DNA of 64,000 nucleotides from Geothrix sp. 21YS21S-2 (GTDB lineage: Bacteria > Acidobacteriota > Holophagae > Holophagales > Holophagaceae), in the NCBI RefSeq assembly GCF_030846775.1, contig NZ_CP132910.1, forward strand, positions 3,909,001 to 3,973,000, written 5' to 3'. The position numbers and the translations under genes were made by a program. Each line of letters opens with the position of its first letter. The first letter of the stretch is position 1. This document shows positions 1 through 64,000 of this stretch, piece after piece. The notes beneath the pieces are model-generated. The model searched no databases, was not told the DNA's origin, and saw nothing but the letters and a program-made list of their open reading frames with translations.

Positions 1-378
1 CAATCCTTTCACGTTCTCCACCATGAAGCCCTTCGGCTTCAGTTCTCGGACCGCCCGGACCGCCTCTGGAAACATGTCCCGCTCATCCTCGTGCCCGCGA
101 TGCTTACCGCCAAGGGAGAACGGCTGGCACGGGGGGCCCCCGGCTACGAGGTCGATGCCTTCACCAAGGAGCGAGTAGTCGTATTTGCGGACATCGCATT
201 CAACGACCTCCCAATCACGCACCAGTTCTACCTTGCGGCGCTTGTTCTCACGGATGGTCTCACAGGCATCCGGGTTCCATTCCAGCACCGCTTCGTGGTG
301 AAATCCGGCCTTAGCGGTTCCGATGGCCAAGCCACCGGCACCGGCGAAAAGTTCGATCGCTCTCACAGCACTCCCCAT
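1..378 (-). CDS. DNA (cytosine-5) methyltransferase, N-terminal part (runs off window)
   Basis: The frame is open from an ATG at 378 to position 1 (126 codons), so only the N-terminal catalytic half is present. It methylates cytosine C5 in DNA, with S-adenosylmethionine as donor. Motif I is LFAGAGGLAIGT near the N-terminus, motif IV with the catalytic Cys is GGPPCQPFS, and ENVKG of motif VI lies at the window edge. A GTG twelve bases downstream is an alternative start. It may be a lone methyltransferase of the mobile element or half of a restriction-modification system; a restriction partner would lie beyond position 1. Family call is secure, specificity unknown. Confidence 0.9.
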   Translation of the reverse strand, partial: MGSAVRAIELFAGAGGLAIGTAKAGFHHEAVLEWNPDACETIRENKRRKVELVRDWEVVECDVRKYDYSLLGEGIDLVAGGPPCQPFSLGGKHRGHEDERDMFPEAVRAVRELKPKGFMVENVKGL

Positions 379-441
379 CGTCGCGGTTGATTCATTCTAC
401 TCCCCAAGAAGGTGCCGGACCAACGCCTGCCCTTAGGCGAT

Positions 442-723
442 TCACCTTCTCCCATGCCCGCCCCCGTCCGTCTGGTGCGCTGGAACGTCCGAACCACTCC
501 GATGCTTGGCTTTGGGCTCAGGCGGTTCAGTTGCCGAAGGGTTCCCTGTTTCCTTGGTCCACTCTTCCATGATCTTGCACCGGCTGAATGCCTGTTTGAC
601 AAGGCGGTCGACGAGGTTCCCGACCGTGATCCGTTCCATCGCAGCCTTTACCCGCAAGATCGACATCGTCTCCGAATCGATTGTGCATTGCAGCATTTCA
701 CGCCCATCGGGAATCCTTGCCAT
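442..723 (-). CDS. Small hypothetical protein, ribbon-helix-helix-like
   Basis: A 93-residue protein. I chose the second ATG because a GGAGG lies eight bases upstream of it; an ATG at 738 is the alternative. The N-terminal half (about residues 10-45) reads as a beta strand followed by two helices, with MLQCTIDSETMSILRVKAAM then a Leu/Val-rich helix, which resembles ribbon-helix-helix DNA-binding proteins. The C-terminal tail is Pro/Gly/His-rich and probably disordered. It sits between the methyltransferase and another leftward hypothetical gene and may belong to the same accessory operon. No specific function is assigned. Confidence 0.5.
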   Translation of the reverse strand: MARIPDGREMLQCTIDSETMSILRVKAAMERITVGNLVDRLVKQAFSRCKIMEEWTKETGNPSATEPPEPKAKHRSGSDVPAHQTDGGGHGRR

Positions 724-768
724 CCCACTGACCTCCATTTGGTCAATGACCAGTATGAAGTTATGTAG

Positions 769-1290
769 TCAGTGTTTCAAGTCCTCCTCAGGTTGCTGCG
801 GCCCTGCAAGGCGTCGTATTTTGTCCAAATGCTCTTGCCGGAACCAGCCGAGAATCCCTTTGCGCTGGTCGCCTTGGTAGTAGACCCGCTCGCCGAGAAT
901 GTAGTCCAAATACAGGCGGGCTCCGGAATGGTGGGTGAACGGGCCGTCGGCCCATCCTCCTCCCCACATCCATGAGGGCAGTAGATCCACGACCTCCACC
1001 TGCCAGCCGAGGGCTTGTCGTGGTCCCTTGGGTTCCTGGGCGGCAAAGGCGGCCAGCGCAAGCTCTGCCATCAGAAGCCCATAACTTCCGTCGTCCTCTG
1101 GATCACGTTCGGTTCCATGTGAGGACGAATGCACGGAGAGATGCCTCACCAGGGGCCAGTGGATACGGCAGGTGCTGGAGATCGTCTGGTGGTCCGTGCC
1201 GGTCATGTCAGCGTTGTCCAGGATGGGGCATTTACAACCGAGTGCCCGGGCCTCAGGGCTTCCAGGGGGAGGTGGCATGGGACAGGTCAT
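769..1290 (-). CDS. Hypothetical phage-like protein
   Basis: A 173-residue protein that I do not recognise as a named family. Its N-terminus carries the Cys pattern GCKCPILDNADMTG, a kind of motif I associate with small phage and prophage proteins. The middle is rich in Trp and Gly (SWMWGGGW), and the C-terminus is charged and helical. A GGAG lies about nine bases before the ATG. It is leftward, like its neighbours at 442-723 and 1414-2187, with a gap of about 120 bases before the latter that shows no feature. No membrane segment or signal peptide is visible. Confidence 0.5.
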   Translation of the reverse strand: MTCPMPPPPGSPEARALGCKCPILDNADMTGTDHQTISSTCRIHWPLVRHLSVHSSSHGTERDPEDDGSYGLLMAELALAAFAAQEPKGPRQALGWQVEVVDLLPSWMWGGGWADGPFTHHSGARLYLDYILGERVYYQGDQRKGILGWFRQEHLDKIRRLAGPQQPEEDLKH

Positions 1291-1413
1291 TTAGGTGACT
1301 CCACTTCGGCTCCGGCGGCCCAGCCTTGGGCCACCGGAGTATTTTTGGCCGCGCTGTTCACTCGTGGTAGCAAAGATATTTCGAGGCAAGCCTCCTTTGG
1401 GGGGCTCGCATTG

Positions 1414-2187
1414 TCAACCCAGTTCGAACACCTCCATGGATTCCAGCGCCATGAGGCGACCTTCATGGAGAGTGGCGGCCCGTCCTTCCCTGAGCAAGGT
1501 CTTGGCCCTGATGGTCAGGATCTTCTCCTGGAGTTCTTCACCGTGGAACTCATCCTCCAAGGCTCCCTTGAGGGCGTAGTACCAGGCGGTTTCCTTGCCG
1601 TCCACAGCATTGGGGCCGGGCTTTTCATTGAGTGACCGGATCTTCTGGGTTTCGGGAAAGGGCACGCCTTCCATCCACCCATCAAGCGCTTCAGGGTTGA
1701 GCCAGAGCGTAAAGCCCTCCTTGTCGAAGATTGCCAAGGGGTAGAACCTCCCGGTCGAGTACCCCCCAGCGGGAGTCAGGATGGGCACGGCCACCACGTG
1801 TACAACCTGGTGGGCACGGGCAAGAGCAGCCCACGTGGCTCCAGCCTCCTTCAGGAACTTGCACTGGACGGTCGAAGGGGAGGAGAACTTGCTCCCAAAC
1901 ATGAGTTGCATGAAGGAAAAGCCTGAGTTGAACCGGCCAGCGATCTGGTAAAAGGGCGAATCAACCTCCCTGACCCTCACCTCGATCTCCACGCCGCCCC
2001 CGGCAAGCCGCTGGGGATTCCCATTCGCGTCAAATTGAAGGATCGGGCAGCCCTGCGAGGCAAAGTGGGGAGTGAACCCGGACAGGGAGCCACTCATCTT
2101 GGACTGCTCCTCCAATTGCCCCGTCAGCAAAGCCGCCCGTGGATTCAGGTCGATCATCGCGGCCAGTTCAGTTCCTGAAAGTCCCAT
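1414..2187 (-). CDS. Hypothetical protein, divergent from the XRE repressor
   Basis: A 257-residue soluble protein of unknown function. The ATG at 2187 is preceded by AAGGGG at seven bases; a TTG two codons upstream is less likely. The chain alternates acidic helices and beta-rich stretches without a catalytic motif I know. It is the first gene of a leftward group, and its promoter region is shared with the rightward repressor at 2313. Two of the three operator copies lie within about 70 bases of its start, so it is probably the main target of that repressor. Phage lysogeny modules often pair a repressor with a divergent gene of this kind, but that is inference. Confidence 0.55.
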   Translation of the reverse strand: MGLSGTELAAMIDLNPRAALLTGQLEEQSKMSGSLSGFTPHFASQGCPILQFDANGNPQRLAGGGVEIEVRVREVDSPFYQIAGRFNSGFSFMQLMFGSKFSSPSTVQCKFLKEAGATWAALARAHQVVHVVAVPILTPAGGYSTGRFYPLAIFDKEGFTLWLNPEALDGWMEGVPFPETQKIRSLNEKPGPNAVDGKETAWYYALKGALEDEFHGEELQEKILTIRAKTLLREGRAATLHEGRLMALESMEVFELG

Positions 2188-2208
2188 ATCCAAACCCCTT
2201 ATCTGATT

Positions 2209-2313
2209 GGTTCAATTATTGAACCTTGATTTTGTATGGTTCAAAAATTGAACCACGAAAAAGATAACTCCTGGGAATGGACTTGGCAAGGGGTTTGGTT
2301 TAATTTTTGAACA
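2209..2313. promoter_or_regulatory. Three operator copies in a divergent promoter region
   Basis: Two perfect 17-bp palindromes of the form GGTTCAA-N3-TTGAACC occur at 2209-2225 and 2238-2254, 29 bp apart from start to start. A third, degraded copy (GGTTTAA, TTT, TTGAACA) lies at 2297-2313 and its last base is the first base of the repressor's ATG. The arrangement of two sites close to the leftward gene and one on the repressor start is like phage-type switches, where the repressor shuts off the divergent gene and tunes its own synthesis. The palindromes are seen directly; binding by the adjacent XRE protein is inferred. Confidence 0.8.
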
Positions 2314-3023
2314 TGGCTGCTGTCGGTTCAGCAAGTGAACGTCTGAAGACCTTTCGCCTTGCTCTTGGGTTGACCGGGGTTGCCTTGGCAAAGGCCTTGG
2401 GGCGGTCGAAGGGAACCGTCACCAACTGGGATACGGGAAGGACCGCCTTACCCCTCTCTGCTTGCTTGGGAATGGAAGCTGCTTTCGGCGTCTCGGCGAA
2501 ATGGCTGATGGACGGAACTGGGTCCATGTGGCTGGAAAAGGATTTGAGGTCGATCAGAGACACCTTCCCGGGACTGGTCGTCATACCAATCGCCCCCTTG
2601 GAAACATCTCTTGAGCCATCTGGTGCATGGGTACCTCCAGCTCCCGGTACGGAGGCTATAGGTCTTCCGCCAAGCTTGGTAACTCCTATCGCACCCTCGA
2701 GCGATTCATCTATTGAGGGAAACCGGGTTTGGATTCGGATTTCAGATCCTTTGATGCGAGACACGCTAGGCGAAGAAGCACACGCGCTTGTAGACACTTC
2801 CTTGGGGCAGCGTGAAATTGTTAGCGACCACGCCCTCTACTTGGTGCGGACCAACCAAGATCAGCCACCATCGGTGCGACGCCTTGCCGTGGAGCCTACG
2901 ACTGGAGATTTGGTTGTAGCCTGCGATGGAAAAGACAAGGTGCCGATGCGTCTGGGGCGCGCTGGGCGGGAATGGCGTGAAACAGTGCTGGGTCGTGTTA
3001 TTTGGATCCTTCGGCGTCCTTAA
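2313..3023 (+). CDS. XRE-family repressor with S24/LexA-like C-terminal domain lacking catalytic residues
   Basis: A 236-residue transcriptional repressor. Residues about 7-60 form an XRE helix-turn-helix (FRLALGLTGVALAKALGRS then GTVTNWDTGR). A Pro-rich linker follows. Residues about 138-236 match the S24 fold of LexA and CI repressors, ending in VLGRVIWILRR. The usual Ser-Met-Glu-Pro active-site motif is replaced by LMRD (Leu147), and the usual Lys is Arg (VRRL, 189-190), so RecA-stimulated self-cleavage looks impossible. An in-frame TTG at 2307 is an alternative start. No ribosome site is well spaced before the ATG and an operator overlaps it, so the message may be leaderless. Confidence 0.8.
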   Translation: MAAVGSASERLKTFRLALGLTGVALAKALGRSKGTVTNWDTGRTALPLSACLGMEAAFGVSAKWLMDGTGSMWLEKDLRSIRDTFPGLVVIPIAPLETSLEPSGAWVPPAPGTEAIGLPPSLVTPIAPSSDSSIEGNRVWIRISDPLMRDTLGEEAHALVDTSLGQREIVSDHALYLVRTNQDQPPSVRRLAVEPTTGDLVVACDGKDKVPMRLGRAGREWRETVLGRVIWILRRP

Positions 3024-3050
3024 GGATGCCCGTTTTTCGATCAATAACGG

Positions 3051-4172
3051 CTATGCATCGGTCAGCGCGCCGGGTTCAGGAGGCTCAGGCCGAGGTTTCC
3101 GGGGCTTCTTGGGTTTTGCGGGTGGCTCCGGTACGGTCATCCAATACACCCGGCCGATTGAGTGCAGGGATGGTCCCCACGCCTCCCGCTGTTTCTCGTT
3201 CAACAGCAGGGCAGAGGTTTCCAGCCGGCATCCGAAAAGGTCTCGGTCTTCCGCTCCCAGGTCTCGGGCTGTGGTCAGGAGCAGTTCCGCCCCGGAATAC
3301 AACAGCACGCCGGGCGGCGCGACGACCAGCCCATACTCCTGGCGCATCGCGGTGCCTTCACCTGGCGTTGCTCGGACAACTGGCCAAGCGCAGAGCCACG
3401 TCCTGCCACGCACGGTGGGATTGGGGTTCTCCTCATCCCGGCCCAGGTATCGCGCCACCGCCGCGATGATGGGGCGGTGCGCCCTGACAGCCGAGGTGAA
3501 CCGTTCCCGGTCGTGGAGTCGGCGTTGGCTGGCGTTAGCCGGGCCATTCGGATTATCATCACGCGGATCCAGCCGGGTTCCCGCCCAAATTACGGTGCCG
3601 TCCGGGGTAATCCGGGGGGCCATGCTGCCGCCCTCACCAAGCACCCCGCCTGGGTAGTAGCGGGCCAGCAGCGCCTCAATCTTCTGAGCGTCCACCACCC
3701 GGAATTGAAGCTCGGACGGCATGGACGGAAGCTCACCGAGATCCCGCAAGAAAAGGTACCGCTCCCCAAGGGCGGGCCGGGGCGGACGGGCAGCAACTAC
3801 CTGTTTACACCAATCGAAGGCATCCCCCAGCCCCGGCCACCGGCTCGCATCGAGCGCTCCGGGGAGGCCCAGGGGGAGAGGCTGCGTGCTCACTCCGGCG
3901 CCGATTCCAGCCCAGCCAGACGCAAGGGAGAAGGCCGCAGTTCCCTCCGGGGGCACCAGCATGGAAGTGGGGGCTTCCAAGGCTCCTGGAGCCGCCTGGG
4001 CATGCCCATAGGGCCTTTTCTTCGTTTCGCCCTGTGCCGTACTAGCGATTGGAGAGGCGAGGCTTGGGTTGGATGGGACCTGGGCGGCGGATGGCGTCCC
4101 AGAGGCGGGTGGCAAATTCCCAGGCGGTTTGGAGGAAGGGCTTGCGGGTGGAAACGACTTGGGGCCGGACAT
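3051..4172 (-). CDS. Hypothetical protein downstream of the relaxase
   Basis: A 373-residue protein without a recognised domain. The first 100 residues are Pro/Ala/Ser-rich and probably disordered; the middle (about 120-330) is a mixed alpha/beta globular region with many Trp and Arg; the end is a Pro/Lys/Arg-rich basic tail. The chosen ATG has GAGG six bases upstream, although it makes the gene overlap the relaxase by 131 bp; a Met at 3962 is an alternative start that avoids the overlap. Its position as last gene of the mobilisation operon suggests a transfer-related accessory role, but the sequence does not show it. Confidence 0.6.
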   Translation of the reverse strand: MSGPKSFPPASPSSKPPGNLPPASGTPSAAQVPSNPSLASPIASTAQGETKKRPYGHAQAAPGALEAPTSMLVPPEGTAAFSLASGWAGIGAGVSTQPLPLGLPGALDASRWPGLGDAFDWCKQVVAARPPRPALGERYLFLRDLGELPSMPSELQFRVVDAQKIEALLARYYPGGVLGEGGSMAPRITPDGTVIWAGTRLDPRDDNPNGPANASQRRLHDRERFTSAVRAHRPIIAAVARYLGRDEENPNPTVRGRTWLCAWPVVRATPGEGTAMRQEYGLVVAPPGVLLYSGAELLLTTARDLGAEDRDLFGCRLETSALLLNEKQREAWGPSLHSIGRVYWMTVPEPPAKPKKPRKPRPEPPEPGALTDA

Positions 4173-5118
4173 GATGAACCTCGGGATTGAGCCGCGGCGG
4201 CGGCGGGAGTTTGGGCAGAGCAGCGGCGGTTCGAATTGTGGGAGCGGCCAGGAGCGGTAACGTTAGGGGCAAAGGAAGATATTTCGGGGTGGCCGTTCCT
4301 GGCTTGGTCAGGATCGGGACGTCCCGGACCGGATCGTAAGAAACCCCCGCATTTTTCAGGCCGTTCAAGGAAAGACCACGGTCGATCTGGGAAGCGTTTT
4401 TTTGCCTTCCCTCGAAGCGGTAGCCCAGGCCAGTGATTTTGGTGCGGTCCTGGGTCCATTTGGGCTCCAAGGACACTCCTAGTGCCAGCAGCTCGTCGTG
4501 GAACTGGGGGAGGGTGATCCCCGGACGGATTACTTGGTCCGCCATGTGCTTCACCCGGCTTTCCCAGAGCAGCATCGGCGCGGCAGGTTTTTGCAGCACT
4601 GAAATCGTGCCTGGGATTGGTAGCGGCGGCAGCACCGGGCCACCCTTCACGGATGGTGCCCTCCAAAGTCCATGTTCGCGCTCAATCGCCCGGGCGATGC
4701 GCTGAGCCTTGTTTCTGTCCCCGGTCCGGTCAATGCGCTCGCCCGAATAGTTCACGATGCTGGTGACACAATGCAGGTGTTGAAATTGTTTATCCGTGTG
4801 CTCCGTTTCCCGGAACGGGCAATCGCCGTACCCGAGCTTGCCAAGCACCTTCCGCGTTATTTCAGATAGCTCCACTTGGTCTCGTCTGCCATCCTCCGGT
4901 GCGAAACTGACGATGATGTGAATCACGTTCCGCTTGATCTCGGGACGCAACGCATGAACCCGCTCGAACTCGGAGTAATAGTCCTCGAGCCGTGCTCCCG
5001 GTAGCAGAGATCCATCGATTTCTTCGGCGGGTCCATCCGGTGTCGCGTGTTTGCCAACGTGCGCTCCGTATTCGAGCGCATCATTCGCGTCGCGGCGGTG
5101 GATGATTTCGATGATCAT
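4042..5118 (-). CDS. Mobilisation relaxase (MobA/VirD2-like)
   Basis: A 358-residue relaxase that would nick and covalently hold the transferred strand at oriT. Tyr17 in DALEYGAHVGKH is the likely nucleophile. The metal-binding signature is TEHTDKQFQHLHCVTS (His107, His114, His116), followed by the typical NYSGERID. The C-terminal part (about 200-358) is Pro-rich and less conserved. The start at 5118 was chosen because its ATG overlaps the MobC-like gene's stop as ATGA; a longer frame from 5145 would overlap more deeply. No type IV secretion genes are visible, so the element is probably mobilised rather than self-transmissible. Confidence 0.88.
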   Translation of the reverse strand: MIIEIIHRRDANDALEYGAHVGKHATPDGPAEEIDGSLLPGARLEDYYSEFERVHALRPEIKRNVIHIIVSFAPEDGRRDQVELSEITRKVLGKLGYGDCPFRETEHTDKQFQHLHCVTSIVNYSGERIDRTGDRNKAQRIARAIEREHGLWRAPSVKGGPVLPPLPIPGTISVLQKPAAPMLLWESRVKHMADQVIRPGITLPQFHDELLALGVSLEPKWTQDRTKITGLGYRFEGRQKNASQIDRGLSLNGLKNAGVSYDPVRDVPILTKPGTATPKYLPLPLTLPLLAAPTIRTAAALPKLPPPPRLNPEVHHVRPQVVSTRKPFLQTAWEFATRLWDAIRRPGPIQPKPRLSNR

Positions 5119-5477
5119 TTCTGCTGCACCAAATTCGCCACCCATTTATCCAATTGGGCGCGAAGGTCAATCGTTGCTAAGCGCCACCGTTCCCACGCGT
5201 CTTTCTTGTCCTCCGGCGCGGACCGTTTCCAGGCGGCGAGGATTCGCACCGATTGATTCAGCAACACACCAGCTCTGCGCAATTCCGTGACCATCGCCAA
5301 GTCCATGGCCGGAGGCAAAGGCGCTGGAAGGTCGCGGTCTACAGCGGCGGCGCGGATGATCTGCGAAACGGAAACGCCACGGTCATCGGCTGCCGCCTGC
5401 AACCGGACATACTCGTCCTCGGAAAAACGCACGCTGGCAACGCGTGTTAACACGGGAACAACAGACTGGGTGGGCAA
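5115..5477 (-). CDS. mobC: MobC-like relaxosome accessory protein
   Basis: A 120-residue protein with an N-terminal ribbon-helix-helix (RVASVRFSEDEYVRLQAAAD, then RGVSVSQIIRAAAV) and a C-terminal helical region typical of MobC-like relaxosome proteins, which bind oriT and help the relaxase melt it. The frame is open upstream to 5675, but that part is Arg-rich and low in information. I place the start at the TTG at 5477 because GGAGG lies four bases before it. Its TGA overlaps the relaxase ATG, so the two are translationally coupled. oriT is expected just upstream of this gene. Confidence 0.8.
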   Translation of the reverse strand: MPTQSVVPVLTRVASVRFSEDEYVRLQAAADDRGVSVSQIIRAAAVDRDLPAPLPPAMDLAMVTELRRAGVLLNQSVRILAAWKRSAPEDKKDAWERWRLATIDLRAQLDKWVANLVQQK

Positions 5478-5660
5478 GGTACCTCCGGCGTGACAAACAG
5501 GTCCAGGACGGGAGTCCTGGCAAGGGGCCGCCAGCGGGAGAGCAACGCGATCCCGGGCGGCAGACGACGACCTACGACAACGCCGTAGGCGGTGGTGTAG
5601 GCGGCGGCGATACCTTGCGGTCAGTTTATTTGATCCCGCCAAAGTCACTTTGAGTTCGGC
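5478..5660. other. Candidate oriT region
   Basis: This non-coding stretch lies directly upstream of the MobC/relaxase operon, where oriT is usually found. It contains a perfect hairpin with 7-bp arms (CCAGGAC, loop GGGA, GTCCTGG) at 5503-5520 and a weaker one with arms CCTACG/CGTAGG near 5570-5588. I could not find an exact copy of a known nic consensus, so the nick position is not assigned. Confidence 0.45.
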
Positions 5661-5675
5661 TGTATGCGCTGTCAA

Positions 5676-6043
5676 GGGCAGCTCTTCATACGCGACCTGT
5701 CATTTGTGGGTGGCTGCAGCGTTAAACTAGCTCGAATTGGTGCTATCTCATGTGGTTAATTATGTCACTCGGAAAGTTGTAGAAAGCACAGCCCGGGGGG
5801 CCCGCCCCCCGGACCCCTGGGGTGAGCATTGCAAGCCAAAGCAGGCGTGCAAAGACAGGGAGGGCCACCCGGTTCGGAGTGGCCCTCTTGCTTGCTTCGG
5901 CTGCAGACGTAGGCGCTTCCGCCAGCACCACCTGTTACGGTCCTTCCGGCCTGCCTAATTAGGATCGGTCTTCCCGTTCTATCCGTCCAGACAAGTTCCT
6001 CTGGTCGGAGGTAAACACCCCTTCCGGGCCTCCATGCGGTTGC
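5676..6043. repeat. Non-coding stretch with two strong hairpins
   Basis: I see no credible gene here. There are two strong inverted repeats: 5793-5812 with 8-bp arms CCGGGGGG/CCCCCCGG around CCCG, and 5860-5887 with 9-bp arms GAGGGCCAC/GTGGCCCTC around a 10-base loop. Neither is followed by a clear run of T on either strand, so they are not standard intrinsic terminators. They may be part of the transfer origin or remnants of an inserted element. Confidence 0.5.
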
Positions 6044-6262
6044 CTAAATGACCCTGCAGGCGTCCTCCAACACTGGGCGGCGCTTGACCAGAACTCGGGC
6101 GGAGACCCGACCAAACAACTCTCCTCCTTCGAGGTGGCAGAAATGGGGTATGGCCACAGAAGTGGTTCCTTGTTCCCTCCAGGTCCGACGCCAAGGATGG
6201 GCAAGTTGCGGTTCGTCATCACAATTAACGAAGGGCCACTTGGCCTCCGGCCGTTCTGCCAT
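6044..6262 (-). CDS. Small hypothetical protein (72 aa)
   Basis: A 72-residue frame that starts four bases after the stop of the frame at 6267-6587, which suggests translational coupling. It is rich in charged residues and has a compact look (PFVNCDDEPQLAHPWRRTWR), but matches no family I know. The opposite strand also carries a longer open frame (6048-6668), but that one is hydrophobic and Ser/Arg-rich in the manner of an antisense shadow. Low confidence that it is expressed. Confidence 0.3.
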   Translation of the reverse strand: MAERPEAKWPFVNCDDEPQLAHPWRRTWREQGTTSVAIPHFCHLEGGELFGRVSARVLVKRRPVLEDACRVI

Positions 6263-6266
6263 TTCC

Positions 6267-6587
6267 TCATCCAGATACCCTTCGAGGCATTGCCTTCACG
6301 GGACTGCTCCATTTGCGTTCGAAGCCAACAATCTGGTGGACCTGTTCTTGTCTCCGTATCCGCACCAACTTGTGGTTATTTGCACGCTCTGCAATCCGGT
6401 GGTTCATGGCGGCGTGGTGGGCCTGCACCTCGGCATTATTCTGTGCTATTTGGAGTGCCTTCCCAGTGCTGTGCTAGTCGGTCATGAAGAAGCCGTATTG
6501 CCACCTCCAAGAGGCTTGGCATTCAGCGTTATGAATGGCTTCCGTGGCAATCCGAGCCAGGCCTTCGCGAAAGCTATCGATTGGCAT
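6267..6587 (-). pseudogene. Small gene with an in-frame amber codon, probably broken
   Basis: From the ATG at 6587 a protein-like frame (MPIDSFREGLARIATEAI, then WRWQYGFFMTD) ends at a TAG at 6474-6476 after 37 residues. The same frame then continues for 68 more codons with clear helical character (ALQIAQNNAEVQAHHAAMNH, then an Arg/Gln-rich stretch) to a TGA at 6267. The two halves look like one helical protein of about 105 residues split by a single stop. It is either a recent pseudogene or two small proteins. No function is recognised. Confidence 0.4.
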
Positions 6588-6668
6588 AGTATTGCCGTTT
6601 TGAATTTCATCGCTTGGCGGGGTTATCTATTTCCTCTTGCGCCGATCCTTGCCGAGTCGATTGTGTGA

Positions 6669-6905
6669 AATTTACGGGATGATCTGGATCGATTCCGGTT
6701 CTTTGTTTGGGGTAGAATAATTTCCTCTTATCCAGGGCCGGGGCGGCACAAGTTTGCACCGGCCTTTATCGCTCCCTGGAGGTGCGATAAGGGCTACTTG
6801 ACCCACAACCCCATGGATGTCGATGACCCAGACCTGAACCTTCGTACACCGGAGGACGTTGTTCGTTTCCAGGCGGCAACTGAGGCCCTGGACAACTGCA
6901 TTTGA
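6669..6905 (+). pseudogene. Gene remnant without a start codon
   Basis: This 79-codon frame reads as real protein: FRFFVWGRIISSYPGPGR, then FAPAFIAPWRCDKGYLTH, then NPMDVDDPDLNLRTPEDVVR, ending in EALDNCI. It opens directly after a TGA at 6666-6668 and has no ATG, GTG or TTG before residue 44. An internal ATG at 6813 would give only a 30-residue peptide. It is most simply the 3' end of a gene whose beginning has been lost. I do not recognise the family. Confidence 0.4.
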
Positions 6906-7329
6906 GGGCTCGCATGCCAAACCCTCGAAACCACGATCCGTGCCCGACTCATCAGGGGCGAACGAAGGCGGGCCGGGTAGGGGGGAGAACCGAAGGGCAG
7001 TGCCGGCCGCGAGCCTCACGCTTGCCTCCCGGCCTGGGGCACCCCGGTCGGCGAGCGTAGCGGGGGGTGTCTGGGATGGCCGTTGGGGCCCGCCGCACGC
7101 GGTTGGCCGCCAACTCAGGCGCAGGGAGAAGCCGGGTGGGTGTGCCTGTAGGCTCGGACCCCCGGACCGGGGAGCCGGTGTACCCAGTGTTTCCTGCTTC
7201 CAATCGCACTTGATTGCCTAGGCTGAAAGTCGCAAGCCTCGCGGCTTTCCTGAAGGAGCTCTTCCAGCAATCGGATCGGGTGGCGATTGCGCAATTCGCC
7301 TCAAGCTGCGAACACGAATTGTTGTTCGT
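6906..7329. other. Non-coding stretch
   Basis: This GC-rich 424-base gap between a gene remnant and the recombinase has no convincing gene. A rightward frame beginning at a TTG near 7214 starts like protein (SLAAFLKELFQQSDRVAIA) but soon runs into the antisense of the recombinase, so it may be another truncated gene end. Confidence 0.4.
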
Positions 7330-7884
7330 TCAGCGCTCTGAAGCAGGAATCCAGCGGTACAGGGTCGGAACCGAGACACCCAGGGATGTGGCCACATCTT
7401 TGCGTGGCGTCCCACCCGCCAGGAGCCGCTTGGCGGCCTCCAACTTGCCGTTGGTCAACCGACGCGGGCGCCCCCCTATCCTGCCCTGAGCCTTGGCTGC
7501 GGCAAGCCCCGCACTCGTGCGTTCCCGGATGAGTTCCCGTTCCATCTGTGCCAGCGAGGCCATGACGTGGAAGAAGAACCGCCCCGCCGGGGTGGACGTG
7601 TCTATGGCATCCGTAAGGCTCCTGAAGCCCACCCTGCGCTTTTCGAGGTCCCCAACTAGGTCAACCAGGCCCTTCACTCCGCGGCCAAGCCTGTCAAGCT
7701 TCCATACCAGGAGCGAATCCCCGGCCCGCAAATGGGACAGGGCCTCCTGGAGACCAGGCCTATCCGTGCGGGTGCCGGATAGTTTGTCGGTGAAGATCCT
7801 TTCGGCCCCTGCCAGCTTCAGCGCGGAGACCTGGAGGTCGAGGTTTTGTTCCTCGGTGGAGACCCGAGCGTAGCCGATGAACAT
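7330..7884 (-). CDS. Serine recombinase, resolvase/invertase family
   Basis: A 184-residue site-specific recombinase of the small resolvase/invertase type. The nucleophile is Ser9 in YARVST, and the conserved Arg residues are R65 and R68 in WKLDRLGRG. The long dimer helix runs to about residue 140. The C-terminal helix-turn-helix is KDVATSLGVSVPTLYRW, close to the very end. Length is normal for resolvases of Tn3-like elements and plasmid Pin/ParA types. A GAGG lies before the ATG. The likely cross-over sites are the repeated motifs at 8156-8217. It may resolve multimers or rearrange the neighbouring cassette. Confidence 0.93.
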   Translation of the reverse strand: MFIGYARVSTEEQNLDLQVSALKLAGAERIFTDKLSGTRTDRPGLQEALSHLRAGDSLLVWKLDRLGRGVKGLVDLVGDLEKRRVGFRSLTDAIDTSTPAGRFFFHVMASLAQMERELIRERTSAGLAAAKAQGRIGGRPRRLTNGKLEAAKRLLAGGTPRKDVATSLGVSVPTLYRWIPASER

Positions 7885-7898
7885 TTAGCCACCTCGTG

Positions 7899-8126
7899 TT
7901 ACACAGTCAGGACCCGCACCATATCGCCACCATACTCGACGATGGCTTGGCGCTCCCCCTCCTTGGGCATCGTAATCCTGGCACAGAGCGGCCCAGGGAT
8001 ATCATGCTCCACGGTGGCCCCGCAGGCATGGAACGCAACATCCAGAAGTTCCCGGCGCTCCTCGACGGAGGAACTATCGAATTCGTCCCTATTCGACTCG
8101 ACGATATAGCGGATTGTGTCGCGCAT
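7899..8126 (-). CDS. Small hypothetical protein upstream of the recombinase
   Basis: A 75-residue acidic protein, transcribed with the recombinase 14 bases downstream. The ATG at 8126 is preceded by AGGAGGGAG at good spacing; the longer frame to 8162 lacks this. It starts MRDTIRYIVESNRDEFD and ends in beta-strand-like sequence (IVEYGGDMVRVLTV). No family is recognised. The tight spacing suggests one operon with the recombinase, perhaps as a regulator or accessory factor, but nothing in the sequence proves that. Confidence 0.6.
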   Translation of the reverse strand: MRDTIRYIVESNRDEFDSSSVEERRELLDVAFHACGATVEHDIPGPLCARITMPKEGERQAIVEYGGDMVRVLTV

Positions 8127-8155
8127 GGACTTCTCCCTCCTGGGGGCTTTGGCCG

Positions 8156-8217
8156 TTCTCAAAACCCATTATCAGGATAGGTTCTGAGAATTTAATTTCA
8201 AGATAGGTTTTCGAGAA
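8156..8217. repeat. Cluster of three related motifs, possible res site
   Basis: Three copies of a TTCTC-AAACC-type motif lie just upstream of the recombinase operon: TTCTCAAAACCCAT on the plus strand at 8156, and two inverted copies (ATAGGTTCTGAGAA ending at 8190, ATAGGTTTTCGAGAA ending at 8217). Resolvase binding sites are normally made of several such copies next to the recombinase gene. Binding by the recombinase at 7330-7884 is inferred. Confidence 0.5.
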
Positions 8218-8253
8218 AGCAACCGGCTAGATTTTATGGTGGGAGCCAAAGCG

Positions 8254-8373
8254 ATGCGATGCATTCTCAAAAACGGTCCTCTTGACAGTTACCTGATCAC
8301 CCACATTTCGGAAGAGGAGTTCAGCGAGGATCGATGGTCGGTAGGTGTACGATGCTCATGCCAAGCGGCATAA
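8254..8373 (+). CDS. Possible 39-aa peptide
   Basis: An ATG at 8254 with GGGAG eight bases upstream opens a frame of 39 codons (MRCILKNGPLDSYLITHI, then an acidic stretch and CSCQAA). An in-frame ATG at 8236 would extend it to 45 residues. The composition is protein-like, but the frame is short and one of the 15-bp direct repeats lies within it. It could be a real small gene or the start of a gene cut by insertion of the neighbouring cassette. Confidence 0.3.
   Translation: MRCILKNGPLDSYLITHISEEEFSEDRWSVGVRCSCQAA
8263..8277 (+). repeat. 15-bp direct repeat, left copy
   Basis: ATTCTCAAAAACGGT occurs here and again at 10488-10502, bracketing the ATPase/TOPRIM-like gene pair. Its left part resembles the TTCTC-AAAAC motifs clustered at 8156-8217 beside the serine recombinase, so it may be a recombination core or attachment site of a cassette. 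Confidence 0.6.
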
Positions 8374-8555
8374 ATGTCCCGGCTTGACAGTCCAAAAAAG
8401 AGTACAATTCTGATTGTGTCTGTCCATTCGCTGCAACTCATACCAATTCATGAGGTACCTTCAGGTCATTATTTGCTTGGTGATCACTCCATTCCTCCTT
8501 GTCGTCCTCCAGGGCCTGATTTTCCTAACTCCCGAAAGATCTCGATACCAAGCCT
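8374..8555. other. Leader region of the ATPase gene
   Basis: This 182-base stretch separates the small frame at 8254-8373 from the ATPase start. It becomes clearly more AT-rich than the sequence to the left. No confident promoter hexamers or terminator could be picked out, but a promoter for the rightward genes is expected here. Confidence 0.3.
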
Positions 8556-9746
8556 ATGATAAAAACAATAATAGTCGAATCGTTCAAATCGCTCGAAAAT
8601 GTCAAGGTTGAACTTGGCGCACTCAATGTCTTTGTCGGTGCCAATGGTTCCGGGAAGAGCAATCTACTGGAAGCCATAGGCGTTTTATCGGCAGCAGCCG
8701 ATGGTAAGGTGACAGATCAGACATTGCTACAGCGTGGCGTGCGCCCTGGAGTTCCACAACTCTACAAAAGCTCTTTTCCAACAACTGATCGACGCCAGCC
8801 CTCACATATTTACTTTAGTGCTTGGTCGGATTTGGCACATTATGACGTTTCATTAAATAACCCACTCACAGATCCAAAACCCGCGTGGAAATTCAAAACA
8901 GAGTTATTAGAACAAGGCTCTGAACGGCTCGCAAGCCGGGGGCCCAACATGCGAAACAATCCCAATACAGAAAACGGTCTTGTTGCGTTGAAAGCGGTTG
9001 AGCTTAAGGAGGATGATCCTGCCTTAGCATTATTGCGCCTTCTCCAAAATTATGTCATTTATTCACCGACGACGCCAGTTCTTAGAGGAGTTGCGCCGGA
9101 AACCCAACCCAGACTTCCACTGGGATTATCTGGTGGACGGTTGCCCGAAGCCGTTCGAGAACTCCTCGCTGCTCGGACAGACGGTAATCAGGCTAAAAAC
9201 GTGTGCCAAGAAGCACTTAAGCTTATTGGCTGGGCGAAGAGCTTTGGTTGGTCGCCAGCATCCCATCTTTCTCTATCTTCGGCAGCAAGTTCTTCACCAA
9301 CAGTGATTCGATTTGCAGACAAATACATGCAATTAAATAGAAACGTGCTATCAGGGTATGACGCAAGTGAAGGTGCACTTTATATTCTATTTCTCGCTAT
9401 ACTTGCCACGCACTCAAAAGCGCCTTCATTCTTTGCAATTGATAATGCAGATCATGGTCTGAACCCAGGCTTGGCCGCGAGCCTCATGAAACATTTTTCC
9501 AGCTGGATTTTGAATAGCGCAGATGATCGTCAACTATTAATGACGAGCCACAACCCGGCTGTTTTAGATGGTTTACCGTTACAAGATGACCGCATTCGAT
9601 TATTTACAGTTGATCGTGACAATAAAGGTAAAACCATTATAAATCGCGTAATCATCAATGACAAGATATTATCGATGGCGTCTAAAGGCTGGACATTATC
9701 TCGCCTTTGGATGAATAAATTAATTGGCGGTATGCCGAATGTCTAG
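8556..9746 (+). CDS. AAA ATPase of the SMC/OLD-like type, putative defence protein
   Basis: A 396-residue ATPase. The Walker A motif GANGSGKS is at residues 28-35, right after the N-terminal strand MIKTIIVESFKSLENVKV typical of AAA_21/OLD-like proteins. A signature-like segment is LSGYDASEGALYIL (265-278), a Walker B-like strand is SFFAIDNADH (291-300), and a TSHNP switch follows at 330-334. The gene is AT-richer than its surroundings and overlaps the TOPRIM-like gene by 8 bp, so the two proteins are probably partners. Such ATPase plus TOPRIM-type pairs are common in anti-phage systems (for example PARIS and Gabija); which, if any, this is cannot be told here. Confidence 0.85.
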   Translation: MIKTIIVESFKSLENVKVELGALNVFVGANGSGKSNLLEAIGVLSAAADGKVTDQTLLQRGVRPGVPQLYKSSFPTTDRRQPSHIYFSAWSDLAHYDVSLNNPLTDPKPAWKFKTELLEQGSERLASRGPNMRNNPNTENGLVALKAVELKEDDPALALLRLLQNYVIYSPTTPVLRGVAPETQPRLPLGLSGGRLPEAVRELLAARTDGNQAKNVCQEALKLIGWAKSFGWSPASHLSLSSAASSSPTVIRFADKYMQLNRNVLSGYDASEGALYILFLAILATHSKAPSFFAIDNADHGLNPGLAASLMKHFSSWILNSADDRQLLMTSHNPAVLDGLPLQDDRIRLFTVDRDNKGKTIINRVIINDKILSMASKGWTLSRLWMNKLIGGMPNV

Positions 9747-10467
9747 AACTATCCGAATCGCTTTAGTTGCCGAAGGAATTACGGACTATGTTTTCCTGGA
9801 TGCGGCAATTAGGGCAATGCTTGGCAACCAATCATTCGATCTAAAATTGCTCCAGCCAGAAGAAAGCGTCGCATTTACCGGTGGAGGGGATGCTGGTCAA
9901 CTGGGTGGAGGATGGAAGGGCGTTTATAAGTGGTGCCTTCAAGCAGTTCAACGTAGCGAGGGAGATTTCAAAAGCGATCCTCTTTTTATCGGTTACGATT
10001 TACTCCTTATTCATCTAGATGCTGATGTCGCTGGCGAGGATCCTGCGAACTCCCCTAAAGCACCCATTGTGGAATTGGCCGACTTGCTGCCTTGCGAGCA
10101 GCCGTGCCCACCGCCAAGCGCAACGACGAATGAATTGCGCAGAGTATTGTTATCTTGGCTAGGAGAGACTTCACCTCCTCCTCGAACCATCCTTTGTACA
10201 CCATCAAAAAGCACTGAGGCTTGGGTAATGGCTATTTTCTTCCCGACTGATCGAGAGATGACAAGAAAAGGTTGGGAATGTCACCCAAAGCCAGAGAATC
10301 GGCTCGGTCAACAACCTATCAAGGTGCGCTTTTCCAAAAATTTTTCAGATTATGAAGCTCGAAATCCAGGGATACAAGCCGGGTGGCAATCCGTAGTAGC
10401 CCGCCTTTCCGAGGCGAGTCGGTTTCAAGATGAATTCCTGGCCGCCATTGGCAGTGTATCCGTTTAA
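9739..10467 (+). CDS. TOPRIM-like protein paired with the ATPase
   Basis: A 242-residue protein whose ATG overlaps the ATPase stop region by 8 bp. Near the N-terminus is LVAEGITDYVFLDAAIR (Glu12), and a hydrophobic strand ends in LLLIHLDADV (Asp94, Asp96). This EG...DxD arrangement is that of TOPRIM-like and DUF4276-type proteins, which bind metal and can cut nucleic acid. A later conserved-looking segment is CTPSKSTEAWVMAIFF. In known systems such a partner is the effector released or activated by the ATPase. I infer the same division of labour; the exact family remains open. Confidence 0.65.
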   Translation: MSRTIRIALVAEGITDYVFLDAAIRAMLGNQSFDLKLLQPEESVAFTGGGDAGQLGGGWKGVYKWCLQAVQRSEGDFKSDPLFIGYDLLLIHLDADVAGEDPANSPKAPIVELADLLPCEQPCPPPSATTNELRRVLLSWLGETSPPPRTILCTPSKSTEAWVMAIFFPTDREMTRKGWECHPKPENRLGQQPIKVRFSKNFSDYEARNPGIQAGWQSVVARLSEASRFQDEFLAAIGSVSV

Positions 10468-10487
10468 CGATAAGGGCAAATTGGGCT

Positions 10488-10502
10488 ATTCTCAAAAACG
10501 GT
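10488..10502 (+). repeat. 15-bp direct repeat, right copy
   Basis: This is an exact copy of ATTCTCAAAAACGGT found at 8263-8277, in the same orientation. It lies 20 bases after the stop of the TOPRIM-like gene. The two copies are 2225 bp apart and enclose exactly the two putative defence genes. The stretch from here to 10696 shows no other convincing gene. Confidence 0.6.
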
Positions 10503-10696
10503 GGTTATTGATAGCTTCGGCAATCCGGGTTGGATTTCCCTGGAGAACAGGAAGGTGGCCAAAATTGAATTGGGTGGTAGGCTTTCCCTTTGCAGTCGAA
10601 TTCGAAATGGGGCATCATCCCTAAGAATTCACAGCAAAAATTTCCATGAGAAGCCATCATGTTGGTACTGATGGTTCTTCCCCAACGGAGAAGTCA

Positions 10697-10897
10697 ATGA
10701 CTTCAACAAGGCACCAGGCCAAGTCGAAGACCTCGCAAGGAGTAGCTCTCGCGGTTCGAATTCGCGAGTGGGCGTCCTCTGAGAAAGGGAAAGAAGTCCT
10801 GAGCGCGACCCTGCGGGAGGTCACCGATGAGGCGGCTCGCCTGGAGAAGGTCCAGCGCATTGATCCAAAGGCCATGCTCCAGCTAGTCACATACTGA
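10697..10897 (+). CDS. 66-aa basic protein in front of the cysteine peptidase
   Basis: A small, helical, charged protein starting MTSTRHQAKSKTSQGVALAV and continuing with alternating Glu/Lys/Arg helices. The ATG at 10697 has GGAG six bases upstream; the frame extends to 10646, but that start lacks support. It ends 14 bases before the peptidase gene and is transcribed in the same direction, so the two probably form a bicistronic unit. By analogy with toxin-antitoxin and effector/inhibitor pairs it could be a regulator or substrate of the peptidase, but no family is recognised. Confidence 0.6.
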   Translation: MTSTRHQAKSKTSQGVALAVRIREWASSEKGKEVLSATLREVTDEAARLEKVQRIDPKAMLQLVTY

Positions 10898-10911
10898 ACT
10901 TCTCAAGTTCG

Positions 10912-12483
10912 ATGACTTCCGGAACGGACGTTCTCGCCTTCGATATGACCGCCTTCAAGAAGGTGTTGAGGGAATCAAGTGGCTCGGCAAGCAGTGCGAT
11001 TGAGACCAAGCAGCAGGTCGAATATTTGGACAGCTATTTTTCCACAATTCAACCTGCAACCATGGTCGTAGAACAGGAATATGTCGATAGAGATTATTTG
11101 GAAGATTATTCTTCTTATTATGTAAGATGTTTTTCGTCCTATCCAAGATTCTGCAAGAGGATACATTTCTTTTCGAAACCATTTACTGAAGAAGATTTTT
11201 TTAATATCCTTCGTGCAGAGGCCTCTGAGATAACTATCCAAGACCTTCAAGACTCCTTTTTGGGTTTCATAGTTGTTAAGCCGCTACCTCTCTCTGTGGT
11301 CGGGCGCACCTGTCTGAAAACATTCGATGGGAATGGAGAACGCTTTTATCCAATAAACAGGACCTATGTCGCTCACCTTTGTGGGATTGAGCTTAAAGTC
11401 GAAAGTTTGGCATTTCAGGAACAAGATTCAGTTGCTGGAGCTTGCGCAACAACTGCTCTTTGGTCGGCTTTCCATGCAACCAGTCGTAAATTCCAGCACT
11501 CACTCCCATCTCCATTTGAAATAACTAAGGCTGCGGCCTCAATCAGGCAAACTGCAGCAAGAACCTTTCCGTCTTCTGGGCTCACAGTGCCGGAGATGGG
11601 TCAAGCAATCAGGAGTGTTGGGCTTGAGCCCCATGTGTTTGCTTCATCTGATGAGATTACGATAAGAAGTGCAATCTATTCGTATCTGTCTGCGGGGATA
11701 CCAATCCTGCTTGCTGTGGAGCTGTGGGATACCGAACCTCCAGCGCCCGTGTCCTTGGGCGGGCATGCGGTAGCTATTACTGGGTTCGGGGTGCGTACTT
11801 CACCGGCTGTGCCGATGGGACCTACCGGGATGCTGGATGAATCTAATCGGATTAATCGAATCTATGCCCATGACGATGGTTTGGGCCCATTTGCGAGAAT
11901 GGAGCTAGACGGTAAGAATGTTGTAACGAAGAGGAATGCGAACGACCCAGAGGAATACTCTCTCGCTACTACTTGGAAAAATCCAAATAATTCAAAAGGT
12001 TTTATTCGTGCTGTTCCACAAATTATGCTTGTTCCCGTTTATCATAAAATTAGAATTCCAATGCGTAAAGTTCACAACGAAATTACTCAGCTCGATCGTT
12101 GGATTGAAGGCTTTAGGGGCATAGGATTATTGCCGTCATTGGCAGCAAGGCTTAACTGGGACATAAGGCTTTCCACCGGTAATGATGTAAAGGCAGCGAT
12201 TGTATCCTCTTCGGCAATAAGCCCGGAGATTAAGGTCAAGGTTTTAACCACTTCTCTCCCCAGATTTTTGGGGAAAGCTGTGGCGTGCTGTTCGGGAAGC
12301 ACTGTGGCCGAGTTCTATTTTGATCTAACGGGAATTGACCAGGGTGTAGCGTTCTTGCTGGCTATTCCGCATAATAAAGAATTTTCAGAAAATTTGAAGA
12401 CACTTGCAAGCGAACCTCAGGTTGAGGCAGCCATATCTCCAACTCCAGCATGGAATATTTTTAATTGGTTTAAGAATTGCTAG
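10912..12483 (+). CDS. Papain-like cysteine peptidase of unknown function
   Basis: A 523-residue soluble protein. The central region (about 165-330) has papain-fold peptidase features: oxyanion Gln171 and nucleophile Cys178 in QDSVAGACATTALWSA, His285 in SLGGHAVAITGFGV, and an Asp pair in YAHDDGLGPFARM (Asp321/322). This order matches C39-like and related papain-fold enzymes. The N-terminal 160 residues are rich in Tyr, Phe and Asp/Glu; the C-terminal 150 residues form another unrecognised domain. No signal peptide or membrane segment is visible, so it acts inside the cell. AT-rich, foreign-looking composition and location after an ATPase/TOPRIM pair suggest a defence or toxin role. Confidence 0.7.
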   Translation: MTSGTDVLAFDMTAFKKVLRESSGSASSAIETKQQVEYLDSYFSTIQPATMVVEQEYVDRDYLEDYSSYYVRCFSSYPRFCKRIHFFSKPFTEEDFFNILRAEASEITIQDLQDSFLGFIVVKPLPLSVVGRTCLKTFDGNGERFYPINRTYVAHLCGIELKVESLAFQEQDSVAGACATTALWSAFHATSRKFQHSLPSPFEITKAAASIRQTAARTFPSSGLTVPEMGQAIRSVGLEPHVFASSDEITIRSAIYSYLSAGIPILLAVELWDTEPPAPVSLGGHAVAITGFGVRTSPAVPMGPTGMLDESNRINRIYAHDDGLGPFARMELDGKNVVTKRNANDPEEYSLATTWKNPNNSKGFIRAVPQIMLVPVYHKIRIPMRKVHNEITQLDRWIEGFRGIGLLPSLAARLNWDIRLSTGNDVKAAIVSSSAISPEIKVKVLTTSLPRFLGKAVACCSGSTVAEFYFDLTGIDQGVAFLLAIPHNKEFSENLKTLASEPQVEAAISPTPAWNIFNWFKNC

Positions 12484-12725
12484 CCAACCCTTGAGAGCAC
12501 CTGCACACGCGAATCCTGGCGGCGAGACCCCCAGTTTGATCGCAAACGCCACAGTGGTCTATACGCCGTTTATACCCCATAATGGATTGCGAGCCCGTTT
12601 GCAGCCCAAGAATGCCCAAGTACCGTCAAGTGGTGTAGCAAGAGCGGCCAGCGAAGTGCAGCCGATCCCGCATGATCATATTTCAAGGAAATGTTGCTGA
12701 TGATAGACCTTTGGCCGGGGCGGTG
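12484..12725. other. Non-coding stretch after the peptidase
   Basis: No credible gene is seen between the peptidase stop and the hairpin cluster. Sequence composition changes here from AT-rich back to GC-rich, so the right edge of the transferred block probably lies in this stretch. Confidence 0.4.
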
Positions 12726-12855
12726 TGGAAAACGCGCCAGCGTTTTCCAGGCGAAGCCCGCAGGTGTGGGAAGGTTGTGGACCCGAAGGGCGCCCCGCAG
12801 GGGCGTTGATTGTGGACCCGAAGGGCGGGCTGAAAGCCCGTTTCGCGGAGCGAAA
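12726..12855. repeat. Cluster of four perfect hairpins and an 18-bp direct repeat
   Basis: Within 130 bases there are four perfect inverted repeats with tiny loops: 12726-12749 (arms TGGAAAACGC, loop GCCA), 12791-12805 (arms CGCCCC, loop GCA), 12826-12840 (arms CGGGCT, loop GAA) and 12841-12855 (arms TTTCGC, loop GGA). The 18-mer TTGTGGACCCGAAGGGCG occurs at 12775-12792 and 12810-12827. The regular stem-loop layout is not that of a terminator. It may be a palindromic repetitive element or a structured recombination or RNA element. Confidence 0.75.
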
Positions 12856-12859
12856 TCCG

Positions 12860-13369
12860 TCAGGCAATCCAGCAGCCTTTCCATGCCTGCGCACCGCCCT
12901 GGCCTGGTGGGTCGCGACCTCGCCCCAAAGGCATCAGGGTCTCGCTTTCAACGAAGGGAGCGGTGCGGAGATCCGCTACGCATGCTGATCCGCGAGCGAG
13001 GGTGTCCAAGAGCCGAAGGACAGCGGCCCGATTCGGAAAGATACCCACCACATCGGAGAGGCGCCGCAGCTCCCGGTTCTCTCGCTCCAGTAGGTTGGTC
13101 GAATAAATCTTCCGGCCGTGTGCCTTCGGGAAACCCATGTAGAACAGGACGTCCTCCGCAGCCTCGCCTTGCAAGGCCGTGGAGTTCGGGTACTTGCGCT
13201 GGGTATCGGACCGAAGGGAGAAGTCGTGGGCCGTCTCAGAATGAGCATGGTGGGCACTCCCTGAACGCCCGAAGGCTCGGACCCCGGACTCGGTGGCCCG
13301 GTTCTGAAGAGCAGACATATGCCGACTATAGAGAGCCCTGCAGTTCTTTGGTGCTGGACCGCAATGCAC
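12860..13369 (-). pseudogene. IS256-family transposase, C-terminal remnant
   Basis: The stretch [20 protein letters not shown] followed by [10 protein letters not shown] and [16 protein letters not shown] is the C-terminal signature of IS256/Mutator transposases. It covers roughly the last quarter of the usual 400-residue enzyme. Upstream sequence in the frame is degenerate, and the catalytic Asp residues are missing. No matching inverted repeats were found. This is a dead fragment marking a past insertion next to the AT-rich block. Confidence 0.8.
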
Positions 13370-13399
13370 CTCGATCTGCCTGTGGTGCTTTCACAACGG

Positions 13400-14008
13400 T
13401 CAGGGCTTCCCGGCGGCCTTGACGGCCACCACTTCGCCCTTGAGGGCTTCGATCTTGGCGGCCTGCTCCCGGTGAACGGCCTCCAACTTTACGATCTCTT
13501 TGAGGTAGGCATCGCTCTGGCCCTGGAGAATGCCAATCTGCTTGTCGGCTTCACGGAGCTTCGCAAGGGAATCCTCGCGTGCGGCCTCGGCCTTCGCTTG
13601 GGCAAACAGAGCATCTGCGGCCCGAGTCTCCAGGGCCTCGACGCTTGCCTCCAGTTCCTCGATGGCGACCCTGAAGTCCGCCAAGTTAGTTTCGGCCTCG
13701 GTCTTCTCCTTCGCCAGGGCCTCGCGTTGGGGAGCGAGGTTGGCTTCCGCTGTGGCCAGGGCAGCGGTCCAGACGTTCGTGCCCAGATTGGTTAATTGCC
13801 CCAGCACCGCTTCTGGCAAGGGAATCCTGCTGGTCTGGTTGGCCTCGGCGCTCTCCGTCCGCCATTCCTTGAGGGCAGGGCAGATGTCCGAGTAGGAGCC
13901 ACCCTCCAGCTTACCCCGCACTGCTTTGCTGGTGGGGTTTTTGCCCTCGGCAACAAGGGCTTCAGCGGCGGCTACGACCTGCTCTTTGGTGATGCGGGAA
14001 CTACTCAT
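13400..14008 (-). CDS. kfrA: KfrA-like plasmid DNA-binding protein
   Basis: A 202-residue protein with the KfrA layout: an N-terminal DNA-binding domain (about 1-60, ITKEQVVAAAEALVAEGKNP then GSYSDICPALKEW) followed by a long Ala/Glu/Lys-rich coiled coil (about 90-195). KfrA proteins are plasmid maintenance proteins that repress their own promoter and may organise plasmid DNA. AAGGAG precedes the ATG, and the palindrome at 14035-14066 lies just upstream, as expected for autoregulation. Its presence supports a plasmid-like origin for this island. Confidence 0.88.
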   Translation of the reverse strand: MSSSRITKEQVVAAAEALVAEGKNPTSKAVRGKLEGGSYSDICPALKEWRTESAEANQTSRIPLPEAVLGQLTNLGTNVWTAALATAEANLAPQREALAKEKTEAETNLADFRVAIEELEASVEALETRAADALFAQAKAEAAREDSLAKLREADKQIGILQGQSDAYLKEIVKLEAVHREQAAKIEALKGEVVAVKAAGKP

Positions 14009-14034
14009 GGCTTTCTCCTTAAAATGTATTGGAA

Positions 14035-14066
14035 TGTAATTAGTTACATTACGTAACTACATTACA
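14035..14066. promoter_or_regulatory. Palindromic operator upstream of kfrA
   Basis: A nested palindrome: inner arms TAGTTAC/GTAACTA around ATTAC, flanked by outer arms TGTAAT and ATTACA. It is 27 bp upstream of the kfrA start and 18 bp from the stop of the next gene, so it most likely controls kfrA. Binding by KfrA is inferred from the family's autoregulation. Confidence 0.75.
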
Positions 14067-14083
14067 AACCGAGAGGTTTCTGG

Positions 14084-15802
14084 CTACTCTATGTCCCACA
14101 TTTCACAGATGATACGGTTCCAGTGGTGATTCCAGGCGCGCCTCCAAACAAGCGATTCTTCCTGGAGCTTGCTTGCCACTAAGCGAGCGCGGAGTTCGTC
14201 CTGGAGATGTTTTTTCCGGTCTCCGAGTTGTCCTTCTGCCAGGACAACAAGCTCATTGAACTTCTTGCGCTCAGCGTCAAAGTGGTCCAGAAATCCGGGT
14301 GAGTCTGGAGCCGGAGCCTTGGCCTTGAGGGCCTTCCATTCCTCGTAAATGGTCAAGACACGGGGCTCCAACCGAACGAGCTCACGGAATCGTTCGGGGT
14401 AGGAATTAAGATCCTTTTCGCTCGTCCCCTTGGGCTTCCAGAAATCCCTGTAGGCGTTTGGGTGGCGTTCCAAGCTGTCGAACGCCGCCTGGGTGATCCA
14501 CGGATTGGGATCCGCGATGATGGCGCAGAAGTAGGCGTACAGGCTGTATTTGTTGTTCCTGATCGCCCCCTGATCCCGCTTTCTCAGGACGCATTCCTCG
14601 ACCTTAGCCACGAAATGCGCGAGCCACGGCATCCCGTGTGCCTTGGGAATCATGACTGCCATGCGCGAAGCAGCATTCTGCCTCATGGATTGGGGCATTT
14701 CAGGGTATTTCGTCTGGAGGTTCCGGTCGATCTCGGCTTCGAGTGAGGCCTGCGAACCGGCGGAAGTGCTGGGAGCCTCGACAAGAGAAGGGGTGCTAGG
14801 TTCGACGAGTGCCACCGGAGCAGGTTCCCCCTGAAGAAATTTCCTGGCCCAGGTCGGATTGCGAAGGCACTTGAGGACCCACTCACGCTTCCTTTTAACC
14901 TCAGGATCTCCCAGAGCCTTCACCACCGCTGAGTCGAGGATCTTCCGGAACTCTTCAACGCTGAACGCGGTTTTGTTGACGGTATCGATGAGAACCCGAA
15001 CCTCCAAGGCGGTTTCGCCTGGGACCCCTTGGAGGGTCTGTTCGATCTCCTTGAAAGAATCCTGGAACGCGTCAGTCACAGGTGGCAAGGCAACCGAGGC
15101 CTTCCGGGGGTGCTTGCTGTACTGCTGACTGACGTTCGCATCCTGGGTGTTTTGGGGAGAACCCTGGGAACCCGGGCGCCGATGCTCCCGAGACCCTCCA
15201 ACGAAGTGCAGAGGGTCTCCCGTACAGCACCCTTTTTTTCGCTTCTTGGGATGAGTTGGAAGATGGCCAAGCACAGCCTGGTGCGCCTCATTGCGACGGG
15301 AACGGACCCGACGAACCTTCGAGGCGACCGCATTAAAACGGAGCTTGTCCTCGGCATCAGGACGCAAAGAATACTTCTCCCGGTTGCCACCGTTGGTTCC
15401 AGGCTCGTGAATCAAGAGTGGGAAACCTTGAATCTTCCGGAAGAAAATCTCTACATTCTTCCTGAGGTGCCTCTTCTCTTCCGGCATCGATTCCGGACGC
15501 AAATCAAAAATATCGATCTTGTACCCGCGCTTGGGGGTGTCGAGCATAAGATCGATCATTCGTTTGGTATAGATCTCATTCGAATAGGTGAACGACAGTC
15601 CCTTCCCCTCGACGTAGGCCCTCATGGACTCGACGAACATCTCCTGTTTAAGCTGCTGATGAAGGTTCGACTGCAGTTCCCCGGGCACACGCTGCGGGTA
15701 GCTGGAACGCCTTGAATCCTTGGTGGAACAGGGCTTGTGGGCCTTGCGTTCAGGCGCAGGCTGCCCCACACTGGTCTCGCGACCAGGGGTCGTTGGTGGC
15801 AT
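14084..15802 (-). CDS. Large hypothetical protein, possible replication factor
   Basis: A 572-residue protein that I cannot assign. The first 50 residues are basic and disordered. Residues about 50-150 look like a winged-helix-type region (SMRAYVEGKGLSFTYSNEIY, then charged helices). A Ser/Pro/Lys-rich linker follows, and the C-terminal half (about 240-572) is helical with many Trp and Arg. The ATG at 15802 has AAGGA four bases upstream; a GTG one codon earlier is also possible. It lies upstream of kfrA in the same direction, where plasmid replication genes usually sit, which is the only hint for a Rep role. Confidence 0.6.
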   Translation of the reverse strand: MPPTTPGRETSVGQPAPERKAHKPCSTKDSRRSSYPQRVPGELQSNLHQQLKQEMFVESMRAYVEGKGLSFTYSNEIYTKRMIDLMLDTPKRGYKIDIFDLRPESMPEEKRHLRKNVEIFFRKIQGFPLLIHEPGTNGGNREKYSLRPDAEDKLRFNAVASKVRRVRSRRNEAHQAVLGHLPTHPKKRKKGCCTGDPLHFVGGSREHRRPGSQGSPQNTQDANVSQQYSKHPRKASVALPPVTDAFQDSFKEIEQTLQGVPGETALEVRVLIDTVNKTAFSVEEFRKILDSAVVKALGDPEVKRKREWVLKCLRNPTWARKFLQGEPAPVALVEPSTPSLVEAPSTSAGSQASLEAEIDRNLQTKYPEMPQSMRQNAASRMAVMIPKAHGMPWLAHFVAKVEECVLRKRDQGAIRNNKYSLYAYFCAIIADPNPWITQAAFDSLERHPNAYRDFWKPKGTSEKDLNSYPERFRELVRLEPRVLTIYEEWKALKAKAPAPDSPGFLDHFDAERKKFNELVVLAEGQLGDRKKHLQDELRARLVASKLQEESLVWRRAWNHHWNRIICEMWDIE

Positions 15803-15896
15803 CACTTCCTTTACCTATCGAGAGAGTGGGTTACGGGGCAAGTCACCAGCGGGGGGAGGCGGCAACCTCTTCCCGCACGCTAGGACCGGAATGGGA

Positions 15897-15926
15897 ATGG
15901 CCCTCCGAATCACATCGAAGGGCCAT
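15897..15926 (-). terminator. Terminator-like hairpin after a truncated gene
   Basis: Arms ATGGCCCTCCGA and TCGAAGGGCCAT (one mismatch, a G-U wobble in the leftward transcript) enclose six bases. The hairpin lies seven bases after the stop of the leftward remnant at 15933-16106. No T-run follows, so termination is only probable. Confidence 0.45.
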
Positions 15927-15932
15927 CATGCT

Positions 15933-16106
15933 CTAAGCGGGCTGGAGAGCCATGGACTGGGGGTATTTCCGGGGCCGGCCACGGGGACGCCGCGGAGGGG
16001 GAGGAGCCTGAATGGAGGACGCAACGCGCTCCTTGAGCCAGCGTTCGACCTCATCCGTGTCCACGAAAGGTGTCCCGCCAATCAGGCCGATCGGGAGCCC
16101 TTGGCT
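15933..16106 (-). pseudogene. Helix-turn-helix protein with AT-hook, 5' end lost to IS3
   Basis: The remaining frame reads LPIGLIGGTPFVDTDEVERW, a short excisionase/MerR-like DNA-binding segment, then WLKERV, a Pro-rich linker and an AT-hook (RRPRGRPRKYP) before the TAG at 15933. No start codon is available between the IS end and this segment; the frame crosses straight into the IS end at 16107. The gene was therefore truncated by the IS3 insertion or by a deletion next to it. It may once have been the island's excisionase or partition regulator. Confidence 0.6.
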
Positions 16107-16197
16107 TGGCCTTTCCCCAAATTGAGAACCAAGTGGAAGGTTAGTCCTCGGTTAAATTGGGGGCAAAAAGACCGCCAAGCCGCAGGCTTGGTCGGGT

Positions 16198-17187
16198 TCA
16201 TGATACCTTCTCCGCTGCCTGGGTGGAGGATAGAGCGCCGGAGGGATCCGACTCGAGCGCCATCCCAGGGGCCTGCACTGCAGGAGCAAGGGGGCCGCGT
16301 GCGGTCCTCTTGCTGACCGCGGGTAGGCCCCAAGGCGGTAAATCCCGGGGGTCCGGGGGCAGAGCCCCCGACTTGGAAAGCCGGGCAAACTCCCTGGGCG
16401 TATAGAATCCGAGGCTGGAATGCGGGTGGCACTCGTTGTATCGCTTGCTGAAGGCCTTGATGATGACGGCGGCCTCCCGCACGCCGTGGAAGGTTTCCTG
16501 GTTAAGGCATTCGTCCCGGAACCTGGCGTTGAAGCTCTCGGCGTAGCCGTTCTGCCAGGGCTTGCCGGGGTCGATGAGGTGAGTGTCGATGCCCAGGTCC
16601 CCGATCCATAATTTCAGGTCGATGGCGATGAACTCTGAGCCGTTGTCGCTGCGCAAGAACTTGGGTACGCCGCGCTCCTGGAAGACCCGGGCCAGCACGC
16701 CACGGACCTGAAGGGAATTGAAGGTGTGCCCAACCTCGATGGCCAGCGACTCCCGAGTGAACTCGTCTTCCAAGGTCAGGAACTTCAAGGAGACGCCATT
16801 GAACGACCAGTCGAAGACGAAGTCGTAGGTCCAGACATGGTTGATGAACTCGGCCTTCCGAGGAACGCTGTCCCCGGTCCTGATTTTCTTCCGCCTTGGC
16901 CGCCGAGAAACCTGAAGGCCGTACTTCTGCCAGATGCGGTTCACGGCTTTGATGTTGATGACGACGCCGCTGCGCCGGAGCAGGGCCCAGACGCGGTTCT
17001 GCCCGTAGCGAGGGTGTTCGGCGCTCAGGGCCTTGATCAGGTCAGCCTGGTGGTCCTGGGGCTTGGGCCGGGCTTGGTAGCGCTGCCCAGTCCTTGTGAT
17101 GCCCAGAAGCACAGCGATCCTGCGCTCCGAAATCCCTTCAGCCTTCAAGAGCCTTACCCCCTCGCGTTTCTGAGGAGCGCTCACCAT
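16198..17187 (-). CDS. IS3-family transposase OrfB (DDE integrase)
   Basis: A 329-residue catalytic part of the IS3 transposase. It has the N-terminal HTH_21-like region (LLKAEGISERRIAVLLGITR), then a retroviral-type integrase core: first Asp in VWTYDFVFDW, second Asp in FLRSDNGSEFI, and Glu in NGYAESFNARFRDECLN. The family's C-terminal signature HSSLGFYTPREFA is present and is followed by about 70 extra residues, so the reading frame may extend past the usual end. It is normally made as an OrfAB fusion by slippage at the A7 run near 17190; an ATG at 17187 could also start it alone. Confidence 0.93.
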   Translation of the reverse strand: MVSAPQKREGVRLLKAEGISERRIAVLLGITRTGQRYQARPKPQDHQADLIKALSAEHPRYGQNRVWALLRRSGVVINIKAVNRIWQKYGLQVSRRPRRKKIRTGDSVPRKAEFINHVWTYDFVFDWSFNGVSLKFLTLEDEFTRESLAIEVGHTFNSLQVRGVLARVFQERGVPKFLRSDNGSEFIAIDLKLWIGDLGIDTHLIDPGKPWQNGYAESFNARFRDECLNQETFHGVREAAVIIKAFSKRYNECHPHSSLGFYTPREFARLSKSGALPPDPRDLPPWGLPAVSKRTARGPLAPAVQAPGMALESDPSGALSSTQAAEKVS

Positions 17188-17450
17188 TTTTTTGCGAGCA
17201 GTTCCTTCATGGCGTCGATCTCGACGTCCCGCTGCCCAAGGAGCCGCAGGAGGCGAGCGTTGTCCTTCTCCAACTGCTTGAGCTTCCGGACGTCCTGCAC
17301 GGTGTTCCCGGAGAACTTGTTCCGCCACCGGTAGAAGGTCACCTCGGAGACGCCGGCCTTTTTGCAAAGCTCGGTGATGGTGTTTTCGCCTCGTTCTGCC
17401 TCACGCAGAAGGGCGACGATCTGCTCGTCGGTGAGCTTGGGCTTGCGCAT
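17181..17450 (-). CDS. IS3-family transposase OrfA
   Basis: An 89-residue protein with an HTH_8-type domain (KLTDEQIVALLREAERGENT, then GVSEVTFYRWRNKFSG) and a C-terminal leucine zipper-like helix. It binds the IS ends. Its last codons read GCA AAA AAA TGG TGA; the A-AAA-AAA heptamer is a standard -1 slippery site that would join OrfA to OrfB. The sequence style resembles the IS407 subgroup. Confidence 0.92.
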   Translation of the reverse strand: MRKPKLTDEQIVALLREAERGENTITELCKKAGVSEVTFYRWRNKFSGNTVQDVRKLKQLEKDNARLLRLLGQRDVEIDAMKELLAKKW

Positions 17451-17517
17451 TCAGGGTTCTCCTCGTTCAGGATGAGCCCTAACGTTTCATTTGGTACTCA
17501 GATTTGGGGAAAGGCCA

Positions 17518-18660
17518 GGCACCCTTACCTATCAGTGGACGAAGGACGGTTCGACTATCGTTGGAGCCACCTCAACCACCTATTCAATCGCCAGTGGCCA
17601 GGTTTCCGATGCAGGCATCTACGCCTGCGTGGTGACGAACACCCTGGGGGGGACCGCGGCCAGCACCAACAGCGTCAGCGCTGTTCTCTCCGTCAATGCC
17701 GGACCGGCCCTCACGTCTCAGCCCGCCAGCCGTACCTTGGCGGTGGGTGGCGCCGCAACCTTCACGGTGGAAGCAACCGGTTCAGGCACCCTCTCCTTCC
17801 AGTGGCTGAAGAATGGAACGGATATCCGTGGAGGCACCTCGGCCACCTTCTCCATCCCCAGTGTCCAGGTCCCGGATGCAGGCATCTACACATGCGTAGT
17901 GACGAACTCCCTGAACGGGACCACGACCAGCGCCACCAGCGGCAGCGCCACCCTCACCGTCAATGCCGGACCGACCCTCACGACCCAGCCCGTCAGCCAG
18001 ACCCTTGCGGTGGGCGGAGCAGTGACGTTCACGGTGGCGGCTACCGGGTCGGGCACCCTTTCCTACCAATGGACGAAGGACGGGAGCAGCATCGGTGGAG
18101 CCTTTTCCGCGACCTTCACCATCTCCAGTGTCCAGCCCACGGACGCAGGCGACTACGCCTGCCGGGTGACGAATAGCCTGAGTGGGACCTCGGCCGCCAC
18201 CAGCAGCAGCAGCGCCACCCTGACCGTGCTTGCCGCCCCGGTGATAACCGTGACCGTAGAACCCAAGACCGCGACCGTGGTTACAAACGGCCAGGTCATC
18301 CTCAGGGCAGGTGTGACCGGCACGGCCAACACAGGCGTCACCTGGTCCATCACCTCCGGCGAAGGCACCCTGTCTGCGGGCGCTCCCGGTTCCATCACCT
18401 ATGCGGCAACCGGCTCGCCTGGCACGACCACGATCACGGCCGTTAGCCAGGCCGACGGCACCAAGAGCGACAGCGCAACGGTAACCGTCAGGACCCGTGA
18501 TCTCACCGGAGATGGCCTTATCGATGTCCTGGACTTGGCCATCTTCGCGCGCGCCTGGGGTTCGACGCCTGCCAGTCCGAACTGGAACGCTGCCGCGGAC
18601 CTCAATGGCGATGGCAACGTGGACGAAACCGAGCTTGCCCTGTTCCTGGCCGGCCTTTGA
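17518..18660 (+). pseudogene. Ig-like repeat surface protein, 5' end lost
   Basis: Only the C-terminal 380 residues remain, beginning at the IS3 boundary. Three tandem Ig-like (I-set type) repeats of about 93 residues share GTLTYQWTKDGS, SVQVPDAGIYTCVVTNS and a TLTVNAGP linker. A BIG2-like domain follows (VEPKTATVVTNGQVILRAGV), then two dockerin-like calcium loops (DLTGDGLIDVLDLAIFARAW and DLNGDGNVDETELALFLAGL). Such proteins are exported adhesin- or scaffold-like. No start codon or signal peptide survives, so the gene is probably dead. Confidence 0.85.
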
Positions 18661-18670
18661 GGGTAGACCC

Positions 18671-19264
18671 ATGACGCGTCCATTCAAGATCACCTTGCCC
18701 CTTCTCTCGGCCCTCGGCCTCGGCGTCATTCTCGCCTGCGGCGGCGGTGGCGGGGGCAGCAGCGCGCCCGCGCCACCCGCCAAGACCATCGCTGACACCC
18801 TCACCTACACCAATCCCGCCTCCGGCGCCTACATGCTGGTGAGAAACGGGTCCAAATCCACTCCCAGCCATCTCGTCCTGGATCTCCTCGGTCCCTCCGG
18901 AGAGGTCAGCGGTGTGGGTTTCTACCTCACTGCCGACGAGACCAAGGTGACCTGGACCCTGGTCGATCCTGAAGATCCTGAAAGGGTCAAGAGCGGCATC
19001 TTCAGCAACACCATCGTCAAGAGCCTGGTCAGCGGCGGTACCCTCCAGGCTGGGGTCTATCAAAAGGGGACCACGCCCGCTGCCAGTGTCCTCGCCAGCA
19101 CCGTACTGGCAAGCGTGGCCCTCGACCTCAAGAGCAAGGTGCCGCTTCTCAACCCCCCCAATGTCACCCTGACCTCGGGCAAGGCCATCATCCTCAACGC
19201 ACCCGCCAACGCCATCGCCACCACGCCCATCTCCATTACCACCGGCACCCTCATCGCAAATTGA
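18671..19264 (+). CDS. Hypothetical lipoprotein
   Basis: A 197-residue exported protein with a lipoprotein signal: MTRPFKITLPLL, a hydrophobic core and the lipobox VILAC followed by a Gly run. The mature part contains beta-rich segments (GAYMLVRNGSKSTPSHLVLD, then a long Thr/Val-rich region). GAGGG precedes the ATG, ten bases after the Ig-repeat gene, so the two were probably co-transcribed. It may have been the membrane anchor or partner of that surface protein. The frame is open far upstream, but the earlier starts overlap the previous gene without ribosome sites. Confidence 0.75.
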   Translation: MTRPFKITLPLLSALGLGVILACGGGGGGSSAPAPPAKTIADTLTYTNPASGAYMLVRNGSKSTPSHLVLDLLGPSGEVSGVGFYLTADETKVTWTLVDPEDPERVKSGIFSNTIVKSLVSGGTLQAGVYQKGTTPAASVLASTVLASVALDLKSKVPLLNPPNVTLTSGKAIILNAPANAIATTPISITTGTLIAN

Positions 19265-19438
19265 TCCCCATTGGACGCTTCACCCTGCACCTCCACGGGA
19301 GGAGAGCTTGAAGGAGCCGATCCCTGAGCACCCCCTGTCCCGGGCCGTTCTTCATCCGAAAGGTCGACTTGGACAAGGGATTGGGTAAACTGCGGCATCT
19401 CGCGGCCCTGGGGCCGAGCCCGGGGTTGGGAGGCGTCC

Positions 19439-20374
19439 ATGCTCGAACTTCACGGTGTCCGGAAAAGCTATGGCGCCCGCCAGGCGGTGAAGGGCATCTC
19501 CTTTGCCATACGCGCGGGGGAAACCCTCGGACTGCTGGGCCCCAATGGCGCCGGCAAGACCACCACGGTCTCCATGATCGCGGGCCTGATCACCCCCGAT
19601 TCGGGCGAGGTGAAACTGGATGGCCGGAGCCTCGCCGGCGATACGGACCCGCTCAAGGCCCGCATCGGGCTGGTGCCCCAGGATCTCGCGCTGTTCGAGG
19701 ATCTCAGCGCCCGGGAGAACCTGTTCCTGTTCGGTGCGCTGTACGGGCTCCAGGGGGCGGCGCTGGAGGGCGCCGCCGCGGAAACCCTGGCCTTCACGGG
19801 GCTGGCTGACCGGGCGAAGGACAAGGTGAAGACCTTCAGCGGCGGCATGAAGCGGCGGCTGAACCTCGCCGCGGCGCTCCTGCACGATCCGGATCTGATC
19901 ATCCTGGACGAGCCCACCGTGGGCGTGGATCCCCAGAGCCGGAACGCGATCTTCGAGGGCCTGGAGACCCTCAAGGCCCGCGGCAAGACCCTCCTGTACA
20001 CCACCCACTACATGGAGGAGGCCGAACGCCTCTGCGACCGCATCGTGATCGTGGATCATGGCGAAGTCATCGCCGACGACACGGTGGCGGGCCTCACCCG
20101 GCGGCTTCCCCTGCGCAACGTCCTCAGGCTTGAAGTGGAGGATCCGCCCCCAGGGGCCTGGGCGGATGAACTGGCGACGCTCCCGGGCATCGTCTCGGCC
20201 CGGCTGGAGGCGGAGGTGCTCACCCTCGGACTGGCGGAACTGGGGCCCGGGTCCGCTGCGGCCCTGGGATGGCTGACGGCACGCGGGATCGCCATCGCCC
20301 ATGCCCACACGGAGCGGCCTGATCTGGAAACCGTCTTCCTCGCCCTCACGGGCCGCACCATGAGGGACGCATGA
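19439..20374 (+). CDS. ABC transporter ATP-binding protein (ABC-2 exporter type)
   Basis: A 311-residue ATPase. Walker A is GPNGAGKT (about residues 35-42), Q-loop VPQDLALFEDLSAREN, signature FSGGMKRR, Walker B LIILDEPTVGVD and the H-loop in TTHYMEEAERLCD. It has the extended C-terminal domain of drug/NatA-type exporters. GGGAGG precedes the ATG. It overlaps the permease gene by four bases (ATGA), so the two make one transporter in the inner membrane. Substrate is unknown; multidrug, lipid or antimicrobial peptide export are typical. Confidence 0.93.
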   Translation: MLELHGVRKSYGARQAVKGISFAIRAGETLGLLGPNGAGKTTTVSMIAGLITPDSGEVKLDGRSLAGDTDPLKARIGLVPQDLALFEDLSARENLFLFGALYGLQGAALEGAAAETLAFTGLADRAKDKVKTFSGGMKRRLNLAAALLHDPDLIILDEPTVGVDPQSRNAIFEGLETLKARGKTLLYTTHYMEEAERLCDRIVIVDHGEVIADDTVAGLTRRLPLRNVLRLEVEDPPPGAWADELATLPGIVSARLEAEVLTLGLAELGPGSAAALGWLTARGIAIAHAHTERPDLETVFLALTGRTMRDA

Positions 20375-21660
20375 ACCTCACCGCACTCACGGCCCTCGTC
20401 CGCAAGGATCTGAAGTTGTTCCTGGGAGACCGCCGCGCGCTGATCCTCAGCCTGGCGGCGCCCATCGCCATCGGGGCCTTCTTCGGCTTCCTGTTCAGCG
20501 GGGACGGCAGGAACGATACCGCCAAGATCCCCGTCGCCCTCGTGGACCTCGACGGCAGCGCCCTCAGCCGCGCCGTGGGTGCCAGGCTGGCGGAGGACAA
20601 GCTGCTCTCGGTCCGCCCTGAAACCGAAGCCCAGGCCCGTGAATCGGTCAGGAAGGGAAAGGCCACGGCAGCGGTGCTGCTGCCCAGGGGCTTCGGGGAC
20701 TCGGCCGCCAACGCCTTCTTCAGCAGCCTCGGGAAACCCGAGGTGACGGTGTTCTACGACCCTTCCCACGGCATGGAGATGGGCCTCGTGCGAGGGCTCC
20801 TGACCCAGGCGGCCATGGAAGTGGTGAGCCGGGAGATGTTCACCGGGGATACGGGCCGGGCCGCCGTGAAGCGGTCCCTTGCCGGTCTGGACACGTCCGG
20901 CGTCAGCGCCGCGGACAAGGCGCCCCTCCAGGATCTGCTTCGCAGCGTGGACCGCTGGAACGCCAAGCAGTCCGAGGCGCCCGGAAACCAGCGCAGTGGA
21001 GGTCTCAGCCTGCCCTACACCCTGAAGGAGGAACCGGTCACCGCCGGCAGGGGCATCGCCTACAACGGCTACGCCCACAGCTTCGGCGGCATGGGGGTGC
21101 AGTTCATCCTGTTCATGGGCATCGACGCGGGCGTGGCCCTGCTGGTCCTGCGCCGCAGCGGCACCTGGCAGCGACTCCGGGCCGCGCCCCTGGGGCGGCA
21201 GGGCATCCTCCTGGCCCGGGCCCTCAGCGCGGCCATTCTGGCCACAGGCATCATGCTGGTGATCTTCGCCGCGGCCCGGCTGCTCTTCGGGGTGCGGATC
21301 CAGGGCAGCTTCGCGGGGTTCCTGGGCGTCACCGTCGCCTTCGCGCTCATGACCGCCACCTTCGGCCTGCTCATCGCGGCCCTGGGCCGCACACCGGAGG
21401 CCGCCCGGGGCCTGGCCATCTTCGGGACGCTGATCATGGTGATGCTGGGGGGCGCCTGGGTCCCCTCCTTCGTCTTTCCAGCCTGGCTGCAGAGGGCGAC
21501 GCTGCTGGTGCCGACCCGCTGGGCCGTGGATGGCCTCGACGCCATGACCTGGCGCGGCCTCGGGTTCGGCGCGGCGGTGGGCCCCATGGCCGTTCTGCTG
21601 GGTTTTGCGGCCCTGTTCGGCCTCCTCGCCCTCTGGCGCTTCCCCTTTGAGGAGGGCTGA
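20371..21660 (+). CDS. ABC-2 type permease
   Basis: A 429-residue inner-membrane protein with the ABC-2 layout: one N-terminal helix (about 25-43, LILSLAAPIAIGAFFGFLF), a large periplasmic domain (about 50-225), then five or six helices in the C-terminal half, including LLIAALGRTPEAARGLAIFG and the typical LLVPTRWAVDGLDAMTWRG near the end. It works with the ATPase encoded just upstream. It converges on the GT51 gene, whose stop lies 11 bases away. Confidence 0.9.
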   Translation: MNLTALTALVRKDLKLFLGDRRALILSLAAPIAIGAFFGFLFSGDGRNDTAKIPVALVDLDGSALSRAVGARLAEDKLLSVRPETEAQARESVRKGKATAAVLLPRGFGDSAANAFFSSLGKPEVTVFYDPSHGMEMGLVRGLLTQAAMEVVSREMFTGDTGRAAVKRSLAGLDTSGVSAADKAPLQDLLRSVDRWNAKQSEAPGNQRSGGLSLPYTLKEEPVTAGRGIAYNGYAHSFGGMGVQFILFMGIDAGVALLVLRRSGTWQRLRAAPLGRQGILLARALSAAILATGIMLVIFAAARLLFGVRIQGSFAGFLGVTVAFALMTATFGLLIAALGRTPEAARGLAIFGTLIMVMLGGAWVPSFVFPAWLQRATLLVPTRWAVDGLDAMTWRGLGFGAAVGPMAVLLGFAALFGLLALWRFPFEEG

Positions 21661-21671
21661 AGGTCCCGGGG

Positions 21672-23636
21672 TCAGGGGCCGGCAGGCGCGCTCCTGGACC
21701 ACGCCCCCCGCGGACTGGACGCGAAGGTGAGCGTCTCCGCCTCCGCCGCGCGCAGGCCTTCGTCGTCGAGCGCTCCGGTGGTGTGGAGCTTGGCGAGGAG
21801 GTCGGCCACCCGCGCCTCCCAGGCGGGCGTGAGCGCGCCCCGCCTTCGGTACATCTCATAACGCACGGGGTTCGGGATCACGGTCGCGAGCATGGCGGCC
21901 TCCTTGGGGCTCAGGGCGCGGGCATCCTTGCCGAACCAGTGCCGGGCCGCCTCGCCGATGCCGTTCACGCCCTCGCCCCACTCCGCAAGGTTGAGATAGA
22001 TCTCGAGGATCCGGCGCTTTCCCACCGCCACCTCAAGGGCGACGGTGGCGAGCGCCTCGCGGACCTTGCGCGAGAAGGTGCGGTCCCGCGACAGGAAGAG
22101 GTTCTTGGCGAGCTGCTGGGTGAGGGTGGATGCGCCGCGCAGCCGGCCTCCATTGGACAGGGCCTCCTGGATTTCGGAAAGGTCGAACCCCTTGTGCCCG
22201 TAGAAGCCGGCGTCCTCGCTCTCAAGCACGGCGCGCACGAGGAGGCTGGGAAGCTCGCCCAGCGGCACGAACGCGGGGTTCTCGGGGCCGATGGTCACCT
22301 GACGCCTGCCGCCCCGCGCGAGGATCGCATCGTAGACGAAGGGGCGCGTCAGGTCGGGCCCGCCGTTGGCCGGTGCCGGGGCGAGGCGGCTCGGATCCAC
22401 CTCGCCGTCGATCCGCCATTCGGACGGTTGGTGAAGCGGTCCTGCGATCGTGAGCGCGCCGGCGAGCGCTCCCGTGAGACCTGGAGCCCCGCGCGGGGGT
22501 GCGAGCGCCGGGGGCAGGGACGCGGCGAGGGCCGTCCAGTCCACCGAGGTCGCGCGAAGCGCGAGCTCGAAGCGGGGCTCGGGGCGCGCGGCGACCGAAA
22601 GCGCGACCTTCAGGGCGGCCCGTCCCGCGTCGTCCAGGGCCAGGGTCGCGTCCACCAGGGCCCCGGTCCCCGCGGCGGCGTCCCAGCGCAGGCGTCCCTC
22701 AAGGCGGACCGAAACCGGGCCCACGGGCTCGGGGGCGAGGCGTTCCGCGAACACCGCGAGGTTGCGCGTGGAAATCGTGAGCCTGCCCTCGCCAAGGGTC
22801 AGCGTCTCGAGGTGCGGCGCCTCGAAGGAGAGGTCGACCGCCCCGGCCCGGATCCCGAACGGAAGCTCGGCGCGCAGGCCTTCCGGGAGCGCCTCGGCGC
22901 CCAGCCCCTGGAGGCGGAGGTGCAGCGCGCCGGGTCCGCCGCCCCATGCGGCCTCCATGGCGCCCCTGGATCGCCCTGGCCCCTCGGCCGCAAGGGAGGC
23001 CTGGGTGCGCTCCCCGAGACGATCCAGCCGGATGCGTCCGCCCAGCGGGCCCAGGACCACGGGCCGCTGCCCGGACGGCGAACCCTCGAAACCCACCTCC
23101 AGCCCGGAGAAGGCGATCTCGGGCAGGGCTGGCGCATCGTGTCCCGGCCCGGAGCCGGCCGCTCGCGCCCTGCCCGGGTGGAGGGCGCGCGTGAGGTCGG
23201 CGAGTCGCTCCCCATGGCGGCCCGCGTGGACATGCATGCCGTGCAGGGTGACCGACCCGGCTTCCAGGTGACCGATGACGAGGCGCCACAGCCGGGGCCG
23301 GACGGTGATTCGGTCGACCACGAGGAGCGCTGTCCCTTCGCCGGGTGGACCGACCACGACCGGTCCCATCACGAGCCGGAACGCTGCATCGACGTAGACC
23401 CTTCCCTCCAGGCGGGCGCCTGGGAGCCGGGCGGCGAGTGCTGCGACGACCCGTTCGCGGAGGGCAAGCCGGACGGGTGCCGAGCGGAGCAGCGTCAGGA
23501 CGGAGAGGTAGAGGAAGGCTCCGAGGACCAGCGCCACGGCGAGCTGGATCCTCGGCCTCGGGGCGCCTGCCGATCGCAGCTTCCACCTGCGTTCAGGTCG
23601 AGGTCGCGGCGACTGGATGGAAGGGGTGTGAGGCAC
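21672..23636 (-). CDS. GT51 peptidoglycan glycosyltransferase with AsmA-like N-terminal extension
   Basis: A 654-residue membrane-anchored enzyme. One transmembrane helix (about 30-50) is followed by about 400 residues of beta-rich AsmA/DUF748-like sequence. The C-terminal 200 residues are a GT51 transglycosylase: catalytic Glu in ESEDAGFYGHKGFD, then GASTLTQQLAKNLFLS, RKVREALATVALE and RRILEIYLNLAEWG. There is no transpeptidase domain, so it resembles monofunctional MtgA in chemistry but is far longer (MtgA is about 240 residues). It would polymerise lipid II glycans in the periplasm. The extension may place it at the outer membrane or another partner. Confidence 0.85.
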   Translation of the reverse strand: MPHTPSIQSPRPRPERRWKLRSAGAPRPRIQLAVALVLGAFLYLSVLTLLRSAPVRLALRERVVAALAARLPGARLEGRVYVDAAFRLVMGPVVVGPPGEGTALLVVDRITVRPRLWRLVIGHLEAGSVTLHGMHVHAGRHGERLADLTRALHPGRARAAGSGPGHDAPALPEIAFSGLEVGFEGSPSGQRPVVLGPLGGRIRLDRLGERTQASLAAEGPGRSRGAMEAAWGGGPGALHLRLQGLGAEALPEGLRAELPFGIRAGAVDLSFEAPHLETLTLGEGRLTISTRNLAVFAERLAPEPVGPVSVRLEGRLRWDAAAGTGALVDATLALDDAGRAALKVALSVAARPEPRFELALRATSVDWTALAASLPPALAPPRGAPGLTGALAGALTIAGPLHQPSEWRIDGEVDPSRLAPAPANGGPDLTRPFVYDAILARGGRRQVTIGPENPAFVPLGELPSLLVRAVLESEDAGFYGHKGFDLSEIQEALSNGGRLRGASTLTQQLAKNLFLSRDRTFSRKVREALATVALEVAVGKRRILEIYLNLAEWGEGVNGIGEAARHWFGKDARALSPKEAAMLATVIPNPVRYEMYRRRGALTPAWEARVADLLAKLHTTGALDDEGLRAAEAETLTFASSPRGAWSRSAPAGP

Positions 23637-23777
23637 GGGATTCTGCGGATGAGGGACCCGAAGCGGGGAGAGGCCGGCACGGGGGCGGGGTCGCTTCCAA
23701 TGCTGACGACCATAGCACGCAAACCGGCGGGCCGAATCGAACTAAGGCGGCCTCCGGGCCCACGCGTAACCCTGTAC

Positions 23778-24734
23778 ATGAAACGCCTCCTCCTTGCGTT
23801 CGGCATCTCGGTCCCCGCGGGGGTCATCCTCCTGAACCTGGTGGTGGGTTGGGCCCTCCTGCCGCCGATGCTCCTGGATGCCCCGATGCCGGCCCGGACC
23901 GAAGCCGAGCGGAGCACGATCCGGGCTGGGCTGTGCCCGCCGGGTTGCGCCTGGACCTCGGAAGTCGTGTCCGGGGGCGAAGGCCGGGCCCTCGTCGTCT
24001 GGCGCCTGCACCGCCCTGGAGCCACGGGTGTCGCCGTCCTCCTGCACGGGTTCGGGGACGACGCCTGGGGCGGGGCCTCCCGGCTCCGGGACCTGCCGGA
24101 GCTGGACGCGGTGACCTTCACGTTTCGCAACCGGGACCTGGAGCCGGGCACGCCCTCCACGCTGGGGGGGTGGGAACGGGAGGACGCCGCGGCGGTGGTT
24201 CGCCACCTCGCGTCCCAGGGGATGCAGCGGAACCGGATCGTCCTGGTCGGAACCAGCCAGGGCGCGGGGGTGGGGCTCATGGCCCTGGAACGGCTGGAAG
24301 CGGAAGGCCCCCTGGGAGGCGCCCTGCTGGAATCCCCGTTCGAGTCCCTCCAGGAGGCCGGCCGGAACCATCTGCGGGGCACCCTGGGGGCGGCCGAATG
24401 GCTCATGCGGCCCGGGGAGGGCCTTGCCCTCGCGAAGGCGGGGAGGCTGGCGCATTTCCGCCCCGCCGACGTTTCGCCCCTGAACGCCTCCCGGCACCTC
24501 AGGACCCCCATCGCGCTGCTGGCCGGAGACGCGGATGACATCACGCCCCTGGAGGGCGTGCGGGCCATCGCCTCCAGCATCCCGGACCTCACGGTCGTCC
24601 ATGGCGCACGGCACACGGAGGCCGGGGCGGGGGTTCCGGGCGGGTGGAGCGCCTGGGCCCGGTCCCGCCTGGAGACGTGGGGCGTCCTGGCGCTCCCGTC
24701 GCGCATGGATGAGCCGCGGCCCGGGGGCAGGTGA
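23778..24734 (+). CDS. Alpha/beta hydrolase, membrane-anchored
   Basis: A 318-residue hydrolase. An N-terminal helix (about 5-25) acts as signal anchor. The fold's landmarks are LLHGFGDDAWGG (oxyanion region), the nucleophile elbow VGTSQGAG (Ser in GTSQG), a catalytic Asp in AGDADDITP and a His in HGARHTEAG. It resembles YheT/acyl-peptidase-like or S9-type lipases, but substrate is not evident. The start at ATG 23778 was chosen because it begins the membrane helix; the frame is open much further upstream as the antisense of the GT51 gene. Divergent from GT51 with about 140 bases between. Confidence 0.85.
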   Translation: MKRLLLAFGISVPAGVILLNLVVGWALLPPMLLDAPMPARTEAERSTIRAGLCPPGCAWTSEVVSGGEGRALVVWRLHRPGATGVAVLLHGFGDDAWGGASRLRDLPELDAVTFTFRNRDLEPGTPSTLGGWEREDAAAVVRHLASQGMQRNRIVLVGTSQGAGVGLMALERLEAEGPLGGALLESPFESLQEAGRNHLRGTLGAAEWLMRPGEGLALAKAGRLAHFRPADVSPLNASRHLRTPIALLAGDADDITPLEGVRAIASSIPDLTVVHGARHTEAGAGVPGGWSAWARSRLETWGVLALPSRMDEPRPGGR

Positions 24735-24921
24735 AGCCCCGGGGCCTCCGGGGCAGCCATGACCCGATCTTCACAGGATCGCGACAGAACCATGACATGG
24801 GACCGGGTTGCGGGCCTGTCTTGAGGGCAACCCCGCCCCACCACGGTCCGCCTGGACGGGGCGAACCGGATGGTGGATTTCGGGGCGTTCGTCTTTTCCG
24901 GGCGCTGAAGGCCGGCGCCGC

Positions 24922-27900
24922 CTAGGACGCGGCTTCCCCCTTCTCCTTCGGCCCGCCCACCCAGGCATAGAAGCTGGGCAGCGCCAGCAGCGTGAACAGC
25001 GTGCTCGTGACGAGCCCGCCCACCATGACGATGGCCAGGGGACGCTCCAGTTCGCTGCCGCCGATGCCGAGCAACATGGGCATGAGGCCGAGGATGGCGC
25101 TCCCGGCCGTCATGAGCTTGGGGCGCACGCGGCCGACGCTGGCTTCCCTGAGGGCCTCCTGGAAGGGCATCCCGGCGTCCACCAGGTGCCTGGCCTGCGA
25201 GATCAGCACGAGGCTGTTCTGCACGGCGACGCCGAAGAGCCCGATCACGCCCACGATGGAACTGATGTTCCAGGTCTCTCCCGCGAGCCAGAGCGCGAGG
25301 AGGCCGCCGGCGAAGGCGTTGGGCAGGGTGACCACGACCACGAGGACTTCCCGCCACCGCCCGAGGGCGAGGTAGAGGAGGCCGACCACCAGCGCCAGGG
25401 CGGCCCCGATGGCGGTCAGGAGGCGCTTCTGGGTCTCGCGGGCGTCCTCGATCTTGCCGCCGAGCTTGACGACGGTGCCCTTGGGCAGGTCGACGGCCCG
25501 GATGGCCTTCTCGAGGCGGTCCGCGGTGCCGCCCAGGTCGCCCGTGGTGCGGACGTTCAAGGCGAGGCGCCGCTGCGCCGCCTCCCGGCGGATCAGGCTG
25601 GGCGTGCTGGCCTCCTCGAAACGGGCGACCTGGCCCAGCTCCACCACGCGGCCGTCCTCGAGCACCAGGGGCAGGCGCTTGAGGGTCTCGGGGCTGGTGC
25701 GGCCGTCGTCCGGGAAGCGGACGATGCGCTCGATGCGCTGGGGGCCGTCGAAGCGGGGCGCGGTGTCGAGCCCTTGCAGGGCGGCCTTCAGGGTCTTCGC
25801 GATCAGGGGCCGGGGCACGTCCAGGCGGCGCAGGGCATCCTCGTCCGGCACCACGGTCCACTTGGGCAGGGAGCCGGCGCCCTCGGGCGTGACCGAGGCC
25901 ACCCCCGGCACCTTGGCCAGGGCCTCCTGGAGGGAGGCGAGCCGCGCCTGGAGGGCGCCCAGGTCCGGATGGAAGAGCTTGACCTGGATATCCGCGGGCG
26001 TGCCCCCGATGCCTTCGGCGATGCGCATCTGCATGGGCGTGGTGAGCTCCACCGGGTAGGGCAGGTCCTCGGCCAGTTCCGCGACCTCCTTCTGCACCTC
26101 CGGGGTCCGCCGGGACCCGTCGAGCACCACCAGCACGTCGGAGATCGTGTGGGGCATGGGGTCCTCGGTGAGTTCCGACCGCCCGGTGCGGCGATAGACG
26201 GAGGCCACGCCGGGGAGCTTGACCAGTTTCCGCTCCAGCTGGAAGTTGGCCTCGTCCACGGCGGCCAGGCTCGTTTCCGCGGGCAGGATGCTGTTCAGGA
26301 GGAGGGCGCCTTCGTCCAGGGTGGGCAGGAAGTTGCTCCCCAGGCTGAAGGCCAGCCACAGGCTCGGGAGGGTCAGTCCCAGGAACGCGGCCTGCACCAG
26401 CACCCCGTGCTTCATGGCCCAGTCCAGGCACGGCCGGTAGAGGGCCTTGACGGCCCTGACGGGCCGGGGCTCCTCGAGCATGGAACCCGGCGGCAGGAAC
26501 CGCTCCACGAGCGCCGGGACGAGGGTGAAGCTCAGCACCAGGCTGAGGGTCATCGCGGTGGCGATGGCCACGGCCAGGGGCGCGTAGAGCCTGCCCGCGA
26601 GGCCCCCGATGGCCAGCAGCGGGATGAAGACCGCCAGGATGACGAGCACCGCGGTGAGGATGGGGACGCCCACTTCGGCGGCGGCCCGGGTCAGGGCCAC
26701 CCTCCGGGGCTCCAGGTGCTCCCGGTGCTCGTGCAGCCGGTGGGCGAGGTTCTCCACCATGATCACGGCGGCGTCGACCAGGAGCCCCACGGCGATGGCC
26801 AGCCCGCCCAGGGTCATGGCGTTGAGGCCCATGCCCGCCGCGCGCAGGGGGATCGCCGCGCCGAGGGTCGCCAGGGGGAGCACGGCGATGACGATCAGGG
26901 CGGCCCTCAGGTTCCCCAGGAGGAGCACGAGCACCAGCGCCACGAAGAGCCCCCCCAGCAGGAGGGCCAGGGTCACGCCGTTCAGGGCGTGGGTGACGAG
27001 TCCCCCCTGGTCGTACATGAGGGTCAGTTCCATGCCCTCGGGGAGGCTCTGGCGGAGCTCGTCCAGGGCCTTGCGCGTCTCCCGGGACACGTCCAGGGTC
27101 TCCGCCGTGGGCTGGCGCACGACCCGCAGGCTCACGTCCTCGTGGCCCTGGTGCCGGGCGAGGCCGCGCCGGAAGCCGGCGCCCTCCCGCACTTCGGCCA
27201 CATCGCCCAGGAGGATCGTCCCCCGGGAGGTCTTCAGGCGGAGCTTCTTCACGGCCTCGGGCTGGGCCGCGAGGCTGCCCACGGTGATGAACCACCCCTT
27301 GTCCTGGATCTCCATCACCCCGGCGGCGCTGTCCTGGGCCGTGCCGTCCAGGGCTTCCAGGATCTGGGCGAGGCTCACGCCCTGGAGGCGCATGCGCTCG
27401 GGCTGGACGACGACCTGGAGCTGGCGCTCCTCGCCGCCCAGGCGTTCCACCCGGGCCACGCCGGGAACCGCCTGGAGCCTGGGGATGAGGACCTTCTCCG
27501 TGTGGTCCCGCAGCTTCATGGGATCGGTCGAGGGACCTTCCAGCACGAGCTCCATGATCTCCTGCAGGCGTCCGGCGGCGCTGGATACGATGGGGGCCCG
27601 GGTGCCTTCGGGGAATTCGCCGGTGACGCCCGCGAGGCGCTCGGCCACGAGCTGGCGGGCCCGCCAGGGGTCGGTGCCGCCCTCGAAGGCCACCACGGTC
27701 TGGACGACCTCGGCCTGCACCGTGCTCACCACGCGCTTGACGCCCGGGAGCCCGCCCAGGGCCTGCTCCACGGGCTGGGCGACGGTCAGCTCCAGCTCCG
27801 TGGCGGCCCGCCCCGGGCTCTGGATGAGCAGGTTGAGGCTGGGGAGGGTGAGATCGGGGAAGAGATCGCGCTTGAGCGTCGCGAAGGTGGCCAGCCCCGC

Positions 27901-28029
27901 GACCCCCCACACCAGGGCCAGCGCGAAGACCCACCCCTTGCGGGGAAGCATCCAATCGAACCAGCGCCGGATCAGGGTCCGGTGCTGGGGGGTATAGACG
28001 TTTGCGGAATCGCCGGGCTCAGTGGTCAT
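24922..28029 (-). CDS. RND efflux pump, heavy-metal type (CzcA/CusA family)
   Basis: A 1035-residue inner-membrane pump that would export a substrate through the cell envelope using the proton gradient. It has the usual RND build: a first helix near residue 35, a large periplasmic domain, a helix bundle with GLLVDAAVIMVENLAHRLHE (the Asp/Glu proton relay typical of metal-type pumps), a second periplasmic domain and a second bundle near the C-terminus. Length fits CzcA/CusA. Its start overlaps the adaptor gene by 11 bp. Substrate metal cannot be told; copper, cobalt, zinc or cadmium are the family's usual ones. Confidence 0.92.
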   Translation of the reverse strand: MTTEPGDSANVYTPQHRTLIRRWFDWMLPRKGWVFALALVWGVAGLATFATLKRDLFPDLTLPSLNLLIQSPGRAATELELTVAQPVEQALGGLPGVKRVVSTVQAEVVQTVVAFEGGTDPWRARQLVAERLAGVTGEFPEGTRAPIVSSAAGRLQEIMELVLEGPSTDPMKLRDHTEKVLIPRLQAVPGVARVERLGGEERQLQVVVQPERMRLQGVSLAQILEALDGTAQDSAAGVMEIQDKGWFITVGSLAAQPEAVKKLRLKTSRGTILLGDVAEVREGAGFRRGLARHQGHEDVSLRVVRQPTAETLDVSRETRKALDELRQSLPEGMELTLMYDQGGLVTHALNGVTLALLLGGLFVALVLVLLLGNLRAALIVIAVLPLATLGAAIPLRAAGMGLNAMTLGGLAIAVGLLVDAAVIMVENLAHRLHEHREHLEPRRVALTRAAAEVGVPILTAVLVILAVFIPLLAIGGLAGRLYAPLAVAIATAMTLSLVLSFTLVPALVERFLPPGSMLEEPRPVRAVKALYRPCLDWAMKHGVLVQAAFLGLTLPSLWLAFSLGSNFLPTLDEGALLLNSILPAETSLAAVDEANFQLERKLVKLPGVASVYRRTGRSELTEDPMPHTISDVLVVLDGSRRTPEVQKEVAELAEDLPYPVELTTPMQMRIAEGIGGTPADIQVKLFHPDLGALQARLASLQEALAKVPGVASVTPEGAGSLPKWTVVPDEDALRRLDVPRPLIAKTLKAALQGLDTAPRFDGPQRIERIVRFPDDGRTSPETLKRLPLVLEDGRVVELGQVARFEEASTPSLIRREAAQRRLALNVRTTGDLGGTADRLEKAIRAVDLPKGTVVKLGGKIEDARETQKRLLTAIGAALALVVGLLYLALGRWREVLVVVVTLPNAFAGGLLALWLAGETWNISSIVGVIGLFGVAVQNSLVLISQARHLVDAGMPFQEALREASVGRVRPKLMTAGSAILGLMPMLLGIGGSELERPLAIVMVGGLVTSTLFTLLALPSFYAWVGGPKEKGEAAS

Positions 28030-29143
28030 GGTCCTCCCCTCCGCTCTTGCGCTTGATCTGGAGGGACTTCAGAAGGTAGGCGCCTTCGCCCACCACGGTC
28101 TCGCCGGGTTTCACCCCGTCGAGCACCATCACGTCGGTGCCCAGTTCGGCGCCCCGGCGCACGGGGCGGAACTCCGCCTCCTCCCCCACCTTGACGAAGA
28201 CGCCCCAGGTGCCTTCCACCTGCTGCAATGCGCTCTGGGGCAGAACGACCGTCCTGGCCAGGGGCACGTGGACCTCCAGCGGCGTGCCGGGGATCGGGAG
28301 CGGGCCGCCCTGCAGGCGCAGGCGGTAGCTGAGGCGGCGGGTGTCGGCCGTGAGGGTCATGGGCATGCCCTCCAGGCGCGCCTTCCAGCGCTGGCCGTCG
28401 CCCTTGCGGGCCTCGGTCACGGCGCCGGTCCGCCAGTTCTCGGGAGCCGGGAGGGGCAGCTCCAGGCGGACGATGGCCGCCGCGGCGGCCTGGAAGCTGC
28501 CCAGTTCCTGGCCGGCCTCCACGCCCTGGCCGGGCTGGATCTTGTAGGCGGTGACCGCGCCCGCCTGCGGCGCCTTCACGAGCATCACGGCGCCGGCGCT
28601 TTCCGGGCTCAAGCCCCTGGCCTCCAGGGCCAGGCGGGCGGCTTCCTCGTCGGCCCTGGCGGTGGCCGCCTCGCTACCGGCGGCTTCCAGCTCGCGCCGG
28701 GAGCCGGCCTGGGCATCGTAGAGGCGCTGTTCCCGGGCCCGTTCGCTTTCGGCCCGGTCGCGCCTGGCCCGGGCGGACAGCCAGTCCGCTTTCAGGCGGG
28801 CCAGTTCCGGGCTCTGGAGGGTGAACAGCCCGGCGCCCGCGGCCACGCGCTGGCCGGGGGGGACCTGGATGGCCGCGACGATGCCCTTCACCGGGCTGCT
28901 GAGGATGGCCTGGGCGGACTCGTCGCCGATGGCCTCCGCGGGATACCACGCCCCCTCGGCCTTGGGTTCGGGAACGACGAGGAAGCGCAGGCCCCGGACG
29001 TCCTTCAGCGGGAGGTGCCGGTGCTCTTCGCCCGGGGCGGCCTCCGGGCCGTGGGCCTCCGCCGGCCCCGCGGCCTTTCGGCCGCAGGCGGCTGCGGCCA
29101 CCAGGGCGAGGGACAGCATGGAAAAGCGAAAAACCTGGTTCAT
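28019..29143 (-). CDS. RND periplasmic adaptor (CzcB-like lipoprotein)
   Basis: A 374-residue membrane fusion protein linking the pump to the outer-membrane channel. A lipoprotein signal ends in AAAAC (lipobox), followed by a His-rich stretch (EEHRHLPLKD). The middle has the split lipoyl-type motif (SPVKGIVAAIQVPPGQRVAA and APQAGAVTAYKIQPGQGVEA) around a coiled coil (about 120-190). It ends in a His-containing tail (GGEDHDH), which may bind metal. Its ATG overlaps the stop of the outer-membrane factor gene as ATGA. Confidence 0.9.
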   Translation of the reverse strand: MNQVFRFSMLSLALVAAAACGRKAAGPAEAHGPEAAPGEEHRHLPLKDVRGLRFLVVPEPKAEGAWYPAEAIGDESAQAILSSPVKGIVAAIQVPPGQRVAAGAGLFTLQSPELARLKADWLSARARRDRAESERAREQRLYDAQAGSRRELEAAGSEAATARADEEAARLALEARGLSPESAGAVMLVKAPQAGAVTAYKIQPGQGVEAGQELGSFQAAAAAIVRLELPLPAPENWRTGAVTEARKGDGQRWKARLEGMPMTLTADTRRLSYRLRLQGGPLPIPGTPLEVHVPLARTVVLPQSALQQVEGTWGVFVKVGEEAEFRPVRRGAELGTDVMVLDGVKPGETVVGEGAYLLKSLQIKRKSGGEDHDH

Positions 29144-30315
29144 GGGTTCACCCCGTCGGTGAGGGCCTGGACTTCGGCAGTCAGCAGGTGGGCGGCATGG
29201 AGCCGGCGGAAGGAGGCGGCCTTCGCCTCCAGCAGCTGCCGGCGGATGGGAAGGGCCTCGGAAGGCCGTTCCCTGCCTTCGCTGAGCCGGAGGCTGACGG
29301 CGTCGAGGGAGGCCTCGAAGGCCGTGAAGGGCAGGGGCGGCGCGGCGGTCTGGAGCCGGGCCAGGGCGGACTGGAAACGCGCATCCAGCTCCAGGAGGGC
29401 CAGGGTCAGCTCCTGCCGGGTTGCCTGGAAGGCGGCCTCCGTCTCCCGCCGCACGGCGCGGGTTTCGCCGGGGCGGGGGAACCGGTAGGCGAAGCCCACC
29501 TTGCCGACGCGTTCCTCGCCCTCCCTGCCGTAGCTGCCGCGGAGGCTCCACCGGCTGGTGGCGATGGCCTCCTGGAGCCTCAGGGCCTGCTCCTCCAGGT
29601 CCAGGCGGGCCTGGAGGGCCCGGCGCAGGGCGCTGGCCTCGAACCGGGCCTGCAGGCCGTCCGCGGAGGGCGCGAGCACCTCCCCGGGAGCCGCGAGCAC
29701 GGCGGGCACGGGGGGCACCTCGGCCAGGGACCGGAGCACGGCCCACGCGTTCAGCCGCTGGCGTCCGGCCTCGTCCAGCTCGGCCTGGGCGCGGAGCGCC
29801 TCGCCTTCGACCAGGTTCACCTGGAACGCCGGGTCCGCGCCGGCCTCCAGGCGGGCCCGGGCGGCCTTGGACCACGCCCGCACGGTGGCGAGGTCCGCTT
29901 CCCGGAGCCGCTGGACCTCCTGGGCCAGCCACGCGTCCAGGTAGGCCTGGCGCAGCTGGAACCGCGCCTCGGCGCGGGCGGCGCCGCGGAGGGCGGGATC
30001 GGCCTGCCCGAGGGACGCCTCCAGGCGGCTCCGGAGGCCGGGCGAAAGGAAGAGCGGCAGGTCCAGGTCCACGGTCCGGTCGGTGGTGGACGGGACCCCG
30101 GGACCCGTGCGGGGCCCGGCGGAGAGGCCGAGGACCGGCCCTTCGCGCAGGAAGCCGCGGGTGCCGGCCAGGGCCCGGCCCCGCTCGGCGAGGAGGGCTT
30201 CGGTCCGGAGCTGGCCGGGACTGGTCCGGGCCCGCGGGAGGATGTCGTGGTAGGAGAGGGGCGGCGCCTGCGCCAGGAGCAGGCAGGGCATCACCCCGAA
30301 GATCAGCTTTCGCAT
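29140..30315 (-). CDS. Outer membrane efflux protein (TolC/CzcC-like)
   Basis: A 391-residue outer-membrane factor: signal peptide (MRKLIFGVMPCLLLAQA), then two similar halves of long coiled-coil helices rich in Ala, Leu, Arg and Glu (for example ARAEARFQLRQAYLDAWLAQ), as in the OEP family. It is slightly shorter than TolC (about 470) and close to CzcC (about 420). It is the first gene of the three-gene efflux operon and forms the tunnel across the outer membrane. Confidence 0.85.
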   Translation of the reverse strand: MRKLIFGVMPCLLLAQAPPLSYHDILPRARTSPGQLRTEALLAERGRALAGTRGFLREGPVLGLSAGPRTGPGVPSTTDRTVDLDLPLFLSPGLRSRLEASLGQADPALRGAARAEARFQLRQAYLDAWLAQEVQRLREADLATVRAWSKAARARLEAGADPAFQVNLVEGEALRAQAELDEAGRQRLNAWAVLRSLAEVPPVPAVLAAPGEVLAPSADGLQARFEASALRRALQARLDLEEQALRLQEAIATSRWSLRGSYGREGEERVGKVGFAYRFPRPGETRAVRRETEAAFQATRQELTLALLELDARFQSALARLQTAAPPLPFTAFEASLDAVSLRLSEGRERPSEALPIRRQLLEAKAASFRRLHAAHLLTAEVQALTDGVNP

Positions 30316-30388
30316 GGAGACCTCGGTCGGTTCGATGGGACGGCGCGGCCAGGGCGAAGCCCTGCCGCAGGTTCAGGCGTCGGATCGT

Positions 30389-30658
30389 TCAGGACCGGGG
30401 CGGCGTCTTCTCGGGTTCGACGACCTGGCTCACCAGGTCCAGGGCCCGCTCGGCCTCGTAGCTGGGACGGGGCAGGGGATCGGGGACCTGCGGAGCGGGG
30501 ATTTCCGGCCCCGGGACGGAGGCGCAGCCGTCGGGACAGGAGATGTGGCACACCGGGGCGCAGTCGTCGCCGCTCCCCCCGGCGCAGGGGTCCAGGCTCG
30601 TGGCGCCCAGGTAGAAGGACGCCAGGCACAGGAGGAGGATCGCCGCCCAGCGTCTCAT
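30389..30658 (-). CDS. Small exported Cys-rich protein upstream of the efflux operon
   Basis: An 89-residue protein with a signal peptide (MRRWAAILLLCLASFYLGA) and a Cys cluster: DPCAGGSGDDCAPVCHISCP then DGC, giving five Cys and one His within about 25 residues. The rest is Pro/Glu-rich and soluble. A longer frame to 30724 has no better start. It is transcribed in the same direction as the RND efflux genes, 73 bp upstream of them, and probably shares their promoter. The Cys/His cluster suggests periplasmic metal binding or disulfide chemistry, hence a metallochaperone-like role, but this is inference. Confidence 0.6.
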   Translation of the reverse strand: MRRWAAILLLCLASFYLGATSLDPCAGGSGDDCAPVCHISCPDGCASVPGPEIPAPQVPDPLPRPSYEAERALDLVSQVVEPEKTPPRS

Positions 30659-30764
30659 GGCGCGTTCACCTGCGCAGGGTGCCGGGGCGTTCCAAAGGGC
30701 GTGACCATCCCCACCAGGATACACGGAGGCCGGCCGGCGTCCCTTCCGGGCGGGGAGGTTCCCA

Positions 30765-30899
30765 TCACAGGCTCCGGCGGCCCTGCTTCTTCCCGCAGGC
30801 GCAGGCTTCCCCGCAGCATCCCCTGCGCCTGGCCTTCCTGGCGAGCAGCAGGACAGCCAGCGCGGTGACGAGGAGCACCCCCAGGGCCTGCGCGCTCAT
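30765..30899 (-). CDS. FeoB-associated Cys-rich membrane protein
   Basis: A 44-residue protein: one transmembrane helix (about 4-21, ALGVLLVTALAVLLLARK) and a basic, Cys-rich cytoplasmic tail (RRRGCCGEACACGKKQ). This is the layout of the FeoB-associated Cys-rich proteins found at the ends of feo operons, where they may help iron delivery or sense redox. Its ATG overlaps the feoB stop as ATGA. Confidence 0.8.
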   Translation of the reverse strand: MSAQALGVLLVTALAVLLLARKARRRGCCGEACACGKKQGRRSL

Positions 30900-33079
30900 G
30901 CGAACCCCAGGGCCCGGCCCGCCACCACGGTGCCCCAGCTCAGCAGCCAGGCCAGGACCAGCCCGTAGCCGACGCTGAACCCGGTCCAGCGCCAGCTGCG
31001 GGTCTCCTTGAGGATCATGCCCACGGTTCCCAGGCAGGGCGTGTAGACGAGGGTGAAGATCATGAAGGCCAGGGCGGTCAGGGGGGTCAGGCCGGAGCGC
31101 TCCCGCAGGGTCTGCTGCAGGGGGCTGCCCTCCTGGCCCTCGGGGGCCTCGGCCTTGGCCTGGTGGACGACGGCCATGGTGCCCACGACGATCTCCTTGG
31201 CCACGAACCCGGCGGTGAGGGCCACGCCGTCCTTCCAGGCTTCGGGGCGCCTGCGGTCGGGGTCGAGGATGGGGCGGAACACGGGCTGCAGGGCGTGGCC
31301 GAAGCGGGCGGCGAGGCTGGAGTTCATGATCCGGCCATGGTGGGCGAAGGCCAGGTCCTCGAGCTGTTCCTTCTCCTGGGCTTCGGGCAGGTGCAGGGCC
31401 TGGACGGCCTGCTCCTGGGCGCGCAGCTCGGCGGCCCAGGTCCGGTTGGTGATGCCGGGGTAGTTGCTGAGGAACCACACCAGGGTGGCTCCGGCGAAGA
31501 TCAAGGTGCCGGCCTTCTTGAGGAACACCGAGCCCTTCTCCCACATGTGCAGGAGGGTCGTGCGCAGCACCGGCAGGCGGTAGGGGGGCAGCTCCATGAC
31601 GAAGGGCGTGTTCTCGTTGCGGAACAGGCTCATGCGCAGGGCCTTGCCCGCCACGATCGCCAGCACGAAGCCCAGCAGGTGCATGGCCACCACGGCCAGG
31701 GCTCCGTGGAAGGGACTGAAGAAGGCCCCGGCCAGGAGGATGTAGACCGGAAGCCGGGCCGAACAGGAGATGAGCGGGGAGACCAGGATGGTGATGAAGC
31801 GGTCGCTGCGGGCCTCGATGGTCCGGGTGGCCTGGATGGCCGGGGCGTTGCAGCCCATGCCCATGATCAAGGGGATGAAGCTCTTGCCGTGCAGGCCCAT
31901 GAGGTGCATGAGCCGGTCCATGACGAAGGCCGCCCGGGCCATGTAGCCGGTGTCCTCCAGGAAGGACACGCAGCCCATGAGGATCATGATCACCGGGAGG
32001 AAGACCACCACCGAACCGACGCCGGGGATGACCCCGTCCACCAGGAGGCTGGTGAGCTCGCCGGCCGGGAGCCGCGCGGCGGCGGCGTCGTGGAGCCAGG
32101 CGAAACCGCCCGCGATCCAGTCCTGGGGGATCTTGCCCACCACGAAGGTGAGGGTGTACATCGCCACCATCAGCCCGAGGAAGATGGGGATGCCCAGGAA
32201 CCGGTTGGTGAGCACGGCGTCGATGCGGTCCGTGGGGGTGCGGCTCCCGCCGTCCGTCGTGGTGAGGACCTCCTTCATCAGCCCCCGTGCGAAGCCGAAG
32301 CGCCGCTCGGCCAGGAGGGTGGCGCAGTCGGCGCCCAGGTGGCCTTCCAGGAAGCGCCGGCTGGCGTCCAGCTGCTGCTGGATGGCCTGGCTGGCATGGC
32401 TGGCCCGGGCCTGCTCGAGGCCGTCCCGGGTTCCCTCCAGGAGCCGGAGGGCCAGCCAACGCGCGGGCAGGTCGCCGGTGAGCTTCTCATCCCGGCGCAC
32501 CTCCTCGGCCAGGCGGCGCACTTCGCATTCGATGTCCTCCCCGTAGGTGACCCGGGGGGGCCAGAGGCTGGGATCCAGGGAGGGGTCCTGGCCCGTGGCC
32601 ACCTTGTGGAGGGCGGCCTTCAGCTCCGCGATGCCCTCGCCCCGGTTGCCCACGGTGGCGATCACGGGCCCGCCCAGCAGCGCGGCCAGGACCTCCAGGT
32701 CGACCTGCGTGCCCCTGCCCGTGAGCTCGTCCATCATGTTCAGGGCGAACACCATGGGCTTCTTCAGTTCCAGGAGCTGGGTGGTCAGGTAGAGGTTGCG
32801 CTCCAGGTTGGAGGCGTCCAGCACATTGAGGATGACGTCCACCGCCGGGTCGGCCAGGAAGCTGGAGGCGATGCGCTCGTCCTCGCTGCGGGCGGACAGG
32901 GAGTAGGTGCCGGGCAGGTCCACCGCCTCGATGGCCAGCCCGGCCTCGTCGAAGGTGCCGCTGCGCTTTTCCACCGTGACCCCGGGCCAGTTGCCCACGT
33001 GGTGACGGGCGCCCGTGAGCGCATTGAAGAGCGACGTCTTGCCGCAGTTGGGGTTGCCCGCGAGGGCCACGATCGCCAT
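30896..33079 (-). CDS. feoB: Ferrous iron transporter FeoB
   Basis: A 727-residue inner-membrane Fe(II) transporter. The N-terminal G domain has G1 GNPNCGKTS (residues 8-16), G3 DLPG (54-57) and G4 NMMD (114-117). A guanine dissociation-inhibitor region follows (about 180-270), then two Gate-type membrane halves with typical segments such as GCVSFLEDTGYMARAAFVMD and LIMGMGCNAPAIQATRTIE. Length is normal (E. coli FeoB has 773). feoA lies directly upstream with a four-base gap and a Cys-rich membrane protein directly downstream. Confidence 0.97.
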   Translation of the reverse strand: MAIVALAGNPNCGKTSLFNALTGARHHVGNWPGVTVEKRSGTFDEAGLAIEAVDLPGTYSLSARSEDERIASSFLADPAVDVILNVLDASNLERNLYLTTQLLELKKPMVFALNMMDELTGRGTQVDLEVLAALLGGPVIATVGNRGEGIAELKAALHKVATGQDPSLDPSLWPPRVTYGEDIECEVRRLAEEVRRDEKLTGDLPARWLALRLLEGTRDGLEQARASHASQAIQQQLDASRRFLEGHLGADCATLLAERRFGFARGLMKEVLTTTDGGSRTPTDRIDAVLTNRFLGIPIFLGLMVAMYTLTFVVGKIPQDWIAGGFAWLHDAAAARLPAGELTSLLVDGVIPGVGSVVVFLPVIMILMGCVSFLEDTGYMARAAFVMDRLMHLMGLHGKSFIPLIMGMGCNAPAIQATRTIEARSDRFITILVSPLISCSARLPVYILLAGAFFSPFHGALAVVAMHLLGFVLAIVAGKALRMSLFRNENTPFVMELPPYRLPVLRTTLLHMWEKGSVFLKKAGTLIFAGATLVWFLSNYPGITNRTWAAELRAQEQAVQALHLPEAQEKEQLEDLAFAHHGRIMNSSLAARFGHALQPVFRPILDPDRRRPEAWKDGVALTAGFVAKEIVVGTMAVVHQAKAEAPEGQEGSPLQQTLRERSGLTPLTALAFMIFTLVYTPCLGTVGMILKETRSWRWTGFSVGYGLVLAWLLSWGTVVAGRALGFA

Positions 33080-33083
33080 GCCG

Positions 33084-33311
33084 CTACTCCTTTTCCATGA
33101 GGATGCAGGCGCACTCGTCCCGGCGGAGGGAGAGGTGGTAGCCCTTGATCACCAGTTCCATGGGGTCGCCCAGGGGGGCGAGCTTTTCCACGCGCACCTC
33201 CTCGCCCCGGATGAAGCCCATCTCGAGCAGCCGCCTCTGGACGGCCTCCTCCCCTTCCACCCTGCCCACCCGGCCCCGCTGGCCGACCCGGTACCCGCTC
33301 AAGCGTTCCAT
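33084..33311 (-). CDS. feoA: FeoA, ferrous iron transport accessory protein
   Basis: A 75-residue SH3-like protein (MERLSGYRVGQRGRV, then RRLLEMGFIRGEEVRVEKLA) that assists FeoB from the cytoplasm. The ATG at 33311 has GGAGG eight bases upstream and gives the usual FeoA length; a start at 33329 would add six residues. It sits four bases before feoB. Confidence 0.93.
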   Translation of the reverse strand: MERLSGYRVGQRGRVGRVEGEEAVQRRLLEMGFIRGEEVRVEKLAPLGDPMELVIKGYHLSLRRDECACILMEKE

Positions 33312-33339
33312 CGCTGCAACCTCCATCACGTCATCCTCT

Positions 33340-34119
33340 TCAGAAAATCCTGCCCATGCGCCAGACCAGGCCCGCGTTCAGCGACAGGCGTGGCGCGCCC
33401 TGGGTGTGGCCCACTTCCACCCCGCAGTCCACGCAGAGGCTGGGCGTCAGGTCGCGCCTGACCGCCAGTACGCTGCTGAGCGCCTGGGGCCCCAGCTCCG
33501 TCCCCGCCAGGGCGTAGGTGTCCAGGGTGAGGTTCCATTCGGAGGTCGCGGCGTAGGTGACGGCGAGGGAGACGACCGCCTGCCGGACCCGCCCTTCGCC
33601 CGACCTGCGCCCGATCCAGTTGGCGCCCGCGTTCAGGTCCAGGGCCCAGCGGCCCTGGGTGCGGGAGGCCGTGACGAGCAGGGTGTCGTCGTGCCTGCCG
33701 GTGCCGATCCCCTTGGCCACGCTGGCCCGGGGCAGCTTGTGCCAGTGGGCGAGGCCCAGGTCCACGCCGGACCTGGCCTGGCTGAGGAACAGGGCCTGGC
33801 CGCCGAACACCGGGTCGCTGCCGCCCGCCTTCTGTTCGCCCTGGGAGTCCTTCCGCAGCGCCGGTCCGCTCCAGCCGAGGCGGAGGTCGAACCAGGAGTT
33901 GATCCCGACGTTCAGCTGGGTCGGCACGAACCGGTCCTCCGATCCGTCCCGGTTGGAGATCCGCTGGGCCCCCAGCTCCAGTTCCACGATGCCCGGGTCC
34001 GTGAGCCCCGCGGACGTGCTGAAGAGGGGGCGGCAGGCCTTGGGGGCGGGATCGGGGACCTGGGCCCCCAGGGCGGTTCCGGCGAGGAACGCGGACAGAG
34101 CGATGCCGAGGCGCTTCAT
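33340..34119 (-). CDS. Outer-membrane/periplasmic protein, first gene of the feo operon
   Basis: A 259-residue exported protein. The signal peptide is MKRLGIALSAFLAGTALGA, and AGGAG precedes its ATG. The mature part is built of amphipathic beta strands (for example WFDLRLGWSGPALR and SLAVTYAATSEWNLTLDTYA) and ends in a Phe, as outer-membrane barrels do. It reads like the transporter/MetA-pathway-of-phenol-type barrel family. Its stop is about 30 bases before feoA, so it is part of the iron operon and could be the outer-membrane entry route for Fe(II). No clear Fur box could be picked out upstream. Confidence 0.65.
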   Translation of the reverse strand: MKRLGIALSAFLAGTALGAQVPDPAPKACRPLFSTSAGLTDPGIVELELGAQRISNRDGSEDRFVPTQLNVGINSWFDLRLGWSGPALRKDSQGEQKAGGSDPVFGGQALFLSQARSGVDLGLAHWHKLPRASVAKGIGTGRHDDTLLVTASRTQGRWALDLNAGANWIGRRSGEGRVRQAVVSLAVTYAATSEWNLTLDTYALAGTELGPQALSSVLAVRRDLTPSLCVDCGVEVGHTQGAPRLSLNAGLVWRMGRIF

Positions 34120-34351
34120 GGCGCATCTCCTGGAATGAAAGTGGTTGGTGTTTGAAAGCCAAAGCGACTGAATCTCAACTTCACCATCTTTCCGTTTCCA
34201 ATACAAGACCCAAAGGTCGCCTTGTGCTCCCAATCACACGCCCGGCCACCCGAAGGGGCGCGCCGAGGGTTCGTATCCGCGGCCCCGGGCCGTTAACCTG
34301 CTAGTCGAGACGCCCGGCGCGGGCCGGTGTCGGCGGATGCGGAGGTGGCCC

Positions 34352-35308
34352 ATGACATGGACCTGTGTGCGTGCTGCGGCCCTGACCCTGGCGGGCCTGG
34401 CCGCGGCGGGACAGGAGACGCCCATGAACAACCGGGCGGTGTGGTTCCGCATCTTCCCAGAGCCGTTGCCCGAGGGCGTGAACGCGTTCGCCGTGGAGGC
34501 CAGCAGCCAGTTCCTGGCCACGGGAAACGAGACCAGCCTGGACGGGCGGTCCCGGGCGGCCCTGGACGGCGAGGACTGGCAGCTCACCGCCGACCTCGCC
34601 TGGCGCCTGGGACCCGGACGGGTCAATGTGCGCTTCAGGGGCGTCAACAGCTCCGGGGGGATCGGCGACCAGGCCGTGGCCACCTTCCACAAGGCCCTCG
34701 CGCTGCCCGACGGGGGCCGGGACCAGGTGCCCCGGAACCGCATCGACTACCAGCTGGTGGTGAACGGGCGCACCGTGGCGGAGCTGCGGCGGCCGGCCAC
34801 CCGGCTCCTGGGCACGGACGTGGCCTACGCCATCGGCTTCGGGGACCGCGAGGCCGGCGGGCGGGTGGGGGTCAGCGTCCAGCTGCCCACCGGCAGCGAC
34901 CGGGACTGGTCCACGGACGGGGGCATCAACGAGATGGCCGGGGTGGCCGGCTGGCGGGCCTGGGGCCGCTGGACCCTGCACGGCCAGCTCGAAGGCGTGC
35001 ACCTGGGCCTGCCCGCGGGGAGCCCCTTCCGGCAGGCCATGCCCCGGCGCACCCTGGGCCGGGCCTGGGTGGGACTCGGGTTCCGGGACGACGGGCCGGG
35101 CTTCTGGCGGGGCTTCGCGCTGGACGTGACCCTGCAGTACCACCAGAGCCCCTACAAGGTGGGCGTCGACTGGATCGACCGGCCCGGGGTCCAGCAGCAC
35201 TGGGTGCTCGGCCACCGGTCCCTGCCCAGGTGGCGCTTCGGGTTCTCCGAGGACGCGGGCACGTTCACCAACCCCGATATCACGGTGTTCGCCATCTTCC
35301 GGCCCTGA
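34352..35308 (+). CDS. DUF3187 family outer-membrane protein
   Basis: A 318-residue protein. After a short signal (CVRAAALTLAGLAAAGQE) comes the family's hallmark PMNNRAVWFRIFPEPLPEG. The rest is a series of amphipathic strands ending in DITVFAIFRP, consistent with a small outer-membrane barrel. The ATG at 34352 was chosen because GGAGG lies at good spacing; the frame also opens at 34337. Function of the family is unknown. It diverges from the feo operon with about 230 bases between. Confidence 0.8.
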   Translation: MTWTCVRAAALTLAGLAAAGQETPMNNRAVWFRIFPEPLPEGVNAFAVEASSQFLATGNETSLDGRSRAALDGEDWQLTADLAWRLGPGRVNVRFRGVNSSGGIGDQAVATFHKALALPDGGRDQVPRNRIDYQLVVNGRTVAELRRPATRLLGTDVAYAIGFGDREAGGRVGVSVQLPTGSDRDWSTDGGINEMAGVAGWRAWGRWTLHGQLEGVHLGLPAGSPFRQAMPRRTLGRAWVGLGFRDDGPGFWRGFALDVTLQYHQSPYKVGVDWIDRPGVQQHWVLGHRSLPRWRFGFSEDAGTFTNPDITVFAIFRP

Positions 35309-35362
35309 ATCATTGGCTTTGCTTATGGACCTATTCATTCCGCGCAGGATGTCCCGCGCGCG

Positions 35363-35391
35363 TTGACACGCGGCCAGGCAGGGCCTATTTC
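35363..35391 (+). promoter_or_regulatory. Sigma-70-type promoter before the leader peptide
   Basis: TTGACA at 35363-35368 and TATTTC at 35386-35391 are separated by 17 bases. Transcription would begin about seven bases further, at or just before the ATG at 35401, so the leader peptide message would be leaderless. Confidence 0.6.
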
Positions 35392-35400
35392 TTGAATCAC

Positions 35401-35541
35401 ATGATGCAGCTCCCTTCCACCTCCGCTCCCGTCGCCGCTCACGCCGGCCTCCGGGGAGCGCGCGTGCCGGAGGCCGTCCTCGCCCTTGCCAGCCTGTTCA
35501 TTACGGTCGTAATTATCGGACCCGGGGCGGGGGCTTTCTAG
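35401..35541 (+). CDS. Leader peptide of a branched-chain amino acid type attenuator
   Basis: A 46-residue peptide ending in LALASLFITVVIIGPGAGAF. The ITVVII run followed by a Gly/Pro stretch resembles the E. coli IlvL leader, in which Ile, Val and Leu codons sense their charged tRNAs. The control codons lie at 35500-35517. Just after them, GGGGCGGGGG can pair with CCGCCCCGC in the terminator's 5' arm, which would be the antiterminator. There is no ribosome site, in keeping with a leaderless transcript. The family resemblance and the alternative pairing are seen; regulation is inferred. Confidence 0.6.
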   Translation: MMQLPSTSAPVAAHAGLRGARVPEAVLALASLFITVVIIGPGAGAF

Positions 35542-35565
35542 AACGCACAGGAAAGAAACCCAACC

Positions 35566-35598
35566 GCCCCGCACCCGAAAGGTCGCGGGGCTTTTTTT
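35566..35598 (+). terminator. Intrinsic terminator (attenuator)
   Basis: Stem GCCCCGC (35566-35572) pairs with GCGGGGC (35585-35591), with three more inner pairs (ACC/GGT) around a CGAAA loop, followed by seven T (35592-35598). It begins 24 bases after the leader-peptide stop, as in amino-acid operon attenuators. Confidence 0.85.
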
Positions 35599-35626
35599 CA
35601 TCCCATTCCCACCAGCGAGGTTTCAC

Positions 35627-35809
35627 ATGTCCCCAGTCCTCCGCAGCACCTCAGCCCCCATGGACGCCCGGAAGGCCAGCCAGGGCTCCCAGGGCCGCAC
35701 GCCGGGAAGCGATGGGGCGGAAGCCGGCCCCCGCACCCCGTCCCCGGCCACCCGGCAGACCGAGGCGCCCGAGATGATGGACGCCTGGAATTTCCGCCTG
35801 CTGGTCTGA
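35627..35809 (+). CDS. Small frame after the attenuator (60 aa)
   Basis: A 60-residue frame with GAGG six bases before its ATG. It is Ser/Pro/Arg/Gly-rich and low in complexity until the end, MMDAWNFRLLV. Its opening LRSTSAPMDARKA is faintly like LPSTSAPVAAHAG in the leader peptide. It is the only frame between the attenuator and the convergent Fic gene. It may be a real small protein or residual sequence where the regulated operon used to be. Confidence 0.35.
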   Translation: MSPVLRSTSAPMDARKASQGSQGRTPGSDGAEAGPRTPSPATRQTEAPEMMDAWNFRLLV

Positions 35810-36979
35810 TCAGCTTCTGAACGCCTCCGGCAGGAAGCGGTCCAGGTCCACCCGGTAGGAGGCGCTCCGCGCTTCCCCGAAGGGCACGACCAGGCCCATC
35901 TCCGCCAGGGCGGCGAGGTCGCGCACGGCGGTGGCGCGGCTGGTCGTCGTGATGGCGCGGTAGCGGCGGTTGCTCACGGCGAGGTCGGCGCTCATGGGGG
36001 AAAGGACGCTCCTGAGCACCTTTTCCTGGCGTTCGTTGAGCGGGAGGCGGCGGACCTCGGCCCAGAACCGGCCCCGGGCCAGGACCCGGCCCACCTCCTG
36101 GACGCCCTGGCCCGTGGCGGCTTCCACCTGCCCGAGGAACCAGGCCAGCCAGTCGGTGATGTCCAGGCTCCCGCGCTGGGCATGCTCCAGCGCGTCATAG
36201 TAGGCCTGCCGGTTCCTCATGATGTGGGCGGACAGGGAATAGAAGCGCCGCGGGAGCCGCTCGTCCTGGGAGAGGGCGAGGTCGGTCAGGGTCCGGGCGA
36301 GCCGGCCGTTGCCGTCGGCCAGGGGATGCAGGGTGACGAACCAGAGGTGCGTGAGGCCCGCGCGGAGAAGGCCGTTCAGGCCCTCGGGAGGATGGTTGAA
36401 CCAGTCCAGGAAGGTCTCGAGGCCGGATTCCAGCCCCGCGCGGCCGGGGGCCTCGAAGTGGACCGTCTCCGGTTCTCCCGGGCGGCGCCCGAGGGTGGCC
36501 ACGACCATGGGGTAGTCTCCTCGCAGCTCGCCGGCGGGGAGGGTCCGGAGGCCGTCCGGGACGCCCCTGGGAAAGAGGGCCCGGTGCCACCCGAAGATCC
36601 GTTCGAGGGTGAGGGGCGATCGCCAGCCTTCCGCCGCCTCGGCCAGGATGTTGACGACCGGGTCGACCCGCCGCAGGCTGCCGGTGGCCTGTGCGAGGTT
36701 CGTCGCGACGCCCAGGCGGAGCATCATGGAGGCCCGGACGGATTCCAGGTCGAGGCTGACACCTTCGATGGCGCTGCTGTTCACCACCTCCCGCGCCATG
36801 GCCTCCACCGCCGTTTCACCCGCGGCGAAGCCCCCGATGGCCCTCACGACGCCCAGCAGCTCGGCCTGGGCGCGGCGGGCCGAATCCAGCGGGCCGGACA
36901 AGCGTAAGGAATCCCACGCGAGCGCAGGCCAACCCGGGAGCTCCCATATGAACGTGTGTCCGGTCCTGGCCCTGGCCAT
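35810..36979 (-). CDS. Fic family AMP-transferase
   Basis: A 389-residue Fic protein. An N-terminal DUF4172-like start (TFIWELPGWPALAWDSLRL) is followed by the inhibitory helix with the (S/T)xxxE motif in NSSAIEGVSLDLES, then the Fic core LHPLADGNGRLARTL (HPLxDGNGR, with Leu where Phe is usual). The C-terminal region contains a winged-helix-like segment (about 305-385, NRRYRAITTTSRATAVRDLA), so it may also bind DNA. Fic enzymes modify protein hydroxyls with AMP. The ATG at 36979 has GGCGG seven bases upstream. Operator-like repeats lie directly upstream, suggesting self-regulation. Confidence 0.9.
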   Translation of the reverse strand: MARARTGHTFIWELPGWPALAWDSLRLSGPLDSARRAQAELLGVVRAIGGFAAGETAVEAMAREVVNSSAIEGVSLDLESVRASMMLRLGVATNLAQATGSLRRVDPVVNILAEAAEGWRSPLTLERIFGWHRALFPRGVPDGLRTLPAGELRGDYPMVVATLGRRPGEPETVHFEAPGRAGLESGLETFLDWFNHPPEGLNGLLRAGLTHLWFVTLHPLADGNGRLARTLTDLALSQDERLPRRFYSLSAHIMRNRQAYYDALEHAQRGSLDITDWLAWFLGQVEAATGQGVQEVGRVLARGRFWAEVRRLPLNERQEKVLRSVLSPMSADLAVSNRRYRAITTTSRATAVRDLAALAEMGLVVPFGEARSASYRVDLDRFLPEAFRS

Positions 36980-36993
36980 GGTTGAACCGCCTT

Positions 36994-37076
36994 GATTCAA
37001 TTCTGGCCCTTAATTGAATCGCGATCGATCTTATTTTAAGTAAAATGCTGAGTCGTTTCTGGCCCCTAATCGAATC
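36994..37076. promoter_or_regulatory. Operator-like repeats upstream of the Fic gene
   Basis: A perfect inverted repeat with 9-bp arms GATTCAATT/AATTGAATC and a 9-base spacer lies at 36994-37020. Its right half recurs as a direct repeat: TTCTGGCCCTTAATTGAATC at 37001-37020 and TTCTGGCCCCTAATCGAATC at 37057-37076. The spacing (56 bp) and position just before the Fic start suit autoregulation by the winged-helix-like C-terminus. Confidence 0.65.
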
Positions 37077-37167
37077 ACCCGGCCCAACCCAATGGGAGAT
37101 TTTCCAGCGCATTTAATGGATAATCCAACATGCCTCCACGCGGACCCCTTGCTTTCCCGGGCCGGCC

Positions 37168-38457
37168 ATGATGTCCATGGCCACCGGCAAGGTGCTGGGC
37201 TTCCTGGACGGGGCCCTGGTGTGGGACATCACCCGGAACCTGGCCCTCAACGGGCTCGGGGCCTACCTGGTGACCCGGCTGAGTTCCGTGCGCCGGGCCA
37301 TCACCGACTCCCATTACCGGGCCAAGGACCAGCTGGTGCTGGCCCTGGTCTTCGGGGCCTTCTCGGCGGCGGGCAACTTCATCGGGATCCCGGTGCACGG
37401 CGCCCTGGCCAACACCCGCATCGTGGGGCCCATCGCCGGGGGACTCATCGGCGGGCCCCTCGTGGGCATCGGGGCGGGCTTCCTGGGCGGGGCGGTGCGC
37501 TATTCCATGGGGGGCTACACGGCCCTGGCCGCCCTGGTCTCCAACGTCCTCGCGGGCCTCATCAGCGGCCTCGTCTACCGGCGCCTGGGGGCGCGGCGGA
37601 TCACCGTGCCCGTGGCGCTGGGAACGGCCGTGCTGGCCGAGCTCAACCTCAAGGCGTGCATCCTGCTCATGTCCAAGCCCTTCGCCCAGGCCTGGCAGCT
37701 GGAGCGGACCATCGCCATCCCCACCATCCTCGCCAACGCGGCGGCGGTGGGGATCTTCCTCCTGGTGGTGCGCGACGTGTACCGGGAGCAGGAGAAGATG
37801 AAGGCCCAGGCCACCCAGCAGGCCCTGCTGGCCCAGGCCGAGCTCCAGATGCTCAAGGCCCAGGTGAACCCCCACTTCCTCTACAACACGCTGACCACCG
37901 TGGGCGCCCTCACCCGCACGGATCCCGAGGCGGCCCGCACGGTGATCAAGGACCTGTCCGTCTTCCTGCGCCGGTCCCTGGACCGCGGGGAGGAGATGAC
38001 CACCCTCGCCGACGAGCTTCAGACCGTGGAGCTCTACCTGAGCCTCCAGAAGGCCCGCTTCGGCACCCGGGTGCAGGGGGACATCCAGGTGCCGCCCGAG
38101 CTCCTGGGCCTGATCCTGCCGGTGTTCATCCTCCAGCCGCTGGTGGAGAACGCCATCAAGCACGGCATCGGCCCCCGCCGCGAGGGGGGCACCGTCACCC
38201 TTCGCGCGGGCCGGGAGGCCCAGGGCGCCTGGATCGAGGTGCGGGACGACGGCCTGGGCATCGAGGAAAGGGACCTGGAGCGCCTCAACCTCCGGGGCGG
38301 CACCCCTTCGGAGACCGGCCTGGGCCTGGGCCTGCAGCACGTCCACCGGCGCCTGCGCCTCATCTTCGGGCCCGCCTCGGGGCTGGTGCTCTCCAGTGCC
38401 GGACCCGACCGGGGCACCGTGGCCCGCCTCTCCCTCCCCGCCCAGGCCATGCCATGA
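37168..38457 (+). CDS. LytS-type sensor histidine kinase
   Basis: A 429-residue membrane sensor. The N-terminal part (about 15-205) has six helices of the 5TMR-LYT type (for example GPIAGGLIGGPLVGIGAGFL). A coiled segment leads to the His_kinase domain with the phosphorylated His236 in AQVNPHFLYNTL, and the C-terminal ATPase has FILQPLVENAIKHGI and GLGLGLQHV. Such kinases sense pyruvate, cell-wall signals or membrane potential. Several in-frame ATGs (37168, 37171, 37177) are possible. It overlaps the regulator gene by four bases. Confidence 0.92.
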   Translation: MMSMATGKVLGFLDGALVWDITRNLALNGLGAYLVTRLSSVRRAITDSHYRAKDQLVLALVFGAFSAAGNFIGIPVHGALANTRIVGPIAGGLIGGPLVGIGAGFLGGAVRYSMGGYTALAALVSNVLAGLISGLVYRRLGARRITVPVALGTAVLAELNLKACILLMSKPFAQAWQLERTIAIPTILANAAAVGIFLLVVRDVYREQEKMKAQATQQALLAQAELQMLKAQVNPHFLYNTLTTVGALTRTDPEAARTVIKDLSVFLRRSLDRGEEMTTLADELQTVELYLSLQKARFGTRVQGDIQVPPELLGLILPVFILQPLVENAIKHGIGPRREGGTVTLRAGREAQGAWIEVRDDGLGIEERDLERLNLRGGTPSETGLGLGLQHVHRRLRLIFGPASGLVLSSAGPDRGTVARLSLPAQAMP

Positions 38458-39191
38458 GCCGCTTCCGGGCCGTCATCGTGGACGACGAGCCGCTGATCTG
38501 CGGCGAGCTCAAGACCCTCCTGGAGGCCCAGGAGTGGGCCTGGGTGGTGGGGGTCTATCACGACGGGGCCCGGGCCCTGGCCTTCCTGGAAGAAGAGGGG
38601 GCCGACCTGGTCTTCCTGGACATCCAGATGCCCGAGATGGGCGGCCTGGAGCTGGCGGCGCGCCTGGCGGAGCTGCCCCGGCCGCCCCGGGTGGTCTTCG
38701 TGACGGCGTACGCGCAGTACGCCCTGGAGGCCTTCAAGGTCCGGGCCATGGACTACCTCCTGAAGCCCTTCGACGCCGCGGACCTCCTGCGCATCCGGGA
38801 CCGCATGGCCGGAGCGGGGCGCATCGCCGCCGAAGCGCCCCGGTTCCCGCGCACCATCCTCGTGGAGGGCGCCACCGGGTTCGACGTGGTGCCGGTGGAC
38901 CGGATCCGGATGATCGTGGCCCGGGAGCGCGAGGTCTTCCTGGAGACCCTGGACGGCCGGAGCCGGCCCACCCGCACCCGCCTCACGGAGTTCGAGGCCC
39001 GGCTCGATCCCGCCTTTTTCCTGCGGTGCCACCGGAACTACATCGTCAACGTCGACCAGGTCGCGAACCTCACCCCCTGGTTCAACCACGCCTACCTGAT
39101 CCACCTCAAGCCCCTGCGGGACGGCGCCCCGGCCGAGATCCCCGTGGGGCGGATGTACCTGCCCCGGCTGAAGAGCGTCTTCGGCCTGTAG
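38454..39191 (+). CDS. LytTR-family response regulator
   Basis: A 245-residue regulator with an N-terminal receiver (acidic pocket Asp10/Asp11, phosphoacceptor Asp56 in FLDIQMPEMGG, Lys104 in YLLKPF) and a C-terminal LytTR DNA-binding domain (PVDRIRMIVAREREVFLETL, then RCHRNYIVNVDQV). It works with the LytS kinase upstream (ATGA overlap). The DASS transporter gene lies 118 bases downstream and is a probable target. Confidence 0.95.
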   Translation: MSRFRAVIVDDEPLICGELKTLLEAQEWAWVVGVYHDGARALAFLEEEGADLVFLDIQMPEMGGLELAARLAELPRPPRVVFVTAYAQYALEAFKVRAMDYLLKPFDAADLLRIRDRMAGAGRIAAEAPRFPRTILVEGATGFDVVPVDRIRMIVAREREVFLETLDGRSRPTRTRLTEFEARLDPAFFLRCHRNYIVNVDQVANLTPWFNHAYLIHLKPLRDGAPAEIPVGRMYLPRLKSVFGL

Positions 39192-39250
39192 CGGCATCCG
39201 GGCCGCTGGTACGCCAGGGAGGGTCGCCGGTGGCTCCAGGCTGGACGTGA

Positions 39251-39277
39251 ACCTTCCCGTGGCCCGATATGGAAGGT
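39251..39277. promoter_or_regulatory. Inverted repeat before the transporter gene
   Basis: ACCTTCC and GGAAGGT are separated by 13 bases and lie 33 bases upstream of the DASS start. LytTR proteins bind repeated short sites of this kind, so it is a candidate for the neighbouring regulator, but could be chance. Confidence 0.35.
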
Positions 39278-39309
39278 ACACCCTGGCATGCCCCATAGGA
39301 GGATCTGAC

Positions 39310-40713
39310 GTGGAACGCAAGAAACTCGTCGCGCTCGTCGTGGCCTTCGCGGCCCTGGCCGGAATCATGTGGCTCACTCCCGAAGTGAAGGGACTGACCC
39401 CCACCAGCAAGGCGGCCCTGGGGGTGGCGGTCTTCGCCATCATCGTCTGGGTCACCCAGGCCCTGGAGGACGCCATCAGCGGCCTCCTCATCGTCTTCCT
39501 CCTGGCGGCCCTCAAGGCCACCACCCTGCCCAACGCCTTCGGGGGCTACGCCAACACGGCGCTCTGGCTCATCGTCATCGGCTTCATCATGGCCGGGTGC
39601 ATGGAGAAGTCGGGCTTCTCCAAGCGGGTCGCCCTGACGCTGGTGAACATGGCCGGCGGCGGCGCCGTGAAGATCTACTGGGCCGTCGCCGCGGTCATGG
39701 CCGTCATGACCTTCCTGGTGCCGTCCATCACGGCCCGGACGCTGCTCATGCTGCCCATCATCCTGGGCATCGGGCAGGCCTTCAACGCCGAGCACGGCAA
39801 GAGCAACATCATGAAGGCCCTCATGTTCATCGTCGCCATGAGCGGCACCATGATGAGCATGGGCGTGCTCACCGCCCACGTGGGCAACCCCATCACCGTC
39901 GGGCTCATCGAGGCCGCCACCAAGAAGACCATCTCCTGGTCCATGTGGTTCAAGGTGGGCGGCGTGCCGGCCTTCGCGCTGGCCTTCCTCTCCGTCTACA
40001 TCCTCCGCCTCATGTGGCCCCCCGAGATCAAGACCCTGGGCAGCGGCCACGACTACATCAAGAGCGAGCTGGAGGCCCTGGGCCCCTTCTCCAAGGCCGA
40101 GAAGTACACCCTGGTGGTCTTCCTGCTGACCCTGGTGCTCTGGGCCACGGACTCCTTCCACAAGGTCAACGTGGTGATCGTCGGCATGGCCTCCGTCATC
40201 GTCCTGCTCTGGCCCGCCAAGGGGATCATGGGCTGGAAGGAGGCGCAGTCCAAGGTGCCCTGGAACGTGTTCGTGCTGTACGGCGCGGGCCTCTCCATGG
40301 GCGCAGCCCTGGCCTCCTCGGGCGCGGCCAAGTGGATGGCCGGGACCATGCTCGGCCCCCTCATCCACCTGCCCCACGTGGCCCAGCTGATCATCATCAT
40401 CTGGCTCATCACCGCCCTGCAGGTGTTCTTCACCGGCGGCGGCCCCAAGACCACGGCCCTGACACCCATCATCATCGCCCACGCCGTGGCCATCGGCGCC
40501 GACCCCATGGCCTTCGCCCTGATCATCGGCATCAACATGCCCCACCAGTACCTGCTCCCCGTGACCAACATGCCCAACGCCGTGGCCATGGGCAGCGGCC
40601 ACATCACCTCGAAGGAGATGCTGAAGACCGGCGCCGTGATGAGCCTGCTGGCGGCCGTCTTCATGACGGTCATGGCCCTGACGTACTGGACCTGGCTCGG
40701 GCTCACGAAGTAG
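39310..40713 (+). CDS. DASS-family anion symporter (SLC13/CitT type)
   Basis: A 467-residue inner-membrane transporter with about twelve helices. Family marks are NPITVGLIEAATKKTISW after ITARTLLMLPIILGIGQAF and, in the second half, VFFTGGGPKTTALTPIIIAH and GINMPHQYLLPVTNMPNAVA. These proteins carry di- and tricarboxylates or lactate-like acids with sodium or in exchange. The start is the GTG at 39310 with GGAGG eight bases upstream. The FAD oxidase gene starts nine bases after its stop, so the acid it imports is probably the substrate of that enzyme. Confidence 0.9.
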   Translation: MERKKLVALVVAFAALAGIMWLTPEVKGLTPTSKAALGVAVFAIIVWVTQALEDAISGLLIVFLLAALKATTLPNAFGGYANTALWLIVIGFIMAGCMEKSGFSKRVALTLVNMAGGGAVKIYWAVAAVMAVMTFLVPSITARTLLMLPIILGIGQAFNAEHGKSNIMKALMFIVAMSGTMMSMGVLTAHVGNPITVGLIEAATKKTISWSMWFKVGGVPAFALAFLSVYILRLMWPPEIKTLGSGHDYIKSELEALGPFSKAEKYTLVVFLLTLVLWATDSFHKVNVVIVGMASVIVLLWPAKGIMGWKEAQSKVPWNVFVLYGAGLSMGAALASSGAAKWMAGTMLGPLIHLPHVAQLIIIIWLITALQVFFTGGGPKTTALTPIIIAHAVAIGADPMAFALIIGINMPHQYLLPVTNMPNAVAMGSGHITSKEMLKTGAVMSLLAAVFMTVMALTYWTWLGLTK

Positions 40714-40722
40714 GAGAATGAC

Positions 40723-42111
40723 ATGCCGGTGACCACGCTTCTCGACGAACTGCGGCTGATCGTGGGCCAGGACCACGTCCTGGACGGCGAGGTGGACCGG
40801 TTCGGCTACTCCTACGACTCCTCCTTCCTGCCCCTGGTCCCGGCCCGCAAGCCGGACCTGGTGGTGCGGCCCCGCACCGTGCAGGAGGTCTCCAGGGTCA
40901 TGGCCCTGGCGCACGCCGCCGGCATCCCGGTCACCCCCCGGGGCGCCGCCAGCGGGCGCACCGGGGGCTCCGTGCCCCTGGAGGGCGGCATCTCCCTCGC
41001 CCTGGACCGCATGACCGACATCCTCGAAGTGGACGAGGCCAACATGATGGTCACGGTGGAGCCGGGCGTGCGCACCATGGACCTGCACGACGCCTGCGCC
41101 GCCCGGGGGCTCTTCTATCCCCCGGACCCCGCCAGCTGGAAGTTCAGCACCATCGGCGGCAACGTGGCCGAGAACGCCGGGGGCATGCGGGCCGTGAAGT
41201 ACGGCGTCACCCGGGACTACGTCATGGGCCTCCAGGTGGTCCTGGCCGACGGCGCCATCCTCGAGACCGGCGGGAAGGCCATCAAGAACGTCACCGGCTA
41301 CGACCTCACGAGCCTCTTCACGGGCTCGGAGGGGACCCTCGGGGTGATCACGAAGGTGCTGCTGCGGCTCATCCCCCTGCCCAAGCAGCGGGGGGTGCTG
41401 CGGCTCATGTTCGCCGACATGGAGGACGGCTGCGCCACGGTCCACCGGATGCTGAAGGAGGACATCGTCCCCTCGGCCGCGGAGATCATGGACGACGTCA
41501 GCCTCGAGGCCGTGGCCAGGCACCGCAAGATGACCCTGCCGGCGGGCGCCGGCTGCTGCGTGATCATCGAAGTGGACGGCGAGGATGCCGCCTCGCTGGA
41601 CGGCCAGTACGAGCGCATCCGCCACGTGGCCGCCGCCTGCGGCTGCCTCGAATTCAAGGTGGCCAAGGACAAGGCCGAGAGCGACGAGCTCTGGGCGGTG
41701 CGGCGCGGCCTCAGTTCGGCCGTGGCCTCCCTGGCCCCCAACCGCCTGGGCGAGGACATCTCCGTGCCCCGGGACGCCTTCCCCGAGGTGGTCCGCCGCA
41801 TCGGCGCCATCGCGAAGAAGTTCGACCTCCTCATCCCGGTCTTCGGCCACGCCGGGGACGGGAACCTGCACCCGTCCGTGCTCTGCGACATGGCCGACGC
41901 CGGGCAGGCCGAAAGGGTCCACCATGCGGTCGACGCCATCTTCGAGGCGGCCCTGGCCGTGGGGGGAACCCTGACCGGGGAGCACGGCATCGGCATCACC
42001 AAGCGCCCCTACCTGGCCCAGGCCCTGGGCGAAACGGGCGTGCGCACCCTCAAGGCCATCAAGGCCGGCCTCGATCCCAAGGGGATCCTCAACCCGGGGA
42101 AGATCTGGTGA
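40723..42111 (+). CDS. glcD: FAD-linked 2-hydroxyacid dehydrogenase (GlcD-like)
   Basis: A 462-residue flavoprotein of the GlcD/D-lactate dehydrogenase family. The FAD-binding region shows VTPRGAASGRTGGSVPLEGG and FSTIGGNVAENAGGMRAVKY; later come GSEGTLGVITKVLLRL and the C-terminal GHAGDGNLHPSV and GTLTGEHGIGITKRPYL. It would oxidise D-lactate or glycolate and pass electrons to its iron-sulfur partner. It overlaps the next gene by four bases (GTGA). Confidence 0.92.
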   Translation: MPVTTLLDELRLIVGQDHVLDGEVDRFGYSYDSSFLPLVPARKPDLVVRPRTVQEVSRVMALAHAAGIPVTPRGAASGRTGGSVPLEGGISLALDRMTDILEVDEANMMVTVEPGVRTMDLHDACAARGLFYPPDPASWKFSTIGGNVAENAGGMRAVKYGVTRDYVMGLQVVLADGAILETGGKAIKNVTGYDLTSLFTGSEGTLGVITKVLLRLIPLPKQRGVLRLMFADMEDGCATVHRMLKEDIVPSAAEIMDDVSLEAVARHRKMTLPAGAGCCVIIEVDGEDAASLDGQYERIRHVAAACGCLEFKVAKDKAESDELWAVRRGLSSAVASLAPNRLGEDISVPRDAFPEVVRRIGAIAKKFDLLIPVFGHAGDGNLHPSVLCDMADAGQAERVHHAVDAIFEAALAVGGTLTGEHGIGITKRPYLAQALGETGVRTLKAIKAGLDPKGILNPGKIW

Positions 42112-43319
42112 ACGACCTCCTCAAGGAAGCCAAGGACCTGGTGGCGGGCTGCGACCGGTGCGGCACCTGCCTCACCGTGTGCCCCCTGTTCAAGGTGCGC
42201 GACGTGGAGCGCTCCAGCGCCCGCGGCAAGAACGCCATCGCCCGGGGCCTGGCCGAGGGCGGCCTCGAGCCCGGCGCGGGCGTGCGCGGGGCGGTGGAGT
42301 TCTGCCTGCTCTGCCGGGCCTGCGCCGACAGCTGCCCCAACAAGGTGGCCACCGACGAGGCCATGATCCGGGTACGCCAGGTCCTCACGGACCGCGCGGG
42401 CGGTCCCACCGCGAAGTACCGCCTGGTGGGCGCCGTGCTGCGCAGCCGCGCCCTGGTGGGCCTGGGCGCCCTGTCCCTGGGGGCGCTGCGGCGCCTCGGG
42501 CTCCTGCGCTTCCTCCCCTCGGCCCTGGTCCCGAAGGAATTCCCCCGCAAGGCCTTCCTGGCCGCCTTCGCCGGTCCCGCGGCCCTGGGCGGGGAGGCTC
42601 CGGTGTCCCCGGCGCAGCTGGGCACCCACGCCCGGGTGGCCTATTTCCAGGGCTGCGGCATGAAGCTCATGTTCCCGGACGCCGCCGAGGCCACCCTGAA
42701 GCTCCTGGGCGGCCTGGGCGAGGTGACCTCCCCGGACAACCCCTGCTGCGGCCTTCCCCACCTGGCCCACGGCATGGGCGCCACCTTCCTGGACCTGGCC
42801 AAGGAGAACATCGCCCTCTTCGAGGACGCCGACCTGGTGGTGACCGACTGCGCCAGCTGCGGCGGGGCCCTCAAGCACCTGGCCTCCCACTTCCGGGAGG
42901 ATCCGCTCTGGCGGGACCGGGCCGCGGCCTTCAGCGCCAAGGTGCTGGACCTCACCGAGTACCTCGTGCGCATGGGCTACCAGTCCCCGGAACGCCGGGA
43001 CCGCACGTACACGTTCCACGACCCCTGCCACCTGGTGCGGGGCCAGGGGATCCGCCGCCAGCCGCGCCAGCTCCTGGAGGCCGCGGGCACCTTCGTGGAC
43101 ATGCGCGAGTCCGACGCCTGCTGCGGCGGCGCCGGCACCTTCCACATGGACCACCCCGAAGCCGCCGCCCAGGTGCTGGCCCGCAAGACCTCGAACATCG
43201 AGGCCACCGGGGCCGACGTGGTGGTCACGGCCTGCCCCGGCTGCCTCATCCAGCTCACCCGGGCCGCGGAGGCCAGCGGCGGCAGGTTCAAGGCCATGCA
43301 TATCAGCCAGGTGATCTGA
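42108..43319 (+). CDS. glcF: Iron-sulfur subunit of a 2-hydroxyacid oxidase (GlcF-like)
   Basis: A 403-residue protein. Two 4Fe-4S ferredoxin motifs are near the N-terminus: CDRCGTCLTVCPL and CLLCRACADSCPN. Two CCG domains follow, with CCGLPHLAHGMG, CASCGG, HDPCHLVRGQG and CCGGAGTFHMDHP. It takes electrons from the GlcD-like flavoprotein and delivers them to the quinone pool at the membrane. It starts with a GTG that overlaps the previous stop. No GlcE-like third subunit is seen. Confidence 0.92.
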   Translation: MNDLLKEAKDLVAGCDRCGTCLTVCPLFKVRDVERSSARGKNAIARGLAEGGLEPGAGVRGAVEFCLLCRACADSCPNKVATDEAMIRVRQVLTDRAGGPTAKYRLVGAVLRSRALVGLGALSLGALRRLGLLRFLPSALVPKEFPRKAFLAAFAGPAALGGEAPVSPAQLGTHARVAYFQGCGMKLMFPDAAEATLKLLGGLGEVTSPDNPCCGLPHLAHGMGATFLDLAKENIALFEDADLVVTDCASCGGALKHLASHFREDPLWRDRAAAFSAKVLDLTEYLVRMGYQSPERRDRTYTFHDPCHLVRGQGIRRQPRQLLEAAGTFVDMRESDACCGGAGTFHMDHPEAAAQVLARKTSNIEATGADVVVTACPGCLIQLTRAAEASGGRFKAMHISQVI

Positions 43320-43356
43320 ACAGGAATTATTCCCGGATTGCTGGCCTAATGTACCC

Positions 43357-44112
43357 ATGGAAAAGCTTTTCGAGCCGGATCTCGATCTGGAGCTGGCCCT
43401 CTCCGGCGTCGGGGAGAGCCGGAGGGGGCTGAGCCTGGCCCTCGCGGCAGGCCTGACCCTGGCCCTGGTGTGGGCGCTCGGCGCGGCGCGCCTGCGCGCC
43501 GCCGGCGTGGAACGGACCCGGGTCCTGGGCGTCCGGCTCGCGGTGGATCAGGTCCTGGACCCCGCCCCCCGGGAGGCCCCGCCCTCCGCCCACCCCGGGG
43601 ATCCCGCCGGGACGGGGACGGTGGACCCGGACCTGCTGAAATACCAGAAGCTGCAGGCGAGCCTCCCCAGGGCAGCCAGCTTCACGCCGGATCTGGACCT
43701 GGAGCCTCGCGGCCTGCCGGCGGAAGCCGCCGCCCCGGAGGTGCCCCAGGGCCTGCCCGTGGCCCGGGGCGGCAACGGCATGGCGCGGGGGGACGGCGGT
43801 TCCAGGCCCGCCGCGGCGGCCCCGGTGCGGCGCATCCTGGCCGCGCCCGTGGACGACGACGAGTTCCGCATCGTCCTGCAGCCCATCCCGGTGGTGAAGG
43901 GGACGGTCCGGGGCCTCAAGGGCTCGGTCCTCGTGCGCCTCTCCATCGGCGCCGACGGCGTGCCGCTGTCCGCCACGCCCCTGGGGGGCCCCCCGGAGAC
44001 CTGGCCGAGGATCGTGGAGACCGTGCTCCTCTGGCGCTTCCACGTGCCCGAGCGCATGAGGGTCCAGGCCCCCATCCGCCTGGACGTGACCTTCTCCCTC
44101 CAGACGCTGTAG
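43357..44112 (+). CDS. TonB-like protein
   Basis: A 251-residue protein with a cytoplasmic N-terminus, one transmembrane helix (about 25-45, LSLALAAGLTLALVWALG), a long Pro/Ala/Gly-rich linker and a C-terminal TonB-like domain (about 175-251: GSVLVRLSIGADGVPLSATP, then LLWRFHVPERM). Such proteins couple inner-membrane energy to outer-membrane receptors. No ExbB/ExbD partner is nearby. Function as energy transducer is inferred from the layout. Confidence 0.65.
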   Translation: MEKLFEPDLDLELALSGVGESRRGLSLALAAGLTLALVWALGAARLRAAGVERTRVLGVRLAVDQVLDPAPREAPPSAHPGDPAGTGTVDPDLLKYQKLQASLPRAASFTPDLDLEPRGLPAEAAAPEVPQGLPVARGGNGMARGDGGSRPAAAAPVRRILAAPVDDDEFRIVLQPIPVVKGTVRGLKGSVLVRLSIGADGVPLSATPLGGPPETWPRIVETVLLWRFHVPERMRVQAPIRLDVTFSLQTL

Positions 44113-44125
44113 ACGAGAGGCCACC

Positions 44126-44716
44126 GTGCGATTCCAGACCGACCTCCCCGCGCCGCCCGCCGCCCTCCGCCATGCCCGCGGCGGCCTCTGGCGGTGGCTC
44201 GGAAAGCTCTACCTGGCCTGGGGAGGCTGGCGGGTGGAGGGCGGGTTCCCCGAGGACCCCCGGGCCGTGGTCATCGTGGCGCCCCACACCTCCAACTGGG
44301 ACTTCACCCTGGGCCTGGCGGTGGTGCTGGCCCTGGAACTGCGCTCCTCCTGGCTGGGCAAGCACACGATCTTCAAGCCCCCCTTCCGCGGGCTCCTGCG
44401 CTGGCTGGGCGGCATCCCCGTGGACCGCAGGGCCGCCAGCGGCGTGGTGGGGGCCTGCGTGTCGGCCTTCGAGGCGGCCCCCGCCCTCTACATCGCGCTG
44501 TCCCCCGAGGGCACCCGCAAGCAGGTGGGCCAGTGGAAGTCCGGGTTCTACCACATCGCCTCCAGGGCCGGCGTCCCCATCCTGCCGGTGGCCCTGGACT
44601 ACCCGGAGCACGTGGTGCGCTTCCTGCCCCCCTTCCACCCCAGCGGGGACCTGGAGCGGGACCTTCCCCTGCTCCGGGCGCCCTTCGAGGACGTCAAGGG
44701 CCACTCGGCCCGGTGA
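44126..44716 (+). CDS. 1-acyl-sn-glycerol-3-phosphate acyltransferase-like protein
   Basis: A 196-residue acyltransferase with the block-I motif APHTSNWDFTL (HxxxxD-like) and block III SPEGTRKQVGQWKSGFYHI. The family transfers fatty acyl groups to lysophospholipids or other acceptors at the inner membrane. It is short compared with PlsC (about 245), with no clear membrane helix. The start is GTG at 44126, 14 bases after the TonB-like stop, so probably co-transcribed. Confidence 0.85.
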   Translation: MRFQTDLPAPPAALRHARGGLWRWLGKLYLAWGGWRVEGGFPEDPRAVVIVAPHTSNWDFTLGLAVVLALELRSSWLGKHTIFKPPFRGLLRWLGGIPVDRRAASGVVGACVSAFEAAPALYIALSPEGTRKQVGQWKSGFYHIASRAGVPILPVALDYPEHVVRFLPPFHPSGDLERDLPLLRAPFEDVKGHSAR

Positions 44717-44806
44717 GTGGCGCGAGGCGACGCGGCGGGGTATCGTAAGACCGTGCGAATCCAGGAATCCCCGATCCATGCCACGCCCCGGGCGGCGGAG
44801 GGCTGA

Positions 44807-46009
44807 ATGTCCACCGGCGCCCAGATCCGGGAACCCGCCCTCGTCGCCGAGGCCCTCCGGGACCTCATGGCCACCGAAGCGGAGTTCCCCATCAAGGTGG
44901 AGGGCACGCGGACCCTGCCGTACACCGCCGTCCTGCTGAAGGTGGAGGCCGGCTCCGGGGACCTGGTCCTCAAGCTGCTGCGGCCCCTGCCGCCGGCCCT
45001 GGCGGAGGGGGCGCCGTTCGAGCTCGTGTTCGCCACCCAGGGCAAGCGCCTGGAGGGGCGCATCCGGTTCGTGGGACGGGAGGGCTATCTGCAGTACCGC
45101 TTCCAGGGCCCGGCGACCCTGACGGCGTCGGACCGGCGGCTCTGGAAGCGCTACCCCTTCCGCCCCCGGGAGAACTTCTACGTGGCCGGGCAGGACTCCG
45201 AGGTCCCGGGGCACGGCCTCACCGGACCCCTGCTGAGCCTGTCCATGGGGGGCCTGGCCTTCCGGGTGGACCGCATGCTGAGGCTCGACGACGGGATGCC
45301 CCTGCCGCCCCACGCCGTGCTCTTCGACCGGGGGATGATCTTCAGCCTCCTGCGCGTCAGCGGCTTCCCCAAGGGCGAGCACCTGGAGCTCCGGGGCCAG
45401 GTGGTGCGGGTGCAGCAGGCCGACTCCGAGCTGCAGCTGGGCGTCCAGTTCATGGGCATGGGCGAGGCCGACAAGCTGCTCCTTTCCCGGTTCCTGGAAC
45501 TGCGGGACCGCCAGAGCGGCCTGTCCTCGGGCGGCTACCGGCCGGAGGCCGGCCCCCTGGAGGTCAGCGCCCCGGCCCGGGCCCAGGCCCCTCCTCCGGC
45601 CCCCGCGGCGCCTGGCCTGGAGGCCCTGGGCGCCCTGGACCGCAGGTGCGCCAGGCTCCTCCTGGTGGGGCCCCCAGGCGAGGACCGGGAGCGGCTGGAG
45701 GCGAACCTGAGGGCCGCGGGCTACTGGCGCTTCGAGGCCGCGCCGGACCTCTTCGGGGCCCACGGCCTCTGGAAGGAGGCGGGGTCCGCGCCGGTGCGGC
45801 TCCTCCTGGTGGACCTGGAGCCCAGCCTCGCCGGGGGCCTGGAGGCCGTCGGCGCCGTGCGGCACCTGGAGCCGCTGCTCCGGTCCTTCGGGGAGCTGCC
45901 CATCGCCTTCGTCACCCGGAAGGCGGATCCCATGCTGGACCTCCTGGGGAACCCCGCCTACCGGGGCCTGTCCCTGGAGGGGACGGGCTGGGGAGAGCTC
46001 CTACCTTAG
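44807..46009 (+). CDS. PilZ domain protein with C-terminal receiver-like domain
   Basis: A 400-residue protein. An N-terminal YcgR-like flanking region is followed by a PilZ domain with RRLWKRYPFRPR (RxxxR-type c-di-GMP motif) and LLSLSMGGLAFRV (D/NxSxxG-type, with Leu-Ser for Asn/Asp). After a Pro/Ala-rich linker (about 245-270) comes a receiver-like region (CARLLLVGPPGEDRERLEAN, then VRLLLVDLEPSLAGG), in which the phosphoacceptor surroundings are degenerate. It probably responds to c-di-GMP. Its end overlaps the convergent kinase gene by 9 bp. Confidence 0.75.
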   Translation: MSTGAQIREPALVAEALRDLMATEAEFPIKVEGTRTLPYTAVLLKVEAGSGDLVLKLLRPLPPALAEGAPFELVFATQGKRLEGRIRFVGREGYLQYRFQGPATLTASDRRLWKRYPFRPRENFYVAGQDSEVPGHGLTGPLLSLSMGGLAFRVDRMLRLDDGMPLPPHAVLFDRGMIFSLLRVSGFPKGEHLELRGQVVRVQQADSELQLGVQFMGMGEADKLLLSRFLELRDRQSGLSSGGYRPEAGPLEVSAPARAQAPPPAPAAPGLEALGALDRRCARLLLVGPPGEDRERLEANLRAAGYWRFEAAPDLFGAHGLWKEAGSAPVRLLLVDLEPSLAGGLEAVGAVRHLEPLLRSFGELPIAFVTRKADPMLDLLGNPAYRGLSLEGTGWGELLP

Positions 46010-47734
46010 GATCGCGTCCTCGATCGTGTTGCCCTCGCCCAGCTCCGGGGCCAGGGACCCGGCGGCCAGCAGCAGCCCCCCGGGGGCGTTGCCCCGCACG
46101 AGGCTGTGGTCCATGGCCAGTGAGGCCTCCAGGTGGCACGCGATGCCCAGGGAGGCGCCGTCGACCACCCGGGTTCCCGACACCTGCGCTGAACCGCCCC
46201 GGTGCAGCAGGAGCCCGGGCTGCCCATTGCCGGTGACTTCGCAGGCGGCCAGGACGATCCGGCCCCCGTCAACGGCGCAAAGGCCCAGCCCGGGGTTCCC
46301 CGCCACCCGGCACCCGGCGAGCTGGACCCGGGCGCCCTCCGTGGCGTGCACGCCGGCCCCCGCGTGGCCCGTGACCAGGCAGCCCTCCAGGGCGGTCTGC
46401 GCGCCCTCCAGGGCCAGCACCCCGGCACAGGCGCTCCGCCTGAATTCGCAGCGCACGAACCGGGAGGAGCTGCGGGGCCCCAGCTCCACGGACCCGCCCG
46501 CGTGGTCCTCGAAGACGCAGTCCAGGGCCGTGGCCTGCGCCCCGGCGTGGAGCCGCAGGCCCAGGCCCGCGGGACTGGTGACGAGCGCGGCCTCCAGGGT
46601 GGTGTGGCCGGAGCGCAGGTCCGCGGCCGGTCCCGGGCCGGCGCCCCGGAGGGTGAGGCCCCGCACGTCGCACCGGGGCGCGTCCACGGTGACGCAGGGG
46701 CCCGCGGGGGACTCCACCACGATGAGGGCCGGGTCGCCCGAGCCCTGGAGGGTGAGTTCCTTGTCCACGAGGACCGCCTCCCGGTAGACGCCGGGCAGGA
46801 CCTCGATGACCGCCCCGCTCCGGGCCAGGCGCAGGGCCACCCGGAGGCTGAGGCAGGTGGCCCCGCCGCCCCTGCCCACGACGATGCGCTGGGGGGGCTC
46901 CGGAGCCTGGGCCGGGGCCGCGAGGGCCTCCCGCAGGGCCGCCGCCAGCTCCTCGGCGGTGGCGTAGCGGCGCGAGGGATCCTTGGCCAGGGCCTTGTCC
47001 ATCACGTCCACCACCGCCCGGGGCACGCCATGCAGGTGGTCCGGGGCGAGCTCCCTGGGGGGCTTGTGCAGGATGGCGTTGAGGATGGCCGTGGGGCCTT
47101 CGCCCGTGAAGGGCCGGTCCCCCCCGGAGAGGATCTCGAAGATGATGACCCCGGCGGCGAAGATGTCCGCGGCGGGGCCGGCCTTGCCGCTCTCCAGGTA
47201 CTCCGGGGCCATGTAGCTGACCGTGCCCATCCAGGTGCCCTGCTCCGTGAGGCTCGAGCGGTCCACGCTGGCCACGCCGAAGTCCAGCAGCTTGGCCACG
47301 GGGTGCCTGCCCTTGCCGCCCACGAGGATGTTGGCCGGCTTGACGTCCCGGTGGACGATGCCCCGGGCGTGGGCGAAGCCCAGGCCGTCGCAGGCCTGGG
47401 CCAGGGCCTCCAGCAGGTCGGCCCGGCCCGGGGAGCCGCGCTGGATGAGGGTGGCGAGGTCCTCCCCCTCGTGGAATTCCATGGCCAGGTAGCAGACCTC
47501 CTCCACCATGCCGAAATCATAGACGGTGATGATGTTGGGGTGGTTCAGGGCCGCCATGGCGCGGGCCTCCCGCTCGAAGCGGGCCTGGCCCTCCCCCTCG
47601 AAGGCCGCGCCGGGCCGTATGGTCTTGACGGCCACCGGCCGCTCCAGGACCGGGTCCCGGCCCAGGTACACCTCGCCCATGTTGCCCCTGCCCAGGAGCC
47701 GGAGGATTTCGTATTTGCCGATGGTCTTGATCAT
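46001..47734 (-). CDS. Ser/Thr protein kinase fused to a right-handed beta-helix
   Basis: A 577-residue protein. The kinase domain (about 8-270) is complete: P-loop LGRGNMGEVY (14-23), Lys37, catalytic HRDVKPAN (Asp130), DFG (151-153) and an APE-like APEYLE. Instead of the usual transmembrane helix and sensor, a cytoplasmic linker leads to about 280 residues of short beta-helix (NosD/pectate-lyase-like) repeats, each with GAQTALEGCLVTGHAGAGVH-type coils of about 23 residues. No membrane segment is present. The helix may bind a polysaccharide or serve as a scaffold; its role in signalling is unknown. Confidence 0.85.
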   Translation of the reverse strand: MIKTIGKYEILRLLGRGNMGEVYLGRDPVLERPVAVKTIRPGAAFEGEGQARFEREARAMAALNHPNIITVYDFGMVEEVCYLAMEFHEGEDLATLIQRGSPGRADLLEALAQACDGLGFAHARGIVHRDVKPANILVGGKGRHPVAKLLDFGVASVDRSSLTEQGTWMGTVSYMAPEYLESGKAGPAADIFAAGVIIFEILSGGDRPFTGEGPTAILNAILHKPPRELAPDHLHGVPRAVVDVMDKALAKDPSRRYATAEELAAALREALAAPAQAPEPPQRIVVGRGGGATCLSLRVALRLARSGAVIEVLPGVYREAVLVDKELTLQGSGDPALIVVESPAGPCVTVDAPRCDVRGLTLRGAGPGPAADLRSGHTTLEAALVTSPAGLGLRLHAGAQATALDCVFEDHAGGSVELGPRSSSRFVRCEFRRSACAGVLALEGAQTALEGCLVTGHAGAGVHATEGARVQLAGCRVAGNPGLGLCAVDGGRIVLAACEVTGNGQPGLLLHRGGSAQVSGTRVVDGASLGIACHLEASLAMDHSLVRGNAPGGLLLAAGSLAPELGEGNTIEDAILR

Positions 47735-47821
47735 GCGGTTTCAATGATAAACGGGAATGCACGATTTATCGGTTAAAGGTATCCTCTTCCACCTTGAACT
47801 GTTCTTTACCAGGAGCCGACC

Positions 47822-49417
47822 ATGGGCATTTTCGTCAGGATTTTCGGGCGTCTGAGGATACGCGGGAAGTTCGCGTTCCTCTTCGCGGGCCAGGTCCTCC
47901 TCCTGGCGGTGGTGGCCCTGACCGGCGCCTTCACCATCGACCGGGTCGTGAGCCGCCTGGAGGTCTCCGGGGCGGACCTGGACAAGGCCCGGATGCTCTC
48001 CAGCGCCCTCAACGACGTGAACACGATCCGTACCGTGCACGTCTCCCTCATCGCCGCGGCCAAGGACGAGGCCTACCAGGCCAAGCGCGGCCAGCGCCTC
48101 AAGGAGCTGCAGGACAAGGCCGCGGTCAAGCTGGCCAAACTGGAGACCGTGGCCTGGGGTCCGGAGGAGAAGGCCCTGGTGACCCAGGGCCTGGCCTCCA
48201 TCCGGAAATACGACGCCGGGTTCCCCGAGGCCCTGGCCAAGGCCAAGGCGGCGGCCAGGTTCGATCCGGGCCTCATGGAGGCCAACGTCCAGGACCAGCG
48301 CCTGGGGCGGGAGGGCTTCGAGAAGACCCTGGCGGCCATCGACGCCCGCACCCGGGAGGACGTCCGCCTCACGTCGGGCTTCGCCGGCAGGATGCAGCTC
48401 TACCTCCTGGCGGGAAGCCTGGTGGCCATCCTCGCCGGCATCGTCATGACCGTGGTCGTGGGGCGGCAGGTGGGCGCGGCGGTGGCGGAGATCCGCACGG
48501 CCCTGGTGGCGGTGGGCGGGGGCGACCTCACCCGTTCCCCGAAGGTGGACACCCGGGACGAGTTCGCCGAGATCGCCGGGAGCCTCGACGACCTGACCCG
48601 CGGCCTGCGCCAGGACATCTCCACCCTCGCCGGCATCGCCGAGCGCGTGGCCAGCGGCGCCACGGAACTGGCCGCCACCACCGACCAGCTCAACGGCGCG
48701 ACCGAGGAGATCAGCAGGGGCGCCGAGCACCAGCGCGCCGCCATGGACCGGTCCACCTCGGCCCTGAACGACGTGGCCAGCTCCATCACGGACGTGCGCG
48801 GAACTGCGCACGAGACGGACCGGTTCTCCCAGGAGTCCCTTGCCATGAGCGCCCGGGGCCTGGACTGCGCCAGGGGCTCCTCCCAGGCCATGGAGGCCAT
48901 CGAGGAGAGCTCGGCCAAGGTCGGCCGCATCACCTCGGTCATCGCCGACATCGCCCGCCAGACCAACCTGCTCAGCCTGAACGCCGCCATCGAGGCGGCC
49001 AAGGCCGGGGCCCAGGGCAAGGGCTTCGCCGTGGTGGCCGAGGAGATCCGCAAGCTGGCCGAGCGCAGCGCCGGCGCGGCCAAGGAGATCAGCCAGCTCA
49101 TCCAGGAGAGCACCGGGCGGGTCAAGGACGGCGCCGTCTCCACCGCCGCGGTGAGGGAGATCCTGGTGGCCATGGAGGCCAACATCCGCAACCTGTCCAC
49201 GGGCGCCGCGCGCGTGACCACCTCGGTGGAGGAGCAGACCCTCTCCTGCAACGAGGTGGTGGAGGCGGTGAGCACCACGGCCCAGCTCACCGAGCAGAAC
49301 GCCTCGGCCACGGTCCAGCTGGCCTCGAGCCTCCACGAGACCTCCCGCACCATCGACGACCTGGCCCGCCAGGCCGGGGATCTCCACCGCCTCACCGGCA
49401 AATTCCGGTTAGCCTGA
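47822..49417 (+). CDS. Methyl-accepting chemotaxis protein
   Basis: A 531-residue chemoreceptor. Two transmembrane helices (about 18-40 and 198-218) enclose a helical periplasmic four-helix-bundle-type sensor, then a HAMP-like linker and the cytoplasmic coiled coil. The signalling hairpin tip is [20 protein letters not shown] followed by [21 protein letters not shown] precedes the ATG. An inverted repeat GATAAA/TTTATC lies about 60 bases upstream. No che genes are nearby; the ligand is unknown. Confidence 0.93.
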
Positions 49418-49441
49418 TTCCGTACAGCCAAGGAGGTGCCC

Positions 49442-49921
49442 ATGCTGCCCGTGATTGCGACCGCCGCCCGGAGCTACAAGGCCGGGAACGCGATGCTGGA
49501 CCGTCTCGTCGGGGACTTCACCGACGCCGAATGGGCCGTGCGCGACGCCGCCGGCCACGATCCCCGCTGGCTGGTCGGGCACCTCGCCACGTACCGGAAC
49601 CGGGTGGCCGCCGCGCTGGGCCTGCCCGTGGAGACGGCCCCCTGGGAGGCCCTCTTCGCCCGGGGCACCTCGCCCGCGGATCTGCCCGCCGACCTGGATG
49701 CCGCGGCCATGGTCGCCGCCTTCCACGCCGCCAACGCCGCCATGGCCGGGGCCTGGGAGGGGGTGACGGAGGAGATGCTGGCCAAACCCGTCGGCCGCAC
49801 CCTGCCCGACGGCACGAACGACGTGGCCGGACTCGTGGGTTTCCTGGCGTGGCACGAGGCCTACCACCTGGGGCAGCTGGGGCTCCTCAGGCGCCTGGCG
49901 GGGAAGGCCGGGGCGGTGTAG
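49442..49921 (+). CDS. DinB-like protein
   Basis: A 159-residue four-helix-bundle protein of the DinB/DUF664 superfamily. Metal-ligand histidines appear as HLATYRNRV near residue 45 and WHEAYHLGQLGLLRR at 138-152. The ATG at 49442 has AAGGAGG about six bases upstream. These proteins are thiol-dependent metal-binding transferases in some species; here the substrate is unknown. It runs on from the chemoreceptor with a 24-base gap and converges on the phospholipase D-like gene (adjacent stops). Confidence 0.75.
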   Translation: MLPVIATAARSYKAGNAMLDRLVGDFTDAEWAVRDAAGHDPRWLVGHLATYRNRVAAALGLPVETAPWEALFARGTSPADLPADLDAAAMVAAFHAANAAMAGAWEGVTEEMLAKPVGRTLPDGTNDVAGLVGFLAWHEAYHLGQLGLLRRLAGKAGAV

Positions 49922-51091
49922 TCAGTCGACCTTCCGGGGCGTGTAGGCCTTCATCGGCTCCAGCTTCCTCACGTATCCGCTGGTCCAGAGCTTCTCGAAG
50001 ATCTCCCCGCCCTGCTTCGCCAGGGCCGGCTGGCGCAGGATGGCCTCCACGTTGCGGGAGGCCTCGAAGTAGTCCTCCTCCCAGTTGCTGGTGCCCACCC
50101 ACAGGGTGGCGCCGTCCAGGACGACGTACTTGCTGTGGACGGTGCGGGCGAAGGGGATGTGGCCGGTGGACGCCTCGGGGATGGAGGCGATGCGCACGTC
50201 GATGTTGGGGATCAGGGCCAGGGACTTGAGGTGGTCGAGGCCCCGGCTCTTGAAGACCCAGTCCGAGACCAGCAGGTCGACCTTCACGCCCCGCACGGCC
50301 GCGGCCCGCAGGGCGCCGTCCAGCGCAGGCCAGTAGTGGCCGCGGGCGACGGGGGAGTAGGTGAGGAGCTGGATGCGGATGCTGGAGCGGGCTTCGCCCA
50401 GGAGCTGGACCAGGGCGCCCAGGGCGGGGCGGACGGTGCCGGGGGAGAGGAAGGGGGGGCTCGCCACCAGCTCGGCGGAGCCCTGGGTTGCGGCGGCGGG
50501 CCTGGAGGCCGGCGGCAGGCTCTTGTCCCCGGCGAAGCGCCAGTCCACCTCGAAGACCTCCTGGAGGCGGTCCACCAGGGCGGGGTCGGTGGTGCGGATG
50601 CCCAGCTCGTGGATGTGCTCCAGGGCGCGCCAGTCGAAGTTCTGGCTGCCCAGCACCCCCTCCCGACCGTCGGCGAGGAAGTACTTGGCGTGGAGGATGC
50701 CGGTGGAGACGCCCTTGAGGTCGAAGACCCGAAGCTCGAGGTTCCGCACCTTGCGCAGGCGGGCCAGGGAGGCGGGGTCCTGCTCCAGCATGCGCCCGCC
50801 GGAAAGGATGAAGCGGATCCTCACGCCCCGCGCCCCGGCGCGCTCCAGTTCCTGGAGGACCTCCTCCAGCGCCCCGCCGGGCTCCTGGGCGATGTAGAAC
50901 TCGGCGAAGTCCAGGCGGCTCTTCGCGCCTCGGATGACCTCGATCCAGGCGTCCTTGGCGAAGGCCAGGTCCGGGTGGGCCAGGGGGGTCTCCCGGGGGA
51001 TGGACTGGATGAGCCGGGTGGGCCCCTGGGCCCAGGCCGGGAGCAGGGCGAGGGCGAGCAGGGCGGAAGGGAAGGGGAATCGTCGGGGCAT
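49922..51091 (-). CDS. Phospholipase D-like protein
   Basis: A 389-residue exported protein with a signal peptide (PSALLALALLPAWAQ) and two HKD motifs: HAKYFLADGREGVLGSQNF (His/Lys in HAKY) and HSKYVVLDGATLWVGTSNW. This is the complete PLD catalytic pair, as in bacterial phospholipases, nucleases and cardiolipin synthases. It would act in the periplasm or outside the cell. Family is secure, substrate is not. Confidence 0.88.
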   Translation of the reverse strand: MPRRFPFPSALLALALLPAWAQGPTRLIQSIPRETPLAHPDLAFAKDAWIEVIRGAKSRLDFAEFYIAQEPGGALEEVLQELERAGARGVRIRFILSGGRMLEQDPASLARLRKVRNLELRVFDLKGVSTGILHAKYFLADGREGVLGSQNFDWRALEHIHELGIRTTDPALVDRLQEVFEVDWRFAGDKSLPPASRPAAATQGSAELVASPPFLSPGTVRPALGALVQLLGEARSSIRIQLLTYSPVARGHYWPALDGALRAAAVRGVKVDLLVSDWVFKSRGLDHLKSLALIPNIDVRIASIPEASTGHIPFARTVHSKYVVLDGATLWVGTSNWEEDYFEASRNVEAILRQPALAKQGGEIFEKLWTSGYVRKLEPMKAYTPRKVD

Positions 51092-51186
51092 GGGGCCTCA
51101 CAGGGGGATCACCCAGTTTGGACGGAATCTCCGCGAAAAAGGTTGAATGAGGAGAATTCCGGGCGGGATTCCCGGATCCGCCGGGA

Positions 51187-51918
51187 TCAGCCCCGGGGGG
51201 GCGGAGGCGCGTATCCGCCGTCCCAGAGCCGGTTCCCGTCCCGGACCACGCCCAGGCGCCGGAGGGTGTCCCGCCACTCGTACTTGATGCAGGTCTTCTC
51301 CAGGGCCGCCGCCTCCGGCTCGAAGGCCACGACGCGCGAGGGGGAGTATTCCTCCCGCCCGTAGCCGGTGCCCGCGGCCGCCTCGGAGGCCATGTCCCGG
51401 CTCTCCTTGCGGGCGAGGTTCCGCGCGGCGCCGGCGGTGGCCGGAAGGGGGCAGGGGGGAGGCTGGACCTCGGGATACACCGCCACCGCCACCACGCCCA
51501 TGGCCGACGTGTCGTCGAAGCGGCCCGCGTAGGAATCGTCGGCCGTGGTGAAGAAGAACCGGTTGATGCGGTCCTGGCCGGTGCGCCACCCGGCGTGCTC
51601 CTGGGTGGCGTGGGGCTCCAGGATGTACATCCGTTCGTCGTTGCGCAGCCAGGACTTGGCGCCGGAGACGATGTTGCGGCCGTCCACGGCGATGACCAGG
51701 CCCACCCGGCGCGAGGTGGTGTTGCGCACCACGATGCGGTAGCCGGCGCCCTTCACGGCTTCCGCGTAGGCGCGGTTCCGGCCGGGGGCGGGGTAGAGGT
51801 TCACGGTGCGCCCGTCGTCCATGCGGAGTTCGACGGTGACGGCCTGCCCCACGGAGCGGGCCTGGGAAGGGCAGGCCAGGATGCCTGCGGCGAGGGCGAA
51901 TGGGATGGCGGTTCTCAT
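51187..51918 (-). CDS. Hypothetical secreted protein
   Basis: A 243-residue protein with a signal peptide (MRTAIPFALAAGILACPSQA; a Cys near the cleavage site leaves open a lipoprotein) and GGAGG at good spacing. The mature part begins as a beta-sandwich-like segment (VTVELRMDDGRTVNLYPAPG, then YRIVVRNTTSRRVGLVIAVD). It ends Pro/Gly-rich. No family is recognised. It lies between the PLD-like gene and the sigma/anti-sigma operon, transcribed in the same direction as both. Confidence 0.6.
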   Translation of the reverse strand: MRTAIPFALAAGILACPSQARSVGQAVTVELRMDDGRTVNLYPAPGRNRAYAEAVKGAGYRIVVRNTTSRRVGLVIAVDGRNIVSGAKSWLRNDERMYILEPHATQEHAGWRTGQDRINRFFFTTADDSYAGRFDDTSAMGVVAVAVYPEVQPPPCPLPATAGAARNLARKESRDMASEAAAGTGYGREEYSPSRVVAFEPEAAALEKTCIKYEWRDTLRRLGVVRDGNRLWDGGYAPPPPRG

Positions 51919-51977
51919 GGGGTCCTCCTCGGATGCCGCTCTGTTGGACAAGGGCGCCCCGGGGAAAGTTCCCCCGC

Positions 51978-52778
51978 CTACCAGGAAATCGTCACCACCA
52001 CCTCCGGGGGCGGCTGGGCGGGGAGCTCCCCGCCCACCTTGCCGGCCTTCTCCAGCAGGGCCCTCAGCTCCGGAAGGCGGCGGCTGTCCATGCGCGCCGA
52101 CACCGAGCGCGCTCCCGAGGCCAGGAGTGCGCCCCCGCACGTGCGCAGGGCCTCCAGGGCCGCGGTGCGGGCCCCGGGGGCCTCCAGGCGGAGGGCGACC
52201 TGCGCCGGGGCGAAGGCCTCCGCGACGGCGGACCGCGCCGAGGCCTTCAGGGCCCGGTTCTCCATGCGGTCCTGGGCGGCGGCCCCGGAGGCCACGGCCG
52301 GCGGGGGCGGGGCGGGCGCCGGAGGCGGCGCGGGCGGCGCCTCCTTCCTCTTCGCCGGCTCCCGCCTGGGGGCCGGGGCGGCGCGTTCCTTCGCCGCGGG
52401 CTCCGGGGCCGCCTCCCGCGGAGCGGGAGCCTCCGGCACGGCGGGCGGGACGATGCCCCGGGCCGGCGCGGCCACCCGCATCACCACGTACCCGGAAAAG
52501 CAGATCAGGACCAGGGCGGCAGCCTGGACCCAGGGCCGCGTGGCCAGGGGCCGGCGCCTGGGCGCCACCCGGGCGAGGACCCCCTCCGCGAACCCGGGAG
52601 GAGGCTCCACGGCCTCGATGGACCGGACGCGCGCCACCGTCTCCCGCAGTTCCGCGAGGGCCCGGGCGCAGTCCCCGCAGGAGGCCAGGTGGGCCTCCAG
52701 GGCCGCCGCCTCCGCGGGGGCGAGGGCCCCGTCGAGATGGGCGGAGAGGAGGTCGCGGAAGTCCCGGCAGGCGCTCAT
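51978..52778 (-). CDS. Anti-sigma factor with zinc-finger N-terminus
   Basis: A 266-residue inner-membrane anti-sigma factor. The N-terminal zf-HC2 anti-sigma domain has CRDFRDLLSAHLDG, then the zinc ligands HLASCGDC. One transmembrane helix follows (about 85-103, VQAAALVLICFSGYVVM), then a Pro/Ala/Glu-rich periplasmic linker and a C-terminal periplasmic domain. It holds the adjacent ECF sigma factor inactive until an envelope signal arrives. ATGA overlap with the sigma gene. Confidence 0.88.
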   Translation of the reverse strand: MSACRDFRDLLSAHLDGALAPAEAAALEAHLASCGDCARALAELRETVARVRSIEAVEPPPGFAEGVLARVAPRRRPLATRPWVQAAALVLICFSGYVVMRVAAPARGIVPPAVPEAPAPREAAPEPAAKERAAPAPRREPAKRKEAPPAPPPAPAPPPPAVASGAAAQDRMENRALKASARSAVAEAFAPAQVALRLEAPGARTAALEALRTCGGALLASGARSVSARMDSRRLPELRALLEKAGKVGGELPAQPPPEVVVTISW

Positions 52779-53383
52779 GGGGCCCCCAGGGCGCGCTGCA
52801 GGCACGCTTTCACGGCTTCCCGGGCCCGGGCCAGGCGGGACTTCACGGTGCCCTCCTTCAGCTCCAGGGCGGTGCCGATCTCCTGGTAGGAGCGGTCCTG
52901 CAGGTCACGGAGGATCAGGACCTCCCGGAAGTCCACCGGGAGCTCGCCCACGCAGGCCTCCACCTGGGCCTTCAGGGCGCGGGCCTCCAGGTTGTCCAGG
53001 GCGCTCGGGGCCCCGGACGGCGGGTCCGGGAACACGTCGCCCCGGGCCGTGGGGATGGGGGCGTCCAGCGAGCAGGCCTCCCTGCGCCGCCGCGAGGCCA
53101 GCTGGGCGATGCGGTTCCGGGCCAGGTTCAGGGTGATGGCGGTGAGCCAGGTGGTGAAGCGCGCCTCGGAGCGGAACAGCGGCAGGCCCCGGTGGGCCGC
53201 CACGAAGGCGTCCTGGGCCACCTCGCAGGCCTCCTCGTAGTTGCCCACCATGCGGTACGCCAGGTTCAGCATGGCCTTCTGGTGGCGCCGCACGAGGATC
53301 CCGAACGCGTCGGGATCCCCCGCCCGGCAGGCCTCGACCAGCTCCGCATCCCCGCTCCCCTCATCCACCGAACGCCGGCTCAT
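52775..53383 (-). CDS. ECF (RpoE-like) sigma factor
   Basis: A 202-residue sigma factor with region 2 (FGILVRRHQKAMLNLAYRMV, then AQDAFVAAHRGLPLF), a variable linker (about 95-130) and region 4 (VLILRDLQDRSYQEIGTALE then GTVKSRLARARE). It lacks regions 1.1 and 3, as ECF factors do. It is the first gene of a two-gene operon with its zinc-finger anti-sigma factor. Confidence 0.95.
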   Translation of the reverse strand: MSRRSVDEGSGDAELVEACRAGDPDAFGILVRRHQKAMLNLAYRMVGNYEEACEVAQDAFVAAHRGLPLFRSEARFTTWLTAITLNLARNRIAQLASRRRREACSLDAPIPTARGDVFPDPPSGAPSALDNLEARALKAQVEACVGELPVDFREVLILRDLQDRSYQEIGTALELKEGTVKSRLARAREAVKACLQRALGAP

Positions 53384-53421
53384 ATGTTGGACAGTCTAAT
53401 GGGCCGGGATGTTCCCGCGTA

Positions 53422-53976
53422 CTAGACTTCTTTCAGGGCGGCCTGAACGGCCTTGAGGTCGAAGGACTCGGCCTTCCAGCCCCGGGGGAAGCAGGCCAGG
53501 GCCTGGCCGTGCTCCGGGTGGCTGGGATCCTGGGCGGCGGCCAGGCTGTCCCGGAAGGCGAAGGGGCCCCCGGAGCCCTCGGGGGGGCAGGCCCGGCGGC
53601 CTCCCAGGCAGGAGGGGCCCCGCAGGGGGGCTTCCAGGAGGAGGCGGTCCTCCACGGTCACCACGTGGGTCCAGGCGTCCTCGAAGTCGTACTCGTAGTG
53701 GAAGGTCTCGCCCGGCTCGACCCCCAGGCCCGCCAGGGAGGCGCGCTCGCCCCGGAGGTCGAAGGCGGCCTCGGAGCCGCTGCGCCCGTACTCGCCCCCC
53801 CGGATGCGGAAGACGTGGCCGTGGTCGTCCTCCCACCCGAAGGCGGCCTGGATGGCCCGGTGGAGCCGGGCCAGGCTGATCGAGGCCGGGACCCGGAGCC
53901 GTCGCCACACCGGCGGCTTCGTGTCGGCCAGGAGGATCTTGAGCTGGAACGCGTCCCTTGGATCCTTCGCAGGCAT
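53422..53976 (-). CDS. Plasmid pRiA4b ORF-3-like protein
   Basis: A 184-residue protein of the pRiA4b ORF-3-like family (FQLKILLADTKPPVWRRLRV, then RLHRAIQAAFGWEDDHGHVF and TFHYEYDFEDAWTHVVTVED). Members occur on plasmids and chromosomes and have no established function. The start at 53976 has a GGGGGT upstream and gives the family's usual N-terminus; the frame opens at 54036. Confidence 0.85.
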   Translation of the reverse strand: MPAKDPRDAFQLKILLADTKPPVWRRLRVPASISLARLHRAIQAAFGWEDDHGHVFRIRGGEYGRSGSEAAFDLRGERASLAGLGVEPGETFHYEYDFEDAWTHVVTVEDRLLLEAPLRGPSCLGGRRACPPEGSGGPFAFRDSLAAAQDPSHPEHGQALACFPRGWKAESFDLKAVQAALKEV

Positions 53977-54074
53977 GGCGACCCCCGGTGATGAGTGACG
54001 GCCCCCGATTCTAGATCCAACCCCGGGTTCTGTCACAATCGGCTCAGCGAAATCCGAGAAAGACGAGGCTCACG

Positions 54075-54983
54075 ATGCTTTCGGCCACCGATGCCATCCA
54101 GCGGTCCTTCGAATGGACCCGCAAACTCCTGTTCGACCCCTTCTCCCTGGGGAAGTGGTGCGTCATGGGCTTCACCTCCTTCCTCGCCGCGCTCCTCGGC
54201 GGCGGAGGCCTCAACGCCCCCTCGGGCAGGCCCTTCCGGGGCTTCGGCTCCGCGGCGAAGGCCGCCTCGCCCCTGGAGGGCCTGGACGAGGTCCGCCTGT
54301 GGCTCCTGGCCCACCTCGGGCTGGTCGCGGCCCTGGGGGTGCTGGTCCTGGCCTTCCTGGTGCTCCTGACCTGGCTGGGGGCCCGCGGCCAGTTCCTGTT
54401 CCTGGACAACGTGGTGAACGATCGCGGGCGGGTGGCCGAGCCCTGGAACCGGTACCGGGAGCACGGCAACCGGGTCTTCGTGTTCCTGCTGGTCCTCCAG
54501 GCCGCAGGGCTCGCCCTGGTGGCCTTCGGGAGCTACGCGGGCTGGCGGATCGCGGGGGCCGGCGCGGCCGACTTCGAGTTCGGGCTCCAGGCCGTCAAGG
54601 GCATTCTCGCCGCCGCCGCCATCATCCTCCCCCTGGGCCTCGCGGCCATGCTGGTGGGCCAGGTCCTCCGGGACTTCGTGGTGCCGGTGATGTACCTGCG
54701 GGGAACCACCGTGGCCGAGGGCTTCGGGGTCTGGTGGCGCGAGCTGGTTCCGGGCAACGGCGGCAGCTTCGTGCTCTTCTATCTCCTGAAGCTGGTCCTC
54801 TCCATCGCCGCGGGCGTCGCGGTCTTGGTGGGGACCTGCCTCACCTGCTGCCTGGCGGGCCTGCCCTATGTCAGCTCCGTGGTGTTCCTGCCGGTGGCGG
54901 TCTTCTTCCGGGCCTACTCCCTGGCCTTCCTGGGGCAGTGCGGGGAGCCCTGGGTGCTCCTGAGGCCGGGTTCCCAGCATTGA
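54075..54983 (+). CDS. Hypothetical multi-pass membrane protein
   Basis: A 302-residue integral membrane protein with about six hydrophobic segments (for example LGLVAALGVLVLAFLVLLTW, VFVFLLVLQAAGLALVAFG, IIILPLGLAAMLVG-like and CLTCCLAGLPYVSSVVFLPV). The N-terminus has a DUF7544-like look (ATDAIQRSFEWTRKLLFDPF). No transport motif is seen. It is followed after 92 bases by leuA, probably with its own promoter between. Confidence 0.7.
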   Translation: MLSATDAIQRSFEWTRKLLFDPFSLGKWCVMGFTSFLAALLGGGGLNAPSGRPFRGFGSAAKAASPLEGLDEVRLWLLAHLGLVAALGVLVLAFLVLLTWLGARGQFLFLDNVVNDRGRVAEPWNRYREHGNRVFVFLLVLQAAGLALVAFGSYAGWRIAGAGAADFEFGLQAVKGILAAAAIILPLGLAAMLVGQVLRDFVVPVMYLRGTTVAEGFGVWWRELVPGNGGSFVLFYLLKLVLSIAAGVAVLVGTCLTCCLAGLPYVSSVVFLPVAVFFRAYSLAFLGQCGEPWVLLRPGSQH

Positions 54984-55075
54984 ATAGATTTATTGGAACC
55001 CAAGGAATCCGAATACTGATGGACGCAGGGGGGGGCCGGGACGCGTAATGGAATTTTCCTAGACCGGAAGGTCCC

Positions 55076-56620
55076 ATGACGCGCCAGCACATCGCCATCT
55101 TCGACACCACACTGAGGGACGGGGAGCAGAGCCCCGGCTGCAGCATGCAGCCCCAGGAAAAGCTGCGCATGGCCCTCCAGCTCGCGGCGCTCAAGGTGGA
55201 CGTCATCGAAGCCGGGTTCCCCGTCGCCAGCGAGGAGGACTTCGCTGCCGTCAGCCTCGTGGCCAGGCGGGTCAAGGGCCCGGTCATCGCCGCCCTCTGC
55301 CGCGCCCTGCCCCTGGACATCGACCGCGCCTGGGCCGCCCTCAAGGAGGCCTCGCGCCCCCGCATCCACACCTTCGTCTCCACCTCCGACCTGCACATGG
55401 CCCACAAGCTCCAGAAGACCCGGGCCGAGGTGCTGGCCATGACCCGTGAGGGCGTCCGCCGCGCGGCCTCCCTATGCAGGGACGTGGAGTTCAGCGCCGA
55501 GGACGCCAGCCGCAGCGACCTGGCCTTCCTCGCCGACGTGGTGGCCGTCGCCCTGGAGGAGGGCGCCACCGTCATCAACATCCCCGACACCGTGGGCTAC
55601 ACCTTCCCCGAGGAGTACCGGAACCTGATCCTTTCCCTGCGCGAGCGGGTCCCGGCCCTGGAGAAGGCCGTCATCAGCGTCCACTGCCACAACGACCTGG
55701 GCCTGGCCGTGGCCAACACCCTGGCCGCCCTTGAGGCCGGGGCCCGGCAGGTGGAGTGCACCGTCAACGGCATCGGCGAGCGCGCCGGGAACGCCTCCCT
55801 GGAGGAGGTCGTGATGGCCCTGCGCGTGCGCGGGGAGCACTTCCCCTTCGAGACCGGCATCGTCACCCAGGAGCTGTACCGCACCAGCCAGATCCTTTCC
55901 AACATCACCGGCGTGCAGGTGCAGCCCAACAAGGCCATCGTCGGCAAGAACGCCTTCGCCCACGAGTCCGGCATCCACCAGCACGGCATGCTGGCCAACC
56001 CCATGACCTACGAGATCATGACCCCCGAGAGCGTGGGCGTGAAGACCAGCAGCCTGGTGCTGGGCAAGCACAGCGGCCGCCACGCCCTCAAGCAGCGCTA
56101 CGAGGAGCTGGGCTACCCCCTGGAGAAGGGCACCCTGGAAGGGGTCTACAAGCTCTTCACGGACCTGGCGGACCACAAGCGGGAGATCTTCGACGAGGAC
56201 CTCATCGCCCTCCTCTACGACGGCATCACCGAGGATCCCCAGACCTGCCGCCTGGTGGCGGTGCAGGCCAACTCCGGCACCAACTCCATCGCCACGGCCC
56301 TGGTCACGCTGGCCTGCGCAGGCGGCGAGACCACCGAGACGGCCTCGGGCGACGGCCCCGTGAACGCCGTGTGCGAGGCCATCAACCGCATCACCGGGCT
56401 CCAGGGCGAGATCCGGGACTTCCGCCTGCACTCCGTCACCGGCGGCGCCGACGCCCAGGGCGAGGTGCACGTGCGGGTGAAGTTCCCCGAGGGGATCTTC
56501 ACGGGCAGGGCGGCCAGCACCGACATCGTGCACGGAAGCGCCCAGGCCTACCTCGACGCCATCAACAAGGTCCTCCTGGCCCGGTCGTGCCGGGAGTCCA
56601 TGACCAGCACCCACGCCTGA
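55076..56620 (+). CDS. leuA: 2-isopropylmalate synthase
   Basis: A 514-residue enzyme that condenses acetyl-CoA with 2-oxoisovalerate, the first step of leucine synthesis. The HMGL-type core starts [16 protein letters not shown] and includes [20 protein letters not shown] and [30 protein letters not shown] follows. The C-terminal LeuA allosteric domain (about 390-510) would give leucine feedback. First gene of leuABCD. No attenuator is visible in the 92 bases upstream. Confidence 0.96.
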
Positions 56621-56632
56621 CCAGGAGTTTCC

Positions 56633-57712
56633 ATGCGCGCCCGCATCGCTGTACTGCCCGGGGACGGGATCGGTCCCGAAGTCGCCCGGGAGGCCGTGGC
56701 CTGCCTGGAACAGGTGGCCAGGCTCGCCGGGCACACCTTCCAGTTCCTCGAACTGCCCATCGGCAGCGCGGCCATCGACGCCTGCGGAACGCCGCTTCCG
56801 GCCCCGACCCTGGAGGGCTGCCTCGCCTCGGACGCCGTGTTCCTGGGCGCCGTGGGCGATCCGAAGCACGACGCCCTGCCCGCGGCCGAGAAGCCCGAGA
56901 AGGGCCTCCTGGCCCTGCGCAAGGGCCTGGGCGCCTTCGCCAACATCCGTCCCGCCTTCCTGCACCCGGCCCTGGTGAACGCCTCGCCCCTGCGGCCCGA
57001 GGTCGTGCGCGGCACCGACCTGGTCATCGTGCGCGAACTGGCCGGGGGCCTCTACTTCGGCGAGCCCCGGAGCCTCACGGCCGACACCGGCACCAACACC
57101 CTGGCCTATTCCCGGTACGAGGTGGAGCGCATCGCCAGGGTCGCCTTCGAGCTGGCCATGGGCCGGCGGCGCAAGGTCACCAGCGTGGACAAGGCCAACG
57201 TCCTGGAATCCAGCCTGCTGTGGCGGGCGGTGGTGAAGGAGGTGGCCCAGGCCTACCCCGAGGTCGCGCTCGAGCACCAGTACGTGGATTCGTGCGCCAT
57301 GGCCATCGTCACCCGGCCGACCTCCTTCGACGTGGTGGTCACGGACAACCTCTTCGGGGACATCCTCAGCGACGAGGCCTCCGTGCTCACCGGCAGCCTG
57401 GGCATGCTCCCCAGCGCCAGCCTGGGCGGGAAGGTCGGGCTCTATGAACCCGTCCACGGCTCCGCCCCCGACATCAAGGGCAGGGGCGTCGCCAACCCCC
57501 TGGGCTCCATCCTCAGCGCCGCCATGCTCCTGCGCCACAGCCTGGGCCTGGAGGCGGAGGCCGCCGCCCTGGAGGCCGCCGTGGGCCGCACCCTGGACGG
57601 GGGCTACGGCACGCCGGACCTCAAGTGCGAGCGCAACACCATGAGCACCCGCGGCCTGGCCGAGATGGTGCGCCTGAACGTCGGCAACCTGCTGCTGGGG
57701 ACCCCCGCATGA
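56633..57712 (+). CDS. leuB: 3-isopropylmalate dehydrogenase
   Basis: A 359-residue NAD-dependent decarboxylating dehydrogenase, the third enzyme of leucine synthesis. It has [20 protein letters not shown] at the N-terminus, the substrate-binding [13 protein letters not shown] and the metal-binding [25 protein letters not shown] precedes the ATG, 12 bases after leuA. It overlaps leuC by four bases. Confidence 0.96.
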
Positions 57713-59115
57713 AGACGCTCTACGACAAGCTCTGGGAAAGCCATGTGGTGGAGGAGCTGGGCGACGGCACGGCCCTGCTCTACATCGACCGCCACCTGGT
57801 CCACGAGGTGACCAGCCCCCAGGCCTTCGAGGGCCTGCGCATGGCGGGCCGCGCCGTGCGCCGTCCCCAGGCCGCGCTGGCCGTGGCCGACCACAACGTT
57901 CCCACCCGGGAGCGGGCCTCGGGGATCGCCGGCATCCAGGACCCCACCAGCCGCCTCCAGGTGGAGACGCTGGAGGCCAACATGGCCGCCTGCCCCATCC
58001 CCTACATCCCCCTCCTGGACCCCCGCCAGGGCATCGTCCACATCATCGGCCCCGAGCAGGGCTTCACCCTGCCCGGCAGCACCGTGGTCTGCGGGGACAG
58101 CCACACCAGCACCCACGGGGCCTTCGGGGCCCTGGCCTTCGGCATCGGCACCAGCGAGGTGGAGCACGTCCTGGCCACCCAGACCCTGGTGCAGAAGCGG
58201 GCCCGCAACTTCCGCATCCTCGTGCGGGGCGCCCTGCCCAGGGGCACCGGGGCCAAGGACCTGATACTCCGGATCATCGGCGACATCGGCATGGCCGGCG
58301 GCACCGGCTCCGCCCTGGAGTTCGCCGGGGAGGCCGTGCGCGGGCTCGGCATGGACGGGCGCATGACACTTTGCAACATGGCCATCGAGGCCGGCGCCCG
58401 CACCGGGCTGGTGGCCCCCGACGAGACCACCTTCGCCTACCTCGCGGGTCGCCCCATGGCCCCCGCCGGCGCCCTGTGGGAGGAGGCCCTGCGCCAGTGG
58501 CGCGCCCTCCCCTCCGATCCCGGCGCCCCCTTCGACCGCGAGCACGTCCTGGACGTGGCGGACCTGGAGCCCCAGGTCACCTGGGGCACCAACCCCGAGC
58601 AGGTGGCGGGCATCACCGGCCGCGCCCCGCTGCCGGGGGAGGCCGCGACGGAGGAGAAGGAACGGCGCGTGGAGCGCTCCCTGGAGTACATGGGCATCCG
58701 GCCGGGGCAGGCCCTGCGGGACCTGGCCGTGGACGTGGTGTTCATCGGCTCCTGCACCAACGGCCGCCTGTCCGACCTGCGGGAGGCCGCCGGGGTCCTC
58801 CGGGGCCGCAGGGCCGCCCCCGGCGTGCAGGTGCTGGTGGTGCCCGGCAGCGGGCTCGTCAAGGCCCAGGCCGAGGCGGAGGGCCTGGACCGGGTCTTCC
58901 GGGAGGCGGGCTGCGAGTGGCGCGAACCCGGCTGCTCCATGTGCCTGGCCATGAACGACGACCGGCTCCAACCCGGCCAGCGGTGCGCGAGCACCAGCAA
59001 CCGCAACTTCGAGGGCCGGCAGGGAAGGCTGGGGCGCACCCACCTCGTCTCCCCCGCCATGGCCGCCGCCGCCGCGGTGCGGGGGCGCCTTTCCGACGTG
59101 CGCGAATTCCTGTGA
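57709..59115 (+). CDS. leuC: 3-isopropylmalate dehydratase, large subunit
   Basis: A 468-residue aconitase-type iron-sulfur enzyme, isomerising 2- to 3-isopropylmalate with LeuD. The three cluster cysteines are in [37 protein letters not shown] and [12 protein letters not shown]. The ATG overlaps the leuB stop as ATGA. Normal length (E. coli LeuC has 466). Confidence 0.96.
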
Positions 59116-59122
59116 GGCAGCC

Positions 59123-59710
59123 ATGAATCCCTTCATCCGCCACACCGGGACCGCCGCCGCCTTCATCCGCGAGAACATCGACACGGACCTGATCATCCCC
59201 AAGCAGTTCCTGACGACCATCCTCAGGAGCGGCCTCGGGAAGCACCTCTTCAACGACCTGCGCTACCGCGAGGACGGGTCCGAGGACCCGGCCTTCGTGC
59301 TGAACCGGGAACCGGGACGGAGCGCCACGATCCTCCTGGGCGGCCCGAACTTCGGCTGCGGCTCCAGCCGCGAGCACGCCCCCTGGGCGCTCATGGACTT
59401 CGGCTTCCGGGCGATCCTGGCCCCCTCCTTCGCGGACATCTTCCGCACCAACGCCTTCAAGAACGGCCTGCTTCCCGCCGTGGTGGAGCCCGCCGCCCTG
59501 GAGGCCCTGGCCGCCAACCCCGGGCCCGTCACCGTGGACCTGGAGACGCTCACGCTCGCCCAGGGAGGGGCCTCCTGGGCCTTCACCTGCGAGCCCTGGG
59601 GCCGCACCGCCCTCCTGGAGGGCCTGGACGAGATCGAGACGACGCTCCACCGCCTGCCCGCTATCGAGGCCTTCGAGGCCCGGAGAAAGGCGGAGTCCGC
59701 CTGGCTCTAG
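59123..59710 (+). CDS. leuD: 3-isopropylmalate dehydratase, small subunit
   Basis: A 195-residue small subunit with NIDTDLIIPKQFLTTILRSG and the swivel-domain motif GPNFGCGSSREHAPWALMDF, followed by AILAPSFADIFRTNAFKNGL. It begins seven bases after leuC and completes the leucine operon. No ilv genes follow directly. Confidence 0.95.
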   Translation: MNPFIRHTGTAAAFIRENIDTDLIIPKQFLTTILRSGLGKHLFNDLRYREDGSEDPAFVLNREPGRSATILLGGPNFGCGSSREHAPWALMDFGFRAILAPSFADIFRTNAFKNGLLPAVVEPAALEALAANPGPVTVDLETLTLAQGGASWAFTCEPWGRTALLEGLDEIETTLHRLPAIEAFEARRKAESAWL

Positions 59711-59725
59711 GGTAGAGTGGTGGCC

Positions 59726-60457
59726 ATGAGCGCCGCTGATCTTCCCCCTTGGGCCCTGCTTGCCTCCATCTGGGAGGACCTCTTCCCCCTGCGCCAGCCG
59801 CGGGTGGACCTCGCCCTCGCCCTGGCCCCGGAAGGGACCCGGACGCTGGACGTGGGGTGCGCCACGGGAAGCCTCGTGCGGGCCCTGGCCGCCCGGGGCC
59901 GCGTCGCCCACGGGCTCGACCTGGAACCCGCCTTCCTGGAGGTGGCCCGCCTCAGGGCCCGGGAGTCGGGCCTGGACGCCGTCTGGCATGAGGCCGGCAT
60001 GCTGGACGTCGCCCGCGCCGTGGGCTCCGCGCGCTTCCGGCTCGTCACCTGCCTGGGCCAGACGCTGCCCCACCTCCTGGAGGAGGCGGAGTGGCTGGAT
60101 TTCTTCCGCCAGGTGCGAACGATCCTGGAGCCCGGGGGGCGCTTCGTCATCCAGGCGGTCCACGATGCGGCGGCCGGGGTCCGCGAACTGCCCGTGCTGC
60201 GCACCGCCGCCGGCGTCCTGGAGCGGCGGCGCACCGTGGTCTCCGACACCCTGGCCACCTTCGAGACCCGGTTCACCCCCACCGCCGGGGAACCGGTCAC
60301 CAGCCTCGTGCGGCACCGCCGCATCCGCCCGGAAGCCGCGGCCCGCCTCCTGCGCGAGGCCGGTTTCCTGCCGGACGCGCCCCTCGTGGACGAGGCGGGG
60401 TCGCCATTCCTGGAGTCATCGGCCGGGTGGGTGCTCAGCTCTGCCAGAGGTAGCTGA
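59726..60457 (+). CDS. SAM-dependent methyltransferase
   Basis: A 243-residue class I methyltransferase. Motif I is TLDVGCATGSLVRALAARG, motif II GLDLEPAFLEVARLRA, and a later motif ILEPGGRFVIQAVHD. The substrate is unknown. It starts at the ATG at 59726 (a GTG at 59717 is possible) 15 bases after leuD, probably by readthrough from the leu operon. Its last 23 bp overlap the convergent gene. Confidence 0.85.
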   Translation: MSAADLPPWALLASIWEDLFPLRQPRVDLALALAPEGTRTLDVGCATGSLVRALAARGRVAHGLDLEPAFLEVARLRARESGLDAVWHEAGMLDVARAVGSARFRLVTCLGQTLPHLLEEAEWLDFFRQVRTILEPGGRFVIQAVHDAAAGVRELPVLRTAAGVLERRRTVVSDTLATFETRFTPTAGEPVTSLVRHRRIRPEAAARLLREAGFLPDAPLVDEAGSPFLESSAGWVLSSARGS

Positions 60458-62621
60458 GCTTGAAGAAGAGGCCGCGGTTCATGGTCTCGTAGCGCGCCCC
60501 TCCCGGCTGCCAGCGCTCCTCCCGCCACTCGGCCTTGTCCCGCACCTCCCCGTACCCCAGGAAGAGCACGGTCCCCGGCACCAGGGTGAAGGAGGCCAGG
60601 TAGTCGGTGAGCATGCGGCGCCGGAAGGTGTCGGTGCGGGCGATGGCGCGCAGGAAGAAGAACCTGTTGAACTGGTAGGTGAGCTGGGTGTTGGTGGTGC
60701 GCACGTCGAAGACCTGCGCGCCGGTGTCCGGGTCCGTCATCCGGGTGCGGTAGAGGTTCACGGTCAGCCGCAGCTCGTCGGTGGGCTGCAGGACGGTGTC
60801 GAGGCTGGCGGTGGCCACGTGGCCCTGGTAGGGCGTGGGCGAGGCGTACCAGATGTCGTCGGCGGCGCGGAGGCTGCCGCCCAGGTTGAGCCAGGAGGTG
60901 GCCTGGGCGGAGCCCTGGATCCGGTAGACGGTCTTGTGGAAGTAGCGGCCCATCCAGCCTTCCCGCCACCGCTGCACATCCAGGCGGAGGCTGCCGGACC
61001 GGGTCGTGTTAAGCCGCAGCGCCGCCAGGTAGAGCTGGTCGGTGAGGCCCGTGGCGTTGTCCCGGGTGATGATCGTGTAGAGGAAGGGATTGACCTTGAT
61101 GATCCAGGGGGCCCAGGCCCACTTCGGGTGGAAGTTGGGGCCCAGGTACGCGGTCTCCTGGTCGATGCCCACCCGGTTGTAGAAGGCGGTGTCCATGCGG
61201 AAGTCGGCCCCGTAGTGCTCCGAGGTCACCGAGAAGTCCAGGGGCCGGGTGCTGTAGTTGTAGGAGAGGAGGTGCCCCTCCCCCTGTGCCGGGACCCGGG
61301 TGCCGGGCGCCGTGGACCAGGTCTGGAGCAGGTTGCCCGCGAAGGTGTGGCGGCCCGCCACCTGCCAGGAGAAGTCCATGCCGCCGACCCGGTTGTAGGT
61401 GCCGGCGAACTCCCGGCCGCTGTAGATGCCTCCCACGTAGGAGCCGCGTCCGAAGCCGTAGAGGGCGCGTCCGATGGAGAACACGGCTCGGCGTCCCAGG
61501 TCCGGGTTCACCTCGCCGTCCCAGGCCGCCCCCGGGGCGCGGTCCCCCGCGGCCAGCACGCCGAACGATACCGGACCCGTGTCGCCGGTGACCTTGGCGC
61601 CCCACAGGGGGTCCGCGATGCGCCGGGTGTGCACGGGCACCTGCATGTTGGCGTCGTTGTTGCCCGCGCCGGCCAGGCTGAAGATCCCCATGGATTCCAT
61701 GAAGAAGGGCCGCTTCTCCGCGTAGAAGACGGGGTAGCGCAGGTTCACCTCGGACTGGAAGGCGTCGGATTCCACCTGGCTGAAGTCGGGCTTCCAGGTG
61801 AGGTCGGCCGTCACGGACGAGGTGAGGCCCGCCTTCACCCCGATGCCCAGGTTGGTGGTGTCCGTGCGGGTCCACTGGCCGGGCCGGGTCTGCTGTTCCG
61901 AGCGGCTGTGGGTGAACGAGGGCAGGACCTCCAGGCGCAGCGGCGCGTCCAGGGAGGGGAAGCGCAGGGCGGCGTGGGTCTGGTACACCCACTGCCCCGG
62001 GGCCATGGCCGGCCAGGACCCGCTCATGCCCAAACGGCTGATGCGCCGCCAGAAGAGCACGCCCATGCGCACGTCCCTGCCGCTCTGGTAGCGGATGCTC
62101 TTGAGCGGCAGGCGGACCTCCACGGTGTAGCCGTCGGGTTGCCGCTTCGCCCTGGACTCCCACACCCAGTCCGGGGCCGGGTCCTCGCCCCCGTTCACGG
62201 AATCCAGGGCGTCGGCCTGGATGCCCAGGGGGTTCACGAAGAAATGGAGGGCGTTGTGGCCCGTGCCGAAGGTGTCCAGGGAGAAGCCCACCCAGTCGTC
62301 GTTCCACAGGTCGTCCCGCTTGCTCAGGCTGGCCTTGATGCGGTCCGGTTCCGTGTCATGACACCTGAATCCGACATACAGCGCCTCGGCGTCGTACGCG
62401 AGGTAGACCTCCGTCTCCTGGGGCATGGGGTTGCCGCGCATGGGGTTGTAGGTGCCGAAGGCCCCCGTGGGGAGCCTGGCCCCCGCCCAGGCGGGGTCGC
62501 TCAGATCGCCGGTGAGGACGGGGCCGTGGTCCAGGCGCACCGGACGCAGCTCTGGGGCGGCCGCAAGGCCGGGCAGGGCGAGGACCACCAGGAACAGAAG
62601 GCTGGGGACAAGGCTTCGCAA
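60435..62621 (-). CDS. DUF5916 family protein with N-terminal CBM9-like domain
   Basis: A 728-residue exported protein. Signal peptide (LVPSLLFLVVLALPGLAAA), then a carbohydrate-binding-module-9-like domain (about 40-210: VLTGDLSDPAWAGARL and VYLAYDAEALYVGFRCHDTE). The remaining 500 residues are amphipathic beta strands (AFQSEVNLRYPVFYAEKRPF, ... FFKLSYLWQS) of an outer-membrane barrel, as in the DUF5916 family. Function of the family is unknown; sugar binding is suggested by the N-terminal domain. Confidence 0.85.
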   Translation of the reverse strand: MRSLVPSLLFLVVLALPGLAAAPELRPVRLDHGPVLTGDLSDPAWAGARLPTGAFGTYNPMRGNPMPQETEVYLAYDAEALYVGFRCHDTEPDRIKASLSKRDDLWNDDWVGFSLDTFGTGHNALHFFVNPLGIQADALDSVNGGEDPAPDWVWESRAKRQPDGYTVEVRLPLKSIRYQSGRDVRMGVLFWRRISRLGMSGSWPAMAPGQWVYQTHAALRFPSLDAPLRLEVLPSFTHSRSEQQTRPGQWTRTDTTNLGIGVKAGLTSSVTADLTWKPDFSQVESDAFQSEVNLRYPVFYAEKRPFFMESMGIFSLAGAGNNDANMQVPVHTRRIADPLWGAKVTGDTGPVSFGVLAAGDRAPGAAWDGEVNPDLGRRAVFSIGRALYGFGRGSYVGGIYSGREFAGTYNRVGGMDFSWQVAGRHTFAGNLLQTWSTAPGTRVPAQGEGHLLSYNYSTRPLDFSVTSEHYGADFRMDTAFYNRVGIDQETAYLGPNFHPKWAWAPWIIKVNPFLYTIITRDNATGLTDQLYLAALRLNTTRSGSLRLDVQRWREGWMGRYFHKTVYRIQGSAQATSWLNLGGSLRAADDIWYASPTPYQGHVATASLDTVLQPTDELRLTVNLYRTRMTDPDTGAQVFDVRTTNTQLTYQFNRFFFLRAIARTDTFRRRMLTDYLASFTLVPGTVLFLGYGEVRDKAEWREERWQPGGARYETMNRGLFFKLSYLWQS

Positions 62622-62673
62622 AGATCACATCCGTGGGCAATCAGGCGGGTTACGCCCGACCCCTCCCGGCGGT

Positions 62674-63570
62674 TTACGCCTGCGGCCCGGGGAACTCCCT
62701 GCCCACCATCTCCAGGAAGGCCTTGCCCGCGATGGAGTGCGACCTGGAGGTGCGGTACACGATGCGAACGTCGCGTCCGATGGCCATCCCCTTCACCGGG
62801 GGGGAGACCAGCTCGCCGGATTCCAGCTCCTGCTTGACGCACATGCGGGGGATGAGGGCGATGCCCTCCCCGGCCTTGACGAAGTCCTTGATGGTCTCCA
62901 GGTTGGAGAGCTCCATGACGATGCGCAGGGGCACCCGCTCCCGGGCGAAGAAGTCCAGCAGGTGGGTGCGGGTGGGGGTCTGGGCGTGGTGGGCGATGAA
63001 GCTTTCCCGGCCCAGCTGCTCCAGGTCGACCACCTTGTGGGAGGCCAAGGGGTGCCCGGGGAACAGCACCAGGGCCAGCTCGTCCCGGAAGAGGAGCCGG
63101 GTGGTGAGGTCCTTGTGCACCGGGGCGTAGGACAGGAACCCGAAGTCCACGTCCTGGTCCATGAGCAGGGCGGGGATCCCGGAGGAGGGGCAGTGGGCCA
63201 CCTCGATCTTGATGGACTGGTAGGCCCTCCGGAAGGCCCGCACCAGGGGGGGCAGCACATAGCCGCTGACGCTCTCGTTGGCCGCCAGGCGCAGCACTCC
63301 GCGCTTGAAGTGGCGCAGGTTCTCCAGGGTGTGGAAGGCGTCCTGGCGCAGCTGGGCCATGCGCAGGGCATAGTCCAGCAGCGCCGAACCCGAGGCCGTG
63401 AGGGTCACCTTCCGGCTCGACCGGTCCAGGAGGGGGGTGTCGAGCTCGTCCTCAAGACGGCGCAGGGCCTGACTGACCGCCGGCTGGGAACGGTTCAGCT
63501 TCTCCGCCGCCCGGGAGAAACTCCCTTCCTGCGCCAGGCTGATCAGCACTTCCAGTTCCGGAAAGTCCAT
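62674..63570 (-). CDS. LysR-family transcriptional regulator
   Basis: A 298-residue regulator. The N-terminal winged helix is VLISLAQEGSFSRAAEKLNR followed by SQPAVSQALRRLEDEL. The C-terminal ligand-binding domain (about 90-298) has the usual two-lobed pattern with a substrate-site segment near IALIPRMC. It lies 31 bases downstream of ilvC and on the same strand; the IlvY-type arrangement would be divergent, so control of ilvC is not supported by layout. Its effector is unknown. Confidence 0.93.
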   Translation of the reverse strand: MDFPELEVLISLAQEGSFSRAAEKLNRSQPAVSQALRRLEDELDTPLLDRSSRKVTLTASGSALLDYALRMAQLRQDAFHTLENLRHFKRGVLRLAANESVSGYVLPPLVRAFRRAYQSIKIEVAHCPSSGIPALLMDQDVDFGFLSYAPVHKDLTTRLLFRDELALVLFPGHPLASHKVVDLEQLGRESFIAHHAQTPTRTHLLDFFARERVPLRIVMELSNLETIKDFVKAGEGIALIPRMCVKQELESGELVSPPVKGMAIGRDVRIVYRTSRSHSIAGKAFLEMVGREFPGPQA

Positions 63571-63601
63571 CGGTCCCCAAACCCTCCCCCAAGGGGTTAG
63601 G

Positions 63602-64000
63602 TTATACCTTTGCCTCCGAGGGAGCGAGCATATCCACCGGATCGAGGAAGGGCATGGCCTTGCGGAGGTCGCGGCCCACCTTCTCGATGGGCTCCTGCTT
63701 TTCCGAGGCCCGCTGGGCCTCGAACCAGTTCCGGCCGGTGCGGTTCTCCTTGATCCAGCCCTCGGCGTAGGAGCCGTCCTGGATCTCCTTGAGGATCTTC
63801 TTCATCTCCTCGCGGGATTCGTCGTTGATGATCCGGGGGCCGCCGGTGTAGTCGCCGTATTCCGCGGTGTCGCTGATGGAGTGGCGCATGTAGGTGAGGC
63901 CCCCCCGGTACATAAGGTCCACGATGAGCTTGAGCTCGTGGAAGCATTCGAAGTAGGCGATCTCGGGCTGGTAGCCCGCGTCCACCAGGGTCTTGAAGCC
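63602..64000 (-). CDS. ilvC: Ketol-acid reductoisomerase, C-terminal part (runs off window)
   Basis: The last 132 codons of a class I ketol-acid reductoisomerase, which makes dihydroxy acids in valine, isoleucine and leucine synthesis. [20 protein letters not shown], then [20 protein letters not shown] carries the active-site Glu residues and metal ligands of the knotted C-terminal domain. The frame is open to the window edge. Confidence 0.95.

Follow-up and report, generated by a model that had tools for sequence, protein, structure and literature searches.

A candidate branched-chain amino acid attenuator preceding a small protein gene in Geothrix

Results

Layout of the leader unit

A leader with an intrinsic terminator and a 60-codon gene lie together in a 64,000-nt stretch of the Geothrix sp. 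21YS21S-2 genome, referred to here as the window. The features of this unit, and of the branched-chain amino acid (BCAA) genes that share the window with it, were as follows.

35324..35335, minus strand: operator-like site AATAGGTCCATA, its centre 71.5 nt ahead of the leader ATG and at about -68 relative to the inferred start of transcription (pattern search)
35363..35391, plus strand: sigma-70-type promoter TTGACA-17-TATTTC, hexamers TTGACA at 35363-35368 and TATTTC at 35386-35391, 17-nt spacer (direct reading; TTGAC-to-ATG spacing in seven close leaders)
35401..35541, plus strand: leader peptide frame of 46 codons, ATG at 35401 (translation; related peptides at six other loci)
35476..35486, plus strand: segment 1 (GTCCTCGCCCT), partner of segment 2 (RNAalifold consensus of seven leaders)
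35500..35517, plus strand: control codons ATT ACG GTC GTA ATT ATC, Ile-Thr-Val-Val-Ile-Ile (direct reading; V/I/L kept in relatives)
35523..35534, plus strand: segment 2 (CGGGGCGGGGGC), partner of segment 1 or of segment 3 (antiterminator); its core GGGGCGGGGG at 35524-35533 by direct reading
35564..35571, plus strand: segment 3 (CCGCCCCG), 3' side of the antiterminator, sharing bases with the terminator's 5' arm
35566..35598, plus strand: intrinsic terminator hairpin and T7 tract, the seven T at 35592-35598
35617..35620, plus strand: Shine-Dalgarno-like GAGG, 6 nt ahead of the small gene (direct reading; similar in G001 and G002)
35627..35809, plus strand: small protein gene of 60 codons, genus-specific, C-terminus DAWNFRLLV (homologs in G002 and G001)
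From 35810 (~35810-37000), convergent with the small gene: Fic gene (Pfam match, Fic and DUF4172)
54983..54994, plus strand: operator motif AATAGATTTATT upstream of leuA
55076..56620, plus strand: leuA, 2-isopropylmalate synthase, inferred regulon member (NCBIfam TIGR00973 above cut-off)
62674..63570, minus strand: LysR-type regulator ending the ilvB-ilvN-ilvC operon at the window edge, candidate reader of the operator

A preliminary description had claimed the promoter, the 46-codon leader frame (FITVVIIGPGAGAF), the alternative pairing segments and the T7 terminator, and direct reading located all of them at the expected positions. The peptide encoded at 35401-35541 is MMQLPSTSAPVAAHAGLRGARVPEAVLALASLFITVVIIGPGAGAF. 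Segment 1 comes first along the leader, followed by the control codons and segment 2, and both terminator arms (GCCCCGC/GCGGGGC) lie inside 35564-35591. Because the leader is continuous with a long overlapping frame that enters from upstream, the start of the leader frame was inferred from the promoter and the homologs rather than from a preceding stop codon. A generic promoter and terminator scanner missed both elements, since its rules are stricter than the present layout. Rfam covariance models gave zero matches in the window at the gathering score, and the only sub-threshold match was anti-hemB (E 0.52). As the preliminary description had also noted, no ilv or leu gene stands downstream; the 60-codon frame and then the convergent Fic gene come next, so the unit is not the leader of an ilv or leu operon.

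Each of the seven close leaders had a distance of 37-38 nt between TTGAC and the ATG. With a transcription start about 7 nt past the -10 hexamer, few nucleotides or none would be left ahead of the ATG. This constant spacing indicates that the leader peptide is probably translated from a leaderless mRNA, which agrees with the earlier proposal of a leaderless leader peptide. A leaderless attenuator mRNA has been described in S. meliloti: rnTrpL begins at its 5' end with the ATG of trpL (PMC7298713).

Folding and alternative pairing of the leader RNA

Folded alone, the terminator segment reached -22.4 kcal/mol, with z -3.4 relative to shuffled sequences, and none of 200 shuffles was as good. The stability of the whole leader was close to that of shuffles (z 0.16) and thus uninformative. 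Because structure alone is weak proof in GC-rich DNA, and the GC content of the window is 67%, relatives were used as evidence. The terminator was conserved across the seven leaders. Pairing of a segment behind the control codons with the 5' arm of the terminator, as claimed earlier, was kept over 8 bp in 7/7 close leaders; when the partners were slid by 1-3 columns, 50-59% of cells paired. The antiterminator duplex of the window reached -19.6 kcal/mol (z -2.6), and in each of the seven close leaders it was better than with shuffled upstream sequence (z -2.6 to -4.4); z-scores were weak in several distant leaders. The antiterminator pairs are invariant among the close leaders, and covariation is therefore absent there.

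Taken together, the leader contains a control-codon run, an intrinsic terminator and an antiterminator that follows the control codons and shares bases with the terminator's 5' arm, which are sequence features of an amino acid attenuator. It has every tested sequence feature of a ribosome-mediated attenuator of this type, with predicted dependence of termination on charged tRNA and on translation of the leader.

Related leaders in the genome and in the family

The same genome (5.25 Mb, one contig) carries a second copy of the leader, with 74% identity (E 8e-24). This paralog precedes a LysR gene, ilvA and then an asparagine synthase-like gene, the ilvA product being a threonine ammonia-lyase (TIGR01124 above cut-off). 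Its peptide reads ...LSVVVIIDHGAGAI, and its terminator is of the same type. A covariance model built from the seven leaders matched in 23/60 relatives, and in 26/77 genomes of the family (Holophagaceae-like Acidobacteriota). The matches precede ilvD, ilvB, thrA/aspartate kinase and thrB, gene names here being taken from reading of N-terminal sequences, with a few low-scoring matches lacking a convincing gene assignment. An ilvE-like gene lies behind the leader of G003. Leaders of this kind were thus found before ilvD, ilvB and ilvE in related genomes; the preliminary description had proposed looking for them before ilvB, ilvN and ilvC.

The Ile/Val/Leu run is kept in relatives, as FITVVLL in G002 and FLGVLLIG in G001, and also in the ilvA and ilvE paralogs. 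Conservation of both the Ile/Val/Leu run and the antiterminator pairing, on which the earlier attenuator claim depended, extends to G002, G001 and these two paralogs. In the leaders before thrA and thrB, Thr runs replace the BCAA runs. That the codon run matches the regulated gene (ilv or thr) is a signature of codon-specific attenuation, and the paralog together with the family-wide leaders indicates that the unit in the window is more than chance.

Thr-run leaders of the same family (e.g. GITTTTT) stand before thrA/aspartate kinase and thrB at L041, L042, L047, L050, L061, L127 and L129, and they form a set of predicted threonine attenuators. Upstream of the LysR-ilvA leaders lies another conserved palindrome (TGATATCTAATATATCAGA; L003 ~2192-2215, with equivalents at L022 and L023), and not the AATAGGTC operator; the palindrome is probably the site of another regulator.

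The 60-codon gene behind the leader

The same leader and small frame were found in two other species of the genus, G002 and G001. The protein of G002 is 62% identical (E 1.8e-17) and that of G001, located by reading the locus, is 42% identical. All three proteins end in D[AG]W[NS]FRLLV followed by the stop. The DNA pattern of this C-terminus matched once in each of the three genomes and in 0/97 other relatives. A 257-Gb genome collection, which may omit near relatives, gave four matches in unrelated phyla; these look like chance, and the pattern is rare by chance. Homologs outside the genus were found neither by protein search of 60 relatives nor by the C-terminal DNA pattern in 100 relatives. 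Nor was the gene detected in three drafts of genomes from the genus; one of these, G005, has a neighbouring gene more similar to that of the window than the one in G002.

Between the window and G002, differences at codon positions 1/2/3 numbered 12/13/31 (chi-square p 0.002), with pN 0.22 and pS 0.59. The gene thus shows a third-position-biased change of the kind expected under purifying selection. In the comparison with G001 a synonymous excess was absent, and the coding evidence therefore rests on the two conserved protein ends, MSP at the N-terminus and D[AG]W[NS]FRLLV at the C-terminus. This conservation of the frame supports the suggestion, made in the preliminary description, that the device controls a small protein.

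The small protein had no relative in Pfam or NCBIfam and no meaningful one in the PDB. Single-sequence structure prediction was of low confidence (pLDDT 64.6, pTM 0.16) and gave a mostly unstructured chain in which the sole element was a C-terminal helix at 50-59, itself of low confidence. The small frame was also considered as an N-terminal piece of ilvD or ilvB and rejected, the N-termini of these showing no visible similarity when compared by eye. The dS of the small gene between the window and G002 was 1.2, and that of the adjacent DUF3187 gene was 0.32; the high value may be due to small sample size or to a different history, recombination for example.

A putative operator shared with BCAA genes

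A 12-bp near-palindromic pattern, AWTAGRYYYATW, was written by comparing the sequences upstream of ilvB, ilvD and the unit. It occurred at seven places in the 5.25-Mb genome, compared with three for the reversed control. Four of the seven were the unit, ilvB (ilvBNC), ilvD and leuA (leuAB), and the other three had no clear BCAA link. Since leuA was not used in writing the pattern, its site is an independent match. In other genomes, places at BCAA genes or the unit made up 2/4 in G001, 3/7 in G002, 2/4 in G005, 1/2 in G003 and 0/5 in G004. Most of the ilvB, ilvD and unit sites helped to define the pattern, so that their presence is not independent evidence; independent evidence comes from the low total of sites and from the constant distance. 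In each of the three orphan units (window, G001 and G002) the centre of the operator lay 71.5 nt before the leader ATG; the distance was 71.5-72.5 nt before ilvD in two genomes and 69.5 nt before ilvB in three.

These results indicate that the unit shares a putative promoter operator with BCAA operons of the genus. The link to ilvBNC, ilvD and leuAB was absent from the preliminary description. The window that holds the unit also includes leuAB and the last part of the ilv operon. A position of about -68 from the transcription start fits a LysR-type site, and the LysR-type protein of the ilvBNC operon is probably the regulator that reads the operator. A degenerate copy of the operator (AATCGTCCTATT) was seen in G003 (C405, L024), about 71 nt before the ATG of the ilvE leader.

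Genomic neighbourhood of the unit

In both the window and G002, a DUF3187 gene lies upstream of the unit and a LytS-type kinase downstream. By reading, the unit of G001 has a different upstream gene and a transposase-like sequence behind it. Its presence in this unrelated neighbourhood shows that the unit is conserved and not its neighbours. G005 has a DUF3187 ortholog 87% identical to that of the window (79% for G002) and then another gene; the unit was not found in the G005 assembly, which is 83% complete.

The Fic/DUF4172 gene separates the small gene from the LytS-type kinase in the window, but G002 lacks it at this place. The stop codons of the Fic gene and the small gene abut, which suggests insertion or loss exactly at the junction.

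Discussion

We consider, with a probability of about 0.77, that the unit is a BCAA attenuator of the ribosome-mediated type that belongs to the BCAA regulon and drives a genus-specific small protein on starvation. The RNA switch appears to sense shortage of Ile, Val and Leu. According to this model, which applies the established attenuation scheme to the sequence elements described above, the unit would be a free-standing member of the regulon, and a regulator, probably the LysR-type protein mentioned above, would act at the operator near -68 and provide a promoter-level signal. Transcription would begin very close to the ATG, giving a leaderless transcript from which the leader peptide would be made. 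When charged Ile and Val tRNAs are plentiful, the ribosome would reach the stop codon just past segment 2 and mask this segment, leaving segments 3 and 4 free to form the terminator. When charged tRNA is scarce, the ribosome would stall at Ile-Thr-Val-Val-Ile-Ile and cover segment 1; segments 2 and 3 would then pair and transcription would enter the 60-codon gene. The small protein would thus be produced when BCAAs are short.

Attenuators that respond to amino acids are textbook regulators of biosynthetic operons. In E. coli, the ilvLXGMEDA operon encodes a small protein, IlvX, right behind the ilv attenuator. The present small gene has the same position, but an ilv operon follows IlvX and none follows here, and the likeness is one of layout. 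The E. coli ilvL and leuL leaders and the Corynebacterium ilvBNC leader (PMC10272879) have a BCAA codon run, a three-segment switch and a T-run terminator, as here. Unlike in those systems, the regulated product would be a free-standing small protein and not an enzyme, and the leader peptide, of 43-46 codons, is probably leaderless; the unit also belongs to a different phylum, and a sequence relation is not claimed. Within the family, the LysR-ilvA, ilvE, ilvD, ilvB, thrA and thrB leaders have the same terminator style, those of ilvA and ilvE being homologous and the others of the same type, but they stand before biosynthetic genes, unlike the unit in the window. The trpL system of S. meliloti has, as is probable here, a leaderless leader mRNA and an attenuator role beyond simple operon control (PMC7298713). 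However, its leader RNA and peptide act in trans while the attenuator still controls trpE(G), whereas a separate conserved small gene follows here.

The alternative that survives best, which we regard as improbable, is a trans-acting role for the attenuated leader RNA, the leader peptide or both, like that of rnTrpL/peTrpL in S. meliloti; these would then be the actual product, and the downstream frame would be secondary. The leader would be leaderless as in that species (PMC7298713), is long at 46 codons and stands alone. However, the peptides of the three orphan units show poor conservation outside the control region, whereas both ends of the small frame are retained together with the Shine-Dalgarno-like site before it.

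The preliminary description had also suggested that the regulated operon was lost. A remnant of this kind, with the 60-codon frame decaying or present by chance, would explain the missing ilv/leu gene, a frame without family in Pfam, NCBIfam or the PDB, and its faster change than the neighbour at synonymous sites (dS 1.2 against 0.32). Nevertheless, three species share the leader and frame, the C-terminal motif and the operator distance, with G001 in an unrelated neighbourhood, and all BCAA genes that were sought (ilvB, ilvN, ilvC, ilvD, ilvA and leuA) are present elsewhere in the genome. The recurrence of leader and frame largely refutes the loss of an operon, and we rejected this explanation as very unlikely; the attenuator features and the absence of downstream ilv/leu genes, claimed at the same time, both stand.

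Read-through serving genes further on, with the small frame as an intermediate translated spacer, is the least credible explanation: in G002 the kinase-LytTR pair lies directly behind on the same strand, 89 nt downstream, and the window has this kinase too, at 37168, but the convergent Fic gene intervenes in the window, G001 has the transposase-like sequence, and the small frame is the sole feature common to all three loci.

If the small protein is the output of a BCAA attenuator, as we favour, its shape invites a guess: the C-terminal D[AG]W[NS]FRLLV might be a docking peptide on a disordered tail rich in Pro, Ser, Gly and Ala. As a tentative extension, which we put forward as speculation, the protein could be a new BCAA-starvation effector, a disordered peptide that uses its W[NS]FRLLV end to dock on an enzyme of biosynthesis, a regulator or a protease. 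Its production would require that the LysR-type operator and the leaderless attenuator both signal shortage, and the unit would be a portable "starvation signal" cassette that moves between sites as one.

A survey from 2010 listed almost no predicted attenuators with assigned function in Acidobacteria, and before its own Firmicutes case leader-peptide systems were known only from Proteobacteria and Actinobacteria (PMC2965389). BCAA-rich upstream frames before ilvB were reported in other groups in 2023 (PMC10272879). The library that we searched held no literature combining leader peptide, attenuation and Geothrix. The present analysis documents a leader-peptide attenuator family in Acidobacteriota, and the unit is a compact and testable system. 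The convergence of operator and attenuator layers on one protein of 57-60 residues suggests that small proteins may be unrecognised outputs of starvation control.

A pair consisting of a LytS (5TMR_LYT) kinase and a LytTR regulator was observed both in the window (37168-39191) and at L021. In G002 the kinase-LytTR pair is followed by a 480-residue membrane transporter-like protein, an arrangement resembling BtsS/BtsR.
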